Assembly (NCBI RefSeq): GCF_027213965.1
Contig: NZ_JAPWGX010000003.1
Location: forward strand, 372,001-436,000
DNA length: 64,000 nt
Origin: Maritalea porphyrae
GTDB lineage: Bacteria; Pseudomonadota; Alphaproteobacteria; Rhizobiales; Devosiaceae
Reading direction: 5' to 3'
A program made the translations under genes and the position numbers. Shown piece after piece: positions 1-64,000 of this stretch (the first letter of the stretch is position 1; each line of letters begins with the position of its first letter). The notes beneath the pieces were generated by a model that had not been told where the DNA came from, ran no database searches, and saw nothing but the letters and a program-made list of their open reading frames with translations.

Positions 1-36
1 TTGGATTGAAAACTGGCCATAGTTGGGGTCCTAATT

Positions 37-426
37 CTAGCTGTTCGACTTGAGGCGAGGATGGATGGTGTTCACTTTCCAGCTCAGGTCTGGATCAATT
101 TCGATGATTTCGAGGGACAATGCGAAATGTGGTTCAGCCAACAGGTCTTGGCAGATTTCGCTGACTTGATCGATCAGGGCTTGGCCGAAGTTGCGTTTTT
201 GGTCTTGAGTCCGACCTGCGCCAATGCGTAAGACCAAATCGATGAATGCGTTTTGTGGGTGTTGGTCTGCAATAGAGTATGCAGCCGCCGGATATGCGCG
301 CACCCGCACACCGCCTTTAGGGAACATGTCAGAAGCGCAGATTGTATCGCCCAACTGATCGCACAGTTGTTTCATATCAATGCGGGGCTCGATATTCTCT
401 GAATATTGGATCACTAGATGTGGCAT
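37..426 (-). CDS. hpaF: 5-carboxymethyl-2-hydroxymuconate delta-isomerase
   Basis: A 129-residue tautomerase-superfamily protein. It isomerises 5-carboxymethyl-2-hydroxymuconate in the meta-cleavage route of homoprotocatechuate (4-hydroxyphenylacetate) breakdown. The mature protein would start PHLVIQYS, which places the catalytic N-terminal proline right after the initiator Met. An AGGAG lies five bases before this ATG, so I place the start here rather than at the Met five codons upstream. Length matches the family (about 126). It diverges from the hpaR-type regulator at 554 across a palindrome. The other pathway genes would lie left of the window or elsewhere; positions 1-36 show nothing I can name. 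Confidence 0.86.
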   Translation of the reverse strand: MPHLVIQYSENIEPRIDMKQLCDQLGDTICASDMFPKGGVRVRAYPAAAYSIADQHPQNAFIDLVLRIGAGRTQDQKRNFGQALIDQVSEICQDLLAEPHFALSLEIIEIDPDLSWKVNTIHPRLKSNS

Positions 427-441
427 ATTCGCTCCTAACAA

Positions 442-453
442 TTAACATGTTAA
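442..453. promoter_or_regulatory. Palindromic operator candidate between hpaF and hpaR
   Basis: TTAACATGTTAA is a perfect 12-bp palindrome in the 127-bp divergent gap, 16 bases upstream of the hpaF start. MarR/HpaR proteins bind such short AT-rich dyads, so this is the likely HpaR site, able to block hpaF transcription and possibly hpaR itself. The palindrome is seen; the binding is inference. Confidence 0.5.
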
Positions 454-553
454 GTAATATGCCTAGTATTGTCAATATGCGCTGAAGGTATGTTTTCTTG
501 CATTTTTGGCGGTTTTGGGCGAATTCTAAAAAATGAACGGTGAGAATCAAAAC

Positions 554-1006
554 ATGACTGCTGAGCAACTATTGGAAAAAACCAACCGGTCACTCCCCAT
601 TGTTTTGTTGCGAGCCCGAGAGTCGGTTATGGCGCATTTTCGGCCCATGTTGGCGGCGCACGGGTTAACGGAGCAGCAATGGCGCGTGTTACGTGTTTTG
701 AGTGAAGCGGGCGAATTGGATGCCAGCCATTTGGCACATCACGCCTGTATTCTGCCGCCAAGTTTAACGAGGATGCTCAAAACGCTTGAAGGAAATGGGT
801 GGATTGTGGGTCGTCGTGACAAGAACGACGGTCGACGGATGCTGTTTAGTGCTACCGAAGAAGGTTTGCGCTTCATTGCAACAGTGTCGCCAAAAGGCGC
901 TGCTATTTACGAAGAAATTGTGGATGCATTCGGCGAAGACAAATTGCGTCAGTTGGTTGATCTGCTCGATGAGTTGCAAACCAAAGTAAATGGCGCCGCA
1001 AAGTAG
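554..1006 (+). CDS. hpaR: MarR-family regulator, HpaR type
   Basis: A 150-residue winged-helix repressor. It resembles HpaR/HpcR regulators of homoprotocatechuate operons: an opening R-A-R-E-S-V-M-A-H-F-R-P helix, the L-T-E-Q-Q-W-R-V-L-R segment, A-C-I-L-P-P-S-L-T recognition helix and a wing rich in D-K-N-D-G-R-R. These proteins dissociate from DNA when the aromatic substrate binds. Start choice: a GGTGA lies ten bases before this ATG; an in-frame ATG at 533 would add seven residues but has no obvious ribosome site. The divergent hpaF supports the pathway assignment. Confidence 0.82.
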   Translation: MTAEQLLEKTNRSLPIVLLRARESVMAHFRPMLAAHGLTEQQWRVLRVLSEAGELDASHLAHHACILPPSLTRMLKTLEGNGWIVGRRDKNDGRRMLFSATEEGLRFIATVSPKGAAIYEEIVDAFGEDKLRQLVDLLDELQTKVNGAAK

Positions 1007-1020
1007 CGACGCTTTTGTTT

Positions 1021-2379
1021 TTACGCGTTTGCAGCGGCGGTTAGGCCTTTGTCCAATGCACTCATCATTCTTGTGACATCGTTGGACGTGATGATCAGGG
1101 GGGGTGACAGAATGATATTGTTGCCAGAAACCCGAATAGTGACCCCGTCAGCATAAGCTCCTTCAAATGCGGCTGCCATGGCGGCTTTTGAAGCTGGGAC
1201 TTTCGTTTCTCGGTCCGCTACCAATTCAATTGCGGCCATCAGCCCTATGCCACGGGTGTCACCAGCGATAGGATGCTTTTCTTTGAGTTGGGCAAGCCCC
1301 GCTTGTAGTTCTACGCCGCGCTCTTTAGCATTTCCCCAAACACGTGCCTTTTTGGTTTCTGCCAACGTCGCCAACGCAGCCGCACAACCTACCGGATGGG
1401 CTGAATAGGTGTAGCCGTGGCCAATATTGCCGGTTGCGTCTTTGTTGGCTTCAAAAGCTTCTGCGACTTTTTCGCCGATCATGGCGGCACCGAAAGGGAA
1501 ATATGAGTTGGTGACCGCCTTGGCGGTACACATCATATCCGGAGCAACTCCCCAAAGGCGTGAGCCGTGCATGGCGCCGGTGCGTCCAAAGGCTGTGATT
1601 ACCTCGTCAGCGATTAGCAAGATGCCATGTTTGTCGCACACTTCGCGCACCATCGGCATGAATGTTTCGTGTGGTACGATAACACCGCCAGCGCCCAGAA
1701 CTGGTTCCATGATCATTGCAGCGATTGTGTTTGCGCCCTGAAAGGCAATTTCTTCTTCGAACAGGGCAATGATGCGATTGGCAATTTTTTGCGGGTTAGC
1801 GGTGTTGAACGGGTTGCGATATGTCCAGGGGGCTGGCAGTTGGAAGCAGCCGGGCAATAATGGTTCGTAGTTACGGCGGAAATTGGCGTTGCCATTGACC
1901 GACGCGCCACCAAAATGAGTGCCGTGATAGCCTTTTTTGAGGCTGATGAATTTTGTACGTTCGCCTTCGCCGCGAACTTTGTGATATTGGCGGGCTAGAC
2001 GCAGGCAGGTTTCAACTGAGTCAGAGCCGCCAGAGGTGAAAAATGAGCGCACCATTTTTTCGGGTTTGAACCATTCACTCAGCTCATAGGAAAGTTCCAC
2101 CGCCTTGTCGTTGGTGGTGCCCCGGAACGCCGAATAATACGGCAGTTCCATCAGTTGCTCCGTCATTGCCTGTTTAATGCTTTCGACAGAGTAACCCAAA
2201 TTTGCGTTCCACAATCCGCCCACAGCATCGAGCGTGCGGTGTCCATCGATGTCGATGATTTCAACGCCTTCTGCTCCAGTAATCATGGTGGGAGGATTGG
2301 AGCGCATATCGGCAGGGTGCGCCATTGGGTGCCACATATGTTTGGCGTTGTTCTCTTTCAAGAAATTTGAATCGCGCAT
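1021..2379 (-). CDS. Class III PLP-dependent aminotransferase (omega-amino acid:pyruvate type)
   Basis: A 452-residue fold-type I aminotransferase. It carries the cofactor aspartate in I-A-D-E-V (about 258), a Y-H-G loop near 151-153, and the PLP lysine in T-A-K-A-V-T-N-S-Y-F-P-F-G-A (about 287). Family members move the amino group of omega-amino acids or amines to pyruvate, giving an aldehyde or semialdehyde. A clean AGGAG precedes the ATG. It follows the IclR regulator on the same strand (45-bp gap) and is divergent from a Tct transporter and aldehyde dehydrogenase, so its aldehyde product may be the dehydrogenase substrate. The exact amino donor cannot be told. Confidence 0.83.
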   Translation of the reverse strand: MRDSNFLKENNAKHMWHPMAHPADMRSNPPTMITGAEGVEIIDIDGHRTLDAVGGLWNANLGYSVESIKQAMTEQLMELPYYSAFRGTTNDKAVELSYELSEWFKPEKMVRSFFTSGGSDSVETCLRLARQYHKVRGEGERTKFISLKKGYHGTHFGGASVNGNANFRRNYEPLLPGCFQLPAPWTYRNPFNTANPQKIANRIIALFEEEIAFQGANTIAAMIMEPVLGAGGVIVPHETFMPMVREVCDKHGILLIADEVITAFGRTGAMHGSRLWGVAPDMMCTAKAVTNSYFPFGAAMIGEKVAEAFEANKDATGNIGHGYTYSAHPVGCAAALATLAETKKARVWGNAKERGVELQAGLAQLKEKHPIAGDTRGIGLMAAIELVADRETKVPASKAAMAAAFEGAYADGVTIRVSGNNIILSPPLIITSNDVTRMMSALDKGLTAAANA

Positions 2380-2424
2380 GGTGGCTCCTTTTACGTATTT
2401 GAATTGCTAGTTGGTTTGAACATA

Positions 2425-3198
2425 TTAGGTGATCAGTTTTTGAACGTTGGGATGTACAACACCGCCGATGGCCGTGGTGATGCGCGCGGATGCTGCAGCC
2501 ACGTGGCGTTTGGTCTTGTTCACCAACTCTTCGGTTTTGCGTGAAATGGGCATGGCGACGGCTATGGCACCGGCGGCGGTGCCATCGGCATTAAAATAAG
2601 GCGCAGCGATGCCCGCGACGTCTGATTCAAATCCATGCTCGTTGAGATAGTAGCCGTCATTTTTCGCTTGGCTCACACGATGTCGCAATACTTCTGGGTC
2701 TGTTTCAGTTTGATCGGTAAAGCGATTGAGTTGATTGGCTAATGCCTTTTCAATCAAGCTGTTATCGTTAAATGCTAAGAATATGATTCCCGAGGCTGTG
2801 GCATGAAAGGGCAATGGTTCTGTGGGATCGATCATCACCACTGTGCCGCGAATGGGTTCTTTGTGCGCAACGGTGATTAGCGCGTTTGGTCCAGCAACGC
2901 TTGCGTGCGCCGTTTCATTTGTTGTTTCGCATAACCAATCAACAGTCTGCGTTGCAATTGCGGTGATGGGCGTTGTTGCTTCGCGAATGCGCGCGAGGTG
3001 CAAGAAGCCACTGCCCAAGCGATATGACTTGGTGATCTGATTCTGTTCGATGAAGTGATGGTTGCCCAGCGACACAAGAATACGTCGTGTGGTCGCCTTA
3101 TCCATTTGGGCGAGGCGCGCAAGTTCTGACAGGCCGATCTCGGGTTGAGATGGCGTGAAATAGCTTAGGAGGTGCATCGCTTTGTCGACAGTTTTCAT
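2425..3198 (-). CDS. IclR-family transcriptional regulator
   Basis: A 257-residue protein with an N-terminal winged helix (about residues 1-65; I-G-L-S-E-L-A-R-L-A followed by D-K-A-T-T-R-R-I-L) and a C-terminal effector domain that keeps the G-I-A-A-P-Y-F and G-A-I-A-V-A-M-P stretches typical of IclR proteins. It heads a minus-strand pair with the aminotransferase and is divergent from the Tct operon, so it probably controls both from the shared 133-bp gap. The ligand is unknown but is likely a small organic acid linked to the transported substrate. Confidence 0.88.
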   Translation of the reverse strand: MKTVDKAMHLLSYFTPSQPEIGLSELARLAQMDKATTRRILVSLGNHHFIEQNQITKSYRLGSGFLHLARIREATTPITAIATQTVDWLCETTNETAHASVAGPNALITVAHKEPIRGTVVMIDPTEPLPFHATASGIIFLAFNDNSLIEKALANQLNRFTDQTETDPEVLRHRVSQAKNDGYYLNEHGFESDVAGIAAPYFNADGTAAGAIAVAMPISRKTEELVNKTKRHVAAASARITTAIGGVVHPNVQKLIT

Positions 3199-3247
3199 GC
3201 CTGTTCAAGTCCAATTCATTCACATGCTAACAAAAATCTTGACTCAT

Positions 3248-3276
3248 ATTGTTTCACAATGCAACCATTAATTGCA
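3248..3276. promoter_or_regulatory. Inverted repeats in the iclR/tctC divergent gap
   Basis: Two dyads sit side by side: ATTGT-TTC-ACAAT at 3248-3260 and TGCAA-N7-TTGCA at 3260-3276. They lie midway between the divergent regulator and transporter genes, where an IclR dimer would be expected to bind. Both repeats are exact; assignment as operator is inference. Confidence 0.4.
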
Positions 3277-3331
3277 CCGTTGGTGACAATAGTGAACCGA
3301 TTGTGTTTTTGACGCTGTGAGGGAGGAAACC

Positions 3332-4273
3332 ATGCGCGCATTAATTTCAGTAATCCTTTTGGGGATGGCTTCTGTTTTGGCGATTATTTCGCCAGCGGTT
3401 GCTGAATACCCAGAAAAACCCGTTTCATTTGTGGTGCCATTTCCACCAGGTGATTTGGAAGATGTGCTTACGCGCATGATCGCAGAAGAATTTCAAACCA
3501 TGTACGGCGTGCCCGCCGCTGTGGTGAATAAGCCAGGTGGGGGCGGTGGCCCGTTTCCGGGGGCTGCTGAAGTCGCCGGGGCGCCAGCGGACGGTTATAC
3601 AATCGGATCATTTGTAGTGGATGTGCCGCTGGTTGGGCCTTATGTGGGTATTCCGGCGCTTAATCCAGACCCCTTTGAGCCAGTTGGTATTTTCCTGACT
3701 TATCCATTTGTAATTGCGGCGTCCAAAAATGCGCCGTACCAAAACATGGATGAGTTGGCTGCATATTCGCAGGACAATAAGCTGTTGCTTGGGCATTTCG
3801 GATCATTCCTGATCCCAACGCAAGTGACGATGGCGTTGGGTGAGAAGAACGGCACACGTTATTACTCAAACGCTGCATTTGATGCGCTGGATTGTAACAC
3901 GCTTGCTTCGGGCGATGCAGACGTGATCAACACCACGTTGCAGCTCATTCTGCCTTGTATGGATAAGGTGAACGTGTTGGCAACGGTTACCTCTGAGCGT
4001 ATTCCATTGGTGCCAGATAGCCCAACGGTTGGGGAACTTGAGCCTTCGCTAAATATTGCTTTGTGGAACGGTCTATTTGTTCACAAGGATACGCCAGCGG
4101 ACGTGCGCGAGAAAATCGCGGCTGCTGCCAAAAAAGCAATGGCAAGTGAAGCTGCGCAAAAATTGGCTGCGGAAACAGGTGCAGGTGTTTACTGGAAAAA
4201 CGCTGCAGATTCAGCCGCACAAATTGCAGCTGATGGGGTTGTGGCGGAAGCTATTGCCAAATTTGCCGAATAA
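3332..4273 (+). CDS. TctC/Bug-family periplasmic solute-binding protein
   Basis: A 313-residue exported protein with a signal peptide (hydrophobic residues 4-20, likely cut after A-V-A at 24) followed by E-Y-P-E-K-P. Bug family signatures are present: F-P-P-G in the first lobe and V-V-N-K-P-G-G-G-G. It captures a carboxylated solute in the periplasm for the TctBA membrane pair that follows. GGAGG five bases before this ATG marks the start; an upstream in-frame GTG is less likely. The usual F-P-P-G-G-x-x-D motif reads F-P-P-G-D-L-E-D, so ligand contacts may differ from classic Bug proteins. Confidence 0.85.
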   Translation: MRALISVILLGMASVLAIISPAVAEYPEKPVSFVVPFPPGDLEDVLTRMIAEEFQTMYGVPAAVVNKPGGGGGPFPGAAEVAGAPADGYTIGSFVVDVPLVGPYVGIPALNPDPFEPVGIFLTYPFVIAASKNAPYQNMDELAAYSQDNKLLLGHFGSFLIPTQVTMALGEKNGTRYYSNAAFDALDCNTLASGDADVINTTLQLILPCMDKVNVLATVTSERIPLVPDSPTVGELEPSLNIALWNGLFVHKDTPADVREKIAAAAKKAMASEAAQKLAAETGAGVYWKNAADSAAQIAADGVVAEAIAKFAE

Positions 4274-4281
4274 ATATGCAA

Positions 4282-4312
4282 TATTGGTCGGGGCGGATAG
4301 TCCCGACCAATA
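4282..4312 (+). promoter_or_regulatory. Strong stem-loop after the binding-protein gene
   Basis: An 11-bp perfect stem (TATTGGTCGGG with CCCGACCAATA, nine-base loop) starts eight bases past the tctC stop. No T-run follows, so it is more likely an RNA-stabilising or partial-termination hairpin that keeps binding protein more abundant than the downstream membrane subunits. Confidence 0.55.
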
Positions 4313-4336
4313 CCATAAAGCGAGATTATTCGGATC

Positions 4337-4915
4337 ATGATCCAGACAAATGAGATTGGCAGTAAATCCAACCAAGCACAGAGGGTCGAGGACTATTTTT
4401 CTTCCCCTTACAGTTCTGCGTTGGTGTGGTTTGGTGTTTGTACGTTTTTGGTTGCAGTGTTCTTGGCCAGTCAGCTGGGGACGCAAGCTAAGTTTTTTGA
4501 CGGCATGCCGATTGAAAAACAGCCCGGACTATGGTCAGCGATCGGCATTGTTGGAATGCTGATTTTTGGATTTTTCCAAATGCTACAATTCTGGTTTCAT
4601 CGTAATGGGTTGCAGGCCCCAGGCTTTGTGGCCGAAGTGCTGACGTGGCTTCGTGCTGGCGAATATGTGCTGTGGTTCATGGCCTATGTCTATCTGGTGC
4701 CCATTGTGGGCTATTTGCCGGTAACCGTTGGGTTTTTGATGTTGATGACATGGCGATTGGGCTACCGAAGCCGTGCGCATTTTGCCTTTGCTGTGCTCAC
4801 TGGCGTGTTGATCGTCTTGGTCTTTAAAAGCTTCTTGCAGGTCAAAATACCAGGCGGCGTAACCTATGAATATCTTCCCGATGCTGTGCGCAGCTTCTTT
4901 ATTCTTTATCTCTAG
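4337..4915 (+). CDS. TctB-family small transmembrane protein
   Basis: A 192-residue membrane protein with about four hydrophobic segments (roughly 28-48, 70-90, 110-145 and 150-170) and a cytoplasmic N-terminus. This is the layout of the small TctB subunit of tripartite tricarboxylate transporters. TctB sequences are poorly conserved, so the call rests mainly on topology and on the position between TctC and TctA. It is translated nine bases ahead of tctA, as is usual for these operons. Confidence 0.78.
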   Translation: MIQTNEIGSKSNQAQRVEDYFSSPYSSALVWFGVCTFLVAVFLASQLGTQAKFFDGMPIEKQPGLWSAIGIVGMLIFGFFQMLQFWFHRNGLQAPGFVAEVLTWLRAGEYVLWFMAYVYLVPIVGYLPVTVGFLMLMTWRLGYRSRAHFAFAVLTGVLIVLVFKSFLQVKIPGGVTYEYLPDAVRSFFILYL

Positions 4916-4924
4916 GGGCTGTTT

Positions 4925-6406
4925 GTGGATCTCCTTTTAACAAGTTTAAGTGCTTTGGCGCGAATTGATGTGGCAATTGCTTTGCTTATCGGTTCTGTGG
5001 GTGGGGTGGTGATCGGCGCTATTCCTGGTGTTGGACCCGCCATTGCGATTGCGATCTTGCTACCCGCGACTTTTGCGATGGAGCCAATTGTTGGCCTGAC
5101 CTTGCTGCTTGGGGTGTATGGATCATCCATGTATGGCGGCGCGATCCCCGCGATTTTGGTCAATACGCCAGGCACAGCGGTGAATGCACTCACCACATAT
5201 GATGGTTTTCCCATGACCAAGAGAGGAGAGGCAACGCGGGCCTTATCTTTGGCGTTTGGAGCGAGTTTTTGTGGGGCGATCATTTCGATTATCGCGCTCA
5301 TCAGCCTGTCGCCCGTTTTGGCAGCGGTTGCGCCCATGTTTGGGTCGCGCGAAATTTTTCTGGCCGCCTTGCTGGGTATGGTGTTGGTGGTCGTTACCCA
5401 TCGCGGACAGGCTTTGGCAGCTGGCGCACTGCTGTGTTTGGGCATTTTCATCAATACGATTGGCTTAGAATCCATTCGCTACACCCAGCGGTTTACCTTT
5501 GAGCAGACTTGGCTTGCCTCAGGTATCGACTTGATCGTTGTTGTGTTGGGACTTTTCGCGCTCTCTCAGGCATTTTTGCTTTTGGTTGGTGAAGATGAAG
5601 ACAATAAGCCACCCGCGCTTGTTGGGCGTTTGTTTGACGGTCTTAAAGAAGTGCTGCGGATGCCGAAAATCGTAATTCCATCAGCCGGCTTTGGCGTAAT
5701 TATGGGCATGATTCCGGGTGTTGGGGAGTTTTTGGCGCAATTCTTTTCCTATTCATTGGCCCGCAAAACCTCAGGTAACGGTGAGAACTTTGGCAAAGGC
5801 GCGCCTGAAGGGTTGGTTGCATCCGAAGCGGCGAACAATGCTGTGCCTGCTGCTGCGATGATCCCCTTGTTGGCGCTTGGCATTCCGGGGGAGGCACTTA
5901 CTGCCATGATGCTTTCAGTGTTTTATGTTCACAATGTCATTCCCGGTCCACAATTGTTCACAAACGATTTTGATTTTGTGCTCAGCCTTTATTTGGCGCT
6001 GATCGCGCTGAATGTTTTGGCATTCGTGTTTTTGTTGGGTGCGACGCGCTGGTTGACCAAAGTTGTGCTTATCCCAAATCGGTTTTTGGGCATGATCATC
6101 CTGATTTTGAGTTTTGTTGGTGTTTATTCGCTGCGCAACTCGATGATCGATTGCGCCATTGCAGCTGCATTTGGCATGTTCGGCTTAATGCTCAAGCGTT
6201 TGAATTTGCCAATCGTCCCGATCATTCTCGGGATGGTTTTGGGTGGAATTATGGAAGTTAAATTTCGCACGAGCATGGCGCGGGTTGAAAATATATTTGA
6301 GTTTATCGAGCGGCCAGTGGCGCAGGTGTTGTTTGGTATCATTGTGATCGTTTTGGTGGCGCACATCTATTCGCTCTTTCGAGCAAAGAAATCTGAGGAC
6401 GTTTGA
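4925..6406 (+). CDS. TctA-family large transporter subunit
   Basis: A 493-residue integral membrane protein with about 11-12 hydrophobic segments. The TctA hallmarks are visible: G-A-I-P-G-V-G-P-A near residue 32, Y-G-G-A-I-P-A-I-L-V-N-T-P-G-T and, after the midpoint, the second G-M-I-P-G-V-G-E-F. It forms the sodium- or proton-coupled channel of the tripartite system with TctB and the binding protein. Translation starts at GTG with GGGG upstream. The tricarboxylate name is historical; family members carry diverse carboxylates. Confidence 0.9.
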   Translation: MDLLLTSLSALARIDVAIALLIGSVGGVVIGAIPGVGPAIAIAILLPATFAMEPIVGLTLLLGVYGSSMYGGAIPAILVNTPGTAVNALTTYDGFPMTKRGEATRALSLAFGASFCGAIISIIALISLSPVLAAVAPMFGSREIFLAALLGMVLVVVTHRGQALAAGALLCLGIFINTIGLESIRYTQRFTFEQTWLASGIDLIVVVLGLFALSQAFLLLVGEDEDNKPPALVGRLFDGLKEVLRMPKIVIPSAGFGVIMGMIPGVGEFLAQFFSYSLARKTSGNGENFGKGAPEGLVASEAANNAVPAAAMIPLLALGIPGEALTAMMLSVFYVHNVIPGPQLFTNDFDFVLSLYLALIALNVLAFVFLLGATRWLTKVVLIPNRFLGMIILILSFVGVYSLRNSMIDCAIAAAFGMFGLMLKRLNLPIVPIILGMVLGGIMEVKFRTSMARVENIFEFIERPVAQVLFGIIVIVLVAHIYSLFRAKKSEDV

Positions 6407-6408
6407 TT

Positions 6409-7896
6409 ATGATTACTCAAGTTGAGATTGACGGTTTGCGTCGTCAGGCGATTGCGCCGCAGAAGTTGCTGATCAATGGCGAATGGCAGGATGCGTCTGA
6501 TGGTGGGGTGATTGAGGTAGTTAGCCCAATCGATGGGCAAAAGCTCACCACCATTGCTGCGGCAACCTCTGATGATGTTGATGTCGCGGTGCGCGCGGCG
6601 GGTGATGTGTTTGAACGTGGTGACTGGTCTCGCATGGCACCGGCTGGGCGCATGAAGATATTGCACAAGATTGCGGACTTGATTGATCAGAACGCAAAAG
6701 AGCTTGCTGTGCTCGGGGTGCGAGACAATGGTACCGAAATCGGAATGGCGCTGAAAGCGGAACCCGGTTCAGCTGCGGGAACATTTCGGTTCTATGCTGA
6801 GGCGATCGACAAGGTTTATGGCGAGATCGCGCCGACTGCGGACAATGTGTTGGCGCTGGTGCATCGCGAGCCGGTTGGGGTTGTCGGGGCGATTGTGCCT
6901 TGGAATTTCCCTTTAATGATTGGCGCATGGAAAATTGCACCTGCATTAGCGGCAGGGAATTCTGTCGTGTTAAAGCCCTCGGAAGCGGCATCACTAAGTC
7001 TGCTTAGGTTGGTGGGATTGTGCATGGAAGCTGGATTGCCAGCGGGCGTGCTAAATGTCATCACCGGCAATGGCGCCGTGGCAGGTGAGGCGATGGGCCT
7101 TCATCAAGCCATTGATATCATCACCTTCACAGGGTCTGGTGGTACTGGTCGCCGGTTGATGGATTATGCTGCGCGCTCGAACATGAAACGACTTTACCTC
7201 GAGTTGGGCGGTAAATCGCCGAACGTGGTGTTTGCAGACGTCGAAGACATTGACCATGCAGCGAAGGTTTCGGCTGCTGGTATTTTCCGCAATTCGGGTG
7301 AAGTGTGTGTTGCTGGTTCGCGCATTTTGGTGGAACGGTCCATCCATGATGCATTTGTTGAGCGGTTGAAAGTACAGGCCGAAAAGCTGATTGTGGGCGA
7401 CCCGTTGGAGCTGACTAATAGTATCGGTGCTATCACCACTAAGCAGCAGCTAGAAGGCGATCTAGCTTTCGTGGAGCGCGCTATTGCTGAGGGCGCGACT
7501 TTGGTTTGTGGGGGGAAGCAACTGCACGCCGAAAAAGGCGGTTATTATATGCAGCCCACGATTTTTACAGATGTTCGACCAGAGATGGATTTGTTCCAAA
7601 ACGAAGTGTTTGGTCCCGTGGTTGGCGTTACGCCATTTGATAGTGAAGAAGAAGCGATTGCATTGGCGAATGGCACGGACTTTGGCTTGGCCGCCGCCGT
7701 TTGGACGTCCAATCTGTCGCGGGCCCACCGGATGGTGCGCAACATCAAATCTGGTGTGGTGCATGTGAACACATATGGCGGTGCGGGCAACAATGTGCCG
7801 CTGGCGGGCATGAAGCAATCAGGCAACGGGGCGGACAAATCGCTGCATGCCTTAGAGAAATTTGAAAACCTGAAGACGGCTTGGATTCAATTGTAG
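6409..7896 (+). CDS. NAD(P)-dependent aldehyde dehydrogenase
   Basis: A 495-residue ALDH superfamily enzyme. Catalytic residues are all present: Asn in P-W-N-F-P (about 166), cofactor Lys in K-P-S-E (about 189), general-base Glu in L-E-L-G-G-K-S-P-N (about 265) and nucleophilic Cys in G-E-V-C-V-A-G-S-R (about 300). It oxidises an aldehyde to the acid. It begins two bases after tctA; a TTG six bases earlier would overlap tctA but sits too near the GAGGA. Operon context suggests it acts on a metabolite of the transported acid or of the divergent aminotransferase. Confidence 0.9.
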   Translation: MITQVEIDGLRRQAIAPQKLLINGEWQDASDGGVIEVVSPIDGQKLTTIAAATSDDVDVAVRAAGDVFERGDWSRMAPAGRMKILHKIADLIDQNAKELAVLGVRDNGTEIGMALKAEPGSAAGTFRFYAEAIDKVYGEIAPTADNVLALVHREPVGVVGAIVPWNFPLMIGAWKIAPALAAGNSVVLKPSEAASLSLLRLVGLCMEAGLPAGVLNVITGNGAVAGEAMGLHQAIDIITFTGSGGTGRRLMDYAARSNMKRLYLELGGKSPNVVFADVEDIDHAAKVSAAGIFRNSGEVCVAGSRILVERSIHDAFVERLKVQAEKLIVGDPLELTNSIGAITTKQQLEGDLAFVERAIAEGATLVCGGKQLHAEKGGYYMQPTIFTDVRPEMDLFQNEVFGPVVGVTPFDSEEEAIALANGTDFGLAAAVWTSNLSRAHRMVRNIKSGVVHVNTYGGAGNNVPLAGMKQSGNGADKSLHALEKFENLKTAWIQL

Positions 7897-7905
7897 GTGG
7901 CACTG

Positions 7906-9150
7906 ATGACACAAGACAAAACAATATTGGTGATTGGCACTTATGATACCAAGTCTGATGAATTGGACTATCTAACTAAAGCTATTCAGGGGCAGGGCGG
8001 TAAGGTGCTCACTATGGACGTGAGTGTGTTGGGTGATCCGGCGATGCCTACTGACATTTCCAAGCATCAAGTGGCGGAAGCCGCCAATTCTTCCATTGAC
8101 GAGGCCATCGATAGTGGCGATGAAAACACTGCCATGCAAATTATGGCGCGCGGATCGTCGGCGCTTTGCCAAATGCTGCATAAGGCCGGGCGTATTGATG
8201 GCATGATCGCGATGGGCGGGTCTATGGGGACTGATCTTGCGCTGGATTGCGCGCGGGCGTTGCCGCTTGGGGTGCCGAAATACATTATCTCCACCATTGC
8301 ATTTTCAACTCTGATCCCTGCTGAGCGGTTGGCAACTGATACACAAATGATTTTGTGGGCGGGTGGTCTTTATGGCCTTAATTCGGTTTGCAAAGCTTCG
8401 CTGAGCCAAGCGGCGGGTGCCGTTTTGGGCGCTGCGCGTGCGGTGGAAATGCCGACACAAAAAAAGCCAATGGTTGGCATGACCAGTCTTGGTTCGTCGT
8501 GCTTGAAATATATGAAAGTGCTCAAACCTGCGCTTGAAGAGCGTGGTTTTGAAGTGGCGATATTTCATGCGACGGGCATGGGCGGTATGGCGTTTGAGAA
8601 TTTGGCGCGGGAAGGGGCTTTTGCATGTGTGATGGATTTTGCACCGCAAGAAATGGGCAATCATATGATGGGCTCAAGCGTGAATTCGGGACCCAATCGG
8701 TTGCGCGGGGCAGCTGCTTCAAAAACGCCCGCTATTATTGCGCCCGGTTGCGTGGATTTGGTGGATTTCCCCGGCTGGCAACCGTTTCCTGATCAGTTCA
8801 GCGATCGATCTTTTCATGCTCACAATCGATTGTTGGCGTCGGCGACGTTGAATGCTGAGGAGCGTCGACAAGTTGCGCGCGAGATTGGGGCGAGGGCATC
8901 AGAGAGCAAAGCGCCTGTGCACATAATCTCGCCAAAGCAGGGTGTTGAAGAATGGGACAAGCCGGGTGAACCAGCACATGAACCGCAAAGCCATGCGGCC
9001 TTTGTTGAAGAATTAGCAAAGTCTGTGCAGCCACCCGTTGGGTTCACCGAACTTGATTGCCACATCAATGATGCTCAGTTTTGCGAAACGGCGCTAGCGA
9101 TTTTTGATGAGTGGTTGGCCCAAGGCATTGTTGTGCGAAAAGCAAACTAA
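7906..9150 (+). CDS. Tm-1-like / UPF0261 ATP-binding domain protein
   Basis: A 414-residue protein of the UPF0261 family, whose N-terminal part resembles the ATP-binding domain of tomato Tm-1. Typical sequence includes I-G-T-Y-D-T-K at the start, a glycine-rich M-G-G-S-M-G-T-D near 105-112, and F-H-A-T-G-M-G-G near 225. The family usually pairs with a phosphoenolpyruvate-hydrolase-like TIM-barrel protein; none is present here. AGGTGG precedes this ATG, nine bases after aldehyde dehydrogenase. Its reaction is unproven; steady clustering with catabolic genes points to a step in small-acid breakdown. Confidence 0.8.
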   Translation: MTQDKTILVIGTYDTKSDELDYLTKAIQGQGGKVLTMDVSVLGDPAMPTDISKHQVAEAANSSIDEAIDSGDENTAMQIMARGSSALCQMLHKAGRIDGMIAMGGSMGTDLALDCARALPLGVPKYIISTIAFSTLIPAERLATDTQMILWAGGLYGLNSVCKASLSQAAGAVLGAARAVEMPTQKKPMVGMTSLGSSCLKYMKVLKPALEERGFEVAIFHATGMGGMAFENLAREGAFACVMDFAPQEMGNHMMGSSVNSGPNRLRGAAASKTPAIIAPGCVDLVDFPGWQPFPDQFSDRSFHAHNRLLASATLNAEERRQVAREIGARASESKAPVHIISPKQGVEEWDKPGEPAHEPQSHAAFVEELAKSVQPPVGFTELDCHINDAQFCETALAIFDEWLAQGIVVRKAN

Positions 9151-9294
9151 AAAGCCTGTGCAATGATAATGGGCGAAACTAAATCAGAACTCAATGGGGT
9201 GAATGGCTGTAAATCTGCGTTTTGAGCCAAAAATGCTGTAGCTGGATTTTTTGTTGCTTGTTACCTTTGCTTCAAATGAAACAAGGGGTGACAT

Positions 9295-10302
9295 ATGCGT
9301 CGCGATTACTCTCTGCCACAGGGCACCATTCATCGCATTCAGGTTCAATCTGAAGCGCTAACATCGAACATGCTTGGCGATCATACTCTGCGTGACGTGG
9401 ACGTCTATGTGCCCCACGGACACGATGGTGTGGGCTTGCCTATCATCGTTGATTTAGCTGGATACACGGGGAGTGGCTTGAGCCGTACCAATTGGCGAGG
9501 GTTTGATGAGAATGTGCCGGCACGATTGGACCGTTTGATTGCTAGTGGTGACATGAAGCCCTGCGTTATTGTCTTTCCAGATTGCTTTACCCGACTTGGC
9601 GGCAATCAATATATCAACTCTGCGGCCATGGGGAACTGGGCGGACTTTTTGATCAAGGAAATGCTGCCCAAAATCGAAGGTCGATTTGGTTGCGGTGGCG
9701 ATGGCAAACGTGGCGTTATCGGCAAATCGTCCGGTGGATATGCGGCGATGGTCCACGGCATGCTTTATGCGGATACATGGTCTGCTATTGCTTGCCATTC
9801 AGGCGATATGGGGTTTGATGTTGCTTATCTGCCGGATATGCCCAAAGCCTTGCGTGCATTGGCAAAACATGATGGATCAGTCGAGAAGTTTGTGGGGGCA
9901 GTTGAAGAAAACCACAACCCAAGTCACGATGACATTCACGCGCTTATGATTTTGGCGATGGGGGCAACCTATGACCCTGATCCGGAAGCCTTTTGTGGGA
10001 TCAGATTACCCGTTGATCTGCACACTTGCGAACTTGATAAGTCGCGCTGGGCCAAGTGGCTTGAGTGGGACCCGCTGCATATTTTTGATCAGCATATCGA
10101 GGACTTGAAAAGCCTCAAAGGCATTTGGCTTGATTGCGGGGATGTCGATCAGTTCAATTTTGTTTATGTGGCGCGTCGGATGCAAAACAAGTTGAATGGA
10201 GCGGGAATTGATCATGTGTACGAAGAATTCCCAGATGACCATTTCTCGATTGATTATCGATATGACCGCAGTCTGCCCTATTTGGCTGACAAACTAAGCT
10301 AG
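9295..10302 (+). CDS. Alpha/beta-hydrolase, esterase D / enterochelin-esterase-like
   Basis: A 335-residue cytoplasmic hydrolase with no signal peptide. The nucleophile elbow is G-K-S-S-G-G (Ser about 145), a late D-C-G-D-V-D-Q segment could supply the acid, and D-D-H-F-S near the C-terminus supplies the histidine. It resembles putative esterases of the Esterase/YheT-like fold that act on ester or thioester substrates. GGGGTGA gives the ribosome site. The 144-bp gap from the Tm-1-like gene leaves open whether it belongs to that operon. Substrate unknown. Confidence 0.72.
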   Translation: MRRDYSLPQGTIHRIQVQSEALTSNMLGDHTLRDVDVYVPHGHDGVGLPIIVDLAGYTGSGLSRTNWRGFDENVPARLDRLIASGDMKPCVIVFPDCFTRLGGNQYINSAAMGNWADFLIKEMLPKIEGRFGCGGDGKRGVIGKSSGGYAAMVHGMLYADTWSAIACHSGDMGFDVAYLPDMPKALRALAKHDGSVEKFVGAVEENHNPSHDDIHALMILAMGATYDPDPEAFCGIRLPVDLHTCELDKSRWAKWLEWDPLHIFDQHIEDLKSLKGIWLDCGDVDQFNFVYVARRMQNKLNGAGIDHVYEEFPDDHFSIDYRYDRSLPYLADKLS

Positions 10303-10308
10303 TTTTAT

Positions 10309-10365
10309 CCGGGTAAAATATTTTACCCGGGTTTTATTGACTCCATAGTTTTACCCCGGTATTAC
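10309..10365 (+). promoter_or_regulatory. Promoter with overlapping operator repeats for DUF2239-MATE
   Basis: A perfect 22-bp palindrome (arm CCGGGTAAAAT, 10309-10330) abuts a TTGACT -35 (10337-10342). A TATTAC -10 (10360-10365) lies exactly 17 bases on. A third copy of the half-site, TTTTACCCCGG at 10349-10359, fills the spacer. Placement over the polymerase site indicates repression. The binding protein is not known; the DUF2239 product encoded just downstream is one candidate. Confidence 0.62.
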
Positions 10366-10394
10366 TCTCGCAACAAAACGCGGAGACTATTGTT

Positions 10395-10994
10395 GTGACT
10401 TATTCACCAGATTTGGAATGTGTTGCCTTTGTGGGCCATGAGTTGATCGCCAGCGGTACGTTGGCGGAAGTGGTGCACGAAGTGAAGCGGCACCATGATC
10501 AAAACCCAAATGATATGATTTTGGTTTTTGACAACCAGAAATCCAACGTCATTGAGTTGGACCTGCGCGGATCAATGGAAGACGTCTTCGGTCGAATGGC
10601 CAGCAAACAGCCGTTGGAAGAAGCCGTTGCGCCACCCAAGCGCCCTGGACGCCCCAAGCTCGGAGTTGTGAGCAAAGAGGTGACTTTGTTGCCGCGCCAT
10701 TGGGAGTGGCTGCGTGAGCAGCGGGGCGGTGCTTCTGTGACATTGCGCAAGCTGGTAGGTGAGGCGATGCATGTGGCTGACGGCGACAAAGATAAACGTG
10801 CAGGGCAGCAGACCGCATACAAACTTATGACGGCAGTAGCCGGAGACTTGCCCAATTACGAAGAGGCCATTCGGGCGCTTTTTGCAGGTGATGCAGAGCA
10901 GTTTTTTGCACAAATTGCAGATTGGCCTACCGGGTTGAAAAACCACTTAGCCCAGATTTCAAGAGATGTTTTTTTGCCACCTGCGGGTGCGTGA
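10395..10994 (+). CDS. DUF2239 family protein, possible ribbon-helix-helix regulator
   Basis: A 199-residue protein recognised as DUF2239. The centre has G-R-P-K-L-G, similar to an AT-hook, followed by E-V-T-L-L-P-R-H-W-E-W-L and G-G-A-S-V-T-L-R-K-L-V. That pattern of strand, helix and helix looks like a ribbon-helix-helix DNA-binding unit (my inference; the family has no established function). It starts at GTG with CGGAG nine bases upstream. It sits 18 bases ahead of a MATE transporter and directly behind a palindrome-rich promoter, which suits an autoregulator of an efflux operon. Confidence 0.72.
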   Translation: MTYSPDLECVAFVGHELIASGTLAEVVHEVKRHHDQNPNDMILVFDNQKSNVIELDLRGSMEDVFGRMASKQPLEEAVAPPKRPGRPKLGVVSKEVTLLPRHWEWLREQRGGASVTLRKLVGEAMHVADGDKDKRAGQQTAYKLMTAVAGDLPNYEEAIRALFAGDAEQFFAQIADWPTGLKNHLAQISRDVFLPPAGA

Positions 10995-11012
10995 CTATTA
11001 AGGAAATGATTC

Positions 11013-12404
11013 ATGACTGAATCTCAAACTGTTGAAAATAATAACTATTTGACCCAACCCATCGGTAAACTGTTTTTGACAACCGCTTTGCCTATTATCA
11101 TGATCATGGTGGTCAATGGTCTGTTTAATCTTGTTGATGCCTATTTTCTTGGCATCTTTGTTGGCTCCGCTGCTCTGACTGCCGTCACGGTTATGTTTCC
11201 GGTGCAAATGCTGATTTATTCGCTGACCACAATGATTTCAAATGGCTTTGCTTCCATTGTTGCGCGACGGCTTGGGGCGAACGACTTGCGGGGAGCGGCC
11301 GACAGTTTTGCCGTGGCCATAGTTATGGGGATCGCCGTCAGTGCTGTTTTAATGTTGGTCTTTTTGGTCTTTGGCCATCAATTGGTGGCGTGGGTTACCG
11401 ATGGTGACCCTGAGTTGACGCGCATGGCATGGACATACATGTCGATCATGATGTTTACCTCGCCACTAATTTTCATCCTCTCTGTTCAATTTGATGCTTT
11501 ACGCAGCGAAGGGAAGATGGGGTTCATGACACTGGTTTCGGTCGGTGTGACGTTGCTCAATATGGTTTTCAATTACATCTTTATCGTGATGCTTGATATG
11601 GGCGTCGCTGGTTCTGCTTGGGGTACAGTTGCTGCCCAGCTGTGCTCGCTGAGTGCAATAATGATCTATCGATTGCGCGGGTTTTCAAAGCTTGGTTTTC
11701 ACCTGCCAAATATGGCGACATTTGTGCGGGTAGCAAAAGAAAACCTGGCCTTGGGCGCGCCGCTGAGTTTGAACTATCTTTCAATCTCTTTGATCGCGGG
11801 CAGTGTTGTTGCTTTGCTCAAGATCTATGGTTCAGATGACTATACGGTGACCGTTGGGGCTTATGGCATCATCACACGGCTTATGACGTTTTCCTTCATG
11901 CCATTGCTCGGGATTTCGATGGCATTTCAGTCTATTGCTGGCAACAATTTTGGCGGCAAGTTACCCGCGCGTGTGAATGTCAGCACCAAGACGGCACTTA
12001 TTGTGGCCCTGGTTTATTGCGTAATCATTGAAGTGGTCTTTATCTCATTTGCAGGTCCAATTGCTGGCTCATTCGTCAAAGATGCGGATATGATTGCTGA
12101 GACCGCGCGCGTGTTGCCCTATGTCATGATCATGTATTTCACGGCGGGTCCTGCCATAATTCTATCCGGCTTCTTTCAGGCCATTGGTGACGCTAAACGT
12201 GCAGCAATTTTAAGCCTTTCACGCAATTACCTGATTGGTCTGCCGTTGTTGTTTACAGTGCCTCGGTTTTTGGGCGAGTCAGGTATTTGGATTGCTGCTC
12301 CAATTGGAGATATCATTATGGTTGGACTAACCATTGCGGTGCTGGCGATTGTGCAAAAGCGCAAAGGTTATCGTGGTGGCGTGTTTTTGCCGGTGCCTGC
12401 ATAA
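11013..12404 (+). CDS. MATE-family multidrug/metabolite efflux transporter
   Basis: A 463-residue inner-membrane protein with about 12 hydrophobic segments arranged as two similar halves. The opening P-I-G-K-L-F-L-T-T-A-L-P-I-I and N-L-V-D-A-Y-F-L-G, and a second-half G-I-S-M-A-F-Q-S-I-A-G-N-N-F-G, are characteristic of MATE proteins that export cationic compounds against sodium or protons. The 18-bp spacing from DUF2239 suggests one transcript. Substrate cannot be told. Confidence 0.88.
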   Translation: MTESQTVENNNYLTQPIGKLFLTTALPIIMIMVVNGLFNLVDAYFLGIFVGSAALTAVTVMFPVQMLIYSLTTMISNGFASIVARRLGANDLRGAADSFAVAIVMGIAVSAVLMLVFLVFGHQLVAWVTDGDPELTRMAWTYMSIMMFTSPLIFILSVQFDALRSEGKMGFMTLVSVGVTLLNMVFNYIFIVMLDMGVAGSAWGTVAAQLCSLSAIMIYRLRGFSKLGFHLPNMATFVRVAKENLALGAPLSLNYLSISLIAGSVVALLKIYGSDDYTVTVGAYGIITRLMTFSFMPLLGISMAFQSIAGNNFGGKLPARVNVSTKTALIVALVYCVIIEVVFISFAGPIAGSFVKDADMIAETARVLPYVMIMYFTAGPAIILSGFFQAIGDAKRAAILSLSRNYLIGLPLLFTVPRFLGESGIWIAAPIGDIIMVGLTIAVLAIVQKRKGYRGGVFLPVPA

Positions 12405-12413
12405 AAGCTTTGA

Positions 12414-12439
12414 CTTGCGCCAGATCAATTTGGCGCAAG
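12414..12439 (+). terminator. Stem-loop between MATE gene and dksA-like gene
   Basis: A 9-bp perfect stem (CTTGCGCCA with TGGCGCAAG, eight-base loop) begins ten bases after the MATE stop. It lacks a T-run, so it may slow or stabilise the transcript rather than end it. Confidence 0.4.
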
Positions 12440-12483
12440 CCCATCTCTGACACAATGTGCTCAACGATTGAAAGGGGTGTATT

Positions 12484-12798
12484 ATGCGTGATTTAGAGAT
12501 TTACCGGACCCGTTTGCAGGCTCGCAAAGCGGAGCTTGATGAGCGTTTGCACAAAATTGAAGACCGATTGGATGATACTCCAGACCCTGATGTGGAAGAA
12601 CGTGCTGTTGAGCGCGAAGATGATGAGATGCTTGAGGGGCTGGGCAATGCAGGAAAGCAAGAACTGCAAAAAATAGAGAACGCGCTCAGCCGAATGGAAA
12701 ACGGAACCTACGGCGTCTGCATTTCTTGTGGCGAAGACATCTCAGAAGCACGGTTAGATATTGTTGCTTATGCTACCAAGTGCAAACACTGTATGTAG
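12484..12798 (+). CDS. Short DksA/TraR-type C4 zinc-finger protein
   Basis: A 104-residue protein with an acidic coiled-coil first half (about 1-70) and a terminal C4 zinc site (Cys79, Cys82, Cys100, Cys103). DksA-like proteins insert the coiled coil into the RNA polymerase secondary channel and alter initiation. It is shorter than DksA proper (about 140-150) and ends one residue after the last Cys. The D-D-T-P-D-P-D tip and the E-R-E-D-D-E stretch are the likely polymerase contact. It is probably a stress-responsive paralogue rather than the main DksA. A strong terminator follows. Confidence 0.78.
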   Translation: MRDLEIYRTRLQARKAELDERLHKIEDRLDDTPDPDVEERAVEREDDEMLEGLGNAGKQELQKIENALSRMENGTYGVCISCGEDISEARLDIVAYATKCKHCM

Positions 12799-12820
12799 CG
12801 TCCCATTGTATCGGCTTAAG

Positions 12821-12850
12821 AAAAAGGCACCGTTCGCGGTGCCTTTTTTT
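12821..12850. terminator. Rho-independent terminator, shared by convergent genes
   Basis: GGCACCG-TTCG-CGGTGCC forms a 7-bp stem with a TTCG tetraloop, preceded by five A and followed by seven T. The flanking A and T tracts let it act on both strands, ending the dksA-like gene and the antiporter gene that converge here. Confidence 0.88.
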
Positions 12851-12861
12851 CGTTTAGAGAG

Positions 12862-13788
12862 CTAGTATAGATATGCGACATAACCCGCGTAGAGTGTGAG
12901 TGCGCTAATCCCAGCAATGCGACTTATCCTCCCCAGGAAAAAGATCAGCATGGCAAGTGAGAAGAAAACAGCAATCATTACTGGTATATCAAACGTTGCC
13001 ATGGTTGGGCTTATTGCAATTGGCGTAATGATGGCGGTGACGCCTAGGATTCCCAAAATATTGAAAATGTTGGATCCCAAAATGTTACCGACCGCGATAT
13101 CGGATTCTCGTTTTAATGCGGCCATTACAGAAGTTGCAAGTTCTGGCAGGCTTGTGCCCACTGCAACGATTGTCAGTCCGATAACGGCTTCTGGTATTTC
13201 AAACGACCGCGCAATGGTTGTTGAAGCGTCTACCAGCCATTCAGCCCCAATGACGAGGCTTACCAAACCGATTGCGACGAAGGCTATTTCTTTCACCAGG
13301 CCATTACTTGAAAATGGGAGTTCAACCTGCGCCTCTGTTCCTTGTTTTGCAAAGAATAGAATGTAAATCACATAGGTTGCGAGTGAACCCACCATCAAGA
13401 GACCAGCCCAACGCTCGATAATGCCAATCGCACTCAGCCCGACAAGCAGTAATCCGGCAAAGACCATCACGCCAATGTCGCGTGCGGATTTAGAAAACTC
13501 TTGTTTCAGAGGTAAGAGCAGGGCCGAAACACCAAGGATGAGCAGGATGTTTGCAATGTTTGATCCGACGACATTGCCCATTGCAATGTCTGGTGCACCC
13601 TTTAGTGCCGCGCTTAGCGAAACCAATAACTCTGGCATCGATGTTCCAAACCCCACAATTGTAAGGCCGACTACAAATGCGGGTACACGTAAGCGAACCG
13701 CCAGAGCTGCGCTGCCGCGGACGAGGCTTTCACCGCCCACAAACAGCAAGACCAAACCAGCGAATAAAAAGAGAAGAGTTAATGCCAT
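12862..13788 (-). CDS. Sodium/calcium exchanger, YrbG family (CaCA)
   Basis: A 308-residue inner-membrane antiporter with ten hydrophobic segments in two inverted halves. Both alpha-repeats are intact: G-F-G-T-S-M-P-E-L and V-V-G-S-N-I-A-N-I in the first, A-V-G-T-S-L-P-E-L and N-I-L-G-S-N-I-F-N-I in the second; the acidic residues in these repeats bind the cation. It would exchange Ca2+ for Na+ or H+. I start at M-A-L-T-L-L; ATG at 13797 and TTG at 13815 are alternatives with weaker ribosome sites. Confidence 0.85.
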   Translation of the reverse strand: MALTLLFLFAGLVLLFVGGESLVRGSAALAVRLRVPAFVVGLTIVGFGTSMPELLVSLSAALKGAPDIAMGNVVGSNIANILLILGVSALLLPLKQEFSKSARDIGVMVFAGLLLVGLSAIGIIERWAGLLMVGSLATYVIYILFFAKQGTEAQVELPFSSNGLVKEIAFVAIGLVSLVIGAEWLVDASTTIARSFEIPEAVIGLTIVAVGTSLPELATSVMAALKRESDIAVGNILGSNIFNILGILGVTAIITPIAISPTMATFDIPVMIAVFFSLAMLIFFLGRISRIAGISALTLYAGYVAYLY

Positions 13789-13815
13789 CAAGTGCATCCG
13801 ATATCGAAAGTTCAA

Positions 13816-14243
13816 ATTGCATTATTGCAACCTGCTGAAGGTGGTGGTGACCGCCTTGCGCCACAAGTGGCTGAAGACAATATTTGTGCGCCCAGAGGGT
13901 ATTCGTTTTCAAAGGCTGAGAAAACTATCTTATAGCTTTGCAACGTTGCACTTCTAGCCCCGTCCAGCGATAATGTCCTTTTGGAATACTAATTGCCCCA
14001 CGAATAAAATTTAGCCTCATATGGATTGTGCTCCGTTTCATGGTTTTGAGTGAACCTTCATTCCAAATTGGCTTCGGCACTGCTCCAATCAATCCAATTG
14101 AGCCTATTGAGCCGCGAACTATTCGGCCCTAACCCGAATAGGGCGGCTCGTTTGGTTTATCCATCGGGTCGCCCGTCAATTGGTGAGAAGGTTGACAATT
14201 GAAGTTTTGAACAAGATAGAGTCTGCTGGATACTGGAGGATCT
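13816..14243. other. Non-coding stretch upstream of nucleoside hydrolase
   Basis: No convincing gene is visible. The right part holds a long hairpin (listed separately); the left part would contain the promoter of the antiporter gene. Short open frames here have no codon pattern or ribosome site. Confidence 0.5.
14109..14149. repeat. Long imperfect hairpin before nucleoside hydrolase gene
   Basis: GAGCCGC pairs with GCGGCTC (7 bp) and, inside it, CTATTCGG pairs with CCGAATAG (8 bp) around a CCCTAAC loop, giving about 15 paired bases in 41 nt. The following GTTTGGTTTAT is only weakly T-rich. It may be a terminator relic, an RNA element controlling the hydrolase gene 95 bases downstream, or a dispersed palindromic repeat. 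Confidence 0.6.
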
Positions 14244-15194
14244 ATGTCAAACTCGTCACAAAAAATCCCAATAATTATCGATTGCGATCCCGGCCAGGAT
14301 GACGCGCTTATGTTGTTCTTGGCGCTTAATGCGCCCGAACTTGATGTACGTGGCGTAGTGGCGTGTGGCGGCAATGTGCCATTGGCACGTACAGAGTTGA
14401 ATTGTCGAATTCTTGTGGAGATGGCGGGGCGTTTGGATGTTCCTGTTTTTGCAGGATGTGATGGTCCTATGGTCGAGCAATTGTTCACCGCGGAGTATTT
14501 GCATGGCGAAACGGGGATTGATGGCATCGATTTTTTTGAGCCGACGATCAAAAAACGCGATCAGCATGGCGTTGACTTCATCATTGAAACGTTGCGTGCT
14601 GCTGATGTCGACGAAATCACGTTGGTACCAACTGGGCCTCTAACCAATATTGCAATGGCGTTGCGCAAGGCGCCTGACATTTTGCCCAAGATCAAACAAA
14701 TTGTTCTGATGGGTGGTGCGAGTTTTGAAGGGGGCAATGTGACGCCTTCTGCCGAGTTTAATATTTACGTTGATCCGCACGCAGCAGATGTGGTGATGCG
14801 TTGTGGCCGTCCCATCGTGATGTTTGGCTTGGATGTGACGCACCAAGTGATGACAGACCCCCAATTGGTGGCCGATATTCGCTCGCTCGACAATAAGGTG
14901 GCGCATGCTTCTGCCGGGATGCTTGATTTTTTTGGTCAATATGACGCGGCAAAATACAGCGCTGAGGGCGGTCCGTTGCACGACCCGTGCACAATTGCTT
15001 GGTTGCTTGAGCCATCTATTTTTGATCTAAAACCCTGTCATGTAGCCATAGAAACCACAAGCAAATTGACAAGGGGACACACAGCTGTGGACTTTTGGGG
15101 GGTGACTGAAAATACCCCGAACGTTGAATGGGCATTTAAGGCAAACAAGCAAAGATTCTTTGCATTATTGATTGAACGATTGGCGCAATATTAG
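14244..15194 (+). CDS. Inosine-uridine-preferring nucleoside hydrolase family protein
   Basis: A 316-residue cytoplasmic ribohydrolase. The calcium-binding motif D-C-D-P-G-Q-D-D-A (residues 13-21) gives the Asp cluster that holds Ca2+ and the attacking water; V-P-T-G-P-L-T-N-I, M-G-G-A and the late L-H-D-P segment complete the IunH-like active site. It cleaves the N-glycosidic bond of nucleosides for salvage. The motif has Cys where most have Thr or Val. GGAGG lies six bases before the ATG. It is monocistronic, directly before tuf. Confidence 0.87.
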   Translation: MSNSSQKIPIIIDCDPGQDDALMLFLALNAPELDVRGVVACGGNVPLARTELNCRILVEMAGRLDVPVFAGCDGPMVEQLFTAEYLHGETGIDGIDFFEPTIKKRDQHGVDFIIETLRAADVDEITLVPTGPLTNIAMALRKAPDILPKIKQIVLMGGASFEGGNVTPSAEFNIYVDPHAADVVMRCGRPIVMFGLDVTHQVMTDPQLVADIRSLDNKVAHASAGMLDFFGQYDAAKYSAEGGPLHDPCTIAWLLEPSIFDLKPCHVAIETTSKLTRGHTAVDFWGVTENTPNVEWAFKANKQRFFALLIERLAQY

Positions 15195-15225
15195 CCGGTT
15201 CTTACGTTGCATGAAATTAGGGCTT

Positions 15226-15255
15226 TTGTTGTTTGTTTTTTTCAGGTAATAGACC
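15226..15255 (+). promoter_or_regulatory. Weak promoter candidate for tuf (first copy)
   Basis: TTGTTG (15226-15231) and TAGACC (15250-15255) are spaced by 18 bases, 70 bases before the tuf start. The same TAGACCCT octamer occurs upstream of tRNA-Trp, which is the main reason to note it. Confidence 0.3.
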
Positions 15256-15324
15256 CTCGAATTTCCGGCAGGGTGTGTTCCCTTGTTTATTTGGCCGGAT
15301 GCTAAGCGAACGGAGATATGACGC

Positions 15325-16515
15325 ATGGCGAAGGAAAAGTTTGAGCGGAACAAACCGCACGTAAACATTGGAACGATTGGTCACGTTGACCACGGCAAGA
15401 CAACATTGACAGCGGCGATTACGAAAGTATTGGCTGAGGCTCAAGGTGGTGTTGCGACAGCTTTTGACGAGATTGATAAAGCTCCAGAAGAAAAAGCACG
15501 TGGTATTACGATTTCTACAGCTCACGTTGAGTATGAAACAGACAATCGTCACTATGCGCACGTTGATTGCCCAGGACACGCCGATTATGTGAAAAACATG
15601 ATCACTGGTGCGGCACAAATGGATGGTGCTATTTTGGTTGTTAACGCAGCTGATGGCCCAATGCCACAAACACGTGAGCACATTTTGTTGGCTCGCCAAG
15701 TTGGTGTGCCAGCGCTTGTTGTGTTCATGAACAAAGTTGACCAAGTTGACGACGAAGAGTTGCTTGAGTTGGTTGAAATGGAAATCCGTGAGTTGCTATC
15801 ATCTTACGAATTCCCAGGCGACGACATTCCAGTTGTTTCTGGTTCTGCTTTGGCAGCGCTTGAAGGCCGTGATGACGAAATCGGCAAGAACAAGATCCTT
15901 GAGTTGATGCAAGCTGTTGATGATTTCATCCCAACACCTGCACGTCCTATTGATCAGCCGTTCTTGATGCCAATTGAAGATGTGTTCTCAATTTCTGGCC
16001 GTGGTACAGTTGTTACCGGTCGTGTTGAGCGTGGCATTGTTAAAGTTGGCGAAGAAGTTGAGATCGTTGGCATTAAAGACACCCAGAAAACAACCGTTAC
16101 TGGTGTTGAAATGTTCCGTAAGTTGCTCGACAGCGGTGAAGCTGGCGACAACATCGGTGCTTTGATCCGTGGTGTTGACCGTGAGCAAGTTGAGCGTGGT
16201 CAAGTTCTTTGTAAGCCAGGTTCAGTAACACCGCACACCAAGTTCATTGGTGAAGCGATTATTCTGACGAAAGACGAGGGTGGTCGTCACACGCCATTCT
16301 TCAACAACTACCGTCCACAGTTCTACTTCCGTACAACTGACGTGACTGGTGTTGTGACATTGCCAGAAGGCACCGAAATGGTGATGCCTGGTGACCGCGT
16401 TGAGATGAATGTTGAATTGATCGTACCGATCGCGATGGAAGCACAACTGCGCTTCGCTATTCGTGAAGGTGGCCGTACCGTTGGTGCCGGCGTCGTTTCA
16501 AAAATCATCGAGTAG
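15325..16515 (+). CDS. tuf: Elongation factor Tu, first copy
   Basis: A 396-residue GTPase that delivers aminoacyl-tRNA to the ribosome. The G1 loop G-H-V-D-H-G-K-T is at 19-26, D-C-P-G-H at 81-85 and N-K-V-D at 136-139, followed by two beta-barrel domains. GGAG lies eight bases before the ATG. From ATG to TAG the gene reads the same as the copy at 38232, while flanks differ completely. This copy stands alone with its own terminator, in the position that in many alphaproteobacteria leads to tRNA-Trp, secE and nusG. Confidence 0.97.
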
Positions 16516-16541
16516 TCTTTTTTAAGACTGAGAATGCATTA

Positions 16542-16566
16542 GGGCGGCCTTCGGGTCGCCCTTTTA
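16542..16566 (+). terminator. Rho-independent terminator after tuf
   Basis: GGGCGGCC-TTCG-GGTCGCCC forms an 8-bp stem with one G-T pair and is followed by TTTTATTTT. It also overlaps the stop of the convergent gene at 16564. Confidence 0.88.
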
Positions 16567-17220
16567 TTTTGTTCCGAGGGACATCACGTTTTTTGCATAG
16601 ATCATTTCATCTGATACATCGTCCCAGACGTTGATACCTGTTTGAAGCGCGTCGCTGTTTGATAAGTAAAGCATGTCGTCGGAGTCGTAGCTCAATGACA
16701 TAGCAAGAAGTTCTGTGGGCGCATCAATTTGGCCGAAATAGTTGATTAATGCCATGGTAATGATCTGCGTAAAGCGCACTTCTTCTTCGACTTCATCACG
16801 TGAATACGCGCGATCTTCATAAGTGCTCCAAAACGCATGGAATCCGAGATGGCTCTCACTGCTTTTTGTCCGCCAAGGTTCCCTGTTTCTTGCGTCATAG
16901 CCCGCCAAGAAGGCGAACGCGCAGGCGCTAAGGCATTTCGCATTTTGAGGAACAACTGTCCGTATGCCCATCTTCCGGATATATAATCCTATTTCTAGTG
17001 CTTCATTGATTGAGCCTCCATCAGATTCGAAAAAAACCGCAGCATATTTTTTGTCGGGCAACTTTGAGATGTGGCTTTGGAGCCGCAGCAGATCGCCTTT
17101 GATGAAGTTCCCGGTAAACGATATTGCGTTTAGGGTATTACTGTCATTGCCGTGGATACCTATATTTGCAGCATAGCACGGTGAGGCAAACAACAAGAAA
17201 AAGCACAAAAAACGAAACAT
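16564..17220 (-). CDS. Secreted ClpP/crotonase-fold serine-protease-like protein
   Basis: A 218-residue protein with a signal peptide (M-F-R-F-L-C-F-F-L-L-F-A-S-P-C-Y-A, cut near 17). The core resembles periplasmic ClpP-like proteins: E-S-D-G-G-S-I-N-E-A (66-74), T-V-V-P-Q-N-A-K-C-L-S-A-C-A (nucleophile candidate Ser98) and L-G-F-H-A-F (His128). The Ser and His spacing fits the SppA/ClpP family dyad. Two cysteines near the Ser (96, 100) may form a disulfide. Substrate unknown. It runs opposite to tuf and is the first gene inserted between tuf and tRNA-Trp. Confidence 0.68.
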   Translation of the reverse strand: MFRFLCFFLLFASPCYAANIGIHGNDSNTLNAISFTGNFIKGDLLRLQSHISKLPDKKYAAVFFESDGGSINEALEIGLYIRKMGIRTVVPQNAKCLSACAFAFLAGYDARNREPWRTKSSESHLGFHAFWSTYEDRAYSRDEVEEEVRFTQIITMALINYFGQIDAPTELLAMSLSYDSDDMLYLSNSDALQTGINVWDDVSDEMIYAKNVMSLGTK

Positions 17221-17538
17221 GAGAATTCCTAGTAATCTAATGACGGAACCAGCCTAGTCTAGATCAAAGTAACTAACCTCATCAACTGCCCACTTGCTGA
17301 CCGGACAATTTGGTTTGTGTTGTGAATGGGTCAAGCCGGGGGGTGAACCGAGATTCAGTTTGCGTGCGTCAAAGAAGCGTTAGGCGTTTGCGTTTGATTT
17401 GCCTATCCTGTGCCTACCGCTAGGCGTACAATATCGATTCACTCTTGCGTTGGTAGGGGGGCGTTGTTGGTTTGCGGTTAGAAGCGATATTGGCTTAAGT
17501 GCTCTGATGAAGCTGGCAAAACGCCGGAGGAGATGCGT
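17221..17538. other. Intergenic stretch with no clear element
   Basis: This 318-bp gap must hold divergent promoters for the ClpP-like and first MAPEG genes. I see only a weak 5-bp hairpin (GCCTA-CCGC-TAGGC, 17412-17425) and no clear -35/-10 pair. Confidence 0.4.
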
Positions 17539-17916
17539 ATGACTTATGTGATTTTGATTGTGCTTGCACTTTACATTGTGCAGCTTTTGACGCCTGCGAC
17601 TATGCGGTTCTTTCAGATTGGCTTGAACCGTTACGTGGGCAGTCGCGATGATTTGCCTTCTTTGCCGTTGGCGGGGCAACGTGCAGAACGCGCGCTGATC
17701 AATCTTAAAGAAAGCCTCTTTCTATTTTTGCCGCTCGCCATTTTGTCCATTATGCAGGGGCATGAAGTAGCTGCTTTGGCTGGTGCCGAATTGTTTCTTG
17801 GTGCACGTGTTGTTTATGTTGTTGCTTATGTTCTAGCCGTGCCTTGGTTGCGTTCGATTGTTTGGGTGGTCGGATTCCTTGGGCTGGTGATGATGGCTCT
17901 GCCATTTTTTGGGTAA
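17539..17916 (+). CDS. MAPEG family membrane protein, copy 1
   Basis: A 125-residue protein with four hydrophobic segments and the conserved G-x-x-R-Y-V-G-S-R-D-D-L-P, G-Q-R-A-x-R-A and N-L-K-E-S patterns of bacterial MAPEG proteins (eicosanoid/glutathione metabolism relatives). The F-L-G-A-R-V-V-Y-V stretch in segment three is typical. Start: GGAGG is eight bases before this ATG and only two before the upstream ATG at 17533, and the paralogue at 18882 also begins here. The two copies flank an XRE-type regulator. Activity is unproven. Confidence 0.83.
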   Translation: MTYVILIVLALYIVQLLTPATMRFFQIGLNRYVGSRDDLPSLPLAGQRAERALINLKESLFLFLPLAILSIMQGHEVAALAGAELFLGARVVYVVAYVLAVPWLRSIVWVVGFLGLVMMALPFFG

Positions 17917-17994
17917 AAAAGCGGACGTCAATATTTTGCAATAATAGCACTGTTTGGTGGGTGAAGCCCTGTGGGTTGCAAGGTTGGCGTTTGG

Positions 17995-18762
17995 TCAAGG
18001 CTGATTGCGCATCAGCTTATCGCTCTCCTCATTTATCGGTAGCACCAGTTCAATGGTGATGCCGGATAGGATGTCATCATGAACTGTGGAAAGCCCCGCT
18101 TCAATTGAGGTGAATTGCAATCGTGTGCCATCTTCAAATTCCATCATAATTGGAATGAATGGCGGTACCTCTGAGGAGTGAGCAAGGCGTTTTATCGCGT
18201 CATCAAACAGGCCCGCCGCCTCGTAACTTTCTAATTTTTGGCGAAATTGAGGGTGTTTTTGGGCCTGACGTCGTAAGCGCAGATAGACGGCCCAACTCAA
18301 TTCTTCCCAGTTTTGTACACGCTCCATGAAGCCGTTGCTCAAAAGCACATCATAAACATTCATCGGTGCATCCGACGTGTTAGGCAGCATGAACAGCGAC
18401 TTTGCGCTTTGGTTGAAACTCAGGATATTCATTTCTGGGTCCAGAATTAAACCGGGGTAGGGCCAGTTTGCGAGAACATATTTTTCCATGAGTTCAATGG
18501 TTTTGCGGATGCTCTTGCTATCCAGATTCCGCTGACTGTAGGGTGAAGTGAAGCCCGCAGCCTCGAACAGTTCGCCACGCTGATTGTGCGACAATTGCAT
18601 GGTCTCCGATAGGCGAATGATCATTTCTCGGCTTGGCTTGGAACGCCCCGTTTCTAAGAAAGACAAATGCCGTTGTGTTGTTTGAACATCTGTTGCAAGA
18701 CGGTGTTGGCTAACACCGCGAGATTTGCGCTCCGCACTTAGTATGTGGCCAAAACTGTTCAT
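17995..18762 (-). CDS. XRE-type regulator with MmyB-like ligand-binding domain
   Basis: A 255-residue protein. The helix-turn-helix spans about residues 5-58 (R-G-V-S-Q-H-R-L-A-T-D-V then R-H-L-S-F-L-E-T-G-R-S-K-P). The rest matches the MmyB-like, PAS-related ligand domain, including N-W-P-Y-P-G-L-I-L-D and F-N-Q-S-A-K-S-L-F. AAGGAG lies nine bases before this ATG; the longer open frame begins earlier without support. It is divergent from MAPEG copy 2 (119 bp) and convergent with copy 1, so it likely regulates copy 2 and perhaps both. Confidence 0.84.
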   Translation of the reverse strand: MNSFGHILSAERKSRGVSQHRLATDVQTTQRHLSFLETGRSKPSREMIIRLSETMQLSHNQRGELFEAAGFTSPYSQRNLDSKSIRKTIELMEKYVLANWPYPGLILDPEMNILSFNQSAKSLFMLPNTSDAPMNVYDVLLSNGFMERVQNWEELSWAVYLRLRRQAQKHPQFRQKLESYEAAGLFDDAIKRLAHSSEVPPFIPIMMEFEDGTRLQFTSIEAGLSTVHDDILSGITIELVLPINEESDKLMRNQP

Positions 18763-18881
18763 CTGCTTGTACTCCTTTAGCCAATCTATGGGATTGCGCA
18801 AATAGGGCAATTCCTTGTGAGGGAATTGAAAACGATACCCCCTATGGCCATTATAGCAATGATGATTATTGGGAGAGATTT

Positions 18882-19268
18882 ATGATTATATGGATAGTTG
18901 TAGCCTTGGCGCTGTATTTTGCGCAGCTGTTTTTGCCCAGTCTTATCCGAATTCCACAAATTGGCATTGGACGATATGTGGGCTCGCGCGACGATCTGCC
19001 GGAATTGCCCGTTGTTGGACAGCGTGCTGTTCGCGCTTTCAACAATTTGCGGGAAAGCTTTCCTGTGTTTTTGGCGCTGGCGATTCTGAACATGCTCGGC
19101 TCCAGCGTACCTGCCGATGCAATATTGGGAGCGCAACTATTTGTTGGGGCGAGGGTCGTATATCTGTTTTGCTACTTGTTTGCTGTGCCTTGGGGGCGTT
19201 CCTTGGTTTGGGCCGTTGGGTTTTTGGGGCTTTTGTTTATGCTCAAACCGATTGTGCTACAAATTTAG
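18882..19268 (+). CDS. MAPEG family membrane protein, copy 2
   Basis: A 128-residue, four-segment membrane protein clearly paralogous to the one at 17539: shared R-Y-V-G-S-R-D-D-L-P, G-Q-R-A, N-L-R-E-S, G-A-R-V-V-Y and A-V-P-W-x-R-S segments. GGGAGAG lies six bases before the ATG. The divergent XRE/MmyB-type gene next to it probably responds to a ligand related to its substrate. Glutathione-dependent detoxification is a family possibility, not shown here. Confidence 0.83.
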   Translation: MIIWIVVALALYFAQLFLPSLIRIPQIGIGRYVGSRDDLPELPVVGQRAVRAFNNLRESFPVFLALAILNMLGSSVPADAILGAQLFVGARVVYLFCYLFAVPWGRSLVWAVGFLGLLFMLKPIVLQI

Positions 19269-19289
19269 CTGCAAAATGCCATAAAGCAC

Positions 19290-19318
19290 TTGAAACAAAT
19301 CGCTGTTGGCATTAGACC
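19290..19318 (+). promoter_or_regulatory. Promoter candidate for tRNA-Trp
   Basis: TTGAAA (19290-19295) and TAGACC (19313-19318) are 17 bases apart and 27 bases upstream of the tRNA. The -10 box is a poor match, but the TAGACCCT octamer repeats upstream of tuf. Confidence 0.35.
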
Positions 19319-19345
19319 CTTGCCAGCGGCGTTTGTCGTTTATGC

Positions 19346-19421
19346 AGGGGTGTAGCTCAGTTGGTAGAGCATCGGTCTCCAAAACCGAGGGTCGTGAGTT
19401 CGAGTCTCTCCGCCCCTGCCA
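19346..19421 (+). tRNA. trpT: tRNA-Trp (anticodon CCA)
   Basis: A 76-nt cloverleaf with an encoded CCA end. The acceptor stem is AGGGGTG/CGCCCCT, the D arm GCTCAGTTGGTAGAGC, and the anticodon stem TCGGT/ACCGA with loop CTCCAAA (anticodon at 19379-19381). The T loop is TTCGAGT. In related genomes it lies between tuf and secE; here genes have been inserted on both sides. Confidence 0.96.
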
Positions 19422-19499
19422 TTTTTTCCAGAAATTTTAGCTAGCAAATCCGCCATTTACTTGGTCGTGTTTGGTTGTGTGTTCGACAATGTTGTGTGA

Positions 19500-20695
<1,196 letters not shown>

Positions 20696-20783
20696 TACGG
20701 TCATAGGTATCGCTTGCATAGAATATGTGGGCCGCAATAGAAGGGGCGCAAAGTCAATTCTGCTGCTGTTATTGGAAATCTGA

Positions 20784-21899
20784 ATGCACCTTCAATTTGA
20801 TTATGGACCAGGTGGGAAAGCTACGCGCTTTCGTGATCCGATCAAGATTATCCAAGCTAATGACCTTTCAGATGTGCCAGCGGCGCTGGCAGCACTTGAT
20901 GAGGCGTGTGCGAGCGGCAAGTGGTTGGCAGGTTATGCAAGCTATGAACTTGGTTACGCGTTGGAGGCTTGTCTTCGTCATCTTATGCCAGCGAAACGGC
21001 ATTTGCCTTTACTGCGATTTGGGGTGTTTGAGGATTGCGAAGTCGTTGCTGTGCAGACTGGAAACGGTGAGCTGAGCCATTTGCAACCGCGATGGGATGC
21101 GCAGAGCTATGAAAAAGCATTTGTTGTGGTGCATGACTATATTGAGGCTGGTGATATTTATCAGGCCAATTTGACTTTCCCAATTGATGGGCAGCTTGTC
21201 GGCGATTTAGATGGGCTTTATGCAGCATTGCGAAAAGTGCAGTCCGTTCGGTATGGTGTGCACATTGAGCAAGATGGTTTGCCAAGCATACTATCTCGTT
21301 CGCCCGAGTTGTTTTTCCGCACCTTTGCGGACGGTCTTATTGAAACCCGCCCCATGAAGGGGACGCAACCGCGATCCGCAAATCTCGAGGAAGATGCTCG
21401 GCGCAAGGCATTTCTTGCCAGCGACGAGAAAAACCGTGCTGAGAACCTGATGATCGTTGATTTGATGCGCAATGACTTGTCGCGGATTTGTGAGATTGGT
21501 TCGGTCAATGTGCCAGAGTTGTTCCGTGTGGAAAGCTTTGCAACCGTTCATCAGATGACCAGCTTGGTGCAGGGGCAATTGCAGTGCGGCATTCAATTGA
21601 GTGGAATATTGCAGGCTCTTTTTCCGTGTGGGTCGATCACCGGCGCACCAAAAATTCGGGCAATGGAAATTATCAGGGATTTGGAGCCTTGGCAGCGTGA
21701 CATATATTGTGGCTCCATTGGCTGGTGGGGGCCAGATGGTCAATCCGAATTTAATGTGGCCATTCGCACGCTATTGGTTGAAAATGGCCGCGCAAGGTTG
21801 AATGTGGGCGGCGGTGTTGTTTATGACAGCACTGCGGCATCTGAATATGACGAGGCATTATGGAAAGCGCGCTTCGCGACCACGCTCCAAAAGACTTAA
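20784..21899 (+). CDS. pabB: Aminodeoxychorismate synthase component I
   Basis: A 371-residue chorismate-utilising enzyme. It aminates chorismate to 4-amino-4-deoxychorismate on the route to p-aminobenzoate and folate. The R-P-M-K-G-T-Q-P-R motif (Lys about 192) carries the PabB lysine that attacks chorismate; anthranilate synthases have Ala there. G-D-I-Y-Q-A-N-L (123-130), E-N-L-M-I-V-D-L-M-R-N-D and G-S-I-T-G-A-P-K are the other signatures. It lacks a glutaminase domain, so a PabA/TrpG partner elsewhere or free ammonia is needed. Its end overlaps pabC by 40 bases. Confidence 0.9.
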   Translation: MHLQFDYGPGGKATRFRDPIKIIQANDLSDVPAALAALDEACASGKWLAGYASYELGYALEACLRHLMPAKRHLPLLRFGVFEDCEVVAVQTGNGELSHLQPRWDAQSYEKAFVVVHDYIEAGDIYQANLTFPIDGQLVGDLDGLYAALRKVQSVRYGVHIEQDGLPSILSRSPELFFRTFADGLIETRPMKGTQPRSANLEEDARRKAFLASDEKNRAENLMIVDLMRNDLSRICEIGSVNVPELFRVESFATVHQMTSLVQGQLQCGIQLSGILQALFPCGSITGAPKIRAMEIIRDLEPWQRDIYCGSIGWWGPDGQSEFNVAIRTLLVENGRARLNVGGGVVYDSTAASEYDEALWKARFATTLQKT

Positions 21900-22498
21900 G
21901 GGTGTTCGAGACTATGCTTTGGACCCCGGATAAAGGGGTGCAGCGGTTGGATTTGCATTTGGCGCGTCTGGCGCGTGGATGTGCACGTTTGGGCATTGAA
22001 GCGGGGAACATTAAAAGCATTTTGGATGTGATCCGGGGCGACAAACCTCAGCGGATGCGCCTGTCTGTTGGATTTGACAATGATGTGAAAATTGAAACTT
22101 GGGATTTTCTTCCGCTGCCAGAAGATACAGTTTGGCGCGTGTCAATTGCGAGTGAGCAAGTTCGTGCGGACGACCCTTGGCTGAAAATCAAAACCACCAA
22201 GCGTGAACTTTATAATCAGCTACGCGCGGATCTGCCGGATGGTTTGGATGAGTATATCCTTTTAAATGAACACGGTGACGTGTGCGAAGGCACAATTACC
22301 AATGTGTTTGCTGATATGGGTGAGGGGCTTCTTACGCCGCCTTTGTCCTCTGGGTTATTGCCCGGTATTTTGCGCCAGGAGCTGCTGGAAAGTGGCAATG
22401 CCCGTGAAATGGTTTTGCAACCGAACGATTTGCGTGAGGCGCGAGAGCTTTATGTTGGCAATTCACTGCGCGGAATAATTAGAGCGCGCTTGGTTTAG
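21860..22498 (+). CDS. pabC: Aminodeoxychorismate lyase-like class IV PLP enzyme
   Basis: A 212-residue fold-type IV protein, short for the family (about 270). It would release pyruvate from aminodeoxychorismate to give p-aminobenzoate. Seen: the PLP-lysine region I-K-T-T-K-R-E-L-Y-N, then D-E-Y-I-L-L-N and G-D-V-C-E-G-T-I-T-N-V-F, the class IV signature. The start M-E-S-A-L-R-D lies inside pabB, matching related proteins that begin M-E-S-P-L-R. The long overlap couples its translation to pabB. The assignment to pabC rests on context plus family. Confidence 0.82.
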   Translation: MESALRDHAPKDLRVFETMLWTPDKGVQRLDLHLARLARGCARLGIEAGNIKSILDVIRGDKPQRMRLSVGFDNDVKIETWDFLPLPEDTVWRVSIASEQVRADDPWLKIKTTKRELYNQLRADLPDGLDEYILLNEHGDVCEGTITNVFADMGEGLLTPPLSSGLLPGILRQELLESGNAREMVLQPNDLREARELYVGNSLRGIIRARLV

Positions 22499-22666
22499 CT
22501 TTGGCGTGGAATGACATGCAATGATGCGCAACGCATGTGCCAAAAGGGGTTGCGTTTTGATTTCTTAAGGTTTATTACACCACTTCCAGCCGTGCGGGCG
22601 ACTCGCGCGGCTATTTGGTTATGGGCACACGGACACAGGTTTCGTGTTGAAACTCAAGGGAATTTT

Positions 22667-22861
22667 ATGGCTCGGACAAATCCGTTCACATTTTTGCAGC
22701 AAGTCCGTTCGGAAGTTGCAAAGGTCGTATGGCCGACCCGTAATGAGACTATGGTTTCAACCATCATGGTTTTGATCATGGTGACATTGGCCAGTGTGTT
22801 CTTTTTGGCGGCGGATCAAGTTGTAGCTTGGTTTGTAGGATTGCTGCTTAGCATTGGCTAA
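22667..22861 (+). CDS. secE: Preprotein translocase subunit SecE
   Basis: A 64-residue single-span membrane protein. It has the conserved [16 protein letters not shown] amphipathic helix followed by a C-terminal membrane segment. It clamps SecY in the export channel. The open frame extends 52 codons upstream, but AAGGGA before this ATG and the family N-terminus fix the start here. It is followed by nusG after 32 bases, the conserved bacterial pairing. Confidence 0.95.
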
Positions 22862-22893
22862 GCCTTAATAGTGAACGGTTAGGTTTTTTACTG

Positions 22894-23424
22894 ATGGCAA
22901 AACGCTGGTATATCGTCCAGGCCTATTCAAACTTCGAGCGCAAAGTCGCCGAATCTATCAGAGAAAAGATCGTGGCTTCGGGCCTTGATCATTTGTTTGA
23001 TGATGTGCTTGTTCCAACTGAAAAAGTTGTTGAAGTGCGCCGCGGCCGTAAGGTTGACGCAGAGCGCAAGTTCTTTCCCGGATATGTTCTTGTTAAAATG
23101 GAACTGACGGATGAAACATTTCACTTGATCAAGAATACGCCAAAAGTAACTGGCTTTTTGGGATCTGAGCATAAGCCGATCCCGATTTCAGAAACTGAAG
23201 CGAATTCAATTCTGCATCAAGTACAAGAAGGCGTTGAGCGGCCTAAGCCCTCAATCAGCTTTGAAGTTGGTGAGAGCGTTCGCGTGTCGGACGGTCCGTT
23301 TGCCAGCTTTAACGGTGTGGTTGAAGAGGTTGATGAGGAGCGCGCGCGTCTTAAAGTTGAAGTTTCTATTTTCGGTCGGGCTACACCGGTTGAATTGGAA
23401 TATGGTCAGGTTGAAAAAGCCTAA
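22894..23424 (+). CDS. nusG: Transcription elongation/termination factor NusG
   Basis: A 176-residue protein with an N-terminal NGN domain ([13 protein letters not shown] then F-P-G-Y-V-L-V-K-M) and a C-terminal KOW domain ([15 protein letters not shown]). It rides on RNA polymerase, suppresses pausing, and links to Rho or ribosomal protein S10, which is also encoded in this window. Confidence 0.97.
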
Positions 23425-23435
23425 CCATTAAATCT

Positions 23436-23514
23436 GTGTGGGAGAGGGTGCTGGTTGGCCAAATCAGCACATTACACCTTGCACCACGCTGTTGTGAATG
23501 TCCGCATGGTGCGG
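23436..23514 (+). promoter_or_regulatory. rplK leader, candidate L1-type autoregulatory RNA
   Basis: The gap before rplK folds into an outer stem (GTGTGG at 23436-23441 with CCACGC at 23484-23489) around a 9-bp hairpin (GTGCTGGTT, loop GGCCA, AATCAGCAC), then a CCGCA-TGG-TGCGG hairpin at 23502-23514. A GTGGGAG opposite an ACCACG internal region resembles the L1-binding fold of L11-L1 operon leaders. Pairing is seen; L1 binding is inferred. Confidence 0.45.
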
Positions 23515-23536
23515 GCGCATTTGAAAAGGCAACAAA

Positions 23537-23965
23537 ATGGCAAAAAAGATTGAGGGCTATTTGAAGCTCCAAGTGCCGGCTGGCGCAGCTTCGCCGTCAC
23601 CCCCGATTGGCCCTGCATTGGGTCAACGTGGTTTGAACATCATGGAATTCTGTAAGGGTTTCAACGCAGCAACTCAGGAAATGGAAAAGAACTCACCTAT
23701 TCCGGTGACAATTACCATTTTTGCGGACAAAAGCTTCACCTACACAATGAAGCAACCGCCTGTGAGCTATTTCTTGTTGAAGACTTTGGGCTTGCCTAAA
23801 GGTTCACAAAAGCCTGGTCACGAAGTTGCGGGTTCTATTTCGCAAGACCAGTTGCGCGAAATTGCAGAGAAGAAAATCCAAGATCTAAACGCGGACACTA
23901 TTGAGGCAGCGATGGCACAAATCGCAGGTTCAGCTCGCGCTATGGGTCTTGAGGTTCAGGGGTAA
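23537..23965 (+). CDS. rplK: 50S ribosomal protein L11
   Basis: A 142-residue protein of the GTPase-associated centre. The N-terminal proline-rich [16 protein letters not shown] segment is the thiostrepton-binding region, and the C-terminal domain binds 23S rRNA. It is followed five bases later by rplA, so L1 can repress both through the leader upstream. Confidence 0.97.
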
Positions 23966-23970
23966 CGAGA

Positions 23971-24666
23971 ATGGCTAAACTAGGTAAACGTACCGTCGCT
24001 GCTCGTGAAGCTGTTGACCGCAAAAAACTCTACAAGTTGGAAGAAGCTATTGCGCTTGTAAAAAGCAATGCAACAGCAAAGTTTGATGAGACCATTGAAG
24101 TGGCCATCAACTTGGGTGTTGATCCACGTCACGCAGACCAAATGGTTCGCGGCGTTGTAGCGCTTCCAAATGGTACAGGCCGTACAGCACGTGTTGCTGT
24201 TTTTGCTCGCGATGCGAAAGCTGACGAAGCAAAAGCTGCTGGTGCAGATATTGTTGGTGCAGAAGAGCTTGTTGATGAAGTGCTTAAGGGCAACATCGAC
24301 TTTGATCGCTGCATTGCAACACCAGACATGATGCCACTTGTTGGTCGCTTGGGTAAAGTTTTGGGTCCTCGTAACCTAATGCCAAACCCTAAAGTGGGCA
24401 CAGTGACACCTGACGTGAAAACTGCTGTTGAAGCTGCTAAAGCAGGTTCAGTTGAGTTCCGCGTTGAGAAAGCTGGTATTTTGCACGCTGGTGTTGGTAA
24501 AGCATCGTTTGATGACGCAAAGTTGGTTGAAAACGTAAAAGCTTTTGCTGATGCGGTTCAGAAAGCTAAACCATCTGGCGCAAAAGGTACATTCATCCAG
24601 CGCGTTGCGCTGACATCTTCAATGGGCCCTGGTGTTCATGTTGATGTGTCATCTGTACAAGCGTAA
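23971..24666 (+). CDS. rplA: 50S ribosomal protein L1
   Basis: A 231-residue two-domain protein of the mobile L1 stalk that guides deacylated tRNA out of the E site. The [18 protein letters not shown] hinge region and the [15 protein letters not shown] end are textbook L1. It is the likely autogenous repressor of the rplKA pair. Confidence 0.97.
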
Positions 24667-25028
24667 GGCTTTTTAAGATGGCGGGCGTTTAGGCGCCCTA
24701 CACAAGAATTCGGGTGGTTTTAATCACCCGATTTCAAACCCCGAACTTTAGGGGTTTGGATTAAGACCTGTCCGAGACTGTAGGCGTTCCTTTTTGGGAA
24801 CTTAATATTCCAGCCAACAATAGACGGCGTGACAATCGACACAGAATTCGCCCGAATGGGCAAGGATGTTTCGGTTCGAACAAACCAGTTTTGACCAAGC
24901 TTTGTTTGGACATTTCAGGTTGGCAGGCATTTCACCGTTGCTTTAGCTGGTCTGGAACTATTTAGGCAGCAAAGCATCAAAACTGAAACGGTTCGAGAAG
25001 TTTCTCGGATCATTAGTGGAGAGAAGCA
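24667..25028 (+). promoter_or_regulatory. rplJ leader region (L10 leader type)
   Basis: A 362-bp gap with four hairpins: GGGCG/CGCCC (24683-24698), TCGGGTG/CACCCGA (24710-24731), CAAACCCC/GGGGTTTG (24735-24758) and GTTCC/GGAAC (24786-24801). Between the last two lies AGACCTGTCCGAGACTG, then a conserved-looking AGACGGCGTGACAATCG. This matches the kind of leader by which the L10-L12 complex represses its own synthesis in alphaproteobacteria. The first hairpins may end rplKA transcripts. Confidence 0.6.
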
Positions 25029-25550
25029 GTGGATAAAGCGGAAAAGCGAGAGCTGGTATCGTCATTGCAAGATGCGTTCAACGCGTCTGGTTCTGTCGTA
25101 GTAGCTCATTATTCAGGCTTGACAGTCGCCAAAATGGAAGATCTGCGCGTGCAGATGAAACAAGCTGGTGGCCAAGTTAAAGTTGCGAAAAACCGCCTTG
25201 CCAAGCTCGCTCTTGAAAATGCTGAAATTGCGGATTTTGGTGAATATCTCACCGGTCCAACAGTTCTAACCTATGCGGAAGATCCAATCACGGCAGCAAA
25301 GATTTCTGCCAAGTTTGCTAAGGCTAACGACAAGTATGTCGTTCTTGGCGGCGCGATGGGTGAAACCAAACTCGACCCTAAACAGGTTGCGGCATTGGCT
25401 GAACTTCCAAGTCTTGATGAACTACGTGCGAAACTTGCTGGTCTGGTTAAACAGCCTGCAACAAACATCGCCGCAATTCTCAATGCACCTGGCGGGCAAA
25501 TTGCTCGAGTTATCTCAGCATATTCTACAAAGGGCGAAGAAGCGGCATAG
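25029..25550 (+). CDS. rplJ: 50S ribosomal protein L10
   Basis: A 173-residue stalk base protein beginning at GTG with GGAGAG seven bases upstream. The N-terminal half binds 23S rRNA (V-V-A-H-Y-S-G-L-T-V and K-V-A-K-N-R-L-A) and the C-terminal helix holds the L7/L12 dimers. The leader above is its expected repression site. Confidence 0.96.
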   Translation: MDKAEKRELVSSLQDAFNASGSVVVAHYSGLTVAKMEDLRVQMKQAGGQVKVAKNRLAKLALENAEIADFGEYLTGPTVLTYAEDPITAAKISAKFAKANDKYVVLGGAMGETKLDPKQVAALAELPSLDELRAKLAGLVKQPATNIAAILNAPGGQIARVISAYSTKGEEAA

Positions 25551-25601
25551 CGCCTTCGCATCACAACCACAGTTCGAATTGAAATACATAAGGAAAATAC
25601 A

Positions 25602-25973
25602 ATGGCTGATCTAGCAAAGCTCGTTGACGATCTATCTGCCCTTACAGTTTTGGAAGCTTCTGAGCTTTCAACAATGTTGGAAGAAAAATGGGGCGTTTCT
25701 GCCGCTGCTCCAGTAGCTGTTGCTGCTGCTGGCGGTGTTGCTGCTGAAGCTGCTGAAGAGCAAACAGAATTCGACGTAATTCTGACTTCTGCTGGCGACA
25801 AGAAAATCAACGTGATTAAAGAAGTTCGCGCAATCACTGGTCTTGGCTTGAAAGAAGCTAAAGACCTTGTTGAAGGTGCACCGAAGCCTGTTAAAGAAGG
25901 CATCGCGAAAGCTGAAGCTGAAGAGCTTAAAGCTAAACTTGAAGCTGCAGGCGCAGGCGTCGAGCTTAAGTAA
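25602..25973 (+). CDS. rplL: 50S ribosomal protein L7/L12
   Basis: A 123-residue stalk protein: N-terminal dimer domain (about 1-35), Ala-rich hinge ([14 protein letters not shown]) and factor-binding C-terminal domain ([17 protein letters not shown]). Its 51-bp gap to rplJ is without a terminator; the strong hairpin comes after it. Confidence 0.97.
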
Positions 25974-25979
25974 GTCTTT

Positions 25980-26016
25980 GGAAGTGGCGCGGTATAAGCG
26001 CCGCGCCGCTTCCTTT
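25980..26016 (+). terminator. Attenuator-like hairpin between rplL and rpoB
   Basis: GGAAG-T-GGCGCGG pairs with CCGCGCC-G-CTTCC (13 pairs including one wobble, eight-base loop), six bases after the rplL stop, followed by only TTTCGCT. The short T-run suggests partial termination, which would set more ribosomal stalk protein than polymerase per transcript, as in the E. coli rplL-rpoB gap. Confidence 0.7.
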
Positions 26017-26171
26017 CGCTCAGCGTAATTGAGCGTAATAAATTTGGTCCGTTGCATCTGGCGGGCGAAGTTGCGGTAAACAAACAATAGGGCAGATGTC
26101 CCGAGTACCGAAGATAATTTTCGGTATTCTGGACAGTTGCCCTTAAAGCATTTCAAAACATAGGAGCGGGC

Positions 26172-29100
26172 ATGACCACCAACTATCAAGGTCGTCGTAA
26201 AGTACGCAAATCCTTTGGCAGCATTCGAGAAGTCATCGAAATGCCAAACCTAATTGAAGTTCAAAAAGCATCATATGATCAATTCTTGATCGTAGACGCA
26301 CCTGAGGGTGGTCGTGGTGACGAAGGTCTTCAATCTGTATTCAAGTCAGTTTTTCCAATTTCTGACTTCGCAAACACAGCGTCCTTGGACTTTGTGTCTT
26401 ATGAATTTGAACAGCCTAAATATGATGTAGATGAATGTCGCCAACGCGATATGACATTTGCAGCGCCTTTGAAGGTCACTCTTCGTTTGATCGTATTTGA
26501 AATCGACGAGGAAACAGGCGCGAAGTCTGTAAAAGACATCAAAGAACAAGATGTTTACATGGGCGATATGCCATTTATGACCGGTAACGGTACATTTGTG
26601 GTCAATGGTACCGAGCGTGTTATCGTTTCTCAAATGCACCGTTCACCTGGTGTGTTCTTTGATCACGATAAAGGCAAATCACACTCTTCTGGCAAGCTTT
26701 TGTTTGCTGCGCGCATCATTCCATACCGTGGCTCTTGGCTCGATATTGAATTTGACGCGAAAGATGTTGTTTATGCCCGCATCGACCGTCGCCGCAAGAT
26801 CCCTGTAACTTCTTTGCTCAAAGCTTTGGGCATGGATGCAGAGGAAATCCTTGATACATATTATAACACGATCACTTATGAGCGTGCGAATGGTGGATGG
26901 CGTCAGCCATTTGATTGGGAAAAAGTGCGTGGCACAAAACCAATCGCAGACATCATCGACGCTGATACTGGTGACGTGGTGCACGAAGCTGGCAAGAAAA
27001 TGTCAGCACGGGCAGCGAAAAAGTTGCACGAAGGCGGCATGACCCACGTTTTGGTGGAAGATGCTGACTTGTTCGGCTCTTATGTTGCAGAAGATTTGAT
27101 CAATGACGAAACTGGCGAGATTTATCTCGAAGCTGGTGACGAACTTGATGACGCAAATCTGGCTAAATTGGTTGAAGCCGGTTTTGACGCTGTTCCTGTG
27201 CTCGATATCGATCACGTGAATGTTGGCGCTTACTTGCGCAACACTTTGGCGCTCGACAAAAACGAGTCTCGTGAAGATGCATTGTTTGACATCTACCGCG
27301 TGATGCGTCCGGGCGAGCCCCCCACCATCGAAACTGCTGAAGCAATGTTTGAATCATTGTTCTTTGATTCTGAACGTTATGACCTTTCAGCGGTTGGCCG
27401 TGTGAAAATGAACATGCGATTGGACATGGAGTGTGAAGACACTGTTCGTGTTCTACGCAAAGAAGACATTGTTGAAGTCGTTCGCACTTTGGTGAACCTT
27501 CGTGACGGCAAAGGCGATATCGATGATATCGATAACCTTGGCAACCGTCGTGTGCGTTCAGTTGGCGAGTTGATGGAAAACCATTACCGTCTTGGCTTGT
27601 TGCGCATGGAACGTGCGATCAAAGAGCGTATGTCATCTGTGGAAATTGACACAGTGATGCCGCAAGATTTGATCAACGCAAAGCCAGCAGCCGCTGCGGT
27701 GCGTGAGTTCTTTGGTTCATCACAGCTTTCACAGTTTATGGATCAGACCAACCCGCTTTCAGAGATCACGCATAAGCGTCGTCTTTCAGCGCTTGGCCCT
27801 GGCGGTTTGACACGTGAGCGTGCTGGTTTTGAAGTACGTGACGTTCATACAACCCACTATGGTCGTATTTGTCCGATTGAAACTCCAGAGGGTCCAAACA
27901 TTGGTTTGATCAACTCTTTGGCTACATTCGCACGGGTCAACAAATACGGCTTTATTGAAGCGCCTTACCGTAAAGTTATCGATGGCAAAGTGACTGATGA
28001 CGTTGTTTATCTTTCAGCAATGGAAGAAGCAAAATACAATGTTGCGCAGGCCAACGCCAAGCTGAATGACGATGGTTCGTTTGAAAACGATCTTGTAACA
28101 TCACGTCACGCCGGTGAGGTGTCTTTGACACCGCGCGAAGCGATTGACTTGATGGACGTTTCGCCGAAACAGGTTGTTTCGGTTGCGGCTTCGCTTATTC
28201 CATTCTTGGAAAACGATGATGCGAACCGTGCTTTGATGGGTTCAAACATGCAGCGTCAGGCTGTGCCATTGCTTCGTGCACAGGCGCCGTTTGTTGGTAC
28301 TGGCATGGAAGCCGTTGTGGCACGCGATTCAGGTGCGGCGATTGTTGCCAAACGTCCAGGTATCGTTGATCAGGTTGACGCGACACGTATCGTTATTCGT
28401 GCAACGCAAGAAACTGATGCTTCTAAGTCTGGTGTGGACATCTACACATTGATGAAGTTCCAGCGTTCAAACCAATCATCATGTATCAACCAACGTCCAT
28501 TGGTCGTAGTGGGTGATCATGTTGATGCGGGCGATACGATTGCTGATGGTCCATCAACTGATATGGGCGATTTGGCTCTTGGCCGTAACGTGCTCGTCGC
28601 GTTTATGCCTTGGAATGGCTACAACTATGAGGATTCGATCCTTCTTTCTGAAAACATTGTGAAAGATGACGTGTTCACGTCTGTTCACTTGGAAGAGTTC
28701 GAAGTGATGGCGCGGGATACCAAATTGGGTCCTGAGGAAATCACTCGTGATATTCCAAACGTTTCAGAAGAAGCTCTGAAAAACCTCGACGAAGCGGGTA
28801 TCGTACACATTGGTGCGGACGTTGAAGCGGGCGACATTTTGGTGGGTAAAATCACACCAAAAGGCGAAAGCCCAATGACACCAGAAGAAAAGCTTTTGCG
28901 GGCGATCTTTGGTGAAAAAGCTTCTGACGTACGTGACACATCATTGCGTGTTCCTCCTGGGGATGCGGGCACAGTGATCGAAGTTCGTGTGTTCAACCGT
29001 CACGGCATCGACAAAGATGAACGTGCGATGGCTATTGAGCGCGAAGAGATTGAACGTCTTGCCAAAGATAGGGACGATGAGCAGTCAATTCTTGATCGTA

Positions 29101-30332
29101 ACGTTTATGCGCGTTTGAAAGAAATGTTGTTCGGCAAAGAAGCAACTGCTGGCCCTAAAGGCTATGTTGCAGGCACAAAGTTGAATGACGTTGTGTTTGA
29201 AAGCCAGCCACGTTCTAAATGGTGGCAGTTTGCGGTTGATGATGACCATGTAATGTCTGAAATTGAGGCATTGCAAGGCCAGTATGAAGACAGCCGCAAA
29301 CAACTTGAGCAGCGTTTTATCGACAAAGTTGACAAGCTTCAGCGTGGTGACGAATTGCCACCAGGCGTGATGAAGATGGTCAAAGTCTTTGTTGCGACTA
29401 AGCGTAAAATCCAGTCTGGTGATAAAATGGCTGGCCGTCACGGCAACAAAGGTGTGGTGTCTCGCATCATGCCTGTTGAAGATATGCCTCACTTGGCAGA
29501 CGGTACACCTGTTGACATCGTTTTGAACCCACTTGGCGTGCCAAGCCGGATGAACGTTGGCCAGATCTTGGAAACTCACCTTGGTTGGGCTTGTGCTGGC
29601 ATGGGCCGCAAAATCGGCGCGATGTATGACACATACAAGCGTGAAGGTCAGAACAATGTAGCGCCACTTCGTGAAGAGCTGAATGCGCTTTACACGGATG
29701 ATGACTACATCCAAGACCTTGATGACGACAGTGTTGTGCGTTTGTCTGAGTATTTGGGCACCAAAGGCGTTTCAATCGCAACACCGGTATTTGATGGTGC
29801 GAAAGAAGCCGACATTGTTGTGATGCTTGAACAAGCAGGGCTTGAAGCTTCTGGTCAATCTCGTTTGATCGATGGACGTACAGGTGAAGAGTTCGACCGT
29901 GATGTAACCGTTGGTTACATTTACATGCTCAAACTTGGTCACATGGTGGACGACAAGATCCACGCGCGTTCAATCGGACCATACTCCCTTGTTACCCAGC
30001 AACCGCTTGGTGGTAAGGCGCAGTTTGGTGGTCAGCGCTTTGGTGAGATGGAAGTTTGGGCTCTTGAAGCTTACGGCGCAGCTTATACGCTTCAAGAAAT
30101 GCTCACAGTTAAATCGGATGACGTTGCAGGGCGGACGAAAGTCTACGAAGCAATCGTTCGGGGCGATGACACGTTTGAGGCCGGTATTCCGGAAAGCTTT
30201 AACGTGTTGGTCAAAGAAATCAGATCCTTGGGTCTCAATGTTGAATTGAGCACCGCGGCTGAAGATGAATTTGAGGATGATGAACCACAGGATCAGATCG
30301 AACAAGATCAACCTGCGGACGCTGCAGAATAA
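26172..30332 (+). CDS. rpoB: DNA-directed RNA polymerase beta subunit
   Basis: A 1386-residue catalytic subunit. The rifampicin pocket reads [16 protein letters not shown] and [14 protein letters not shown], with the sensitive-type Gln, Asp, His and Ser residues. The late [13 protein letters not shown] motif lies at the active centre. An acidic tail (E-F-E-D-D-E-P-Q-D) ends the protein. TAGGAG lies seven bases before the ATG. It follows the attenuator by 155 bases and leads to rpoC. Confidence 0.98.
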
Positions 30333-30424
30333 TCTAGTAGCAACATCAATCGCTTAATTTTTCCGCAGGTTTATAACGGGGTTTGGAGACGTCCAGCCCC
30401 ACCTGCAACATAGGAGATACGAAA

Positions 30425-33400
30425 TTGAACCATCAAGTTATGGATCTTTTCAATCCGCAGGCTCAGGCGCAAGTTTTTGACCAAGTCAAAATCAACATTG
30501 CTAGCCCTGAGAAAATTCTGAGCTGGTCTTTTGGTGAAATCAAAAAACCAGAAACGATCAACTATCGTACGTTCAAGCCAGAGCGCGATGGCCTTTTCTG
30601 TGCCCGCACATTTGGTCCGCAAAAAGACTATGAATGTCTTTGCGGTAAATATAAGCGCATGAAGTTTAAAGGCGTTATCTGTGAGAAGTGTGGCGTTGAA
30701 GTCACCTTGTCTCGGGTTCGTCGTGAACGCATGGGTCACATCGAATTGGCCGCGCCAGTTGCCCACATTTGGTTCTTGAAGTCACTTCCATCTCGTATTG
30801 CGCTGTTGCTCGATATGACATTGAAGGACGTCGAGCGGGTGCTCTATTTCGAACACTATGTGGTGATCGAGCCCGGTTTGAGCCCGTTTTCAGTCAACCA
30901 GCTTATTACTGAAGAAGAATTCATAGACGCCCAAGATGAATATGGTGCCGATAGCTTCACAGCAATGATTGGTGCGGAAGCTATCCGCGAAATGTTGGCT
31001 TCGCTTGACTTGGAAAAGTTGGCAGCTCAGCTTCGCGTTGAAATCGCTGAAGCAACGACAGAACTGAAGCCTAAGAAATTGGGCAAGCGTCTAAAAGTTG
31101 TTGAGCAGTTTATCGTGTCAGGCAACCGGCCTGAGTGGATGATCATGACTGTTGTGCCTGTGATCCCGCCTGAGTTGCGCCCCTTGGTGCCGCTTGATGG
31201 TGGTCGCTTTGCGACGTCAGATTTGAACGACCTTTATCGTCGTGTGATCAACCGTAACAACCGCTTGAAGCGCTTGATGGAGCTTCGTGCGCCAGACATC
31301 ATCATCCGAAACGAAAAGCGGATGTTGCAAGAGTCTGTTGATGCCTTGTTCGACAATGGTCGTCGTGGCCGTACCATTACTGGTGCGAACAAGCGTCCGT
31401 TGAAGTCACTTTCTGACATGCTTAAAGGTAAGCAGGGTCGTTTCCGCCAGAACTTGCTTGGTAAGCGGGTCGATTATTCTGGTCGTTCTGTTATTACCGT
31501 TGGTCCTGAGTTGAAACTGCATCAGTGTGGTTTGCCGAAGAAGATGGCGCTTGAATTGTTCAAGCCGTTTATCTATTCGCGCCTTGAAGCAAAAGGCCTT
31601 TCAACAACTGTTAAGCAAGCGAAAAAGCTGGTTGAAAAAGAGCGTCCTGAAGTTTGGGACATCTTGGACGAAGTTATTCGTGAGCACCCAGTGATGTTGA
31701 ACCGGGCGCCAACGTTGCACCGTTTGGGCATTCAAGCTTTTGAACCGACATTGATCGAAGGTAAAGCCATTCAGCTTCACCCGCTCGTTTGTGCGGCCTT
31801 TAACGCCGACTTTGACGGTGACCAAATGGCTGTGCACGTTCCATTGTCTTTGGAAGCGCAGTTGGAAGCACGTGTGTTGATGATGTCAACAAACAACATT
31901 TTGCACCCAGCCAATGGTCAGCCGATCATTGTGCCGTCGCAGGATATTGTTCTTGGTCTTTATTATCTGTCGCTTGCGTCAGACAATGAGCCAGGTGAGG
32001 GCATGGCATTCGCTTCTATGGGCGAAATCGAACATGCACTTTCACGTGGTATCATTACGCTGCACACTAAAATCAAAGGTCGTTTCACCACCGTTGATGC
32101 TGAAGGCAACCGATATAACGAAATTCATGACACCACACCTGGTCGCATGATGATCGCTCAATTGTTGCCAAAGAGCGACAAGGTGCCGTTTGAAGCTTGT
32201 AACCAGCTGATGACCAAGAAAATGATCTCGAAACTGATCGACACGGTTTACCGTGGCTGTGGTCAAAAAGAGACCGTCATTTTCTGTGACCAAGTTATGG
32301 ACCTTGGTTTCCGTCACGCGTGTAAAGCTGGTATTTCGTTTGGTAAGGATGACATGGTTATCCCTGACACCAAGCAGGCGATTGTTGATGCAACACGTGG
32401 TCAAGTTGAAGAGTTTGAACAGCAGTACAACGATGGTTTGATCACACGCGGCGAGAAGTACAACAAGGTTGTTGATGCTTGGGCCAAATGTGGTGACAAA
32501 GTTGCTGATGAGATGATGGCTCGGATTTCGTCTGTACAGATGGATGAAGAGACAGGTCGTCAGAAACCGATCAACTCAGTTTACATGATGGCTCACTCAG
32601 GTGCTCGTGGTTCGCCAGCTCAAATGAAGCAGCTTGCGGGTATGCGCGGTTTGATGGCACGTCCAGATGGCGGCATCATTGAAACGCCAATTATCTCGAA
32701 CTTTAAAGAAGGCCTGACTGTTAACGAGTACTTTAACTCGACCCACGGTGCACGTAAGGGCTTGGCTGATACAGCGATGAAGACCGCGAACTCGGGTTAC
32801 CTAACTCGTCGTTTGGTTGACGTTGCACAAGACTGTATCATCACCACAAATGATTGTGGAACCGATGACGGTCTGACGATGACGCCGATTATCGATAGTG
32901 GTAACATTATCGCTTCAATTGGTAGCCGAATTCTTGGCCGTACATCTGCGGAAGACATCTTGCATCCTAAGACTGGCGAAGTGCTGGTTGCCAAGGGTGT
33001 GCTGATGGACGAAGCCGATGCTGATCGTGTTGAAGAAGGCAAAGTCAACTCGGTTAAGATCCGTTCTGTGTTGACATGTAAGCAACGTCACGGCGTTTGC
33101 GGTACGTGTTATGGACGTGACCTTGCACGTGGTACTCCGGTTAATATGGGCGAGGCTGTTGGCGTTATCGCGGCGCAGTCAATTGGTGAGCCAGGTACAC
33201 AGCTAACCATGCGTACGTTCCACATTGGTGGTACAGCGCAGGTTGTTGATAGCTCATTCATCGAAGCCAACCACACCGGTAAAGTTTCGTTCCGCAATGG
33301 TAATGTTGCCAAGGACAGTGAAGGCCGTTTGGTCAACATGAGCCGCTCGTTGCAGCTTGTCATCACTGGCGAAGATGGCGCAGAACTTGGGCATCATAAG

Positions 33401-34645
33401 GTTCCTTACGGTTCAACGCTCAAAGTTGAAGCTGGCGACAGCATCAATGCTGGACAGCGAGTTGCTGAATGGGATCCATATGTGCGTCCGATCTTGTCGG
33501 AAGTTGGTGGTGTCATCGCTTTTGAAGACTTGGTTGACGGTGCATCTGTTTCAGAACAAACAGATGAAGCTACTGGCTTTACCAAACGTCTGGTTATCGA
33601 CTGGCGTTCAAACCCACGCGGTGAGCACCTTAAACCTGCTCTGACCGTGATGGATAAAGACGGCAAAGTGATCAAACTTGATCGCGGCGCTGACGCTCGT
33701 TATCTCTTGTCTGTGGAAGCTGTGATCGCTGCGGAGCCTGGTTCAAAAGTGAACCCTGGTGACGTGATTGCACGTATTCCTCTTGAAAGCGCCAAAACAA
33801 AAGACATTACCGGTGGTTTGCCACGGGTTGCGGAATTGTTTGAAGCACGTCGTCCTAAAGATCATGCGATTATCGCAGAGATCGATGGTACTATTCGCTT
33901 CGGTCGTGATTACAAAAACAAGCGTCGCATTGTTATTGAGCCACAAGATGAGACAATGGAACCAGCGGAATATCTCATTCCAAAAGGTAAGCCATTCCAT
34001 CTGCAAGAAGGCGATCCAATTGAACGTGGTGAGTACATCTTGGACGGCAATCCGGCGCCACACGATATCCTAGCTATTAAGGGTGTTGAAGAACTTGCAC
34101 GTTACCTCGTGAACGAAATTCAAGAGGTTTACCGTCTGCAAGGCGTGGGTATCAACGATAAGCACATCGAAACGATTGTTCGTCAGATGTTGCAAAAAGT
34201 TGAGATTACCGATCCGGGTGACTCTGGTCTGATCAAAGAAGAAAACATTGATACGATCGATTTTGATGAACTCAATGAACGTTTGATTGCTGATGGTCGT
34301 AAGCCGGCTGTTGGTTCACCCGTTCTGTTGGGTATCACCAAAGCTTCATTGCAAACACGTTCGTTCTTCTCAGCGGCGTCGTTCCAAGAGACAACAAGGG
34401 TTCTTACTGAAGCTGCGGTTAGCGGCAAGGCAGATCCACTTGAAGGTCTTAAAGAAAACATCATCGTTGGTCGCTTGATCCCTGTGGGAACTGGCGCCTT
34501 TACGGCGGAGACACAGCGTGTCGCTGGTAAGCGTGATGACTTGATCTTGGCTGAGCGTAAGCGCCAGGCAGACGAGGAGCTTGCAGCACGCAATGCTTTG
34601 CGTATTGAAGCTTCACCAGAGAATAGTGAGCAGCCTGCGAGCTAG
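30425..34645 (+). CDS. rpoC: DNA-directed RNA polymerase beta-prime subunit
   Basis: A 1406-residue catalytic subunit. The Mg-binding N-A-D-F-D-G-D-Q-M loop, the N-terminal zinc site (C-L-C-G ... C-E-K-C) and the second zinc site ([11 protein letters not shown]) are intact. I start it at TTG: AGGAG is eight bases upstream and the protein then begins [12 protein letters not shown], as in related RpoC. The longer frame from 30383 adds 14 residues unlike the family, and ATG at 30440 would trim it. Confidence 0.96.
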
Positions 34646-34666
34646 GTCCTTTATCTATAATTGTTG

Positions 34667-34700
34667 CAAAGGGCGCCCGGTGGGCGCCCTTTGTCGTTTT
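34667..34700 (+). terminator. Rho-independent terminator after rpoC
   Basis: A 12-bp perfect stem (CAAAGGGCGCCC with GGGCGCCCTTTG, loop GGT) followed by TCGTTTTA. It closes the secE-to-rpoC transcription block before the rpsL promoter region. Confidence 0.88.
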
Positions 34701-35214
34701 AGGTTTTGATTTACCATCTTTGCGAGATGATTCTGCAAAATGACATAAACACTTGATTTGCGATTCTATTTTCCTGTTGAAGAAGTCGATTTAGAGTCGT
34801 AATCGTACAATTGATTGGCCATGATGCTCGATATTGGTCCAAATAGAGCAAATGTCCGAGTTTGCGCGCTGATATTGGCGCCGATATTGCCTTGAACGGC
34901 CGAAATATCAAAAAAATCCCAGAAACCCTTGACGTCGGGCGCTGTTCGACTTAATAACGCCCTACCTTCACAGTAGGTCGTGAAGCACCTCACTATTCAA
35001 GCCACCTAAAAGGTTTGAAATATAAGTGCTTCAAACACACTGACGGGTAACAGACGCGACAATTGCGAGACGCAAGATTTCTCAGGAAACTGAGTAATCC
35101 TCTGTATTATTTGGCGCTGCCGATCTCCGTTTGGGGAAGGGCGGGTGCCATGTTGGTTGTTGTGAACTGTTAAACATGAGTTTTTGAACGGATGAAAAAG
35201 AAGGTTCGAGCAAT
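34701..35214 (+). promoter_or_regulatory. rpsL upstream region with promoter candidate and leader
   Basis: About 510 bp without a supported gene. TTGACG (34929-34934) and TAATAA (34952-34957), 17 bases apart, form a promoter candidate. Just downstream, CCTAC/GTAGG (34961-34977) and CTTCAC/GTGAAG (34966-34985) are mutually exclusive hairpins. The leader to rpsL would then be some 250 nt. Short frames here on the minus strand look random. Confidence 0.45.
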
Positions 35215-36071
<857 letters not shown>

Positions 36072-36092
36072 ATCGAAAAGGGTATCACGATT

Positions 36093-38186
36093 ATGTCTCG
36101 CGAATATAAGATCGAAGACTATCGCAATTTCGGTATCATGGCGCACATCGATGCGGGTAAAACCACAACGACTGAGCGGATCCTTTATTACACCGGTAAA
36201 AGCCATAAAATTGGTGAAGTGCACGATGGCGCTGCAACCATGGACTGGATGGAGCAAGAGCAAGAGCGTGGTATTACCATTACCTCTGCTGCGACGACTA
36301 CATTCTGGCCTGGCCGCGACGGTAAAAAGCGCCGTTTCAACATTATTGATACGCCAGGACACGTTGACTTCACGATTGAAGTAGAACGTTCATTGCGCGT
36401 GCTTGATGGTGCGGTTGCTTTGCTTGATGCGAACGCTGGTGTTGAGCCACAAACTGAAACTGTTTGGCGTCAAGCTGATAAGTACAATGTGCCTCGCATG
36501 ATTTTTGTCAACAAAATGGACAAAATCGGCGCTGATTTCTACAACTCAGTAGATATGATCAAGAAGCGTTTGGGTGCTACACCGGTTGTTATGCAGCTGC
36601 CAATTGGCGCGGAAAACGAATTTGCTGGTGTTGTTGATCTTATTGAGATGAATGCACTTGTTTGGAAGTCTGAAGCGCTTGGCGCTGAGTGGGATGTTGT
36701 TGAAATCCCTGATGACCTTAAAGAGCGTGCAGCTGAATATCGCGAGAAAATGATCGAAACGATCGTTGATGTCGATGAAGAAGCAATGGAAGCTTACTTG
36801 GAAGGCGTAATGCCAGACAATGATAAGATCCGTGAGTTGGTTCGTCGTGGTACTATCGATGTGACTTTCTACCCAGTGTTCTGCGGTTCTGCGTTTAAGA
36901 ACAAAGGCGTACAGCCACTTCTTGATGCTGTTGTTGATTTTCTTCCTTCGCCTGTCGATATTCCAGCTATTACTGGTATTGACGTACGCACAGAAGAAGA
37001 AGTTTCACGTCCAGCATCTGATGAAGCGCCATTTTCGATGCTTGCGTTTAAGATTGCCAACGATCCTCACATGGGTTCATTGACATTCTGCCGGATCTAT
37101 TCTGGTACGCTTGAAGCTGGTTCTGCAGTTGAGAACACAGTTAAAGAGAAAAAAGAACGTGTTGGTCGTATGTTTGAGATGCACTCAAACAGCCGCGAAC
37201 AAATTCAAAACGCCTATGCTGGTGATATCGTAGCGATTGTTGGTCTTAAAGACACAACAACTGGTGATACGCTTTGTGCTCCTAACTCAAAAGTTATTCT
37301 TGAGCGCATGGAATTCCCAGATCCAGTTATCGATATTGCTGTTGAGCCTAAAACTAAAGCCGACCAAGAAAAAATGGGTCTTGCTTTGAACCGTCTTGCT
37401 GCTGAAGATCCAAGCTTCCGCGTTAAGTCAGACGAAGAGAGCGGTCAGACTATTATTTCAGGTATGGGCGAGTTGCACCTCGACATTCTTGTTGATCGTA
37501 TGAAGCGTGAATTCGGCGTGGAAGCGAACATTGGTCAACCACAAGTGGCTTACCGTGAGACAATCACGAAAGTTGCAGACCACGACTATACCCACAAGAA
37601 ACAATCTGGTGGTTCTGGTCAGTTCGCTCGGATCAAATTCACAATTGAGCCTGGTGAATCAGGTGTTGGTCTTGAGTTCACAGACACAGTTACTGGCGGT
37701 AACGTTCCTAAGGAATATATTCCAGGTGTTGAGAAGGGCGTTAAGTCCATCATGGGCGCAGGTCCACTTGCTGGCTTCCCGCTTGTTGATGTGAAGTTCA
37801 CACTGAAAGACGGCGCCTATCACGACGTTGACTCTTCTGTAATGGCATTTGAGTTGGCAGGTCGTGCAGGTTTCCGTGAAGCGATTAAGATGGCTGGTCC
37901 AAAACTTCTTGAACCAATCATGAAAGTCGAATGTGTGAGCCCTGAAGAATACACGGGTTCGATCATTGGTGATTTGACTTCACGTCGTGGCCAAGTTCAG
38001 GGCCAAGATATGCGCGGCAACGCGACTGTTATTGATGCGTTTGTACCGCTCGCCAACATGTTTGGTTATGTGAATACGTTGCGCTCAATGAGCCAAGGAC
38101 GTGCACAATTTAGCATGGTCTTTGATCACTATGCGCAAGTGCCACAACAGGTGGCCGACGAAGTCATGGCGGCAAGCGCCAGTTAA
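36093..38186 (+). CDS. fusA: Elongation factor G
   Basis: A 697-residue translocation GTPase. P-loop A-H-I-D-A-G-K-T (17-24), D-T-P-G-H-V-D and N-K-M-D give domain I; a domain IV beginning S-G-G-S-G-Q-F-A-R follows. It moves tRNA-mRNA on the ribosome and helps recycling. It sits 21 bases after rpsG and 45 before tuf, in canonical str-operon order. Confidence 0.98.
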
Positions 38187-38231
38187 TTTTAACGCCAGCA
38201 CTACGCTGATACGAAATACGGAGAGAGCGAT

Positions 38232-39422
38232 ATGGCGAAGGAAAAGTTTGAGCGGAACAAACCGCACGTAAACATTGGAACGATTGGTCACGTTGACCAC
38301 GGCAAGACAACATTGACAGCGGCGATTACGAAAGTATTGGCTGAGGCTCAAGGTGGTGTTGCGACAGCTTTTGACGAGATTGATAAAGCTCCAGAAGAAA
38401 AAGCACGTGGTATTACGATTTCTACAGCTCACGTTGAGTATGAAACAGACAATCGTCACTATGCGCACGTTGATTGCCCAGGACACGCCGATTATGTGAA
38501 AAACATGATCACTGGTGCGGCACAAATGGATGGTGCTATTTTGGTTGTTAACGCAGCTGATGGCCCAATGCCACAAACACGTGAGCACATTTTGTTGGCT
38601 CGCCAAGTTGGTGTGCCAGCGCTTGTTGTGTTCATGAACAAAGTTGACCAAGTTGACGACGAAGAGTTGCTTGAGTTGGTTGAAATGGAAATCCGTGAGT
38701 TGCTATCATCTTACGAATTCCCAGGCGACGACATTCCAGTTGTTTCTGGTTCTGCTTTGGCAGCGCTTGAAGGCCGTGATGACGAAATCGGCAAGAACAA
38801 GATCCTTGAGTTGATGCAAGCTGTTGATGATTTCATCCCAACACCTGCACGTCCTATTGATCAGCCGTTCTTGATGCCAATTGAAGATGTGTTCTCAATT
38901 TCTGGCCGTGGTACAGTTGTTACCGGTCGTGTTGAGCGTGGCATTGTTAAAGTTGGCGAAGAAGTTGAGATCGTTGGCATTAAAGACACCCAGAAAACAA
39001 CCGTTACTGGTGTTGAAATGTTCCGTAAGTTGCTCGACAGCGGTGAAGCTGGCGACAACATCGGTGCTTTGATCCGTGGTGTTGACCGTGAGCAAGTTGA
39101 GCGTGGTCAAGTTCTTTGTAAGCCAGGTTCAGTAACACCGCACACCAAGTTCATTGGTGAAGCGATTATTCTGACGAAAGACGAGGGTGGTCGTCACACG
39201 CCATTCTTCAACAACTACCGTCCACAGTTCTACTTCCGTACAACTGACGTGACTGGTGTTGTGACATTGCCAGAAGGCACCGAAATGGTGATGCCTGGTG
39301 ACCGCGTTGAGATGAATGTTGAATTGATCGTACCGATCGCGATGGAAGCACAACTGCGCTTCGCTATTCGTGAAGGTGGCCGTACCGTTGGTGCCGGCGT
39401 CGTTTCAAAAATCATCGAGTAG
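38232..39422 (+). CDS. tuf: Elongation factor Tu, second copy
   Basis: The 396-residue product is the same as that of the gene at 15325, and the nucleotide sequence reads the same from ATG to TAG, pointing to gene conversion. Upstream (CGGAGAGAGCGAT) and downstream flanks are unrelated to the other copy. This copy is in the str operon and reads into rpsJ after 66 bases with only a short hairpin (39439-39461) between, so str and S10 operons may be one transcript. Confidence 0.97.
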
Positions 39423-39438
39423 ATTTAACAGCGCAAAG

Positions 39439-39461
39439 GCGGCGCGTTTTCAACGTGCCGC
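39439..39461 (+). promoter_or_regulatory. Short hairpin between tuf and rpsJ
   Basis: GCGGCGCG pairs with CGTGCCGC (8 pairs, one wobble) around TTTTCAA. No T-run follows. It could be an S10-leader remnant or an RNA processing site. Confidence 0.4.
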
Positions 39462-39488
39462 TGACGCGTAATTTTAGGAAGCATCGAC

Positions 39489-39797
39489 ATGAATGGTCAA
39501 AACATTCGTATCCGGCTTAAAGCGTTCGACCATCGAGTACTCGATAGTTCAACGAGCGAGATCGTAAATACTGCTAAGCGCACAGGCGCTCAAGTACGTG
39601 GCCCGATCCCGTTGCCAACACGAATTGACAAATACACTGTCAACCGTTCGCCGCACATCGATAAGAAGAGCCGCGAACAATTCGAAATTCGGACTCACAA
39701 GCGTCTTTTGGACATTGTAGAGCCTACTCCACAGACAGTGGATGCACTCATGAAGTTGGATCTGGCGGCCGGTGTGGACGTCGAGATCAAACTTTAA
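39489..39797 (+). CDS. rpsJ: 30S ribosomal protein S10
   Basis: A 102-residue head protein that is also NusE, the partner of NusB and Nus[16 protein letters not shown] is the conserved loop region. First gene of the S10 operon. TAGGAA precedes the start. Confidence 0.97.
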
Positions 39798-39821
39798 GAT
39801 AAAAGAAAAAGGTGTAAACCG

Positions 39822-40541
39822 ATGCGTTCAGGTGTGATCGCACAGAAGCTGGGCATGACCCGGATCTTTGCAGAGGATGGAAGAGATATCCCTGTGACGG
39901 TTCTTGGTCTTCAGAACTGCCAAGTTGTCGCTCAGCGGACGGCGGACAAAGATGGTTATACAGCGCTCCAATTGGGGTCTGGTACAGCCAAAGTAAAGAA
40001 TGTAACTCGAGCTGGCCGTGGTCACTTCGCGGTTGCTAAAGTTGAACCAAAACGAAAAGTGGCTGAATTCCGTGTTTCGGAAGCCAACTTGATCGAAGTG
40101 GGCGCCGAAATGTTGGCTGACCATTTCAATGTTGGTCAGTTGGTTGACGTTTCTGGAACATCAATCGGTAAAGGTTTTGCCGGTGCGATGAAGCGTCACA
40201 ACTTTGGCGGCATGCGTGCTACTCACGGTGTATCGGTTTCTCACCGTGCACACGGTTCGACTGGTCAGTGTCAAGATCCAGGTAAAGTCTTCAAAGGTAA
40301 GAAGATGGCTGGTCACATGGGTGCTGTTCGGACAACTACTCAGAACCTTAAAGTGGTTAAAACTGACGTTGAACGCGGTTTGATCATGGTTCAGGGTGCT
40401 GTTCCTGGCTCAAAAGGTGGCTGGATTATGGTTCGCGACGCAGTGAAAAAAGCTATTCCTGCGGATGCACCAACTCCTGGTTCATTCAAAGCAATTGCTG
40501 CAGCACCTGCTGCTGAAGTCCAAGAAGGGGGCGCTGAATAA
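39822..40541 (+). CDS. rplC: 50S ribosomal protein L3
   Basis: A 239-residue early-assembly protein that reaches toward the peptidyl transferase centre. Conserved [13 protein letters not shown] and [22 protein letters not shown] are present. The C-terminus carries an Ala-rich tail, usual in alphaproteobacteria. Its stop overlaps the rplD start by one base. Confidence 0.97.
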
Positions 40542-41161
40542 TGGAATTTTCAGTAACTACCCTTGAGGGCAAAGAAGCTGGCAAAGTTGAACTTGCAGAT
40601 GACGTGTTTGGTCTAGAGCCACGCGCTGACATTTTGCACCGTATGGTTCGGTACCAACAGCTGAAGAAAATGGCTGGTACGCACGAAACCAAAGGTCGCG
40701 CTGACATTCGCGGTACAACAAAGAAATTTGTTCGCCAAAAAGGTTCAGGCGGCGCGCGTCACGGTAACCGTAAGGTTCCTCAGTTCCGCGGTGGTGGTCG
40801 TGCTTTTGGTCCGGTTACACGTTCGCACGCTATTTCGTTGCCAAAGAAAGTTCGTGCCTTGGCATTGAAACTGGCTTTGTCGACAAAAGCAAAAGCTGGT
40901 GATCTTGTGATCCTTGACAAAGCTGAGTCAAAAGAGCCTAAAACGGCTGCTTTGATTAAGTCTTTCGGCGTGCTTGGTTTTGACAATGCATTGATTATTG
41001 GTGGCGCAGAGCTGGATCAGAACTTTGTTCGTGCAGCTAGCAACATTCCACATATCGATGTTTTGCCAGCGCAAGGTATCAATGTTTATGACATCCTTCG
41101 TCGCAATAAATTGGTCTTGACCAAAGCGGCTTTGGAAAGCTTGGAGGCACGTTTCTCATGA
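40541..41161 (+). CDS. rplD: 50S ribosomal protein L4
   Basis: A 206-residue protein lining the exit tunnel. The tunnel loop holds [20 protein letters not shown]; macrolide-resistance changes elsewhere map to it. L4 represses the S10 operon in E. coli; whether it does here is unknown. It overlaps rplC by one base and rplW by four. Confidence 0.97.
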
Positions 41162-41451
41162 GCACCGAACGCGCATATGACATTATTCGCAACCCAGTTG
41201 TGACTGAAAAATCAACGATGGCTTCCGAGCACAATCAAGTTGTTTTTGACGTCGCGATCGACGCAACTAAGCCTGAGATTAAGAAGGCTGTTGAAGGTTT
41301 GTTCTCTGTTAAGGTTCAGGCTGTTAATACGTTGATCCGTAAGGGTAAAGAAAAGCGTTTTAAGGGCCGTATTGGTCAGCGTAAAGACGTTAAAAAGGCG
41401 ATTGTGACGTTGGCTGAAGGTCAGTCAATCGATCTTTCATCTGGACTTTAG
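41158..41451 (+). CDS. rplW: 50S ribosomal protein L23
   Basis: A 97-residue protein at the tunnel exit, docking site for trigger factor and signal recognition particle. Seen: [11 protein letters not shown] and [11 protein letters not shown]. The ATGA overlap with rplD couples their translation. Confidence 0.97.
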
Positions 41452-41468
41452 GGCAGGACGATTAGAAA

Positions 41469-42308
41469 ATGGCTTTGAAGCAATATAATCCCACCTCGCC
41501 AGGCCAGCGCGCCTTGATCGGTATCGATCGCTCTGAACTACACAAGGGCGGTCCGGTCAAGAAATTGACGTCAGGTCTGACAAACAAGGGTGGCCGAAAC
41601 AATTCTGGTCGTATCACAATGCGTCGCCAAGGCGGCGGAGTGAAGCGTGCCTACCGTTTGGTTGACTTCAAACGTCGCAAGTATGACGTTGTTGGTACTG
41701 TTGAGCGTTTGGAATATGATCCAAACCGTACAGCCTTCATCGCACTTGTGAACTATGAAGATGGTGAGCAAGCGTACATCTTGGCTCCACAGCGTTTGGG
41801 TGCAGGGGATAAAGTTATCTCTTCACGCAATTCAGTGGACATTAAGCCAGGTAATGCGATGCCTCTTGAGCGTATGCCGGTTGGAACAATCGTGCACAAC
41901 GTCGAGATGAAGCCTCTTAAAGGCGGTCAAATGGCTCGTTCAGCTGGTACGTATGTACAGTATGTTGGACGTGACCAAGGCATGGCGATCCTTCGCTTGG
42001 GTTCAGGCGAAACTCGCTTGGTTCCTGGTGCATGTATGGCAACAGTTGGCGCGGTTTCAAACGCTGACCATTCAAACACAAACCTTGGTAAAGCTGGCCG
42101 TAAACGCTGGTTGGGTAAACGTCCAAGTGTTCGTGGTGTTGCCATGAACCCGATCGATCACCCACACGGTGGTGGTGAAGGTCGTACTTCAGGTGGCCGT
42201 CATCCAGTGACGCCTTGGGGTAAACCAACTAAGGGCAAGCGTACCCGCTCTAACAAATCAACGGACAAATTTATTGTTCGTTCACGTCATCAGAAGAAGG
42301 GCAGGTAG
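41469..42308 (+). CDS. rplB: 50S ribosomal protein L2
   Basis: A 279-residue protein needed for subunit joining and peptidyl transfer. The late [18 protein letters not shown] motif with its conserved His lies close to the catalytic centre. Full family length. AGGACG lies before the ATG. Confidence 0.98.
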
Positions 42309-42313
42309 GTCAC

Positions 42314-42592
42314 ATGACACGTTCTGTTTGGAAAGGTCCGTTTGTAGACGGATATCTGATCAAAAAAGCCGAGAAGGTTCGGGAATCTGGCCGCAACGAG
42401 GTTATCAAAATTTGGAGCCGTCGCTCTACAATTTTGCCTCAGTTCGTTGGATTGACCTTTGGCGTTTATAACGGTCAAAAACACGTGCCTGTTAATGTGT
42501 CCGAAGAGATGATTGGCCATAAATTTGGCGAATTTTCTCCGACCCGCACATATTACGGCCACGGCGCCGATAAGAAGGCGAAGAGGAAGTAA
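42314..42592 (+). CDS. rpsS: 30S ribosomal protein S19
   Basis: A 92-residue head protein that touches S13 and the B1a bridge. It opens [11 protein letters not shown] and carries [11 protein letters not shown] and [18 protein letters not shown] before the ATG; five bases after rplB. Confidence 0.97.
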
Positions 42593-42594
42593 CG

Positions 42595-42975
42595 ATGGGT
42601 AAGGCAAAGCGAGAACGTTCGCTGAAAGACAACGAGGCACGGGCAGTGCTGCGCCAAGTGCGCACCAGCCCTCAAAAGTTGAATCTTGTTGCAACAACTA
42701 TCCGCGGTAAGAAAGTCGAAAAAGCTTTGGCTGATTTGAGCTTCTCTCCTAAGCGGATTGCAAAAGACGTAAAGAAAACATTGGAAAGCGCTATTGCCAA
42801 TGCTGAAAACAATCACGGTCTGGATACAGATGCGTTGATCGTTGCTGAAGCATTTGTTGGCAAATCGCTTGTGATGAAACGTTTTCGTCCACGTGCACGT
42901 GGTCGTGTAGGAAAGATTTTGAAACCTTTCTCACACTTGACAATCGTTGTGCGTGAAGTTGAGGAGGCTGCATAA
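42595..42975 (+). CDS. rplV: 50S ribosomal protein L22
   Basis: A 126-residue tunnel protein. Its long hairpin includes [14 protein letters not shown], where macrolide-resistance changes occur in other bacteria. It starts two bases after rpsS and its stop overlaps the rpsC start by one base. Confidence 0.97.
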
Positions 42976-43691
42976 TGGGCCATAAGATCAATCCAATTGG
43001 TTTCCGTCTTGGCGTAAACCGCACTTGGGACAGCCGCTGGTACGCCAACAAAGGCGAATTCGGCACGTTGTTGCAGGAAGATCTTAAGATCCGCAAAATG
43101 CTTGAGAAAACTCTTAAGCAAGCTGCAGTTTCTAAGATTGTTATCGAGCGTCCACACCGGAAATGTCGTGTGTCTATTCACACAGCACGTCCTGGTATCG
43201 TGATCGGTAAAAAAGGCGCTGACATCGAAAAACTTCGTGCAAAAGTGCGTAAGTTTACAGATTCAGAAGTGCACTTGAACATTGTTGAAGTTCGCAAGCC
43301 TGAAACAGATGCAACTTTGGTTGCGCAAGGTATTGCACAGCAACTAGAGCGTCGGGTTTCTTTCCGCCGCGCTATGAAGCGTGCCGTACAAACAGCAATG
43401 CGCATGGGCGCTCAAGGCATTCGTGTGAATGTTGCGGGTCGTTTGGGCGGTGCTGATATTGCGCGGACTGAATGGTACCGTGAGGGCCGGGTGCCGTTGC
43501 ACACTCTGCGTGCTGATATTGATTATGGCACAGCAGAAGGTGAAACAACTTTCGGCATTATCGGTGTAAAAGTTTGGGTCTTTAAAGGCGAAATCCTTGA
43601 ACACGATCCAATGGCACATGAACGTCGCGCTACAGAAGGCTCAGGTGATAAGAAACCTCAGCGTCAGCAGCGCCGTCAGAACGCCGGTTAA
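42975..43691 (+). CDS. rpsC: 30S ribosomal protein S3
   Basis: A 238-residue head protein with a KH domain ([14 protein letters not shown]) and a C-terminal domain that forms part of the mRNA entry helicase. The basic Gln/Arg tail (R-Q-Q-R-R-Q-N-A-G) is common in the class. Confidence 0.97.
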
Positions 43692-43706
43692 GGAGCATAT
43701 TGAAAA

Positions 43707-44120
43707 ATGTTGCAACCTAAACGCACCAAATTCCGCAAAATGCATAAAGGCCGTATTCGCGGTGTTGCAAAAGGCGGTAGCGCTTTGAACTTTGGGTCTC
43801 ATGGCCTAAAAGCACAAGAGCCAGAACGCGTGACGTCTCGTCAAATCGAGGCTGCTCGTCGTGCAATGACCCGTCACATGAAACGTGCGGGCCGTGTATG
43901 GATCCGAATCTTCCCTGATGTTCCAGTAAGCGCGAAGCCTACTGAAGTTCGGATGGGTAAAGGTAAAGGTTCAGTAGATTATTGGGCCGCTCGGGTTAAA
44001 CCTGGCCGGGTGATGTTTGAGATCGACGGTGTGTCGGACGAAGTTGCACGTGAGGCATTGCGCCTTGCAGCAATGAAATTGCCGATCAAGACACGTGTTG
44101 TTACACGTATCGCCGACTAA
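43707..44120 (+). CDS. rplP: 50S ribosomal protein L16
   Basis: A 137-residue protein organising the A site of the large subunit. Begins [11 protein letters not shown] and contains [12 protein letters not shown], where the conserved Arg may be hydroxylated by YcfD-type enzymes in other bacteria. AAGGAG upstream. Confidence 0.97.
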
Positions 44121-44132
44121 GGGATCGAAGAA

Positions 44133-44330
44133 ATGAATGCGAATGATGTGCGGGCTAAAACCGCAGATGAGCTGAAGCAAGAATTGCTAGACCTTAAGAA
44201 AGAGCAGTTTAACCTGCGCTTTCAAGGTGCAACGCAACAGCTTGAAAACACCGCGCGAGTTCGGCAAGTACGCCGCGACGTTGCACGGGTGAAAACAATC
44301 CTGCGCGAAAAAAGCGTAGCAGGCGAGTAG
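44133..44330 (+). CDS. rpmC: 50S ribosomal protein L29
   Basis: A 65-residue two-helix protein near the tunnel exit. Family marks: [15 protein letters not shown] and [11 protein letters not shown]. It sits 12 bases after rplP. Confidence 0.96.
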
Positions 44331-44340
44331 GAGCGGCTTG

Positions 44341-44574
44341 ATGCCAAAGCGTATATTGCAAGGGACTGTGGTCTCTGACAAGAACGATAAAACGATTGTT
44401 GTGCGCGTCGAACGTCGCTTCACACACCCGCTTTTGAAAAAAGTGGTACGTCGTTCTAAGAAATATCAGGCTCACGACGAAGCGAACGTTGCCAAAACTG
44501 GCGATATCGTTCAAATCGAAGAATGTGCGCCGATTTCGAAGAATAAAAGATGGACCGTTGTACAAGCTTCATAA
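44341..44574 (+). CDS. rpsQ: 30S ribosomal protein S17
   Basis: A 77-residue OB-fold primary binder of 16S r[21 protein letters not shown] is the usual opening. AGGAG is seven bases before this ATG; the TTG directly before it is too close. Last gene of the S10 group; 77 bases separate it from rplN. Confidence 0.96.
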
Positions 44575-44651
44575 TTGAAGTATTGAACTCCGGATTTGGA
44601 TTTAAGTAGAGGTTGGCATAAACCAACCGACAATTAAGAAGGCTACCAGTC

Positions 44652-45020
44652 ATGATTCAGATGCAGACGAATCTCGATGTCGCGGATAACTCCGGTGCAC
44701 GTCGTGTTATGTGCATCAAGGTGCTGGGCGGCTCTAAGCGTAAATACGCTTCTGTTGGAGACATGATTGTTGTTTCCGTTAAAGAAGCTATTCCGCGTGG
44801 CCGTGTTAAAAAGGGACAAGTTATGCGTGCAGTAGTTGTGCGCACAGCTAAAGACATCCGTCGTCCTGATGGTACCACGATCCGTTTTGACCGCAACGCA
44901 GCGGTTTTGGTGAACACTAGTGAAGAGCCAATCGGCACACGTATCTTTGGCCCAGTTCCTCGTGAACTGCGTTCAAAGAATCACATGAAGATTGTTTCGC
45001 TTGCGCCGGAGGTGCTCTAG
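44652..45020 (+). CDS. rplN: 50S ribosomal protein L14
   Basis: A 122-residue protein at the subunit interface. [17 protein letters not shown] is diagnostic. First gene of the spc operon. It overlaps nothing; rplX begins two bases after its stop. Confidence 0.98.
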
Positions 45021-45022
45021 CA

Positions 45023-45337
45023 ATGGCTGCGAAAATTAAAAAGGGTGACAAGGTTATTGTCCTCACAGGTCGCGATAAGGGTAAAACCGGCGACGTGTTG
45101 AACATCAACCCAGCCGATAAACGCGCTGTTGTTCAAGGTGTAAACCTTGTTAAGCGTCATACTCGTGCGACCCAGACCGAAGAGGGCGGCATCTTCACGA
45201 AAGAAGCGCCTATTCATTTGTCAAACATTGCGCTCGTTGATCCAAAAGAAAACAAAGCAACTCGTGTTGGTTTTGTTGTTAAGGACGGCGAAAAGAAACG
45301 CGTTGCGAAACGTTCGGGAGAAGTGATCGATGGCTGA
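45023..45337 (+). CDS. rplX: 50S ribosomal protein L24
   Basis: A 104-residue assembly initiator with a KOW motif ([17 protein letters not shown]). It overlaps rplE by eight bases, so their translation is coupled. Confidence 0.97.
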
Positions 45338-45890
45338 GAACTACGTCCCACGCCTACGCACACACTATGACGATGTCTTGCGTGCAGCGTTGACAGAGCA
45401 ATTCAATTACAAAAACCCAATGCAGGTGCCTAAACTCGAGAAAATCGTGTTGAACATGGGTGTTGGCGAAGCGGTTAATGACAGCAAAAAAGTCAAGTCA
45501 GCTGCTGCTGATTTGGAAGCAATTGCTGGTCAAAAAGTTGTAATTACATACGCAAAGAAATCTATTGCGGGCTTTAAAGTTCGTGAAGAGATGCCTTTGG
45601 GTTGTAAGGTTACACTTCGTAAGACGCAGATGTATGAATTCATGGACCGTTTGGTAAACATTGCTTTGCCTCGTGTACGTGACTTCCGTGGCTTGAACGA
45701 AAAAAGCTTTGACGGTCGTGGCAATTTTGCTATGGGCATCAAGGAACATATCGTTTTCCCTGAAATCAATTACGACCAAGTCGACCAAATTTGGGGCCTT
45801 GACGTTATTGTGTGTACGACTGCAAACACAAATGAAGAAGCGTTGGCGCTTCTTAAAGGCTTTAACTTCCCGTTTGGGCAAACAGCCTAA
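45330..45890 (+). CDS. rplE: 50S ribosomal protein L5
   Basis: A 186-residue 5S rRNA-binding protein at the central protuberance. [18 protein letters not shown] and [17 protein letters not shown] are conserved. GGAG eight bases before its start lies within rplX. Confidence 0.97.
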
Positions 45891-45921
45891 CACGTGACAG
45901 TCGGATAAGGACGAGAGAAGA

Positions 45922-46227
45922 ATGGCAAAGAAAAGCGCCGTAGAGAACAATGAGAAAAAACGCAAAATGATTGCACGTGATGCAAGCAAACGCGCGGCTC
46001 TCAAAGCGATCGTTAAGGACGCCTCAATTCCACTTGAAGAGCGGTTTCAGGCCCAGCTTAAGCTGGCAGCCTTGCCTCGTAACGGTGCAGCAACTCGTTT
46101 GCGCAACCGTTGTGAAGTAACCGGTCGCCCACGTGGGTATTATCGTAAGCTCAAAATGTCACGTATTGCATTACGCGATTTGGGCAATAAGGGAAAAATC
46201 CCTGGCCTCGTGAAATCGAGCTGGTAA
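45922..46227 (+). CDS. rpsN: 30S ribosomal protein S14
   Basis: A 101-residue long-form S14. It lacks the zinc-binding C-x-x-C pair of the short type ([11 protein letters not shown] has a lone Cys), so it works without zinc. The end L-V-K-S-S-W is standard. Confidence 0.97.
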
Positions 46228-46240
46228 GGAGAATTAAGCG

Positions 46241-46639
46241 ATGAGTTTTACTGATCCGCTTGGTGATATGTTGACACGTATCCGGAATGCGCAAATGCGC
46301 AACCGGACAAGTGTCAAAACACCTGCATCTAAATTGCGGGCTCGTGTGTTGGATGTTTTGAAGTCTGAAGGCTTTATTCGCGGCTACACTGTTTCAGAAA
46401 TTGAAAACGGTATCGCGGAAATCGACGTTGAGTTGAAATATCTTGACGACGTGCCTGTCATTCGCGAAATCCAGCGTGTTTCTAAGCCTGGACGCCGTGT
46501 TTACGCTTCTGTGAAAAATATCCCACAGGTTGCGAACGGTTTGGGCGTTTCGATCGTCTCTACACCTAAGGGTGTTATGGCTGATCATGAAGCACGTACG
46601 AATAATGTTGGTGGGGAAGTGTTGTGCCGCGTATTCTAA
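46241..46639 (+). CDS. rpsH: 30S ribosomal protein S8
   Basis: A 132-residue central-domain binder. [13 protein letters not shown] opens it; the end has [13 protein letters not shown] and G-G-E-V-L-C-R-V-F. In E. coli S8 represses the spc operon by binding near rplE; no such site was tested here. Confidence 0.97.
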
Positions 46640-46696
46640 TACGTTCACAATTATCCTCTTTAAAAGCTACGGTTTGATCCGAGAAGGCAAAAGAAA

Positions 46697-47230
46697 ATGT
46701 CTCGTATTGGCAAGAAACCAGTCGCCCCAGTTGATGGTGTGACGGTCACAATCGAAGGCCAGACGATTAAGGCAAAAGGCCCAAAAGGCGAATTGTCTGT
46801 CGATCTGGTGGATCTGGTGACTGTTGAAATGACCGACGAAGGCGTCAAGGTCACCCCTGTGAACGAAACAAAAGCTGCTCGTTCTGCATGGGGAATGTCA
46901 CGCACATTGGTACAGAATATTGTATCCGGTGTGAAAGAAGGGTTCCAAAAGAAGCTGCTAATCAACGGTGTTGGTTATCGTGCGCAAATGCAAGGTTCAG
47001 ACCTTAAATTGGCGCTAGGCTTTTCACATGACGTGATTTTCAAAGCTCCAGAGGGCATTGAACTTCAGGCGCCGGCGGCGACTGAGATCGTTGTTTCTGG
47101 AATTGATAAGCAAGTTGTTGGGCAAGTTGCCGCAAACATTCGTGAATTCCGGCCACCGGAGCCTTACAAAGGCAAAGGTATCCGTTATGAAGACGAATAT
47201 ATCTTCCGCAAAGAAGGTAAGAAGAAGTAA
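46697..47230 (+). CDS. rplF: 50S ribosomal protein L6
   Basis: A 177-residue duplicated-fold protein by the factor-binding site. M-S-R-I-G-K-K-P-V opens it and the [13 protein letters not shown] motif near the end touches the sarcin-ricin loop. A 57-bp gap precedes it. Confidence 0.97.
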
Positions 47231-47242
47231 GGACGCGAAAAC

Positions 47243-47599
47243 ATGGCGAACCGCAGCCAATCTAAGGACCGCCGTAAGGCGAGGGTACGTCGCGCAGTTA
47301 AAGTGCGCGCTAATGGGCGTCCTCGTTTGTCGGTATTCCGGTCTGAGAAGAACATTTATGCTCAGGTTATTGACGACACAACAGGCCGCACGGTTGCAGC
47401 TGCTTCAACTTTGGACAGTGATGTCAAAGTTGAAAAAGGCTCTAACCAATCTGCTGCAACTGAAGTGGGCAAGTTGCTCGCTGCACGTGCAGTAAAAGCC
47501 GGCGTTGAAGACGTTGTATTTGACCGTGGTGCATACCTTTATCATGGCCGCGTGAAAGCTTTGGCAGAAGCTGCACGCGAAGGTGGTCTACGCTTCTAA
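47243..47599 (+). CDS. rplR: 50S ribosomal protein L18
   Basis: A 118-residue 5S rRNA binder with a basic N-terminal tail ([11 protein letters not shown]) and the end [20 protein letters not shown]. Twelve bases after rplF, in the usual order before rpsE. Confidence 0.97.
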
Positions 47600-47648
47600 T
47601 GATGGCGTCGACTGTATTGAAAACAATTGAGAAGAATTGGTTGAAACG

Positions 47649-48191
47649 ATGAGAGACAATCAAGAGCGCGATAGCGAATTTGTTGATCGCCTGGTCCACA
47701 TCAATCGCGTAGCGAAAGTGGTAAAGGGCGGCCGTCGTTTCGGCTTTGCTGCACTTGTTGTGGTTGGTGATCAAAAGGGCCGCGTTGGCTTTGGTCACGG
47801 TAAGGCACGCGAAGTGCCTGAAGCGATCCGTAAAGCAACAGAGCAAGCTAAACGTCAAATGATCCGTGTTCCACTGCGTGAAGCACGTACATTGCACCAC
47901 GATGTAAATGGTCGCCACGGCGCCGGTAAAGTTCTGCTTCGTGCAGCACCTGCTGGTACTGGTATTATTGCTGGTGGTCCTATGCGTGCGGTTTTTGAAA
48001 CTTTGGGTATTTCCGACATTGTTGCGAAATCACAAGGTTCAGCGAACCCATACAACATGGTGCGTGCTACCTTTGATGCTTTGAAGAACCTAGAAAGCCC
48101 ACGTTCAGTTGCTGCACGTCGTGGTTTGAAAGTTTCTGACATCCAAGGTCGCCGTCGCGAAACAGACGTTGGCGAAACAGCAAGCGCTTAG
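47649..48191 (+). CDS. rpsE: 30S ribosomal protein S5
   Basis: A 180-residue accuracy protein. The [14 protein letters not shown] loop is the spectinomycin-contact region, and [12 protein letters not shown] begins the second domain. The start is uncertain: no clear ribosome site lies before this ATG, and a TTG four codons upstream (47637) is an alternative. Confidence 0.95.
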
Positions 48192-48219
48192 TTTTAAGCG
48201 TTTGAACTGGAGTTGAGAC

Positions 48220-48408
48220 ATGGCTGATAAAACAGTAACAGTAGAGCAGGTCGGTAGCCCGATCCGCCGCACTCAAGATCAACGTGCTACGCTTGTTGGT
48301 CTTGGTTTGAACAAGATGCATCGTCGTAAAACACTGGAAGATACTCCAGCTGTTCGCGGGATGATCAAAAAAGTTTCCCACCTCGTTCGCGTTGTCGACG
48401 AGAAGTAA
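48220..48408 (+). CDS. rpmD: 50S ribosomal protein L30
   Basis: A 62-residue protein. [12 protein letters not shown] and [14 protein letters not shown] mark it. GGAGTTGAGAC precedes the ATG. It follows rpsE by 28 bases. Confidence 0.96.
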
Positions 48409-48422
48409 TCAAAGGGTTTGTC

Positions 48423-48890
48423 ATGCGACTGAATGAGTTGGCCGACAATCAAGGCTCGTCAAAAAACCGTACACGTATTGGTCGTGGTATTGGTTCTGGC
48501 AAAGGCAAAACAGGTGGACGCGGTGTTAAGGGTCAAAAGTCACGCTCAGGTGTGTCTGTAAATGGCTTCCGTGGTGAACAAACCAACCTGATCCAGCAAA
48601 TGCCTAAGCGCGGATTTAACAATCCGTTTGCGAAAAAGTTTAATGCTGTGCGTTTGGATCGTATTCAATCAGCAATCGATGCTGGTCGCTTGGATGCAAA
48701 AGGCGTAATTGATGTTGCGGCACTTGTTGGAGCGGGCGTTATTCGTCGTGCAAAAGACGGTGTTCGTTTGATCAATGGCGGCGAATTCACTTCGAAAAAA
48801 GTGACATTCAAGGTTGATCACGTATCTAAGGGCGCTTTGGCGGCCGTTGAAGCTGCTGGTGGTAAAGTAGACCTTCCTGCAGCTGAATAA
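48423..48890 (+). CDS. rplO: 50S ribosomal protein L15
   Basis: A 155-residue late-assembly protein. The glycine-rich tail G-R-G-I-G-S-G-K-G-K-T-G-G-R-G-V-K-G-Q-K penetrates 23S rRNA. Full length for the family. It is followed by secY after 37 bases. Confidence 0.97.
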   Translation: MRLNELADNQGSSKNRTRIGRGIGSGKGKTGGRGVKGQKSRSGVSVNGFRGEQTNLIQQMPKRGFNNPFAKKFNAVRLDRIQSAIDAGRLDAKGVIDVAALVGAGVIRRAKDGVRLINGGEFTSKKVTFKVDHVSKGALAAVEAAGGKVDLPAAE

Positions 48891-48927
48891 TAACGAACAT
48901 TTTTCCTTGAGTTAAGGACTGAGCTAT

Positions 48928-50265
48928 ATGGCTTCGGCAGCAGAACAACTTGCCCGGAACTTAAATTTTTCGACCTTTGCCAAGGCAAAAGATCTTCAAC
49001 AGCGCATCTGGTTTACCCTAGGTGCGCTTTTGGTCTATCGGCTCGGCACATACATTCCTATTCCGGGGATCGACGGCAACGCATTTGCAGCGACATTCGA
49101 TCGCGCGCAAACGGGCATTTTTGGCATGTTCAACATGTTTGCTGGCGGCGCAGTTGAGCGGATGGCGATTTTTGCCCTCAACCTAATTCCCTACATTACA
49201 GCTTCAATCGTTATCCAGGTGATGACGACTGCTTCTCCAACGCTTGAGGCCTTGAAGAAGGAAGGTGAGTCTGGTCGCCGCAAGATCAACCAATATACCC
49301 GCTATTTGGCGGTTATTTTCTGTGCGTTGCAAGCTTACGGCATTGCTGTCGGTCTTGAAGCGAGTGATGGGGTTGTTTCCAATCCTGGTTGGTTTTTCCG
49401 CATTTCGACCGTTGTAACCCTTGTTGGGGGAACAATGTTCTTGATGTGGCTCGGTGAGCAAGTGACGTCACGCGGCGTTGGCAACGGGATCTCGTTGATC
49501 ATTTTCGCCGGGATTGTTGCGACATTGCCTGCAGCTATTGCGCAGACATTGGAGTTGAGCCGTACCGGGGCATTGCCGACCATTGGTGTTGTCGCATTGC
49601 TGGTATTGGCCATCGTAGTGATTGCGATCATCGTGTTCTTTGAACGTGCGCAACGAAAACTGCTCGTGCAGTATCCGAAGCGACAAGTTGGCAATAAGAT
49701 GTTCCAGGGCGATACATCTCACTTGCCATTGAAGCTCAATACGGCTGGTGTTATTCCTGTGATCTTTGCATCTTCATTGCTTTTGTTGCCAGCGACTATG
49801 GCGTCGTTTGCAGCTCAAGGTGATGCACCGGGGTGGCTTACAACTGTTGCGGCCGTGCTTGGACGTGGGCAACCGGTTTACCTTGCAATTTTTGCTTCGT
49901 TGATCTTTTTCTTCGCGTTCTACTATACATCTATCGTGTTTAACCCGACTGAAACGGCTGACAATTTGAAAAAGTCAGGCGGATTCATTCCCGGCATCCG
50001 GCCCGGTGAGCGCACAGCCCAGCATATCGATTATGTGTTGACGCGAATTACGATAGTTGGTGCGATCTATTTGACACTTGTTGCTTTGATTCCCGAAGTG
50101 CTCGTTTCACAGTTGAACGTTTCAGCGTTCTTGGGTGGAACTTCGCTGCTGATTATGGTCACGGTGACACTCGATACGATTTCACAGGTCCAGTCGCATT
50201 TGATTGCGCAACAATATGAAGGCCTCGTGAAAAAATCACGTTTGGGAGGACGGCGCAAAAAATGA
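48928..50265 (+). CDS. secY: Preprotein translocase subunit SecY
   Basis: A 445-residue, ten-span protein-conducting channel. Early signatures: R-I-W-F-T-L-G-A-L-L-V-Y-R-L-G-T-Y-I-P-I-P-G and N-M-F-A-G-G-A; the C-terminal half has S-L-I-F-F-F-A-F-Y-Y-T and G-I-R-P-G-E-R-T. It pairs with the SecE encoded at 22667. The stop overlaps the adk start by four bases. Confidence 0.98.
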   Translation: MASAAEQLARNLNFSTFAKAKDLQQRIWFTLGALLVYRLGTYIPIPGIDGNAFAATFDRAQTGIFGMFNMFAGGAVERMAIFALNLIPYITASIVIQVMTTASPTLEALKKEGESGRRKINQYTRYLAVIFCALQAYGIAVGLEASDGVVSNPGWFFRISTVVTLVGGTMFLMWLGEQVTSRGVGNGISLIIFAGIVATLPAAIAQTLELSRTGALPTIGVVALLVLAIVVIAIIVFFERAQRKLLVQYPKRQVGNKMFQGDTSHLPLKLNTAGVIPVIFASSLLLLPATMASFAAQGDAPGWLTTVAAVLGRGQPVYLAIFASLIFFFAFYYTSIVFNPTETADNLKKSGGFIPGIRPGERTAQHIDYVLTRITIVGAIYLTLVALIPEVLVSQLNVSAFLGGTSLLIMVTVTLDTISQVQSHLIAQQYEGLVKKSRLGGRRKK

Positions 50266-50831
50266 GATTGATTCTTTTAGGACCACCGGGAGCAGGCAAG
50301 GGCACCCAGGCTCAATTTTTGATTGAGAAGTTTGGCATTCCCCAACTTTCAACCGGCGATATGTTGCGAGCGGCGATTGCTGCTGAGACTGCACTTGGAC
50401 TTGAGGTCAAAGACATTATTGCCCGTGGTGATCTTGTTCCTGACGAAGTCGTAGTTGGCATCATCTCAGATCGCTTGGACGAAGCGGACTGTGCGAATGG
50501 GTTTATCCTTGATGGTTTCCCTCGTACAACTGCGCAAGCAGAGGCGCTTGAAGAATTGCTCCAGGACAAAGGCATCAGTCTTGATGCTGTAGTTGAGATT
50601 AAGGCAGACGCAGATACCCTTGTCGGGCGTATTCTGACACGTGCGGCCGAGTCTGGTGGTGCACGTGAAGACGATAACGAAGAAGTTCTTCGCAATCGCT
50701 TGGACGTCTATCATGAGTTGACCGCTCCGCTTGTTGATTTTTATTCGGCCAAGAGCCTCGTTAAAAGCGTTGACGGCATGGCGGGAATCGAAGAAGTCAC
50801 TAAGGCAATATTGGCGGCTTTGGACGCCTAA
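50262..50831 (+). CDS. adk: Adenylate kinase, short-lid form
   Basis: A 189-residue kinase that balances AMP, ADP and ATP. P-loop G-P-P-G-A-G-K-G-T (8-16), S-T-G-D-M-L-R and D-G-F-P-R-T are in place. The lid is reduced to a few residues (T-R-A-A-E-S-G-G-A-R), with no zinc cysteines, as in rhizobial enzymes. Its place between secY and rpsM is typical of the class; infA and rpmJ are absent here. Confidence 0.95.
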   Translation: MRLILLGPPGAGKGTQAQFLIEKFGIPQLSTGDMLRAAIAAETALGLEVKDIIARGDLVPDEVVVGIISDRLDEADCANGFILDGFPRTTAQAEALEELLQDKGISLDAVVEIKADADTLVGRILTRAAESGGAREDDNEEVLRNRLDVYHELTAPLVDFYSAKSLVKSVDGMAGIEEVTKAILAALDA

Positions 50832-50852
50832 GAAATATCAGGTTTATCCTTT

Positions 50853-51006
50853 GTCAACCTAACGGTTGACTTTGGACTGGAAACTCGGTTATGAACCGCG
50901 CTTAGTTATACGCATTGGTGCGACTGGGCTCGGTTTCTTGAAAAATTTGCAAGAGATCGAATGCCGGTCTGTTGCTGTTGTGTGGACGCAGATCATGGTG
51001 ATCTGC
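50853..51006 (+). promoter_or_regulatory. adk-rpsM gap with two hairpins
   Basis: GTCAACC-TAAC-GGTTGAC (50853-50870) is followed by TTTGG, a weak terminator at best. GCAGATC-ATGGT-GATCTGC (50988-51006) ends 23 bases before the rpsM GTG. The second could be a translational control site for the alpha operon; no protein partner can be named from sequence. Confidence 0.4.
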
Positions 51007-51029
51007 ATTGAATTAAGGAGATCAGCAAC

Positions 51030-51398
51030 GTGGCTCGTATTGCTGGCGTAAATATCCCAACGAATAAACGTGTAGAAATTGCACTTCAGTATATTCATGG
51101 GATCGGTGCTAAACACGCATCAGAGATTTGCGAAAAAGTAGGTATTCCTGCTGAACGTCGTGTTATGGAATTGTCTGACGCAGAAGTCATTCAAGTTCGT
51201 GAAACAATTGACCGTGACTACATCGTTGAAGGTGACCTTCGACGTTCAGTTGCTATGAACATCAAACGTTTGATGGACATGGGTAACTACCGTGGTCTTC
51301 GTCATCGTCGTGGTTTGCCTGTGCGTGGTCAAAATACGCACAATAACGCTCGGACTCGCAAGGGCCCAGCGAAAGCAATCGCAGGTAAGAAGAAGTAA
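51030..51398 (+). CDS. rpsM: 30S ribosomal protein S13
   Basis: A 122-residue head protein that forms bridges with L5 and contacts tRNA. It starts at GTG with AAGGAG nine bases upstream. [11 protein letters not shown] opens it and the basic tail has [16 protein letters not shown]. First gene of the alpha operon. Confidence 0.97.
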
Positions 51399-51403
51399 TT
51401 TTG

Positions 51404-51425
51404 GTGCCCCGAATGGTTGGGGCAC
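51404..51425 (+). promoter_or_regulatory. Hairpin between rpsM and rpsK
   Basis: GTGCCCC-GAATGGTT-GGGGCAC is a 7-bp perfect stem five bases after the rpsM stop without a T-run. A second weak stem ACCGT/ACGGT lies near 51444. Likely an RNA stability or processing element. Confidence 0.45.
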
Positions 51426-51487
51426 TGTGTATTTCGGTGGAGCTACCGTCTGAGAACGGTGGTGATGAGATCGCATAAGGAAAAAGC

Positions 51488-51874
51488 ATGGCTAAAGAAG
51501 CACGCGTTAAGCGTCGCGAGCGTAAAAACATCACATCTGGTGTTGCGCACGTAAACTCAACATTCAACAACACAATGATCACGATCACTGATGTACAGGG
51601 CAACGCGATTGCTTGGTCATCAGCCGGTACAATGGGTTTTAAAGGCTCTCGTAAGTCTACTCCATATGCCGCACAGGTTGCTGCTGAAGATGCTGCGAAA
51701 AAAGCGCAAGAGCACAACATGAAGACATTGGAAGTTGAAGTTTGTGGTCCAGGTTCTGGCCGCGAATCAGCTTTGCGCGCTTTGCAAGCTGCTGGATTTA
51801 CAGTCACAAGCATCCGCGATGTGACTTCAATTCCACATAACGGATGTCGTCCACGCAAACGTCGTCGCGTTTAA
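51488..51874 (+). CDS. rpsK: 30S ribosomal protein S11
   Basis: A 128-residue platform protein near the E site. [14 protein letters not shown] and [13 protein letters not shown] are diagnostic. The Asn in N-N-T can become isoaspartate elsewhere. AAGGAA upstream of the ATG. Confidence 0.97.
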
Positions 51875-51975
51875 TTCACTTTACCGTTCGTTCGGCCAAA
51901 CGGGCGGGTGTGGAATTTTACATTTCATGCGGCTATCGGCGGATAGTCCGCATTATTGAAAGGGTGTAAACTATA

Positions 51976-52992
51976 ATGATCCAGAAAAACTGGCAGGAAC
52001 TGATTAAGCCGACAAAACTGGACATTGTACCGGGAAATGATCCGGCACGGGTAGCTTCAGTTGTCGCCGAACCGCTAGAGCGCGGTTATGGTTTGACATT
52101 GGGCAACGCGTTGCGTCGGGTATTGTTGTCTTCATTGCAAGGGGCTGCGGTTACCGCAATCCAAATTGACGGCGTTCTGCACGAATTTTCTTCTGTGCCT
52201 GGCGTTCGTGAAGATGTCACCGATATGGTGCTCAACGTAAAAGAGATTTCAGTTCGCATGGAAGAAGAGGGGCCTAAGCGTCTCACTTTGTCTAAAAAGG
52301 GTCCGGGCGCTGTCTTGGCCAGCGACATTGAAGTTTCTGGCGATATCGAAATTCTGAACCCAGAATTGGTTCTTTGTCACCTTGATGATGGTGCTGAGAT
52401 CAATATGGAATTCACAGTTGAGACTGGTAAGGGCTATGTGCCTGCTGATCGCAACCGTCCTGAAGATGCGCCAATTGGCTTTGTATCTGTGGATGCGTTG
52501 TTTTCACCAATTAAGCGCGTGTCTTATAAAGTGGAGAACACCCGTGAGGGCCAAGTTCTTGACTATGACAAGCTTAATTTGACAGTTGAGACTGATGGTT
52601 CAATTACCCCTGAAGATGCTGTGGCATTTGCTGCACGTATCTTGCAAGACCAATTGAATGTGTTCGTGAACTTTGAAGAGCCTGAGAAGGAAGTGGTTGA
52701 AGATGCAACGCCTGAGCTTGCATTTAATCCTGCGCTTCTCAAGAAAGTTGATGAGCTTGAATTGTCTGTTCGTTCTGCAAACTGCCTGAAGAACGACAAC
52801 ATCGTGTACATTGGTGATTTGATCCAAAAGTCGGAAGCGGAAATGTTGCGCACCCCGAACTTTGGCCGTAAATCACTAAATGAAATTAAAGAAGTTCTGG
52901 CGCAAATGGGCCTGCATCTTGGTATGGATGTAGCCAACTGGCCGCCTGAAAACATTGAAGATCTCGCGAAGCGTTTTGAAGATCACTATTGA
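51976..52992 (+). CDS. rpoA: DNA-directed RNA polymerase alpha subunit
   Basis: A 338-residue assembly scaffold. N-terminal domain: [20 protein letters not shown]-terminal domain: S-V-R-S-A-N-C-L and [11 protein letters not shown], which binds UP elements and activators. It partners the beta and beta-prime subunits encoded at 26172 and 30425. A 101-bp gap to rpsK holds an imperfect stem (GCGG...CCGC, 51930-51952). Confidence 0.98.
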
Positions 52993-53031
52993 TCTTTTTC
53001 GCTTAACGCATTGAGTTGACAGGAGAATAGA

Positions 53032-53457
53032 ATGCGCCACCGTAAAGCCGGTCGCAAGTTGAACCGTACTGCAAGCCATCGTAAAGCGATGTTTGCAAAT
53101 ATGGCCGCTGCGCTAATTAAGCACGAGCAGATTGTTACAACTGTTCCAAAAGCAAAAGACCTACGTCCAATCGTTGAAAAGTTGGTGACACTTGCGAAGA
53201 AGGGTGATCTTCACTCTCGTCGTATTGCCGCTTCTCGTATTGGTGATGAGACGCAAGCAAAGAAATTGTTTGATGTTTTGGGTCCACGTTACCAAGACCG
53301 TCAAGGCGGTTACACACGTGTGCTTAAAGCGGGTTTCCGCTATGGCGACAACGCACCAATCGCAGTGATTGAGTTTGTTGACCGCGATATCACAGCAAAA
53401 GGCAAAGATTCTGGCCCAACTGCTGAGCGTCAAGACCAAGCAGAAGAAGCAGCGTAA
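53032..53457 (+). CDS. rplQ: 50S ribosomal protein L17
   Basis: A 141-residue protein that ends the alpha operon. [17 protein letters not shown] is diagnostic. The C-terminal acidic/Gln tail extends past the E. coli length. GGAG lies nine bases before the ATG. A clear terminator follows. Confidence 0.97.
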
Positions 53458-53483
53458 GCTACTTTATATCTGGTATGAATTAG

Positions 53484-53509
53484 GGCGTCCTTCGGGGCGC
53501 CTTTTTTTT
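53484..53509 (+). terminator. Rho-independent terminator after rplQ
   Basis: GGCGTCC-TTCG-GGGCGCC (one wobble) is followed by eight T. It closes the S10-spc-alpha super-operon. Confidence 0.92.
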
Positions 53510-53626
53510 GGCTCATTAAAGAAGGCAGCTTGACGGTATTCCGAACTGTTTATCATTGCCTGAGTGGTTGGCGACCAGATGGTCCGCATGTTATTTAGGG
53601 TTACAATAGCTTTGTAAGCGAGTGAA

Positions 53627-54958
53627 ATGACCGACCTTTTTATTGAAGACTTATCCAACGCGCCTGATGAAGATCGGCCTCTGGCTGATCTATTGCGTCC
53701 CCAATCTTTGGCTGACGTGGTTGGGCAAGATCATTTGGTGGGTGAAGAAGGCGTTTTGACCCGGATGATAAAGTCCGGGCGGTTGGGTTCTTTGGTATTT
53801 TGGGGGCCGCCGGGGTCTGGCAAAACAACTGTTGCCCGTCTGTTGGCGCAGAATGTCGACTATCGCTTTCATCAGATTTCTGCGATTTTTTCCGGTGTTG
53901 CTGACCTCAAGAAGGTTTTTGAGCAGGCGCGGGATTTAAAACGGTCTGGCAAGCGAACCTTGTTGTTTGTGGATGAAATCCACCGGTTTAACAGAGCGCA
54001 GCAGGACAGTTTTTTGCCAGTGATGGAGGATGGCACGTTAGTTTTGGTTGGCGCGACAACGGAAAACCCATCGTTTGAGTTGAATTCAGCTTTATTGTCT
54101 CGGGCCCAAGTGCTTACTTTTAAAGCCCACGACGATGAGGCCGCAGAACAATTGCTGCGCCGCGCAGAAGAGCATGTGGGGCGCACATTGCTGCTGAGTG
54201 AGGACGCACGAATTTCATTGGCTGAAATGGCGGATGGTGATGGCCGAGCTTTGTTGGGATTGGTCGAAGAGATCTTTGCAGCCACTGTTGATGGCGATGA
54301 GTTGGACAGGGAGGGGCTCGAGCGGATCGTTCAGCGCCGGGCGCCAGTTTATGACAAAGGACAGGACGGGCATTACAACCTTATTTCTGCGCTGCACAAG
54401 ACCATTCGTGGATCTGACCCTGATGCGGCGCTTTATTATTTGACGCGCATGCTGGTTTCTGGGGAAGATCCAATGTTTTTGGCGCGTCGGTTGATCCGCA
54501 TGGCGGTGGAAGATATTGGCCTAGCTGATCCACTTGCCCTGCCACAATGTGTGGCAGCACGGGATGCTTATCAAATGCTTGGCTCGCCAGAAGGGGAATT
54601 GGCATTGGCGCAGGCAGCCGTTTATTTGGCAACGGCGCCAAAATCTAACGCTGTTTACACTGCCTACAATCAGGCCACGGCATTTGCCAAAAAAACTGGT
54701 TCGCCCATGCCACCAAAAAGCATATTGAATGCGCCGACCAAATTGATGAAAAATGAGGGATACAACAAGGGGTATATTTATGATCACGACACCCCTGAAG
54801 GCTTTTCTGGGCAAGACTATTTCCCCGATGATTTAGGGCGACAAGAGTTCTATCATCCTGTAGAACGCGGGTTCGAGCGGGACGTGCAAAAGCGAATGGA
54901 CTATTTCAAGCGCTTGCGTTTCAGCAAAACTGCAGGCAAAACGGGCCTGAGTGAATAA
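53627..54958 (+). CDS. rarA: Replication-associated recombination protein A (RarA/MgsA)
   Basis: A 443-residue AAA+ ATPase that acts at stalled replication forks with SSB. Walker A is G-P-P-G-S-G-K-T (60-67), Walker B L-L-F-V-D-E-I-H-R-F-N (near 113-122), and sensor 1 G-A-T-T-E-N-P-S. The C-terminal tetramerisation domain is complete. It starts the plus-strand operon that runs to the ATP12 gene; crcB follows after 17 bases. Confidence 0.95.
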   Translation: MTDLFIEDLSNAPDEDRPLADLLRPQSLADVVGQDHLVGEEGVLTRMIKSGRLGSLVFWGPPGSGKTTVARLLAQNVDYRFHQISAIFSGVADLKKVFEQARDLKRSGKRTLLFVDEIHRFNRAQQDSFLPVMEDGTLVLVGATTENPSFELNSALLSRAQVLTFKAHDDEAAEQLLRRAEEHVGRTLLLSEDARISLAEMADGDGRALLGLVEEIFAATVDGDELDREGLERIVQRRAPVYDKGQDGHYNLISALHKTIRGSDPDAALYYLTRMLVSGEDPMFLARRLIRMAVEDIGLADPLALPQCVAARDAYQMLGSPEGELALAQAAVYLATAPKSNAVYTAYNQATAFAKKTGSPMPPKSILNAPTKLMKNEGYNKGYIYDHDTPEGFSGQDYFPDDLGRQEFYHPVERGFERDVQKRMDYFKRLRFSKTAGKTGLSE

Positions 54959-54975
54959 GTTAGAAAGACAGTTGA

Positions 54976-55356
54976 ATGTCCTATTTGCTGGTCGGTTTGG
55001 GCGGTGCATTGGGTGCTATGGGGCGACATAGCGTTGGCCAGTTGGTAATGCGATTTGGACTAATTGGTTTTCCTTACGCCACGATGATCGTGAATGTAAT
55101 TGGTTCATTCATCATTGGGGTTGTTATCGGGTATTTGGCCAAGACAACGCCTGAATGGGGCCAGTCAGTCCGGCTGTTTCTAGCGACCGGCTTTTGTGGT
55201 GGGTTCACAACATTTTCTGCATTTTCGTTAGATGCAATTGTTCTTTATGAGCGCGGTCAGGTGATGGCTGCTGCTGGTTATGTAGGTTTGTCTGTAGTGC
55301 TTTCGATTGCAGCATTGTTTGGCGCATTGGCGCTTATGAGAGGTTTGGCCCTATGA
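54976..55356 (+). CDS. crcB: Fluoride ion channel CrcB/Fluc
   Basis: A 126-residue, four-span dual-topology channel that exports fluoride. G-G-A-L-G-A-M-G-R-H, N-V-I-G-S-F and T-G-F-C-G-G-F-T-T-F-S-A-F-S are the family signatures, the last lining the pore. No fluoride riboswitch is seen before it; it is likely expressed with rarA. Overlaps the pseudouridine synthase by four bases. Confidence 0.93.
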   Translation: MSYLLVGLGGALGAMGRHSVGQLVMRFGLIGFPYATMIVNVIGSFIIGVVIGYLAKTTPEWGQSVRLFLATGFCGGFTTFSAFSLDAIVLYERGQVMAAAGYVGLSVVLSIAALFGALALMRGLAL

Positions 55357-56351
55357 GTGGCGTACAACAACGAATAGTCACCGCAGAAGAAGAAGGCATG
55401 CGCCTTGATCGCTGGTTTTCTGTTCATTTCCCAGATTTGCCATTTTCACGCCTTCAACGGATTATCCGAAAGGGCGAAGTACGGATTGATAAGGGACGCG
55501 TGAAAGCGAACACTCGGCTTGCCAAAGGGCAAACCATTCGCGTTCCGCCGATCGGTGATTTGCCCGAAACTCACAAAGAGTATCAGCCGCGTGTTGTCGA
55601 AAAAGACGTGCAATTGTTGCGTGATATTACGCTTTATGAAGATGAGACCATTTTGGTGATCAACAAGCCGCATGGTCTTGCTGTGCAAGGCGGCAGCGGC
55701 ACCAAGTATCACGTGGATAAATTGCTGGAGAGCATTCCGAACAAGAAGGGTGAAAAGCCACGGCTTGTGCACCGATTGGATCGTGATACGTCGGGTTGCT
55801 TGCTGATAGCGAAAACACGTCAAGCTGCCTCACATTTCGGCAAAGTGTTTCGTTCCCGTTCAGCTCGTAAGATATATTGGGCGGTAACAGCATATGTGCC
55901 CCATCCAAAACAAGGCAAGATTTCTTGTTTTGTCGCCCGTCAATCGACAGAAGATGGCGAGCAAATGCGTGTGGTTGGTAATGGCGTTGACGGGGCGCAG
56001 CACTCGTTGACCCATTATTCGGTTACAGAAGATGCCGGCGGTAAGTTTGCTTGGGTGACCCTAAAACCAGTGACCGGTCGCACACACCAGTTGCGTGTGC
56101 ATATGCAGCAGATGGGAACACCGATTATTAATGACCCACGGTATTTTGATATCGAAAATTGGGAAAAGCCCGATGATTTGGGTGAGGGGCTTCATTTGCA
56201 TGCCCGCCGACTGGCCATACCTTTGCCGAGCGGTAAACAGTTAGACATTACAGCGCCATTGCCACCTCATATGCAAAAGACGTTTGATATGTTCGGGTTT
56301 AACGTCAAATACTATGACCAAAATGAAGAAGACGCCTTAGACGAGGATTGA
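55353..56351 (+). CDS. rluC: RluA-family 23S rRNA pseudouridine synthase (RluC type)
   Basis: A 332-residue enzyme with an N-terminal S4 RNA-binding domain (about 12-70) and a catalytic domain where H-R-L-D-R-D-T-S-G supplies Asp143. K-P-V-T-G-R-T-H-Q-L-R-V-H is the second motif. The S4 domain and length favour RluC over RluA; the exact target uridines cannot be told from sequence. Translation is coupled to crcB by ATGA. Confidence 0.86.
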   Translation: MSGVQQRIVTAEEEGMRLDRWFSVHFPDLPFSRLQRIIRKGEVRIDKGRVKANTRLAKGQTIRVPPIGDLPETHKEYQPRVVEKDVQLLRDITLYEDETILVINKPHGLAVQGGSGTKYHVDKLLESIPNKKGEKPRLVHRLDRDTSGCLLIAKTRQAASHFGKVFRSRSARKIYWAVTAYVPHPKQGKISCFVARQSTEDGEQMRVVGNGVDGAQHSLTHYSVTEDAGGKFAWVTLKPVTGRTHQLRVHMQQMGTPIINDPRYFDIENWEKPDDLGEGLHLHARRLAIPLPSGKQLDITAPLPPHMQKTFDMFGFNVKYYDQNEEDALDED

Positions 56352-56354
56352 TCT

Positions 56355-56729
56355 ATGCCTGATCTTAGCCACTTTGATAAACTCGATGTGCCCATCAAAG
56401 AGATTGCGCATGCTGTTTATGATTTGGCGGCCGAGGTTGATCCCAATTTACACCGGATGAAGCGGTGGGGATTTCCAGGTTTTATTGCAAACTCCACAAT
56501 CGTGACCGTTTGCGGACAGCCTAAGCACGTTAATCTGCAGTTCTTTTATGGGGCGCATCTGCCCAACCCACTCGGGTTGCTTGAAGGCACCGGAAAAGAC
56601 TTACGGCATATCAAATTCAGGTCGATGCCGGACACCAAGCGTGAAGGTGTGCGTGAAGTCGTTATGGCTGCAATTGAATATGACAAAACATTGCGCGACG
56701 AAGGGTTGCGGGCGAGGGCTGAGAGTTAA
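56355..56729 (+). CDS. DUF1801 domain protein
   Basis: A 124-residue protein of the DUF1801 fold, characterised by L-H-R-M-K-R-W-G-F-P-G-F and V-N-L-Q-F-F-Y-G-A-H-L. The family has no established activity; members look like small ligand-binding or iron-homeostasis-associated proteins. It lies three bases after rluC and overlaps the HAD gene by one base. Confidence 0.78.
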   Translation: MPDLSHFDKLDVPIKEIAHAVYDLAAEVDPNLHRMKRWGFPGFIANSTIVTVCGQPKHVNLQFFYGAHLPNPLGLLEGTGKDLRHIKFRSMPDTKREGVREVVMAAIEYDKTLRDEGLRARAES

Positions 56730-57391
56730 TGCGATTGGTGATTTTTGATGTCGACGGCACCATTGTCGACAGTGCTGCGCATATCGTGGAGAGCGCTCAA
56801 TTTGTCTTTCACAAAAACAACCTGCCCAAACCAGCGGACGCAGACATTCGTGCAGGGATTGGGTTGAACCTAGATATTATTATGCTGAATTTGCTTGGCG
56901 ACGACAATCAGGAGCTGGCGCTAAAACTTGAGCAAGACTATCGAGACTATTTCAATCATAAGATTGAACACGGCCTGATCAACGAACAGATTTATACAGG
57001 TGCTGCAGAGGCGATCGCGACACTTGGCGCTCAAGATGAGACATTTTTGGGCATCGCCACTGGCAAGCGTTTAAAAGGCGTGGAGCGCCTATTCAAAGAG
57101 CAAGGCTTCGGTCATCATTTCCATACGCTGCAAACGCCAGACAATAATCCCTCCAAGCCTAATCCGGGCATGGTTTTGACGGCGATGAGCGAAACTGGCG
57201 TTAAGGCTGCAAAAACGGTTATGATTGGCGACACGTCTTATGATATGGCGATGGCAAAGGCGGCTGGCGTAAAAGCGTTGGGCGTAAATTGGGGTTACCA
57301 CGACCATACAACATTGCGCGAAAGCGGCGCGGATTTGGTGATAGATCACTATCATCAACTCATTGATGCAATTGATGAATTGACGGAGTAA
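56729..57391 (+). CDS. HAD-superfamily hydrolase, phosphoglycolate-phosphatase-like
   Basis: A 220-residue phosphatase. Motif I is F-D-V-D-G-T (nucleophile Asp7), motif II is G-I-A-T-G-K, and motif III/IV G-D-T-S-Y-D-M-A-M-A. The alpha-helical cap between motifs resembles Gph/PGMB enzymes. Substrate is uncertain; phosphoglycolate or a sugar phosphate are likely guesses. Overlap with DUF1801 couples translation. Confidence 0.86.
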   Translation: MRLVIFDVDGTIVDSAAHIVESAQFVFHKNNLPKPADADIRAGIGLNLDIIMLNLLGDDNQELALKLEQDYRDYFNHKIEHGLINEQIYTGAAEAIATLGAQDETFLGIATGKRLKGVERLFKEQGFGHHFHTLQTPDNNPSKPNPGMVLTAMSETGVKAAKTVMIGDTSYDMAMAKAAGVKALGVNWGYHDHTTLRESGADLVIDHYHQLIDAIDELTE

Positions 57392-57396
57392 GCACG

Positions 57397-58179
57397 ATGC
57401 GTGAGATTTTGGAAGATGCAGAAGCCCATATTGAAGATGGATATGGCCGTGCGCAAAAACACCAAAAACAACAGTTGGCAAAGCGCTTTTATAAACAAGT
57501 GAGCGTTGGCGCTGTTGAAGGTGGTTTTGGGGTTCTGTTAGACGGGCGTTCAATCAAATCGCCGGGCAAAACGCTGGTGAAAGTGCCAAGCCAGCGGCTT
57601 GCGACATTGCTTGCAGCTGAATGGGATGCGCAGGAAAAAGAGATAGACCCTGCGACCATGCCGTTGACCCGTTTGGTCAATACAACGGTCGAAAAGGGTG
57701 AAGAAACGCTTGATGCAGTGAAGGCGGAGATTGTTAAATTCGCCGGGAACGACTTGCTAACTTACAGAGCGGACACGCCACAAGAACTAGTTGATCTGCA
57801 ATCAAAACATTGGGGCGGGGCGCTTGATGCGTTCACCAGGCGCTATGATGTTTCGTTCAACGTCATTACAGGAGTGATCCACCAAGACCAACCTCCTGAA
57901 GTGCAAGCACGGGTTGGTGAGATTATTGCGCCTTATGGGGTGTTTGGTGCCTTTTGCACAATGTTGATCACGTCGATTACGGGGTCAGCAATTCTTTCAG
58001 TTGGTTTGGCCGAGGGCTTGTTTAGTGCCTCAGAAGTCTTAAAAATCGCCTATGTAGATGAAGACTATCAAGCTAGCCATTGGGGTGAAGATGCGGAGGC
58101 AATGCGTATGCGCGCCTTCAAACGACAAGACTTTGACGCAGCGGTAAAAGTGTTGGAACTGGTCGAAAGAGAACTCTAG
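57397..58179 (+). CDS. ATP12-family F1 ATPase assembly chaperone
   Basis: A 260-residue protein homologous to mitochondrial Atp12, which binds the F1 alpha subunit during assembly. Seen: K-R-F-Y-K-Q-V-S-V and V-L-L-D-G-R-S-I-K-S-P-G-K near the start, E-W-D-A-Q-E, P-L-T-R-L-V-N-T-T and L-L-T-Y-R-A. Found mainly in alphaproteobacteria and mitochondria. Its TAG stop shares the palindrome CTAG with the stop of the opposing folK. Confidence 0.9.
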   Translation: MREILEDAEAHIEDGYGRAQKHQKQQLAKRFYKQVSVGAVEGGFGVLLDGRSIKSPGKTLVKVPSQRLATLLAAEWDAQEKEIDPATMPLTRLVNTTVEKGEETLDAVKAEIVKFAGNDLLTYRADTPQELVDLQSKHWGGALDAFTRRYDVSFNVITGVIHQDQPPEVQARVGEIIAPYGVFGAFCTMLITSITGSAILSVGLAEGLFSASEVLKIAYVDEDYQASHWGEDAEAMRMRAFKRQDFDAAVKVLELVEREL

Positions 58180-58613
58180 GCGTTTGCCTGATTTCTGATC
58201 CACTCAACAACAGATGGTGCGATCTCTTCAAGCGGATCCATCACGAAAGCGCGTTCGTGGGCGTGGGGGTGTGGCACCGTAAGCCGCTCATTATTGATTC
58301 TGGATTGGCCAAAGGCAATCACATCTATGTCGATGAGGCGAGGGCCCCATTTTTCATCGCGCTTGCGGCCCATCGCTTGTTCAATCATCAAGCACGAATC
58401 GAGCAAGTCGATTGGGCCTAGAGCTGTTTCTACTTCAATGGCCATATTGAGAAATGGATCTTGGTCGGTTTTACCCCAAGGGTCCGTTTCGATGATGCGA
58501 GATTTGCGGGTGATGTGTACGTCAGGGTGAGCGTCTAGTCGGCGCAACGCCTCTAGTAATTGTGCACGAGGGCGGCCAATATTTGCTCCAAGTCCAAGCC
58601 AAGCTTTTCCCAT
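58176..58613 (-). CDS. folK: 2-amino-4-hydroxy-6-hydroxymethyldihydropteridine diphosphokinase
   Basis: A 145-residue pyrophosphokinase that activates the pterin for FolP. L-G-L-G-A-N-I-G opens it; T-D-P-W-G-K-T-D-Q-D-P-F-L-N and W-G-P-R-L-I-D-I-D-V-I hold the pterin and Mg-ATP. Its ATG overlaps the folB stop by one base. It is the last gene of the minus-strand folate operon and meets the ATP12 gene tail to tail. Confidence 0.93.
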   Translation of the reverse strand: MGKAWLGLGANIGRPRAQLLEALRRLDAHPDVHITRKSRIIETDPWGKTDQDPFLNMAIEVETALGPIDLLDSCLMIEQAMGRKRDEKWGPRLIDIDVIAFGQSRINNERLTVPHPHAHERAFVMDPLEEIAPSVVEWIRNQANA

Positions 58614-59002
58614 TACTTTGTCTCCCGATCTCGAACCAATTCTATTGCGAATTCACCAGTTACAACGGGAATCGGTGCTTCTGGTTTGCGCACACGTACT
58701 CTGACCCATTCAATCGTCTCAAACGTGTCGAACAAGCCATCAATCAAATGCTGCCCAAGCGCTTCGATAAGCTTGAAACGTGTTTGGGTAACACGCTCGT
58801 TGACCAAGTTGAAAATCTGGTCGTATGAAATTGTGTCTTCCACATCGTCCGTTAGGCCCGGTTTGGACAGGTCCACACCGCACTCCAGATCAATGCGAAA
58901 ACGCTGCCCGAGGGCATTTTCTTCCTGCATGACGCCGTGGTAGCCATAAAAAGCTAAGTCAGCGAGCACGATTTTGTCTTCAGTCCGATTTGTCTTTGGC
59001 AT
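58613..59002 (-). CDS. folB: Dihydroneopterin aldolase
   Basis: A 129-residue tunnelling-fold enzyme that cuts dihydroneopterin to 6-hydroxymethyl-dihydropterin. Y-G-Y-H-G-V-M-Q-E-E-N with the catalytic Glu/Tyr area and L-I-E-A-L-G-Q-H-L are conserved. I use the ATG; a TTG just before it abuts the folP stop. It feeds folK, which overlaps it. Confidence 0.92.
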   Translation of the reverse strand: MPKTNRTEDKIVLADLAFYGYHGVMQEENALGQRFRIDLECGVDLSKPGLTDDVEDTISYDQIFNLVNERVTQTRFKLIEALGQHLIDGLFDTFETIEWVRVRVRKPEAPIPVVTGEFAIELVRDRETK

Positions 59003-59005
59003 CAA

Positions 59006-59857
59006 TTATATTTCCCGAGCGGGTGGAGGGCTGTAATAGGTTGCGTGTGCAACTTGCAAAGCGTCATAGTTCTCGCGAACATCGTGCACACGAAATATAT
59101 GCGCGCCCTGCGTGTATGCTAGTACCGTGGTTGCCCCCGTTGCCGCAACCCGTTCTTTAGGCTCAACCCCCAACAGTTTCCCAAGGGTCGATTTGCGCGA
59201 GAATCCAATAAGGATAGGGTACCCTAGTTCAACCAATTCGTCGATGCGACCAAGAAGCGTGAAGTTCTCTTCGTAGGTTTTTGCAAATCCAAACCCTGGA
59301 TCAAGCACTATTTGAGATTTGGATAGTCCCGCATATTCAGCAATTTGAATGCTTTTGTCAAAGTATCGCTTTAGTTCTGAAACAATGTCTTTTTGTGTGT
59401 CGCGGTCTTCGTCCCAATGCATGAGAATAGATGGGATATTGTAGTGCGCGGCAACATCGGCAAGTTCTGGGTCCCGTTGAAAACCCCAAACATCATTGAT
59501 GATTGAGGCACCAGCCTGAATGGCTTGGTGACCAACGATTGCTTTGTATGTATCGATTGAAACGGGCTTATTGATTCTGGCTTCCGCCAAAGCGTCAAGC
59601 ACCGGCATGATCCGGTCTAGTTCGGCCTGTGCGCCGACTTCCTTGGCTCCGGGGCGGGTGCTTTCGCCACCAACATCGATGATGTCAGCACCTTCGCTTA
59701 TCATTTGTTTGGCCTGACCAACAGCGTCTGCGGCAGCACTATGCTCGCCGCCGTCAGAAAAGCTATCAGGCGTGACATTTAATATGCCCATAACCAACGG
59801 TTTTGGGCCAAGCTCCAAGGTCTTATCGCCCATTTTCAGGGAGAAAGCCTTATGCAT
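59006..59857 (-). CDS. folP: Dihydropteroate synthase
   Basis: A 283-residue TIM-barrel enzyme that joins the activated pterin to p-aminobenzoate, the sulfonamide target. [14 protein letters not shown] and G-G-E-S-T-R-P-G-A are the pterin and pABA loops and look normal. It overlaps rimO by eight bases and precedes folB by three. Its pABA would come from pabB/pabC at 20784-22498. Confidence 0.95.
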
Positions 59858-61199
59858 CTTTGTTTGCTTGTTGGGCTACATCAGCCGGGGTGCCATACAA
59901 GTCATATTCGTCAGAATCATTGATCGTGACTTTGACCATATCGCCGGGCTTGATGTTAATTGCGTCGTCAATAAACACTTGCCCATCGATTTCTGGTGCA
60001 TCCCATTGGCTGCGGCCCAGAGCACGGTCGTCTTCTGGTGAAACATCATCAACCAGCACGTCGATTGTTCGGCCAACCTTTTTGCTGAGGCGATCAATTG
60101 AAATGGCCTGGGCTTTTTCCATCAAACGGCCATAGCGTTCTTGTTTGATCTCGTCGGGCACTGCGCCTTCAAGTTCATTGGCCGGCGCACCAGTCACAGG
60201 TTCATATGTGAAAGCACCAACGCGGTCGATTTGTGTTTCATCAAGCCAATCAAGAAGTTGCTGGAAGTCGTCTTCAGTTTCACCAGGGAAGCCAACAATG
60301 AATGTCGAGCGAATTGCCAAATCAGGGCATATGTCGCGCCACGCTTTGATGCGATCAGCGGTTTTGACTTGGTTTGCGGGTCGGCGCATGGCTTTGAGCA
60401 CATTTGGCGCCGCGTGCTGAAATGGAATATCAAGGTAAGGCAGAATTTTGCCTTCAGCCATCAGGTGGATCGATTTGTCCACATGCGGGTAGGGGTAGAC
60501 ATAGTGCATGCGGATCCATGCGTCCATATCGCCCAATTCGCGGGCCAAATCATAAAAACGCGCATCAACGTCGCGCTTATGAAAGCGTGAAGAGGCATAT
60601 TTGATATCTTGGCCGTATGCGCTTGTGTCTTGAGAGATCACCATGATCTCCTTAACACCGGCTTTGACCAAACGTTCTGCTTCATAAAGTACGCTTGCGA
60701 TTGGACGCGACTGCAAATCACCTCGAATGGCTGGGATAATGCAGAAAGTGCAACGGTTTGAGCAGCCTTCAGAAATCTTCAAGTAGGCATAATGGCGTGG
60801 CGTTAGGCGCAAGCCGTCCTCGGGCACAAGTGTTTCAAATGGCTTGTGAACCGGCGGCACATTTTCGTGCACTGCGTTTACAACAGCCTCATATTGATGA
60901 GGGCCAGACACTGCCAAAACATTTGGATGGGTATCACGGATCAACTGCTCTTCAGTACCCAGACAACCGGTCACAATAACCTTGCCATTTTCTTTGATGG
61001 CTTCGCCGATTGCCTCTAGGCTTTCAGCTTTGGCGCTGTCCAAGAACCCACACGTGTTTACGATGACAACGTCTGCGCCCTCGTAGTCACGCGAAAAATT
61101 ATAGCCTTGCGCACGCAGGGTGGTCAAAATGCGTTCAGAGTCGACAAGCGCTTTTGGGCAGCCGAGGCTGACAAGTCCGATGGTTGGGTTCTGGTTCAT
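59850..61199 (-). CDS. rimO: Ribosomal protein S12 (aspartate) methylthiotransferase RimO
   Basis: A 449-residue radical-SAM enzyme with an N-terminal UPF0004 domain, the SAM cluster motif C-S-N-R-C-T-F-C (C-x3-C-x2-C) and a C-terminal TRAM domain. It adds a methylthio group to the beta carbon of an S12 aspartate (Asp89 counting Met). That residue is present in the rpsL product here, though beside an unusual Arg88. First in the order rimO-folP-folB-folK, with overlaps. Confidence 0.94.
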
Positions 61200-61253
61200 C
61201 CAAATTGCCTTTTTGAAGGATCAAAGCGCTTTCTAACGCTTTCAGGCCCCACG

Positions 61254-64000
61254 TCAAGCAAAGTCGGCAAACACTGCGTCCAACGTATCGCATAAGAAGT
61301 CCGCATTTTCTTTGCTGAACACCATGGGAGGCTTGAATTTCAACACGTTTTCAAGCGGCCCGTCGGTTGAAAGCAATATTGCGCGTTCGCGCATTTCATT
61401 TACGATTTGGCCAGCAAGATCAGTTGCCGGTTCCAGTGTTTCGCGGTCTTTCACCAGCTCAATGCCCAAGAACAATCCGTGCCCGCGCACATCGCCAACA
61501 AATTCGTATTTGTCTTTGCAGGTTTGCCAGCGGTTCAGGATATAGGCACCCAATTCTTTGGCGTGGCTTTGCATGTTTTCATTTTCAATCACATCCATTA
61601 CCGCCAACCCGACTGCCATTGAGACTGGGTTGCCGCCGAAGGAGTTGAAATACTCCATGCCATTTGCAAAGCTCGTCGCGAGTTCTTTTGTGGTTACCAC
61701 GGCAGCTAGCGGGTGCCCGTTGCCGATGGGTTTGCCCATCACCACAATGTCGGGCACCACGTCTTGTAACTCAAAACCCCAGAAATGATCGCCAACACGG
61801 CCAAAACCACATTGCACTTCGTCGGCGACGCATATACCGCCTTCTGCCCTGATCGCTGCATAAGCTGCTTGCAAATAGCCTTTAGGGTAAGCGATTTGCC
61901 CGCCAACGCCAGATATTGATTCCGCGATGAAGGTTGCGGCCCCATTTCCGGTTTTACTTTTGATGTTTCCAACGCATTCTGCGACAGACTGGGCGTAGGC
62001 TTTGCCTGAGTTTTCAGAATAGCCTTTGTGCGGCCCGCGATATGGGTCGGGAAAGTCAGCTATTTCAACAAAATCTGGTTGTGGGAAACCGCCTTTGCGC
62101 TTGAACTTATAGGGGCTGATGTCCACAGCACCCTGAGAGTTGCCATGGTATGCCCAATCGAGCACCACCGTGTTCTTTTGGCCGGTGGCGTGGCGCGCTA
62201 TGCGTAGCGCCAATTCGTTTGCCTCGGTGCCCGAGTTAACGAAAAACGCAACGGACAATGGATCGGGGAGCTTTGACGTAATGCGCTCAGCATAGTCCAG
62301 CACCAACTCATTCAAATAGCGCGTGTTGGTGTTCAAAATGGCGGCTTGTTTGCTGATCGCCTGCACAAGATGAGGGTGACAGTGGCCAATGTGGGTGATG
62401 TTGTTGACACAATCTAAGTAGGCGCGGCCCGTTTCATCAAAAAGATGCACGCCATCGCCGCGCACGATTTTTAGTTTGTTTTTGTATGACACACTGAGGG
62501 ATGGACCGAGCAATTTCGCCCGCCGTTCCATCATTTGTGCCGAATCTTGATTGTCAATCTGATAGGTTTCTGGTGCTTGGCCGAGCATTAGGTCTGGGTC
62601 AATGCAGATTTGGTTCCAAACGTGCCAGAGGCTTTTGTGGCCAACGCCATAAAAGTTTTCCTTGTGGCCGAGCATATCGGTCATGATTTGGAAATGCAGG
62701 TGGGGCGACCAGCCGCCATTTACATCCCAATCGCCAATGTGCCCAATAAGTTGACCAGCTTCAATTTTGTCACCTTCTTTATGCAACTCAAATATCGAAG
62801 GCGAGAGGTGACCATAAAGGGAATAGAACGGCGTGCCGTCGTCTGTTTTGTGCTGCAAGATCAAGGTGGGACCATAATCAAGGTGAATGGCGTTGTCGTG
62901 GACAGTGTAAACGGTGCCAGCGATCGGCGCGTAAAGCGGCTCGTCAGCGTCAACAAATACATCTAGTCCCATATGCATGGTGCGGCGTTCTGGTGACGCT
63001 GGAGATGCAAATGCGGCTGTTTGGTAGACAGTTCGGTCTTCACCGTAGCGCCCAATTCCATATCGCGTGTTCAGTTGCGCACGTTTGGCGTTGAACCATC
63101 CGTCAAACTCTTCAGCTGACAGATCCGGTACTCTAGGATCGCTGCCATCGGCAGGAATGACAAAGCGACGTTGATATTTGAAATCTGGCAAAAACATTGG
63201 GCAAAGGTTTTTGCGGTTCGCTTTTAAGAAAGCAGTGACTTCCTTACCGCCTTTTACAGCTTCAAAGCCTGCCGCATCGCGGAATAGTGCGGTCATGAAA
63301 CCAACATCAACGCTTTCAAGCCTCTTGAGCAATTCAAAGGCAGGTTGTTGCGAGATTTTGAGGTATTCATTGTCCGGGTATTTTTTGGCTTGGTGCGAAG
63401 ACATGCAAACGCTGGAAACGAGCCGCATGCGCGCCAGGTCGAACAAAACTTCCAGCTCTTGCTCTGTTAAGGCAAAAGCGCTTGTGTAGCCGCGCACAAG
63501 GGCGTGGGCGGCTGTGTAGATGTCTTCTTGGCCCAGCAACGCATATGCCATGCAAACGGCGAGCTCGTTTATTTGGCGGCCAAAGCACATATCGCCAAAA
63601 TCAAACACACCTTTGATTTGTGATGCGTCATTTGGGTCGACAATAATGTTGTTGTCATTTGCATCTTGATAAAGCACCGCATTGCGCAGGTTGATAAGCT
63701 TGGGCTGAATGAGCGTTTCATAACGCTCGAAAAGCGCATTAACGCGTTGTGCATTGTCATGATTTTCGATGTCCGCACACATGGTTTTAAGCGCGAGAAC
63801 ATTGTCTAAGTTCCACTCAAAATTCGGACGGTTGGCGGCTGGATGTGAAAAACCTTGCAACGACGCTGACAATTGACCAATGGTGCTACCAAGGTTTGTA
63901 AGCGCTTGAGTTGAAGGAATTTGTGCGCTCAAGAGGGGACCATTGATGAAGGAAATGAGCCGGATCGCATGTCGCTGGCCGTTCAATTCAACGGTGAAAA
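61254..64000 (-). CDS. Kinase / M23 peptidase / class III PLP enzyme fusion (partial)
   Basis: At least 914 residues; the 5' end runs off the window. Counting from the first in-frame TTG at 63986: a phosphotransferase (APH/hydroxylysine-kinase-like) part to about 260 with L-Y-Q-D-A-N-D-N-N and V-F-D-F-G-D; an M23 zinc metallopeptidase-like part about 330-440 with H338-x3-D342 and H429-L-H431; and a class III aminotransferase/phospho-lyase about 480-910 with PLP Lys752 in M-G-K-P-I-G-N-G. Kinase plus lyase suggests an amino alcohol is phosphorylated then eliminated. It probably is not in the rimO transcript (54-bp gap, uncertain). Confidence 0.85.
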   Translation of the reverse strand, partial: FTVELNGQRHAIRLISFINGPLLSAQIPSTQALTNLGSTIGQLSASLQGFSHPAANRPNFEWNLDNVLALKTMCADIENHDNAQRVNALFERYETLIQPKLINLRNAVLYQDANDNNIIVDPNDASQIKGVFDFGDMCFGRQINELAVCMAYALLGQEDIYTAAHALVRGYTSAFALTEQELEVLFDLARMRLVSSVCMSSHQAKKYPDNEYLKISQQPAFELLKRLESVDVGFMTALFRDAAGFEAVKGGKEVTAFLKANRKNLCPMFLPDFKYQRRFVIPADGSDPRVPDLSAEEFDGWFNAKRAQLNTRYGIGRYGEDRTVYQTAAFASPASPERRTMHMGLDVFVDADEPLYAPIAGTVYTVHDNAIHLDYGPTLILQHKTDDGTPFYSLYGHLSPSIFELHKEGDKIEAGQLIGHIGDWDVNGGWSPHLHFQIMTDMLGHKENFYGVGHKSLWHVWNQICIDPDLMLGQAPETYQIDNQDSAQMMERRAKLLGPSLSVSYKNKLKIVRGDGVHLFDETGRAYLDCVNNITHIGHCHPHLVQAISKQAAILNTNTRYLNELVLDYAERITSKLPDPLSVAFFVNSGTEANELALRIARHATGQKNTVVLDWAYHGNSQGAVDISPYKFKRKGGFPQPDFVEIADFPDPYRGPHKGYSENSGKAYAQSVAECVGNIKSKTGNGAATFIAESISGVGGQIAYPKGYLQAAYAAIRAEGGICVADEVQCGFGRVGDHFWGFELQDVVPDIVVMGKPIGNGHPLAAVVTTKELATSFANGMEYFNSFGGNPVSMAVGLAVMDVIENENMQSHAKELGAYILNRWQTCKDKYEFVGDVRGHGLFLGIELVKDRETLEPATDLAGQIVNEMRERAILLSTDGPLENVLKFKPPMVFSKENADFLCDTLDAVFADFA

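What the first reader, a model, noticed from the sequence alone, without database searches (positions are those of the whole stretch)
61254..64000. Trifunctional fusion: kinase-like, M23 peptidase-like and PLP phospho-lyase-like domains in one chain
All active-site residues of the M23 (HxxxD, HxH) and PLP (Lys752, Asp722) parts are kept. The kinase loop reads Y-Q-D-A-N-D-N-N where relatives have H-N/G-D-x-x-x-x-N, so catalysis may be altered. The animal relatives of the end domains (hydroxylysine kinase and its phospho-lyase) act in sequence, so the fusion hints at an amino-alcohol or hydroxy-amino-acid degradation enzyme. The role of a peptidase-like domain between them is unexplained: it could release the substrate from a peptide or cell wall.
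Basis: partly seen in the sequence, partly recalled or inferred. Interest (0 to 1): 0.72.

Follow-up and report, generated by a model that had tools for sequence, protein, structure and literature searches.

The report
Likely three-in-one hydroxylysine breakdown enzyme
This bacterial gene makes one long protein holding a kinase, a zinc peptidase and a vitamin-B6 lyase, and the genes beside some of its relatives suggest that it breaks down hydroxylysine, the sugar-carrying amino acid of collagen, by a route that has not been tested in the laboratory.

Summary
The fusion is real. The window cuts it: the gene has 1008 codons (61254-64280). Order: APH-type kinase, M23 zinc-peptidase domain, class-III PLP phospho-lyase domain. 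It is full-length NCBIfam PRK06148 ("hypothetical protein"; 1231 bits, cut-off 1128): catalogued, unexplained. Across 142 aligned relatives the kinase Asp/Asn/Asp and lyase Lys are kept in 142, the five M23 residues in 137; the other five are one clade of decayed paralogs. Tyr for His in the kinase loop occurs in 19.

New: 25 of 140 three-domain loci lie near genes fitting collagen: an MGH1/GH63-type alpha-glucosidase (9), a beta-galactosidase of GH1, GH2 or GH42 (13), both (8), or a hydroxyproline epimerase-family gene (12). The window's genome holds the glycosidase/sugar-transporter half of the Sinorhizobium cluster, and a hydroxyproline cluster, both unlinked to the gene.

Best reading: a cytosolic 5-hydroxylysine kinase / phospho-lyase whose M23 domain probably frees hydroxylysine from small peptides (inferred). 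Against: no such neighbours at the window locus or at 115 of 140 loci, and M23-free fusions occur in the same operon type. Nothing is biochemically shown.

The parts
61254..64000 (-). Trifunctional gene, part inside the window (stop codon at 61254-61256; ATG at 64278-64280 lies beyond the window)
63216..64000 (-). APH-type kinase domain (residues 1-355 of the full protein; 95-355 lie wholly in the window)
   Evidence: Pfam APH; AlphaFold and Foldseek hits to homoserine, amicoumacin and aminopropanol kinases
63648..63671 (-). Kinase catalytic loop Y204-Q-D206-A-N-D-N-N211
63600..63602 (-). Kinase metal-binding Asp227 (DFGD)
   Evidence: 142 of 142 kept
62556..63116 (-). M23 module, residues 389-575
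   Evidence: Pfam Peptidase_M23; model pLDDT 95.6 over residues 1-580
62961..62975 (-). M23 HxxxD motif: H436 and D440
62808..62810 (-). M23 His491
62694..62702 (-). M23 HxH motif: H527 and H529
61257..62543 (-). Class-III PLP phospho-lyase domain, residues 580-1008
   Evidence: Pfam Aminotran_3; 49% identical to human ETNPPL 6tor, TM 0.93
61731..61733 (-). PLP-binding Lys850
   Evidence: 142 of 142 kept
61821..61823 (-). Asp820 of the PLP site
   Evidence: 141 of 142 kept, Glu in one

Best explanation
A cytosolic three-domain enzyme of collagen-derived 5-hydroxylysine catabolism. Proposed order: (1) glycosylated hydroxylysine or small hydroxylysine peptides enter by ABC or TonB/SusCD transport, and separate alpha-glucosidase and beta-galactosidase remove glucose and galactose; (2) the M23 zinc domain cuts hydroxylysine out of small peptides, in collagen followed by glycine (recalled), the kind of bond M23 enzymes are known for (recalled); (3) the APH-type kinase phosphorylates the 5-hydroxyl; (4) the PLP domain eliminates phosphate and ammonia to give 2-aminoadipate 6-semialdehyde. 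Shown: domains, motif conservation, predicted folds, gene neighbourhoods. Inferred: substrate (about 0.65), lyase rather than transaminase chemistry (about 0.85), and the M23 step (about 0.4).
For: Lyase domain: the nearest solved structures are two phospho-lyases, human ETNPPL (49% id, TM 0.93) and A1RDF1 (38%), ahead of everything else listed. Kinase: fold of homoserine, amicoumacin and aminopropanol kinases; K53 (99 of 99 with a letter), D206, N211 and D227 kept. M23: five residues kept in 137 of 142. Neighbours: among 140 three-domain loci, 9 have an MGH1/GH63-type alpha-glucosidase, 13 a beta-galactosidase of GH1, GH2 or GH42, 8 both, and 12 a hydroxyproline epimerase-family gene. The S. 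meliloti cluster holds amino-acid ABC genes, SDR, the enzyme, sugar ABC genes, MGH1-like GH, a LacI-like gene and GH42. In two Ensifer genomes the only MGH1-like GH and only GH42 of the genome lie in this cluster; in L123 the genome's only MGH1-like GH and only proline-racemase-family gene lie within three genes. Among 40 Bacteroidota loci taken without regard to neighbours, 9 have the 4-hydroxyproline epimerase close by. The window's genome has the matching sugar half (52-84% identical proteins) at another locus. The window protein falls in a supported clade (100/99) with L046 and L076-L079; L076-L079 have glycosidase neighbours. Collagen's O-glycan is Glc-alpha1,2-Gal-beta-Hyl (passages of PMC11012932, PMC8626586, PMC8537180).
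Against: The window gene lies between lipB/DUF4282 and rimO/fol genes, with no catabolic neighbour; the glycosidase cluster of its genome is unlinked, and that genome has two further GH42s. Of the 140 three-domain loci, 115 had neither glycosidase nor epimerase-family gene by these queries. The closest plasmid-borne relative (Paracoccus seriniphilus, 56%) has instead a branched-chain-type ABC set and a glutamine synthetase-family gene. Four of 8 M23-free Bacteroidota loci sit in the same glycosidase operons, so M23 is not needed for that route. Seven of the 12 epimerase-linked loci were in the tree and 6 of those fell in one clade, so they are not independent. GH1, GH2 and GH42 are distant kin (clan GH-A, recalled) and many have broad specificity; that of the MGH1-like enzymes is unknown. 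A match to human ETNPPL cannot separate ethanolamine phosphate from phosphohydroxylysine; the human phosphohydroxylysine lyase did not appear among the 60 of 195 solved-structure hits shown.
Confidence: 0.58

Rival explanations
1. Ethanolamine (or 1-amino-2-propanol) kinase plus phospho-lyase: the enzyme turns ethanolamine into acetaldehyde, ammonia and phosphate, and the M23 domain frees ethanolamine or an amino alcohol from an amide.
For: The nearest solved lyase is human ethanolamine-phosphate phospho-lyase, 49% identical; the kinase fold also matches an aminopropanol kinase and an ethanolamine kinase.
Against: Neighbours of relatives include amino-acid binding proteins whose best NCBIfam hit is the Lys/Arg/Orn model, below its cut-off, hydroxyproline genes and alpha-glucosidase/beta-galactosidase pairs, which do not suit ethanolamine; no ethanolamine-utilisation genes were seen in the part of the neighbours that was scanned.
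Confidence: 0.2
2. The M23 domain is not a peptidase in this protein but a zinc-stabilised scaffold or docking domain that positions kinase and lyase.
For: A sister clade has lost the M23 residues and keeps a remnant of the domain (5 of 142), so the protein can live without them; kinase and M23 are predicted as one block (pTM 0.93); M23-free fusions exist.
Against: All five metal and catalytic residues are kept in 137 of 142 sequences, more than a scaffold needs; an M23-lyase form without a kinase exists in three genomes, a few genes from an oligopeptide-type ABC transporter.
Confidence: 0.35
3. Plain class-III transaminase joined to an unrelated APH protein: an aminotransferase, as public annotation names it.
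For: Annotated plasmid relatives are named 'aminotransferase class III-fold pyridoxal phosphate-dependent enzyme'.
Against: Phospho-lyases are clearly the closest solved relatives, 468 and 332 bits against 197 for the best other one; separate kinase and lyase genes lie side by side in relatives, which suggests one pathway.
Confidence: 0.05

Closest known systems
NCBIfam NF004799 / PRK06148 ('hypothetical protein')
   Same: Full-length match over the cut-off, same length and domain order.
   Different: The model carries no function; the window protein has YQD where HND is the commonest form, 68 of 142.
Hydroxylysine kinase (HYKK/AGPHD1) and 5-phosphohydroxylysine phospho-lyase (PHYKPL/AGXT2L2) of animals, Veiga-da-Cunha 2012
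   Same: Same two reaction types in sequence (recalled from title and knowledge); a 2025 review cites that paper among its gene-fusion references (PMC12138971, passages seen).
   Different: Separate proteins in animals, no peptidase domain (recalled). The 2012 paper itself is not held; I recall that bacterial kinase-lyase fusions guided it, and it may mention the three-domain form.
Human ETNPPL (6tor) and A. aurescens phospho-lyase A1RDF1 (5g4i)
   Same: Same fold; 49% and 38% identity to the C-terminal domain.
   Different: Single-domain enzymes; both act on phosphoethanolamine (recalled for A1RDF1).
NCBIfam NF004800 / PRK06149
   Same: L055 and L074, which I take as its members by their length, have kinase, M23-like remnant and lyase in the same order.
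   Different: M23 residues lost in those two; the window protein scores 692, below the cut-off of 973. L055 and L074 were not scanned against this model.
PGGHG (GH65), animal alpha-glucosidase for Glc-Gal-Hyl
   Same: Acts on the same proposed disaccharide unit (passages).
   Different: Different GH family; the bacterial operons use MGH1/GH63-like enzymes whose specificity is untested.

Membership tests
NF004799 (PRK06148) | Whole-protein score over 1128 bits | tested here: met
   1231.4 bits, residues 6-1007 on model 5-1010 of 1015
NF004799 (PRK06148) | Domain order APH - M23 - Aminotran_3 | tested here: met
M23 metallopeptidase (PF01551) | Score over 28.7 bits | tested here: met
   56.4 bits
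M23 metallopeptidase (PF01551) | Zinc and catalytic residues HxxxD, H, HxH (motif recalled) | tested here: met
   H436, D440, H491, H527, H529 present
M23 metallopeptidase (PF01551) | Zinc-dependent peptidase activity | not testable with these tools
   needs a bench assay
APH-type small-molecule kinase | Fold, Lys, catalytic Asp, Asn and metal Asp | tested here: met
   Foldseek homoserine kinase E 4e-14; K53, D206, N211, D227
Class-III PLP phospho-lyases (ETNPPL/PHYKPL group) | Closer to solved phospho-lyases than to transaminases, PLP Lys kept | tested here: met
Class-III PLP phospho-lyases (ETNPPL/PHYKPL group) | Hydroxylysine-type (PHYKPL) rather than ethanolamine-type substrate | tested here: inconclusive
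   Sequence alone does not separate them; neighbourhoods favour hydroxylysine
Glycosyl-hydroxylysine utilisation operon | alpha-glucosidase and beta-galactosidase linked to the gene | tested here: not met
   Not met at the window locus; met in 8 of 140 three-domain loci; in the window's genome the glycosidases are unlinked
NF004800 (PRK06149) | Whole-protein score over 973 bits | tested here: not met
   692.1 bits

The most novel reading that the evidence does not exclude
A single-chain assembly line for collagen waste found in many bacterial phyla: the M23 domain clips hydroxylysine from glycine-linked collagen peptides and the freed amino acid is handed to the kinase and then the lyase on the same chain. 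It would be the last step of an undescribed bacterial route for collagen's Glc-Gal-hydroxylysine, put together with beta-galactosidases of three different families.
Probability: 0.25. Interest if true: 0.88.

Novelty: new variant of a known kind. Interest (0 to 1): 0.72.

Why it matters
Collagen is a very abundant animal protein, and its glycosylated hydroxylysine is chemically unusual. The listings of my paper searches (held open-access library only) showed no bacterial pathway for it. If right, a large family now named 'hypothetical protein' or 'aminotransferase' gets a function, GH63-, GH42-, GH2- and GH1-type enzymes beside it get a substrate, and the question of how bacteria use the sugar-bearing part of collagen becomes testable with one purified protein and one S. 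meliloti deletion. It would also be an unusual metabolic, cytosolic use of the M23 fold.

Tried and rejected
Rejected: chance or artefactual fusion. Rejected: dead kinase because of Tyr204. Set aside, not excluded: a cell-wall substrate; the scanned neighbours gave no wall-recycling set, but a Shinella locus has D-aminopeptidase, M55 and P1 peptidase genes beyond the Lrp gene. Tried and against a simple story: I expected the glycosidase operons to be special to M23-containing forms; the same-phylum control showed 4 of 8 M23-free loci in such operons (of the 8, six are kinase-lyase fusions, one has separate genes, one showed no kinase). Tried with a weak result: a class-wide search for the S. 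meliloti-type alpha-glucosidase found it in 1 of 385 genomes, the window's own, while the trifunctional gene was in 13 of 385. Own-locus context gave nothing. Paper searches for PRK06148 and for a hydroxylysine kinase / phospholyase / M23 combination found nothing relevant. A first longest-ORF gene calling lost the focal gene in several loci and was replaced; the second caller missed the alpha-glucosidase of L079, later found by whole-genome search and tblastn. One search was meant for the kinase but covered residues 369-1008. On checking the draft I corrected several counts and lowered the main confidence from 0.60 to 0.58, because the Shinella and Paracoccus neighbours and the kinship of GH1, GH2 and GH42 had been left out.
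Full report
OBSERVATION. The window is G000:C33:372001-436000 of a 3.6-Mb genome; reading beyond it gives an ATG at window coordinate 64280 and a 1008-aa product, with no stop inside. I see no hydrophobic leader in the first 30 residues, so the protein looks cytosolic (sequence reading, no tool). Pfam finds APH (residues 37-266), Peptidase_M23 (435-534) and Aminotran_3 (602-1003), all over cut-off. NCBIfam PRK06148, a 1015-position model called 'hypothetical protein', matches end to end at 1231 bits, cut-off 1128. The architecture is therefore catalogued but carries no function.

DISTRIBUTION. In 249 genomes of the order, 20 have the full-length form over the cut-off. In the window's own family it was found in the two genomes of its genus and in none of the 8 others sampled, so it is patchy. 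A tblastn of plasmid records found 1918 with a match, 91 of them with at least 80% of the query covered in one place. Their record titles include Alpha-, Beta- and Gammaproteobacteria, Desulfobacterota groups, Acidobacteria, Chloroflexi, Gemmatimonadetes, Bacteroidetes, Planctomycetes, Latescibacterota, Actinobacteria, Fimbriimonadia and one Thorarchaeota contig; most are MAGs, so single placements may be binning errors. In 395 genomes of the phylum sample around L125 (titled Bacteroidetes), 27 are over the cut-off. In 385 genomes of the window's class, 11 are over it.

ARCHITECTURES. Besides the three-domain form there are kinase-lyase fusions without M23 (about 765-840 aa) and adjacent separate kinase and lyase genes, kinase + decayed M23 + lyase, and M23 + lyase without a kinase in three genomes of one genus. 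On a tree of 82 lyase domains the decayed forms are one clade (100/100), and the labels three-domain / no-M23 / decayed need 5 changes in all.

ACTIVE SITES. In 142 aligned relatives (137 three-domain, 5 decayed; a few cut at contig ends), Asp206, Asn211, Asp227 and Lys850 are kept in 142 and Asp820 in 141. H436-D440-H491-H527-H529 is complete in 137. Position 204 is Tyr in 19 of 142 (14 YND, 2 YQD, 2 YGD, 1 YYD), so the window's YQD is a family variant, not a lesion. The 142 were gathered by similarity to the whole family model or by patterns that fall in the lyase, so the M23 residues alone were not a selection criterion, but this is not a random sample.

STRUCTURE. The full-length AlphaFold model from 22 sequences has pLDDT 86.4 and pTM 0.70. 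Its best Foldseek hits are human ETNPPL 6tor (TM 0.93, 49% identity) and then A1RDF1 5g4i (38%), ahead of the racemases and transaminases listed. A model of residues 1-580 from 80 sequences has pLDDT 95.6 and pTM 0.93, so kinase and M23 are placed confidently against each other. The best matches of that model are homoserine kinase, amicoumacin kinase and other APH-fold kinases, with an aminopropanol kinase at rank 11. The M23 part matches M23 peptidases including lysostaphin and LytM by sequence, weakly.

NEIGHBOURHOODS. (a) Alphaproteobacteria. A divergent gene of one cluster lies beside 7 of the 20 order-level three-domain loci; the member scanned resembles Lrp/AsnC regulators, below their cut-offs. 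An ABC binding protein lies downstream in 5 of the 20; the two members scanned hit the Lys/Arg/Orn model best, below its cut-off. In L077, L078 and L079 the gene has an MGH1-like glycoside hydrolase directly upstream and, downstream, an amino-acid binding protein, a GH1 beta-glycosidase (557 bits, cut-off 478, in L079), a LacI-type gene and an amino-acid permease. In the annotated S. meliloti record CP050561.1 the run is LacI-like, amino-acid ABC binding protein and permease, SDR, the three-domain gene, UgpC, sugar binding protein, two sugar permeases, MGH1-like GH, LacI-like, GH42 beta-galactosidase, then a beta-lactamase-family serine hydrolase. Two Ensifer loci (L115, L121) have most of the same parts, and each of these genomes has exactly one MGH1-like GH and one GH42. 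L076 has its genome's only GH42 immediately downstream. Other loci read differently: Paracoccus seriniphilus has a branched-chain-type ABC set, N-formylglutamate amidohydrolase and a glutamine synthetase-family gene, and Shinella has Lrp, an amino-acid binding protein, D-aminopeptidase, P1 and M55 peptidases. (b) Bacteroidota. L116 has a YgjK/GH63-like enzyme before and a GH2 LacZ-type enzyme after the gene. L180, from a sample taken without regard to neighbours, has the same pair. L123 has a GH63-like enzyme after the gene, and before it a trans-3-hydroxyproline dehydratase-like gene (391 bits, below the 540 cut-off) and a pyrroline-2-carboxylate reductase (372, over 322); its genome has one MGH1-like GH and one proline-racemase-family gene. 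L125 and L133 have 4-hydroxyproline epimerase (579 and 582 bits, cut-off 376), with a D-amino-acid dehydrogenase-like gene between it and the three-domain gene. In the second sample 9 of 40 loci have the epimerase close by, 8 on the same strand upstream (3 of the 40 are decayed forms and have none). Seven of the 12 epimerase-family loci were in the tree; six form one clade (100/99) and L123 lies elsewhere, so independence is limited. (c) Totals: of 140 three-domain loci, 9 have the alpha-glucosidase, 13 a beta-galactosidase, 8 both, 12 an epimerase-family gene; 25 have at least one and 115 none. The 140 contain at least one duplicate (L044 and L083 lie on the same 449,544-base contig) and some short contigs; the 20th order-level locus (L022) and the five decayed forms were not in the count. 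(d) Control: of 27 M23-free loci (fused, separate genes, or lyase alone), 4 have both glycosidases and none the epimerase; of the 5 decayed forms none has either. The 4 are among 8 loci of the phylum sample, and one, L206, was read by Pfam: TonB-dependent receptor, SusD, GH63-like, GH42, then kinase-lyase.

THE WINDOW'S OWN GENOME. The window gene lies between a DUF4282 gene with lipB upstream and rimO-folP-folB-folK downstream, so its locus says nothing (lipB, rimO and fol names are my reading of the sequences). Elsewhere the genome has one MGH1-like GH and, 6 kb away, one of its three GH42s; no GH1 was found. That stretch (L211) holds, in one run on one strand, LacI-like, MGH1-like GH, two sugar permeases, sugar binding protein, UgpC and GH42, 52-84% identical to the S. 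meliloti proteins; the same-genus genome has the same set. Some 30 kb further on the same contig is a hydroxyproline cluster: epimerase (65% to L125's), D-amino-acid dehydrogenase-like, aldehyde dehydrogenase, DHDPS-family and polar-amino-acid ABC-like genes. So the genome carries the parts, but not linked to the window gene.

MECHANISM. Papers state that collagen's O-glycan is galactose beta-linked to hydroxylysine, with or without alpha-1,2-linked glucose, and that an animal GH65 enzyme removes the glucose (passages of PMC11012932, PMC8626586, PMC8537180). An alpha-glucosidase plus a beta-galactosidase from any of three families (GH1, GH2, GH42; clan GH-A, recalled), beside a hydroxylysine-type kinase-lyase and sometimes hydroxyproline genes, fits this unit better than any other substrate I considered. 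Kinase and lyase would then act as in animals (pathway of Veiga-da-Cunha 2012, recalled; the paper is not held; PMC12138971 cites it among its gene-fusion references). The M23 step is inference: in collagen hydroxylysine is followed by glycine, M23 enzymes are often glycine-directed (both recalled), and the kinase-free M23-lyase form lies a few genes from an oligopeptide-type ABC transporter in 3 of 3 genomes (checked by HMM in L215 only). Against it stand the M23-free operons and the decayed clade.

NOVELTY. The fusion is in NCBI's library and, as I recall, bacterial kinase-lyase fusions were used in 2012, so the architecture is not new. The link to glycosidase and hydroxyproline genes and the wide conservation of the M23 residues did not appear in the listings (held open-access library); subscription papers were not searched.

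Noticed in passing
L206 (also L208, L209, L210): Operons with GH63-like, GH42 and M23-free kinase-lyase in the Bacteroidota sample; in L206, the one scanned, a TonB-dependent receptor and SusD precede them, so it looks like a collagen-glycan utilisation locus.
   Followed up: partly
L214, L215, L216 near 8.7-11.1 kb: M23 + lyase protein without a kinase, a few genes from an oligopeptide-type ABC transporter, in genomes that also carry the three-domain form.
   Followed up: partly
L055, L074, L200, L201, L202: Paralogs with a decayed M23 domain form one clade; L055 and L074 lie near a DmpA-type (S58) peptidase and a dipeptide-type ABC binding protein.
   Followed up: partly
L211 and L213 (own genome, contig C11): Unlinked glycosidase/sugar-ABC cluster and a hydroxyproline cluster in the window's genome.
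   Followed up: yes
L086:7268-9205: Aldehyde:ferredoxin oxidoreductase directly after the three-domain gene in a Desulfohalobiaceae MAG, fitting an aldehyde product.
   Followed up: no
L153: A 4.5-kb contig labelled Thorarchaeota carries the gene; it may be a binning error.
   Followed up: no
L159 (Shinella zoogloeoides plasmid): D-aminopeptidase, M55 and P1 peptidase genes lie beyond the Lrp gene next to the three-domain gene; they would suit D-amino-acid peptides and are unexplained here.
   Followed up: no
window 58176-61199: rimO-folP-folB-folK-like run directly downstream of the gene, 54 bp from its stop codon; apparently ordinary housekeeping genes.
   Followed up: no
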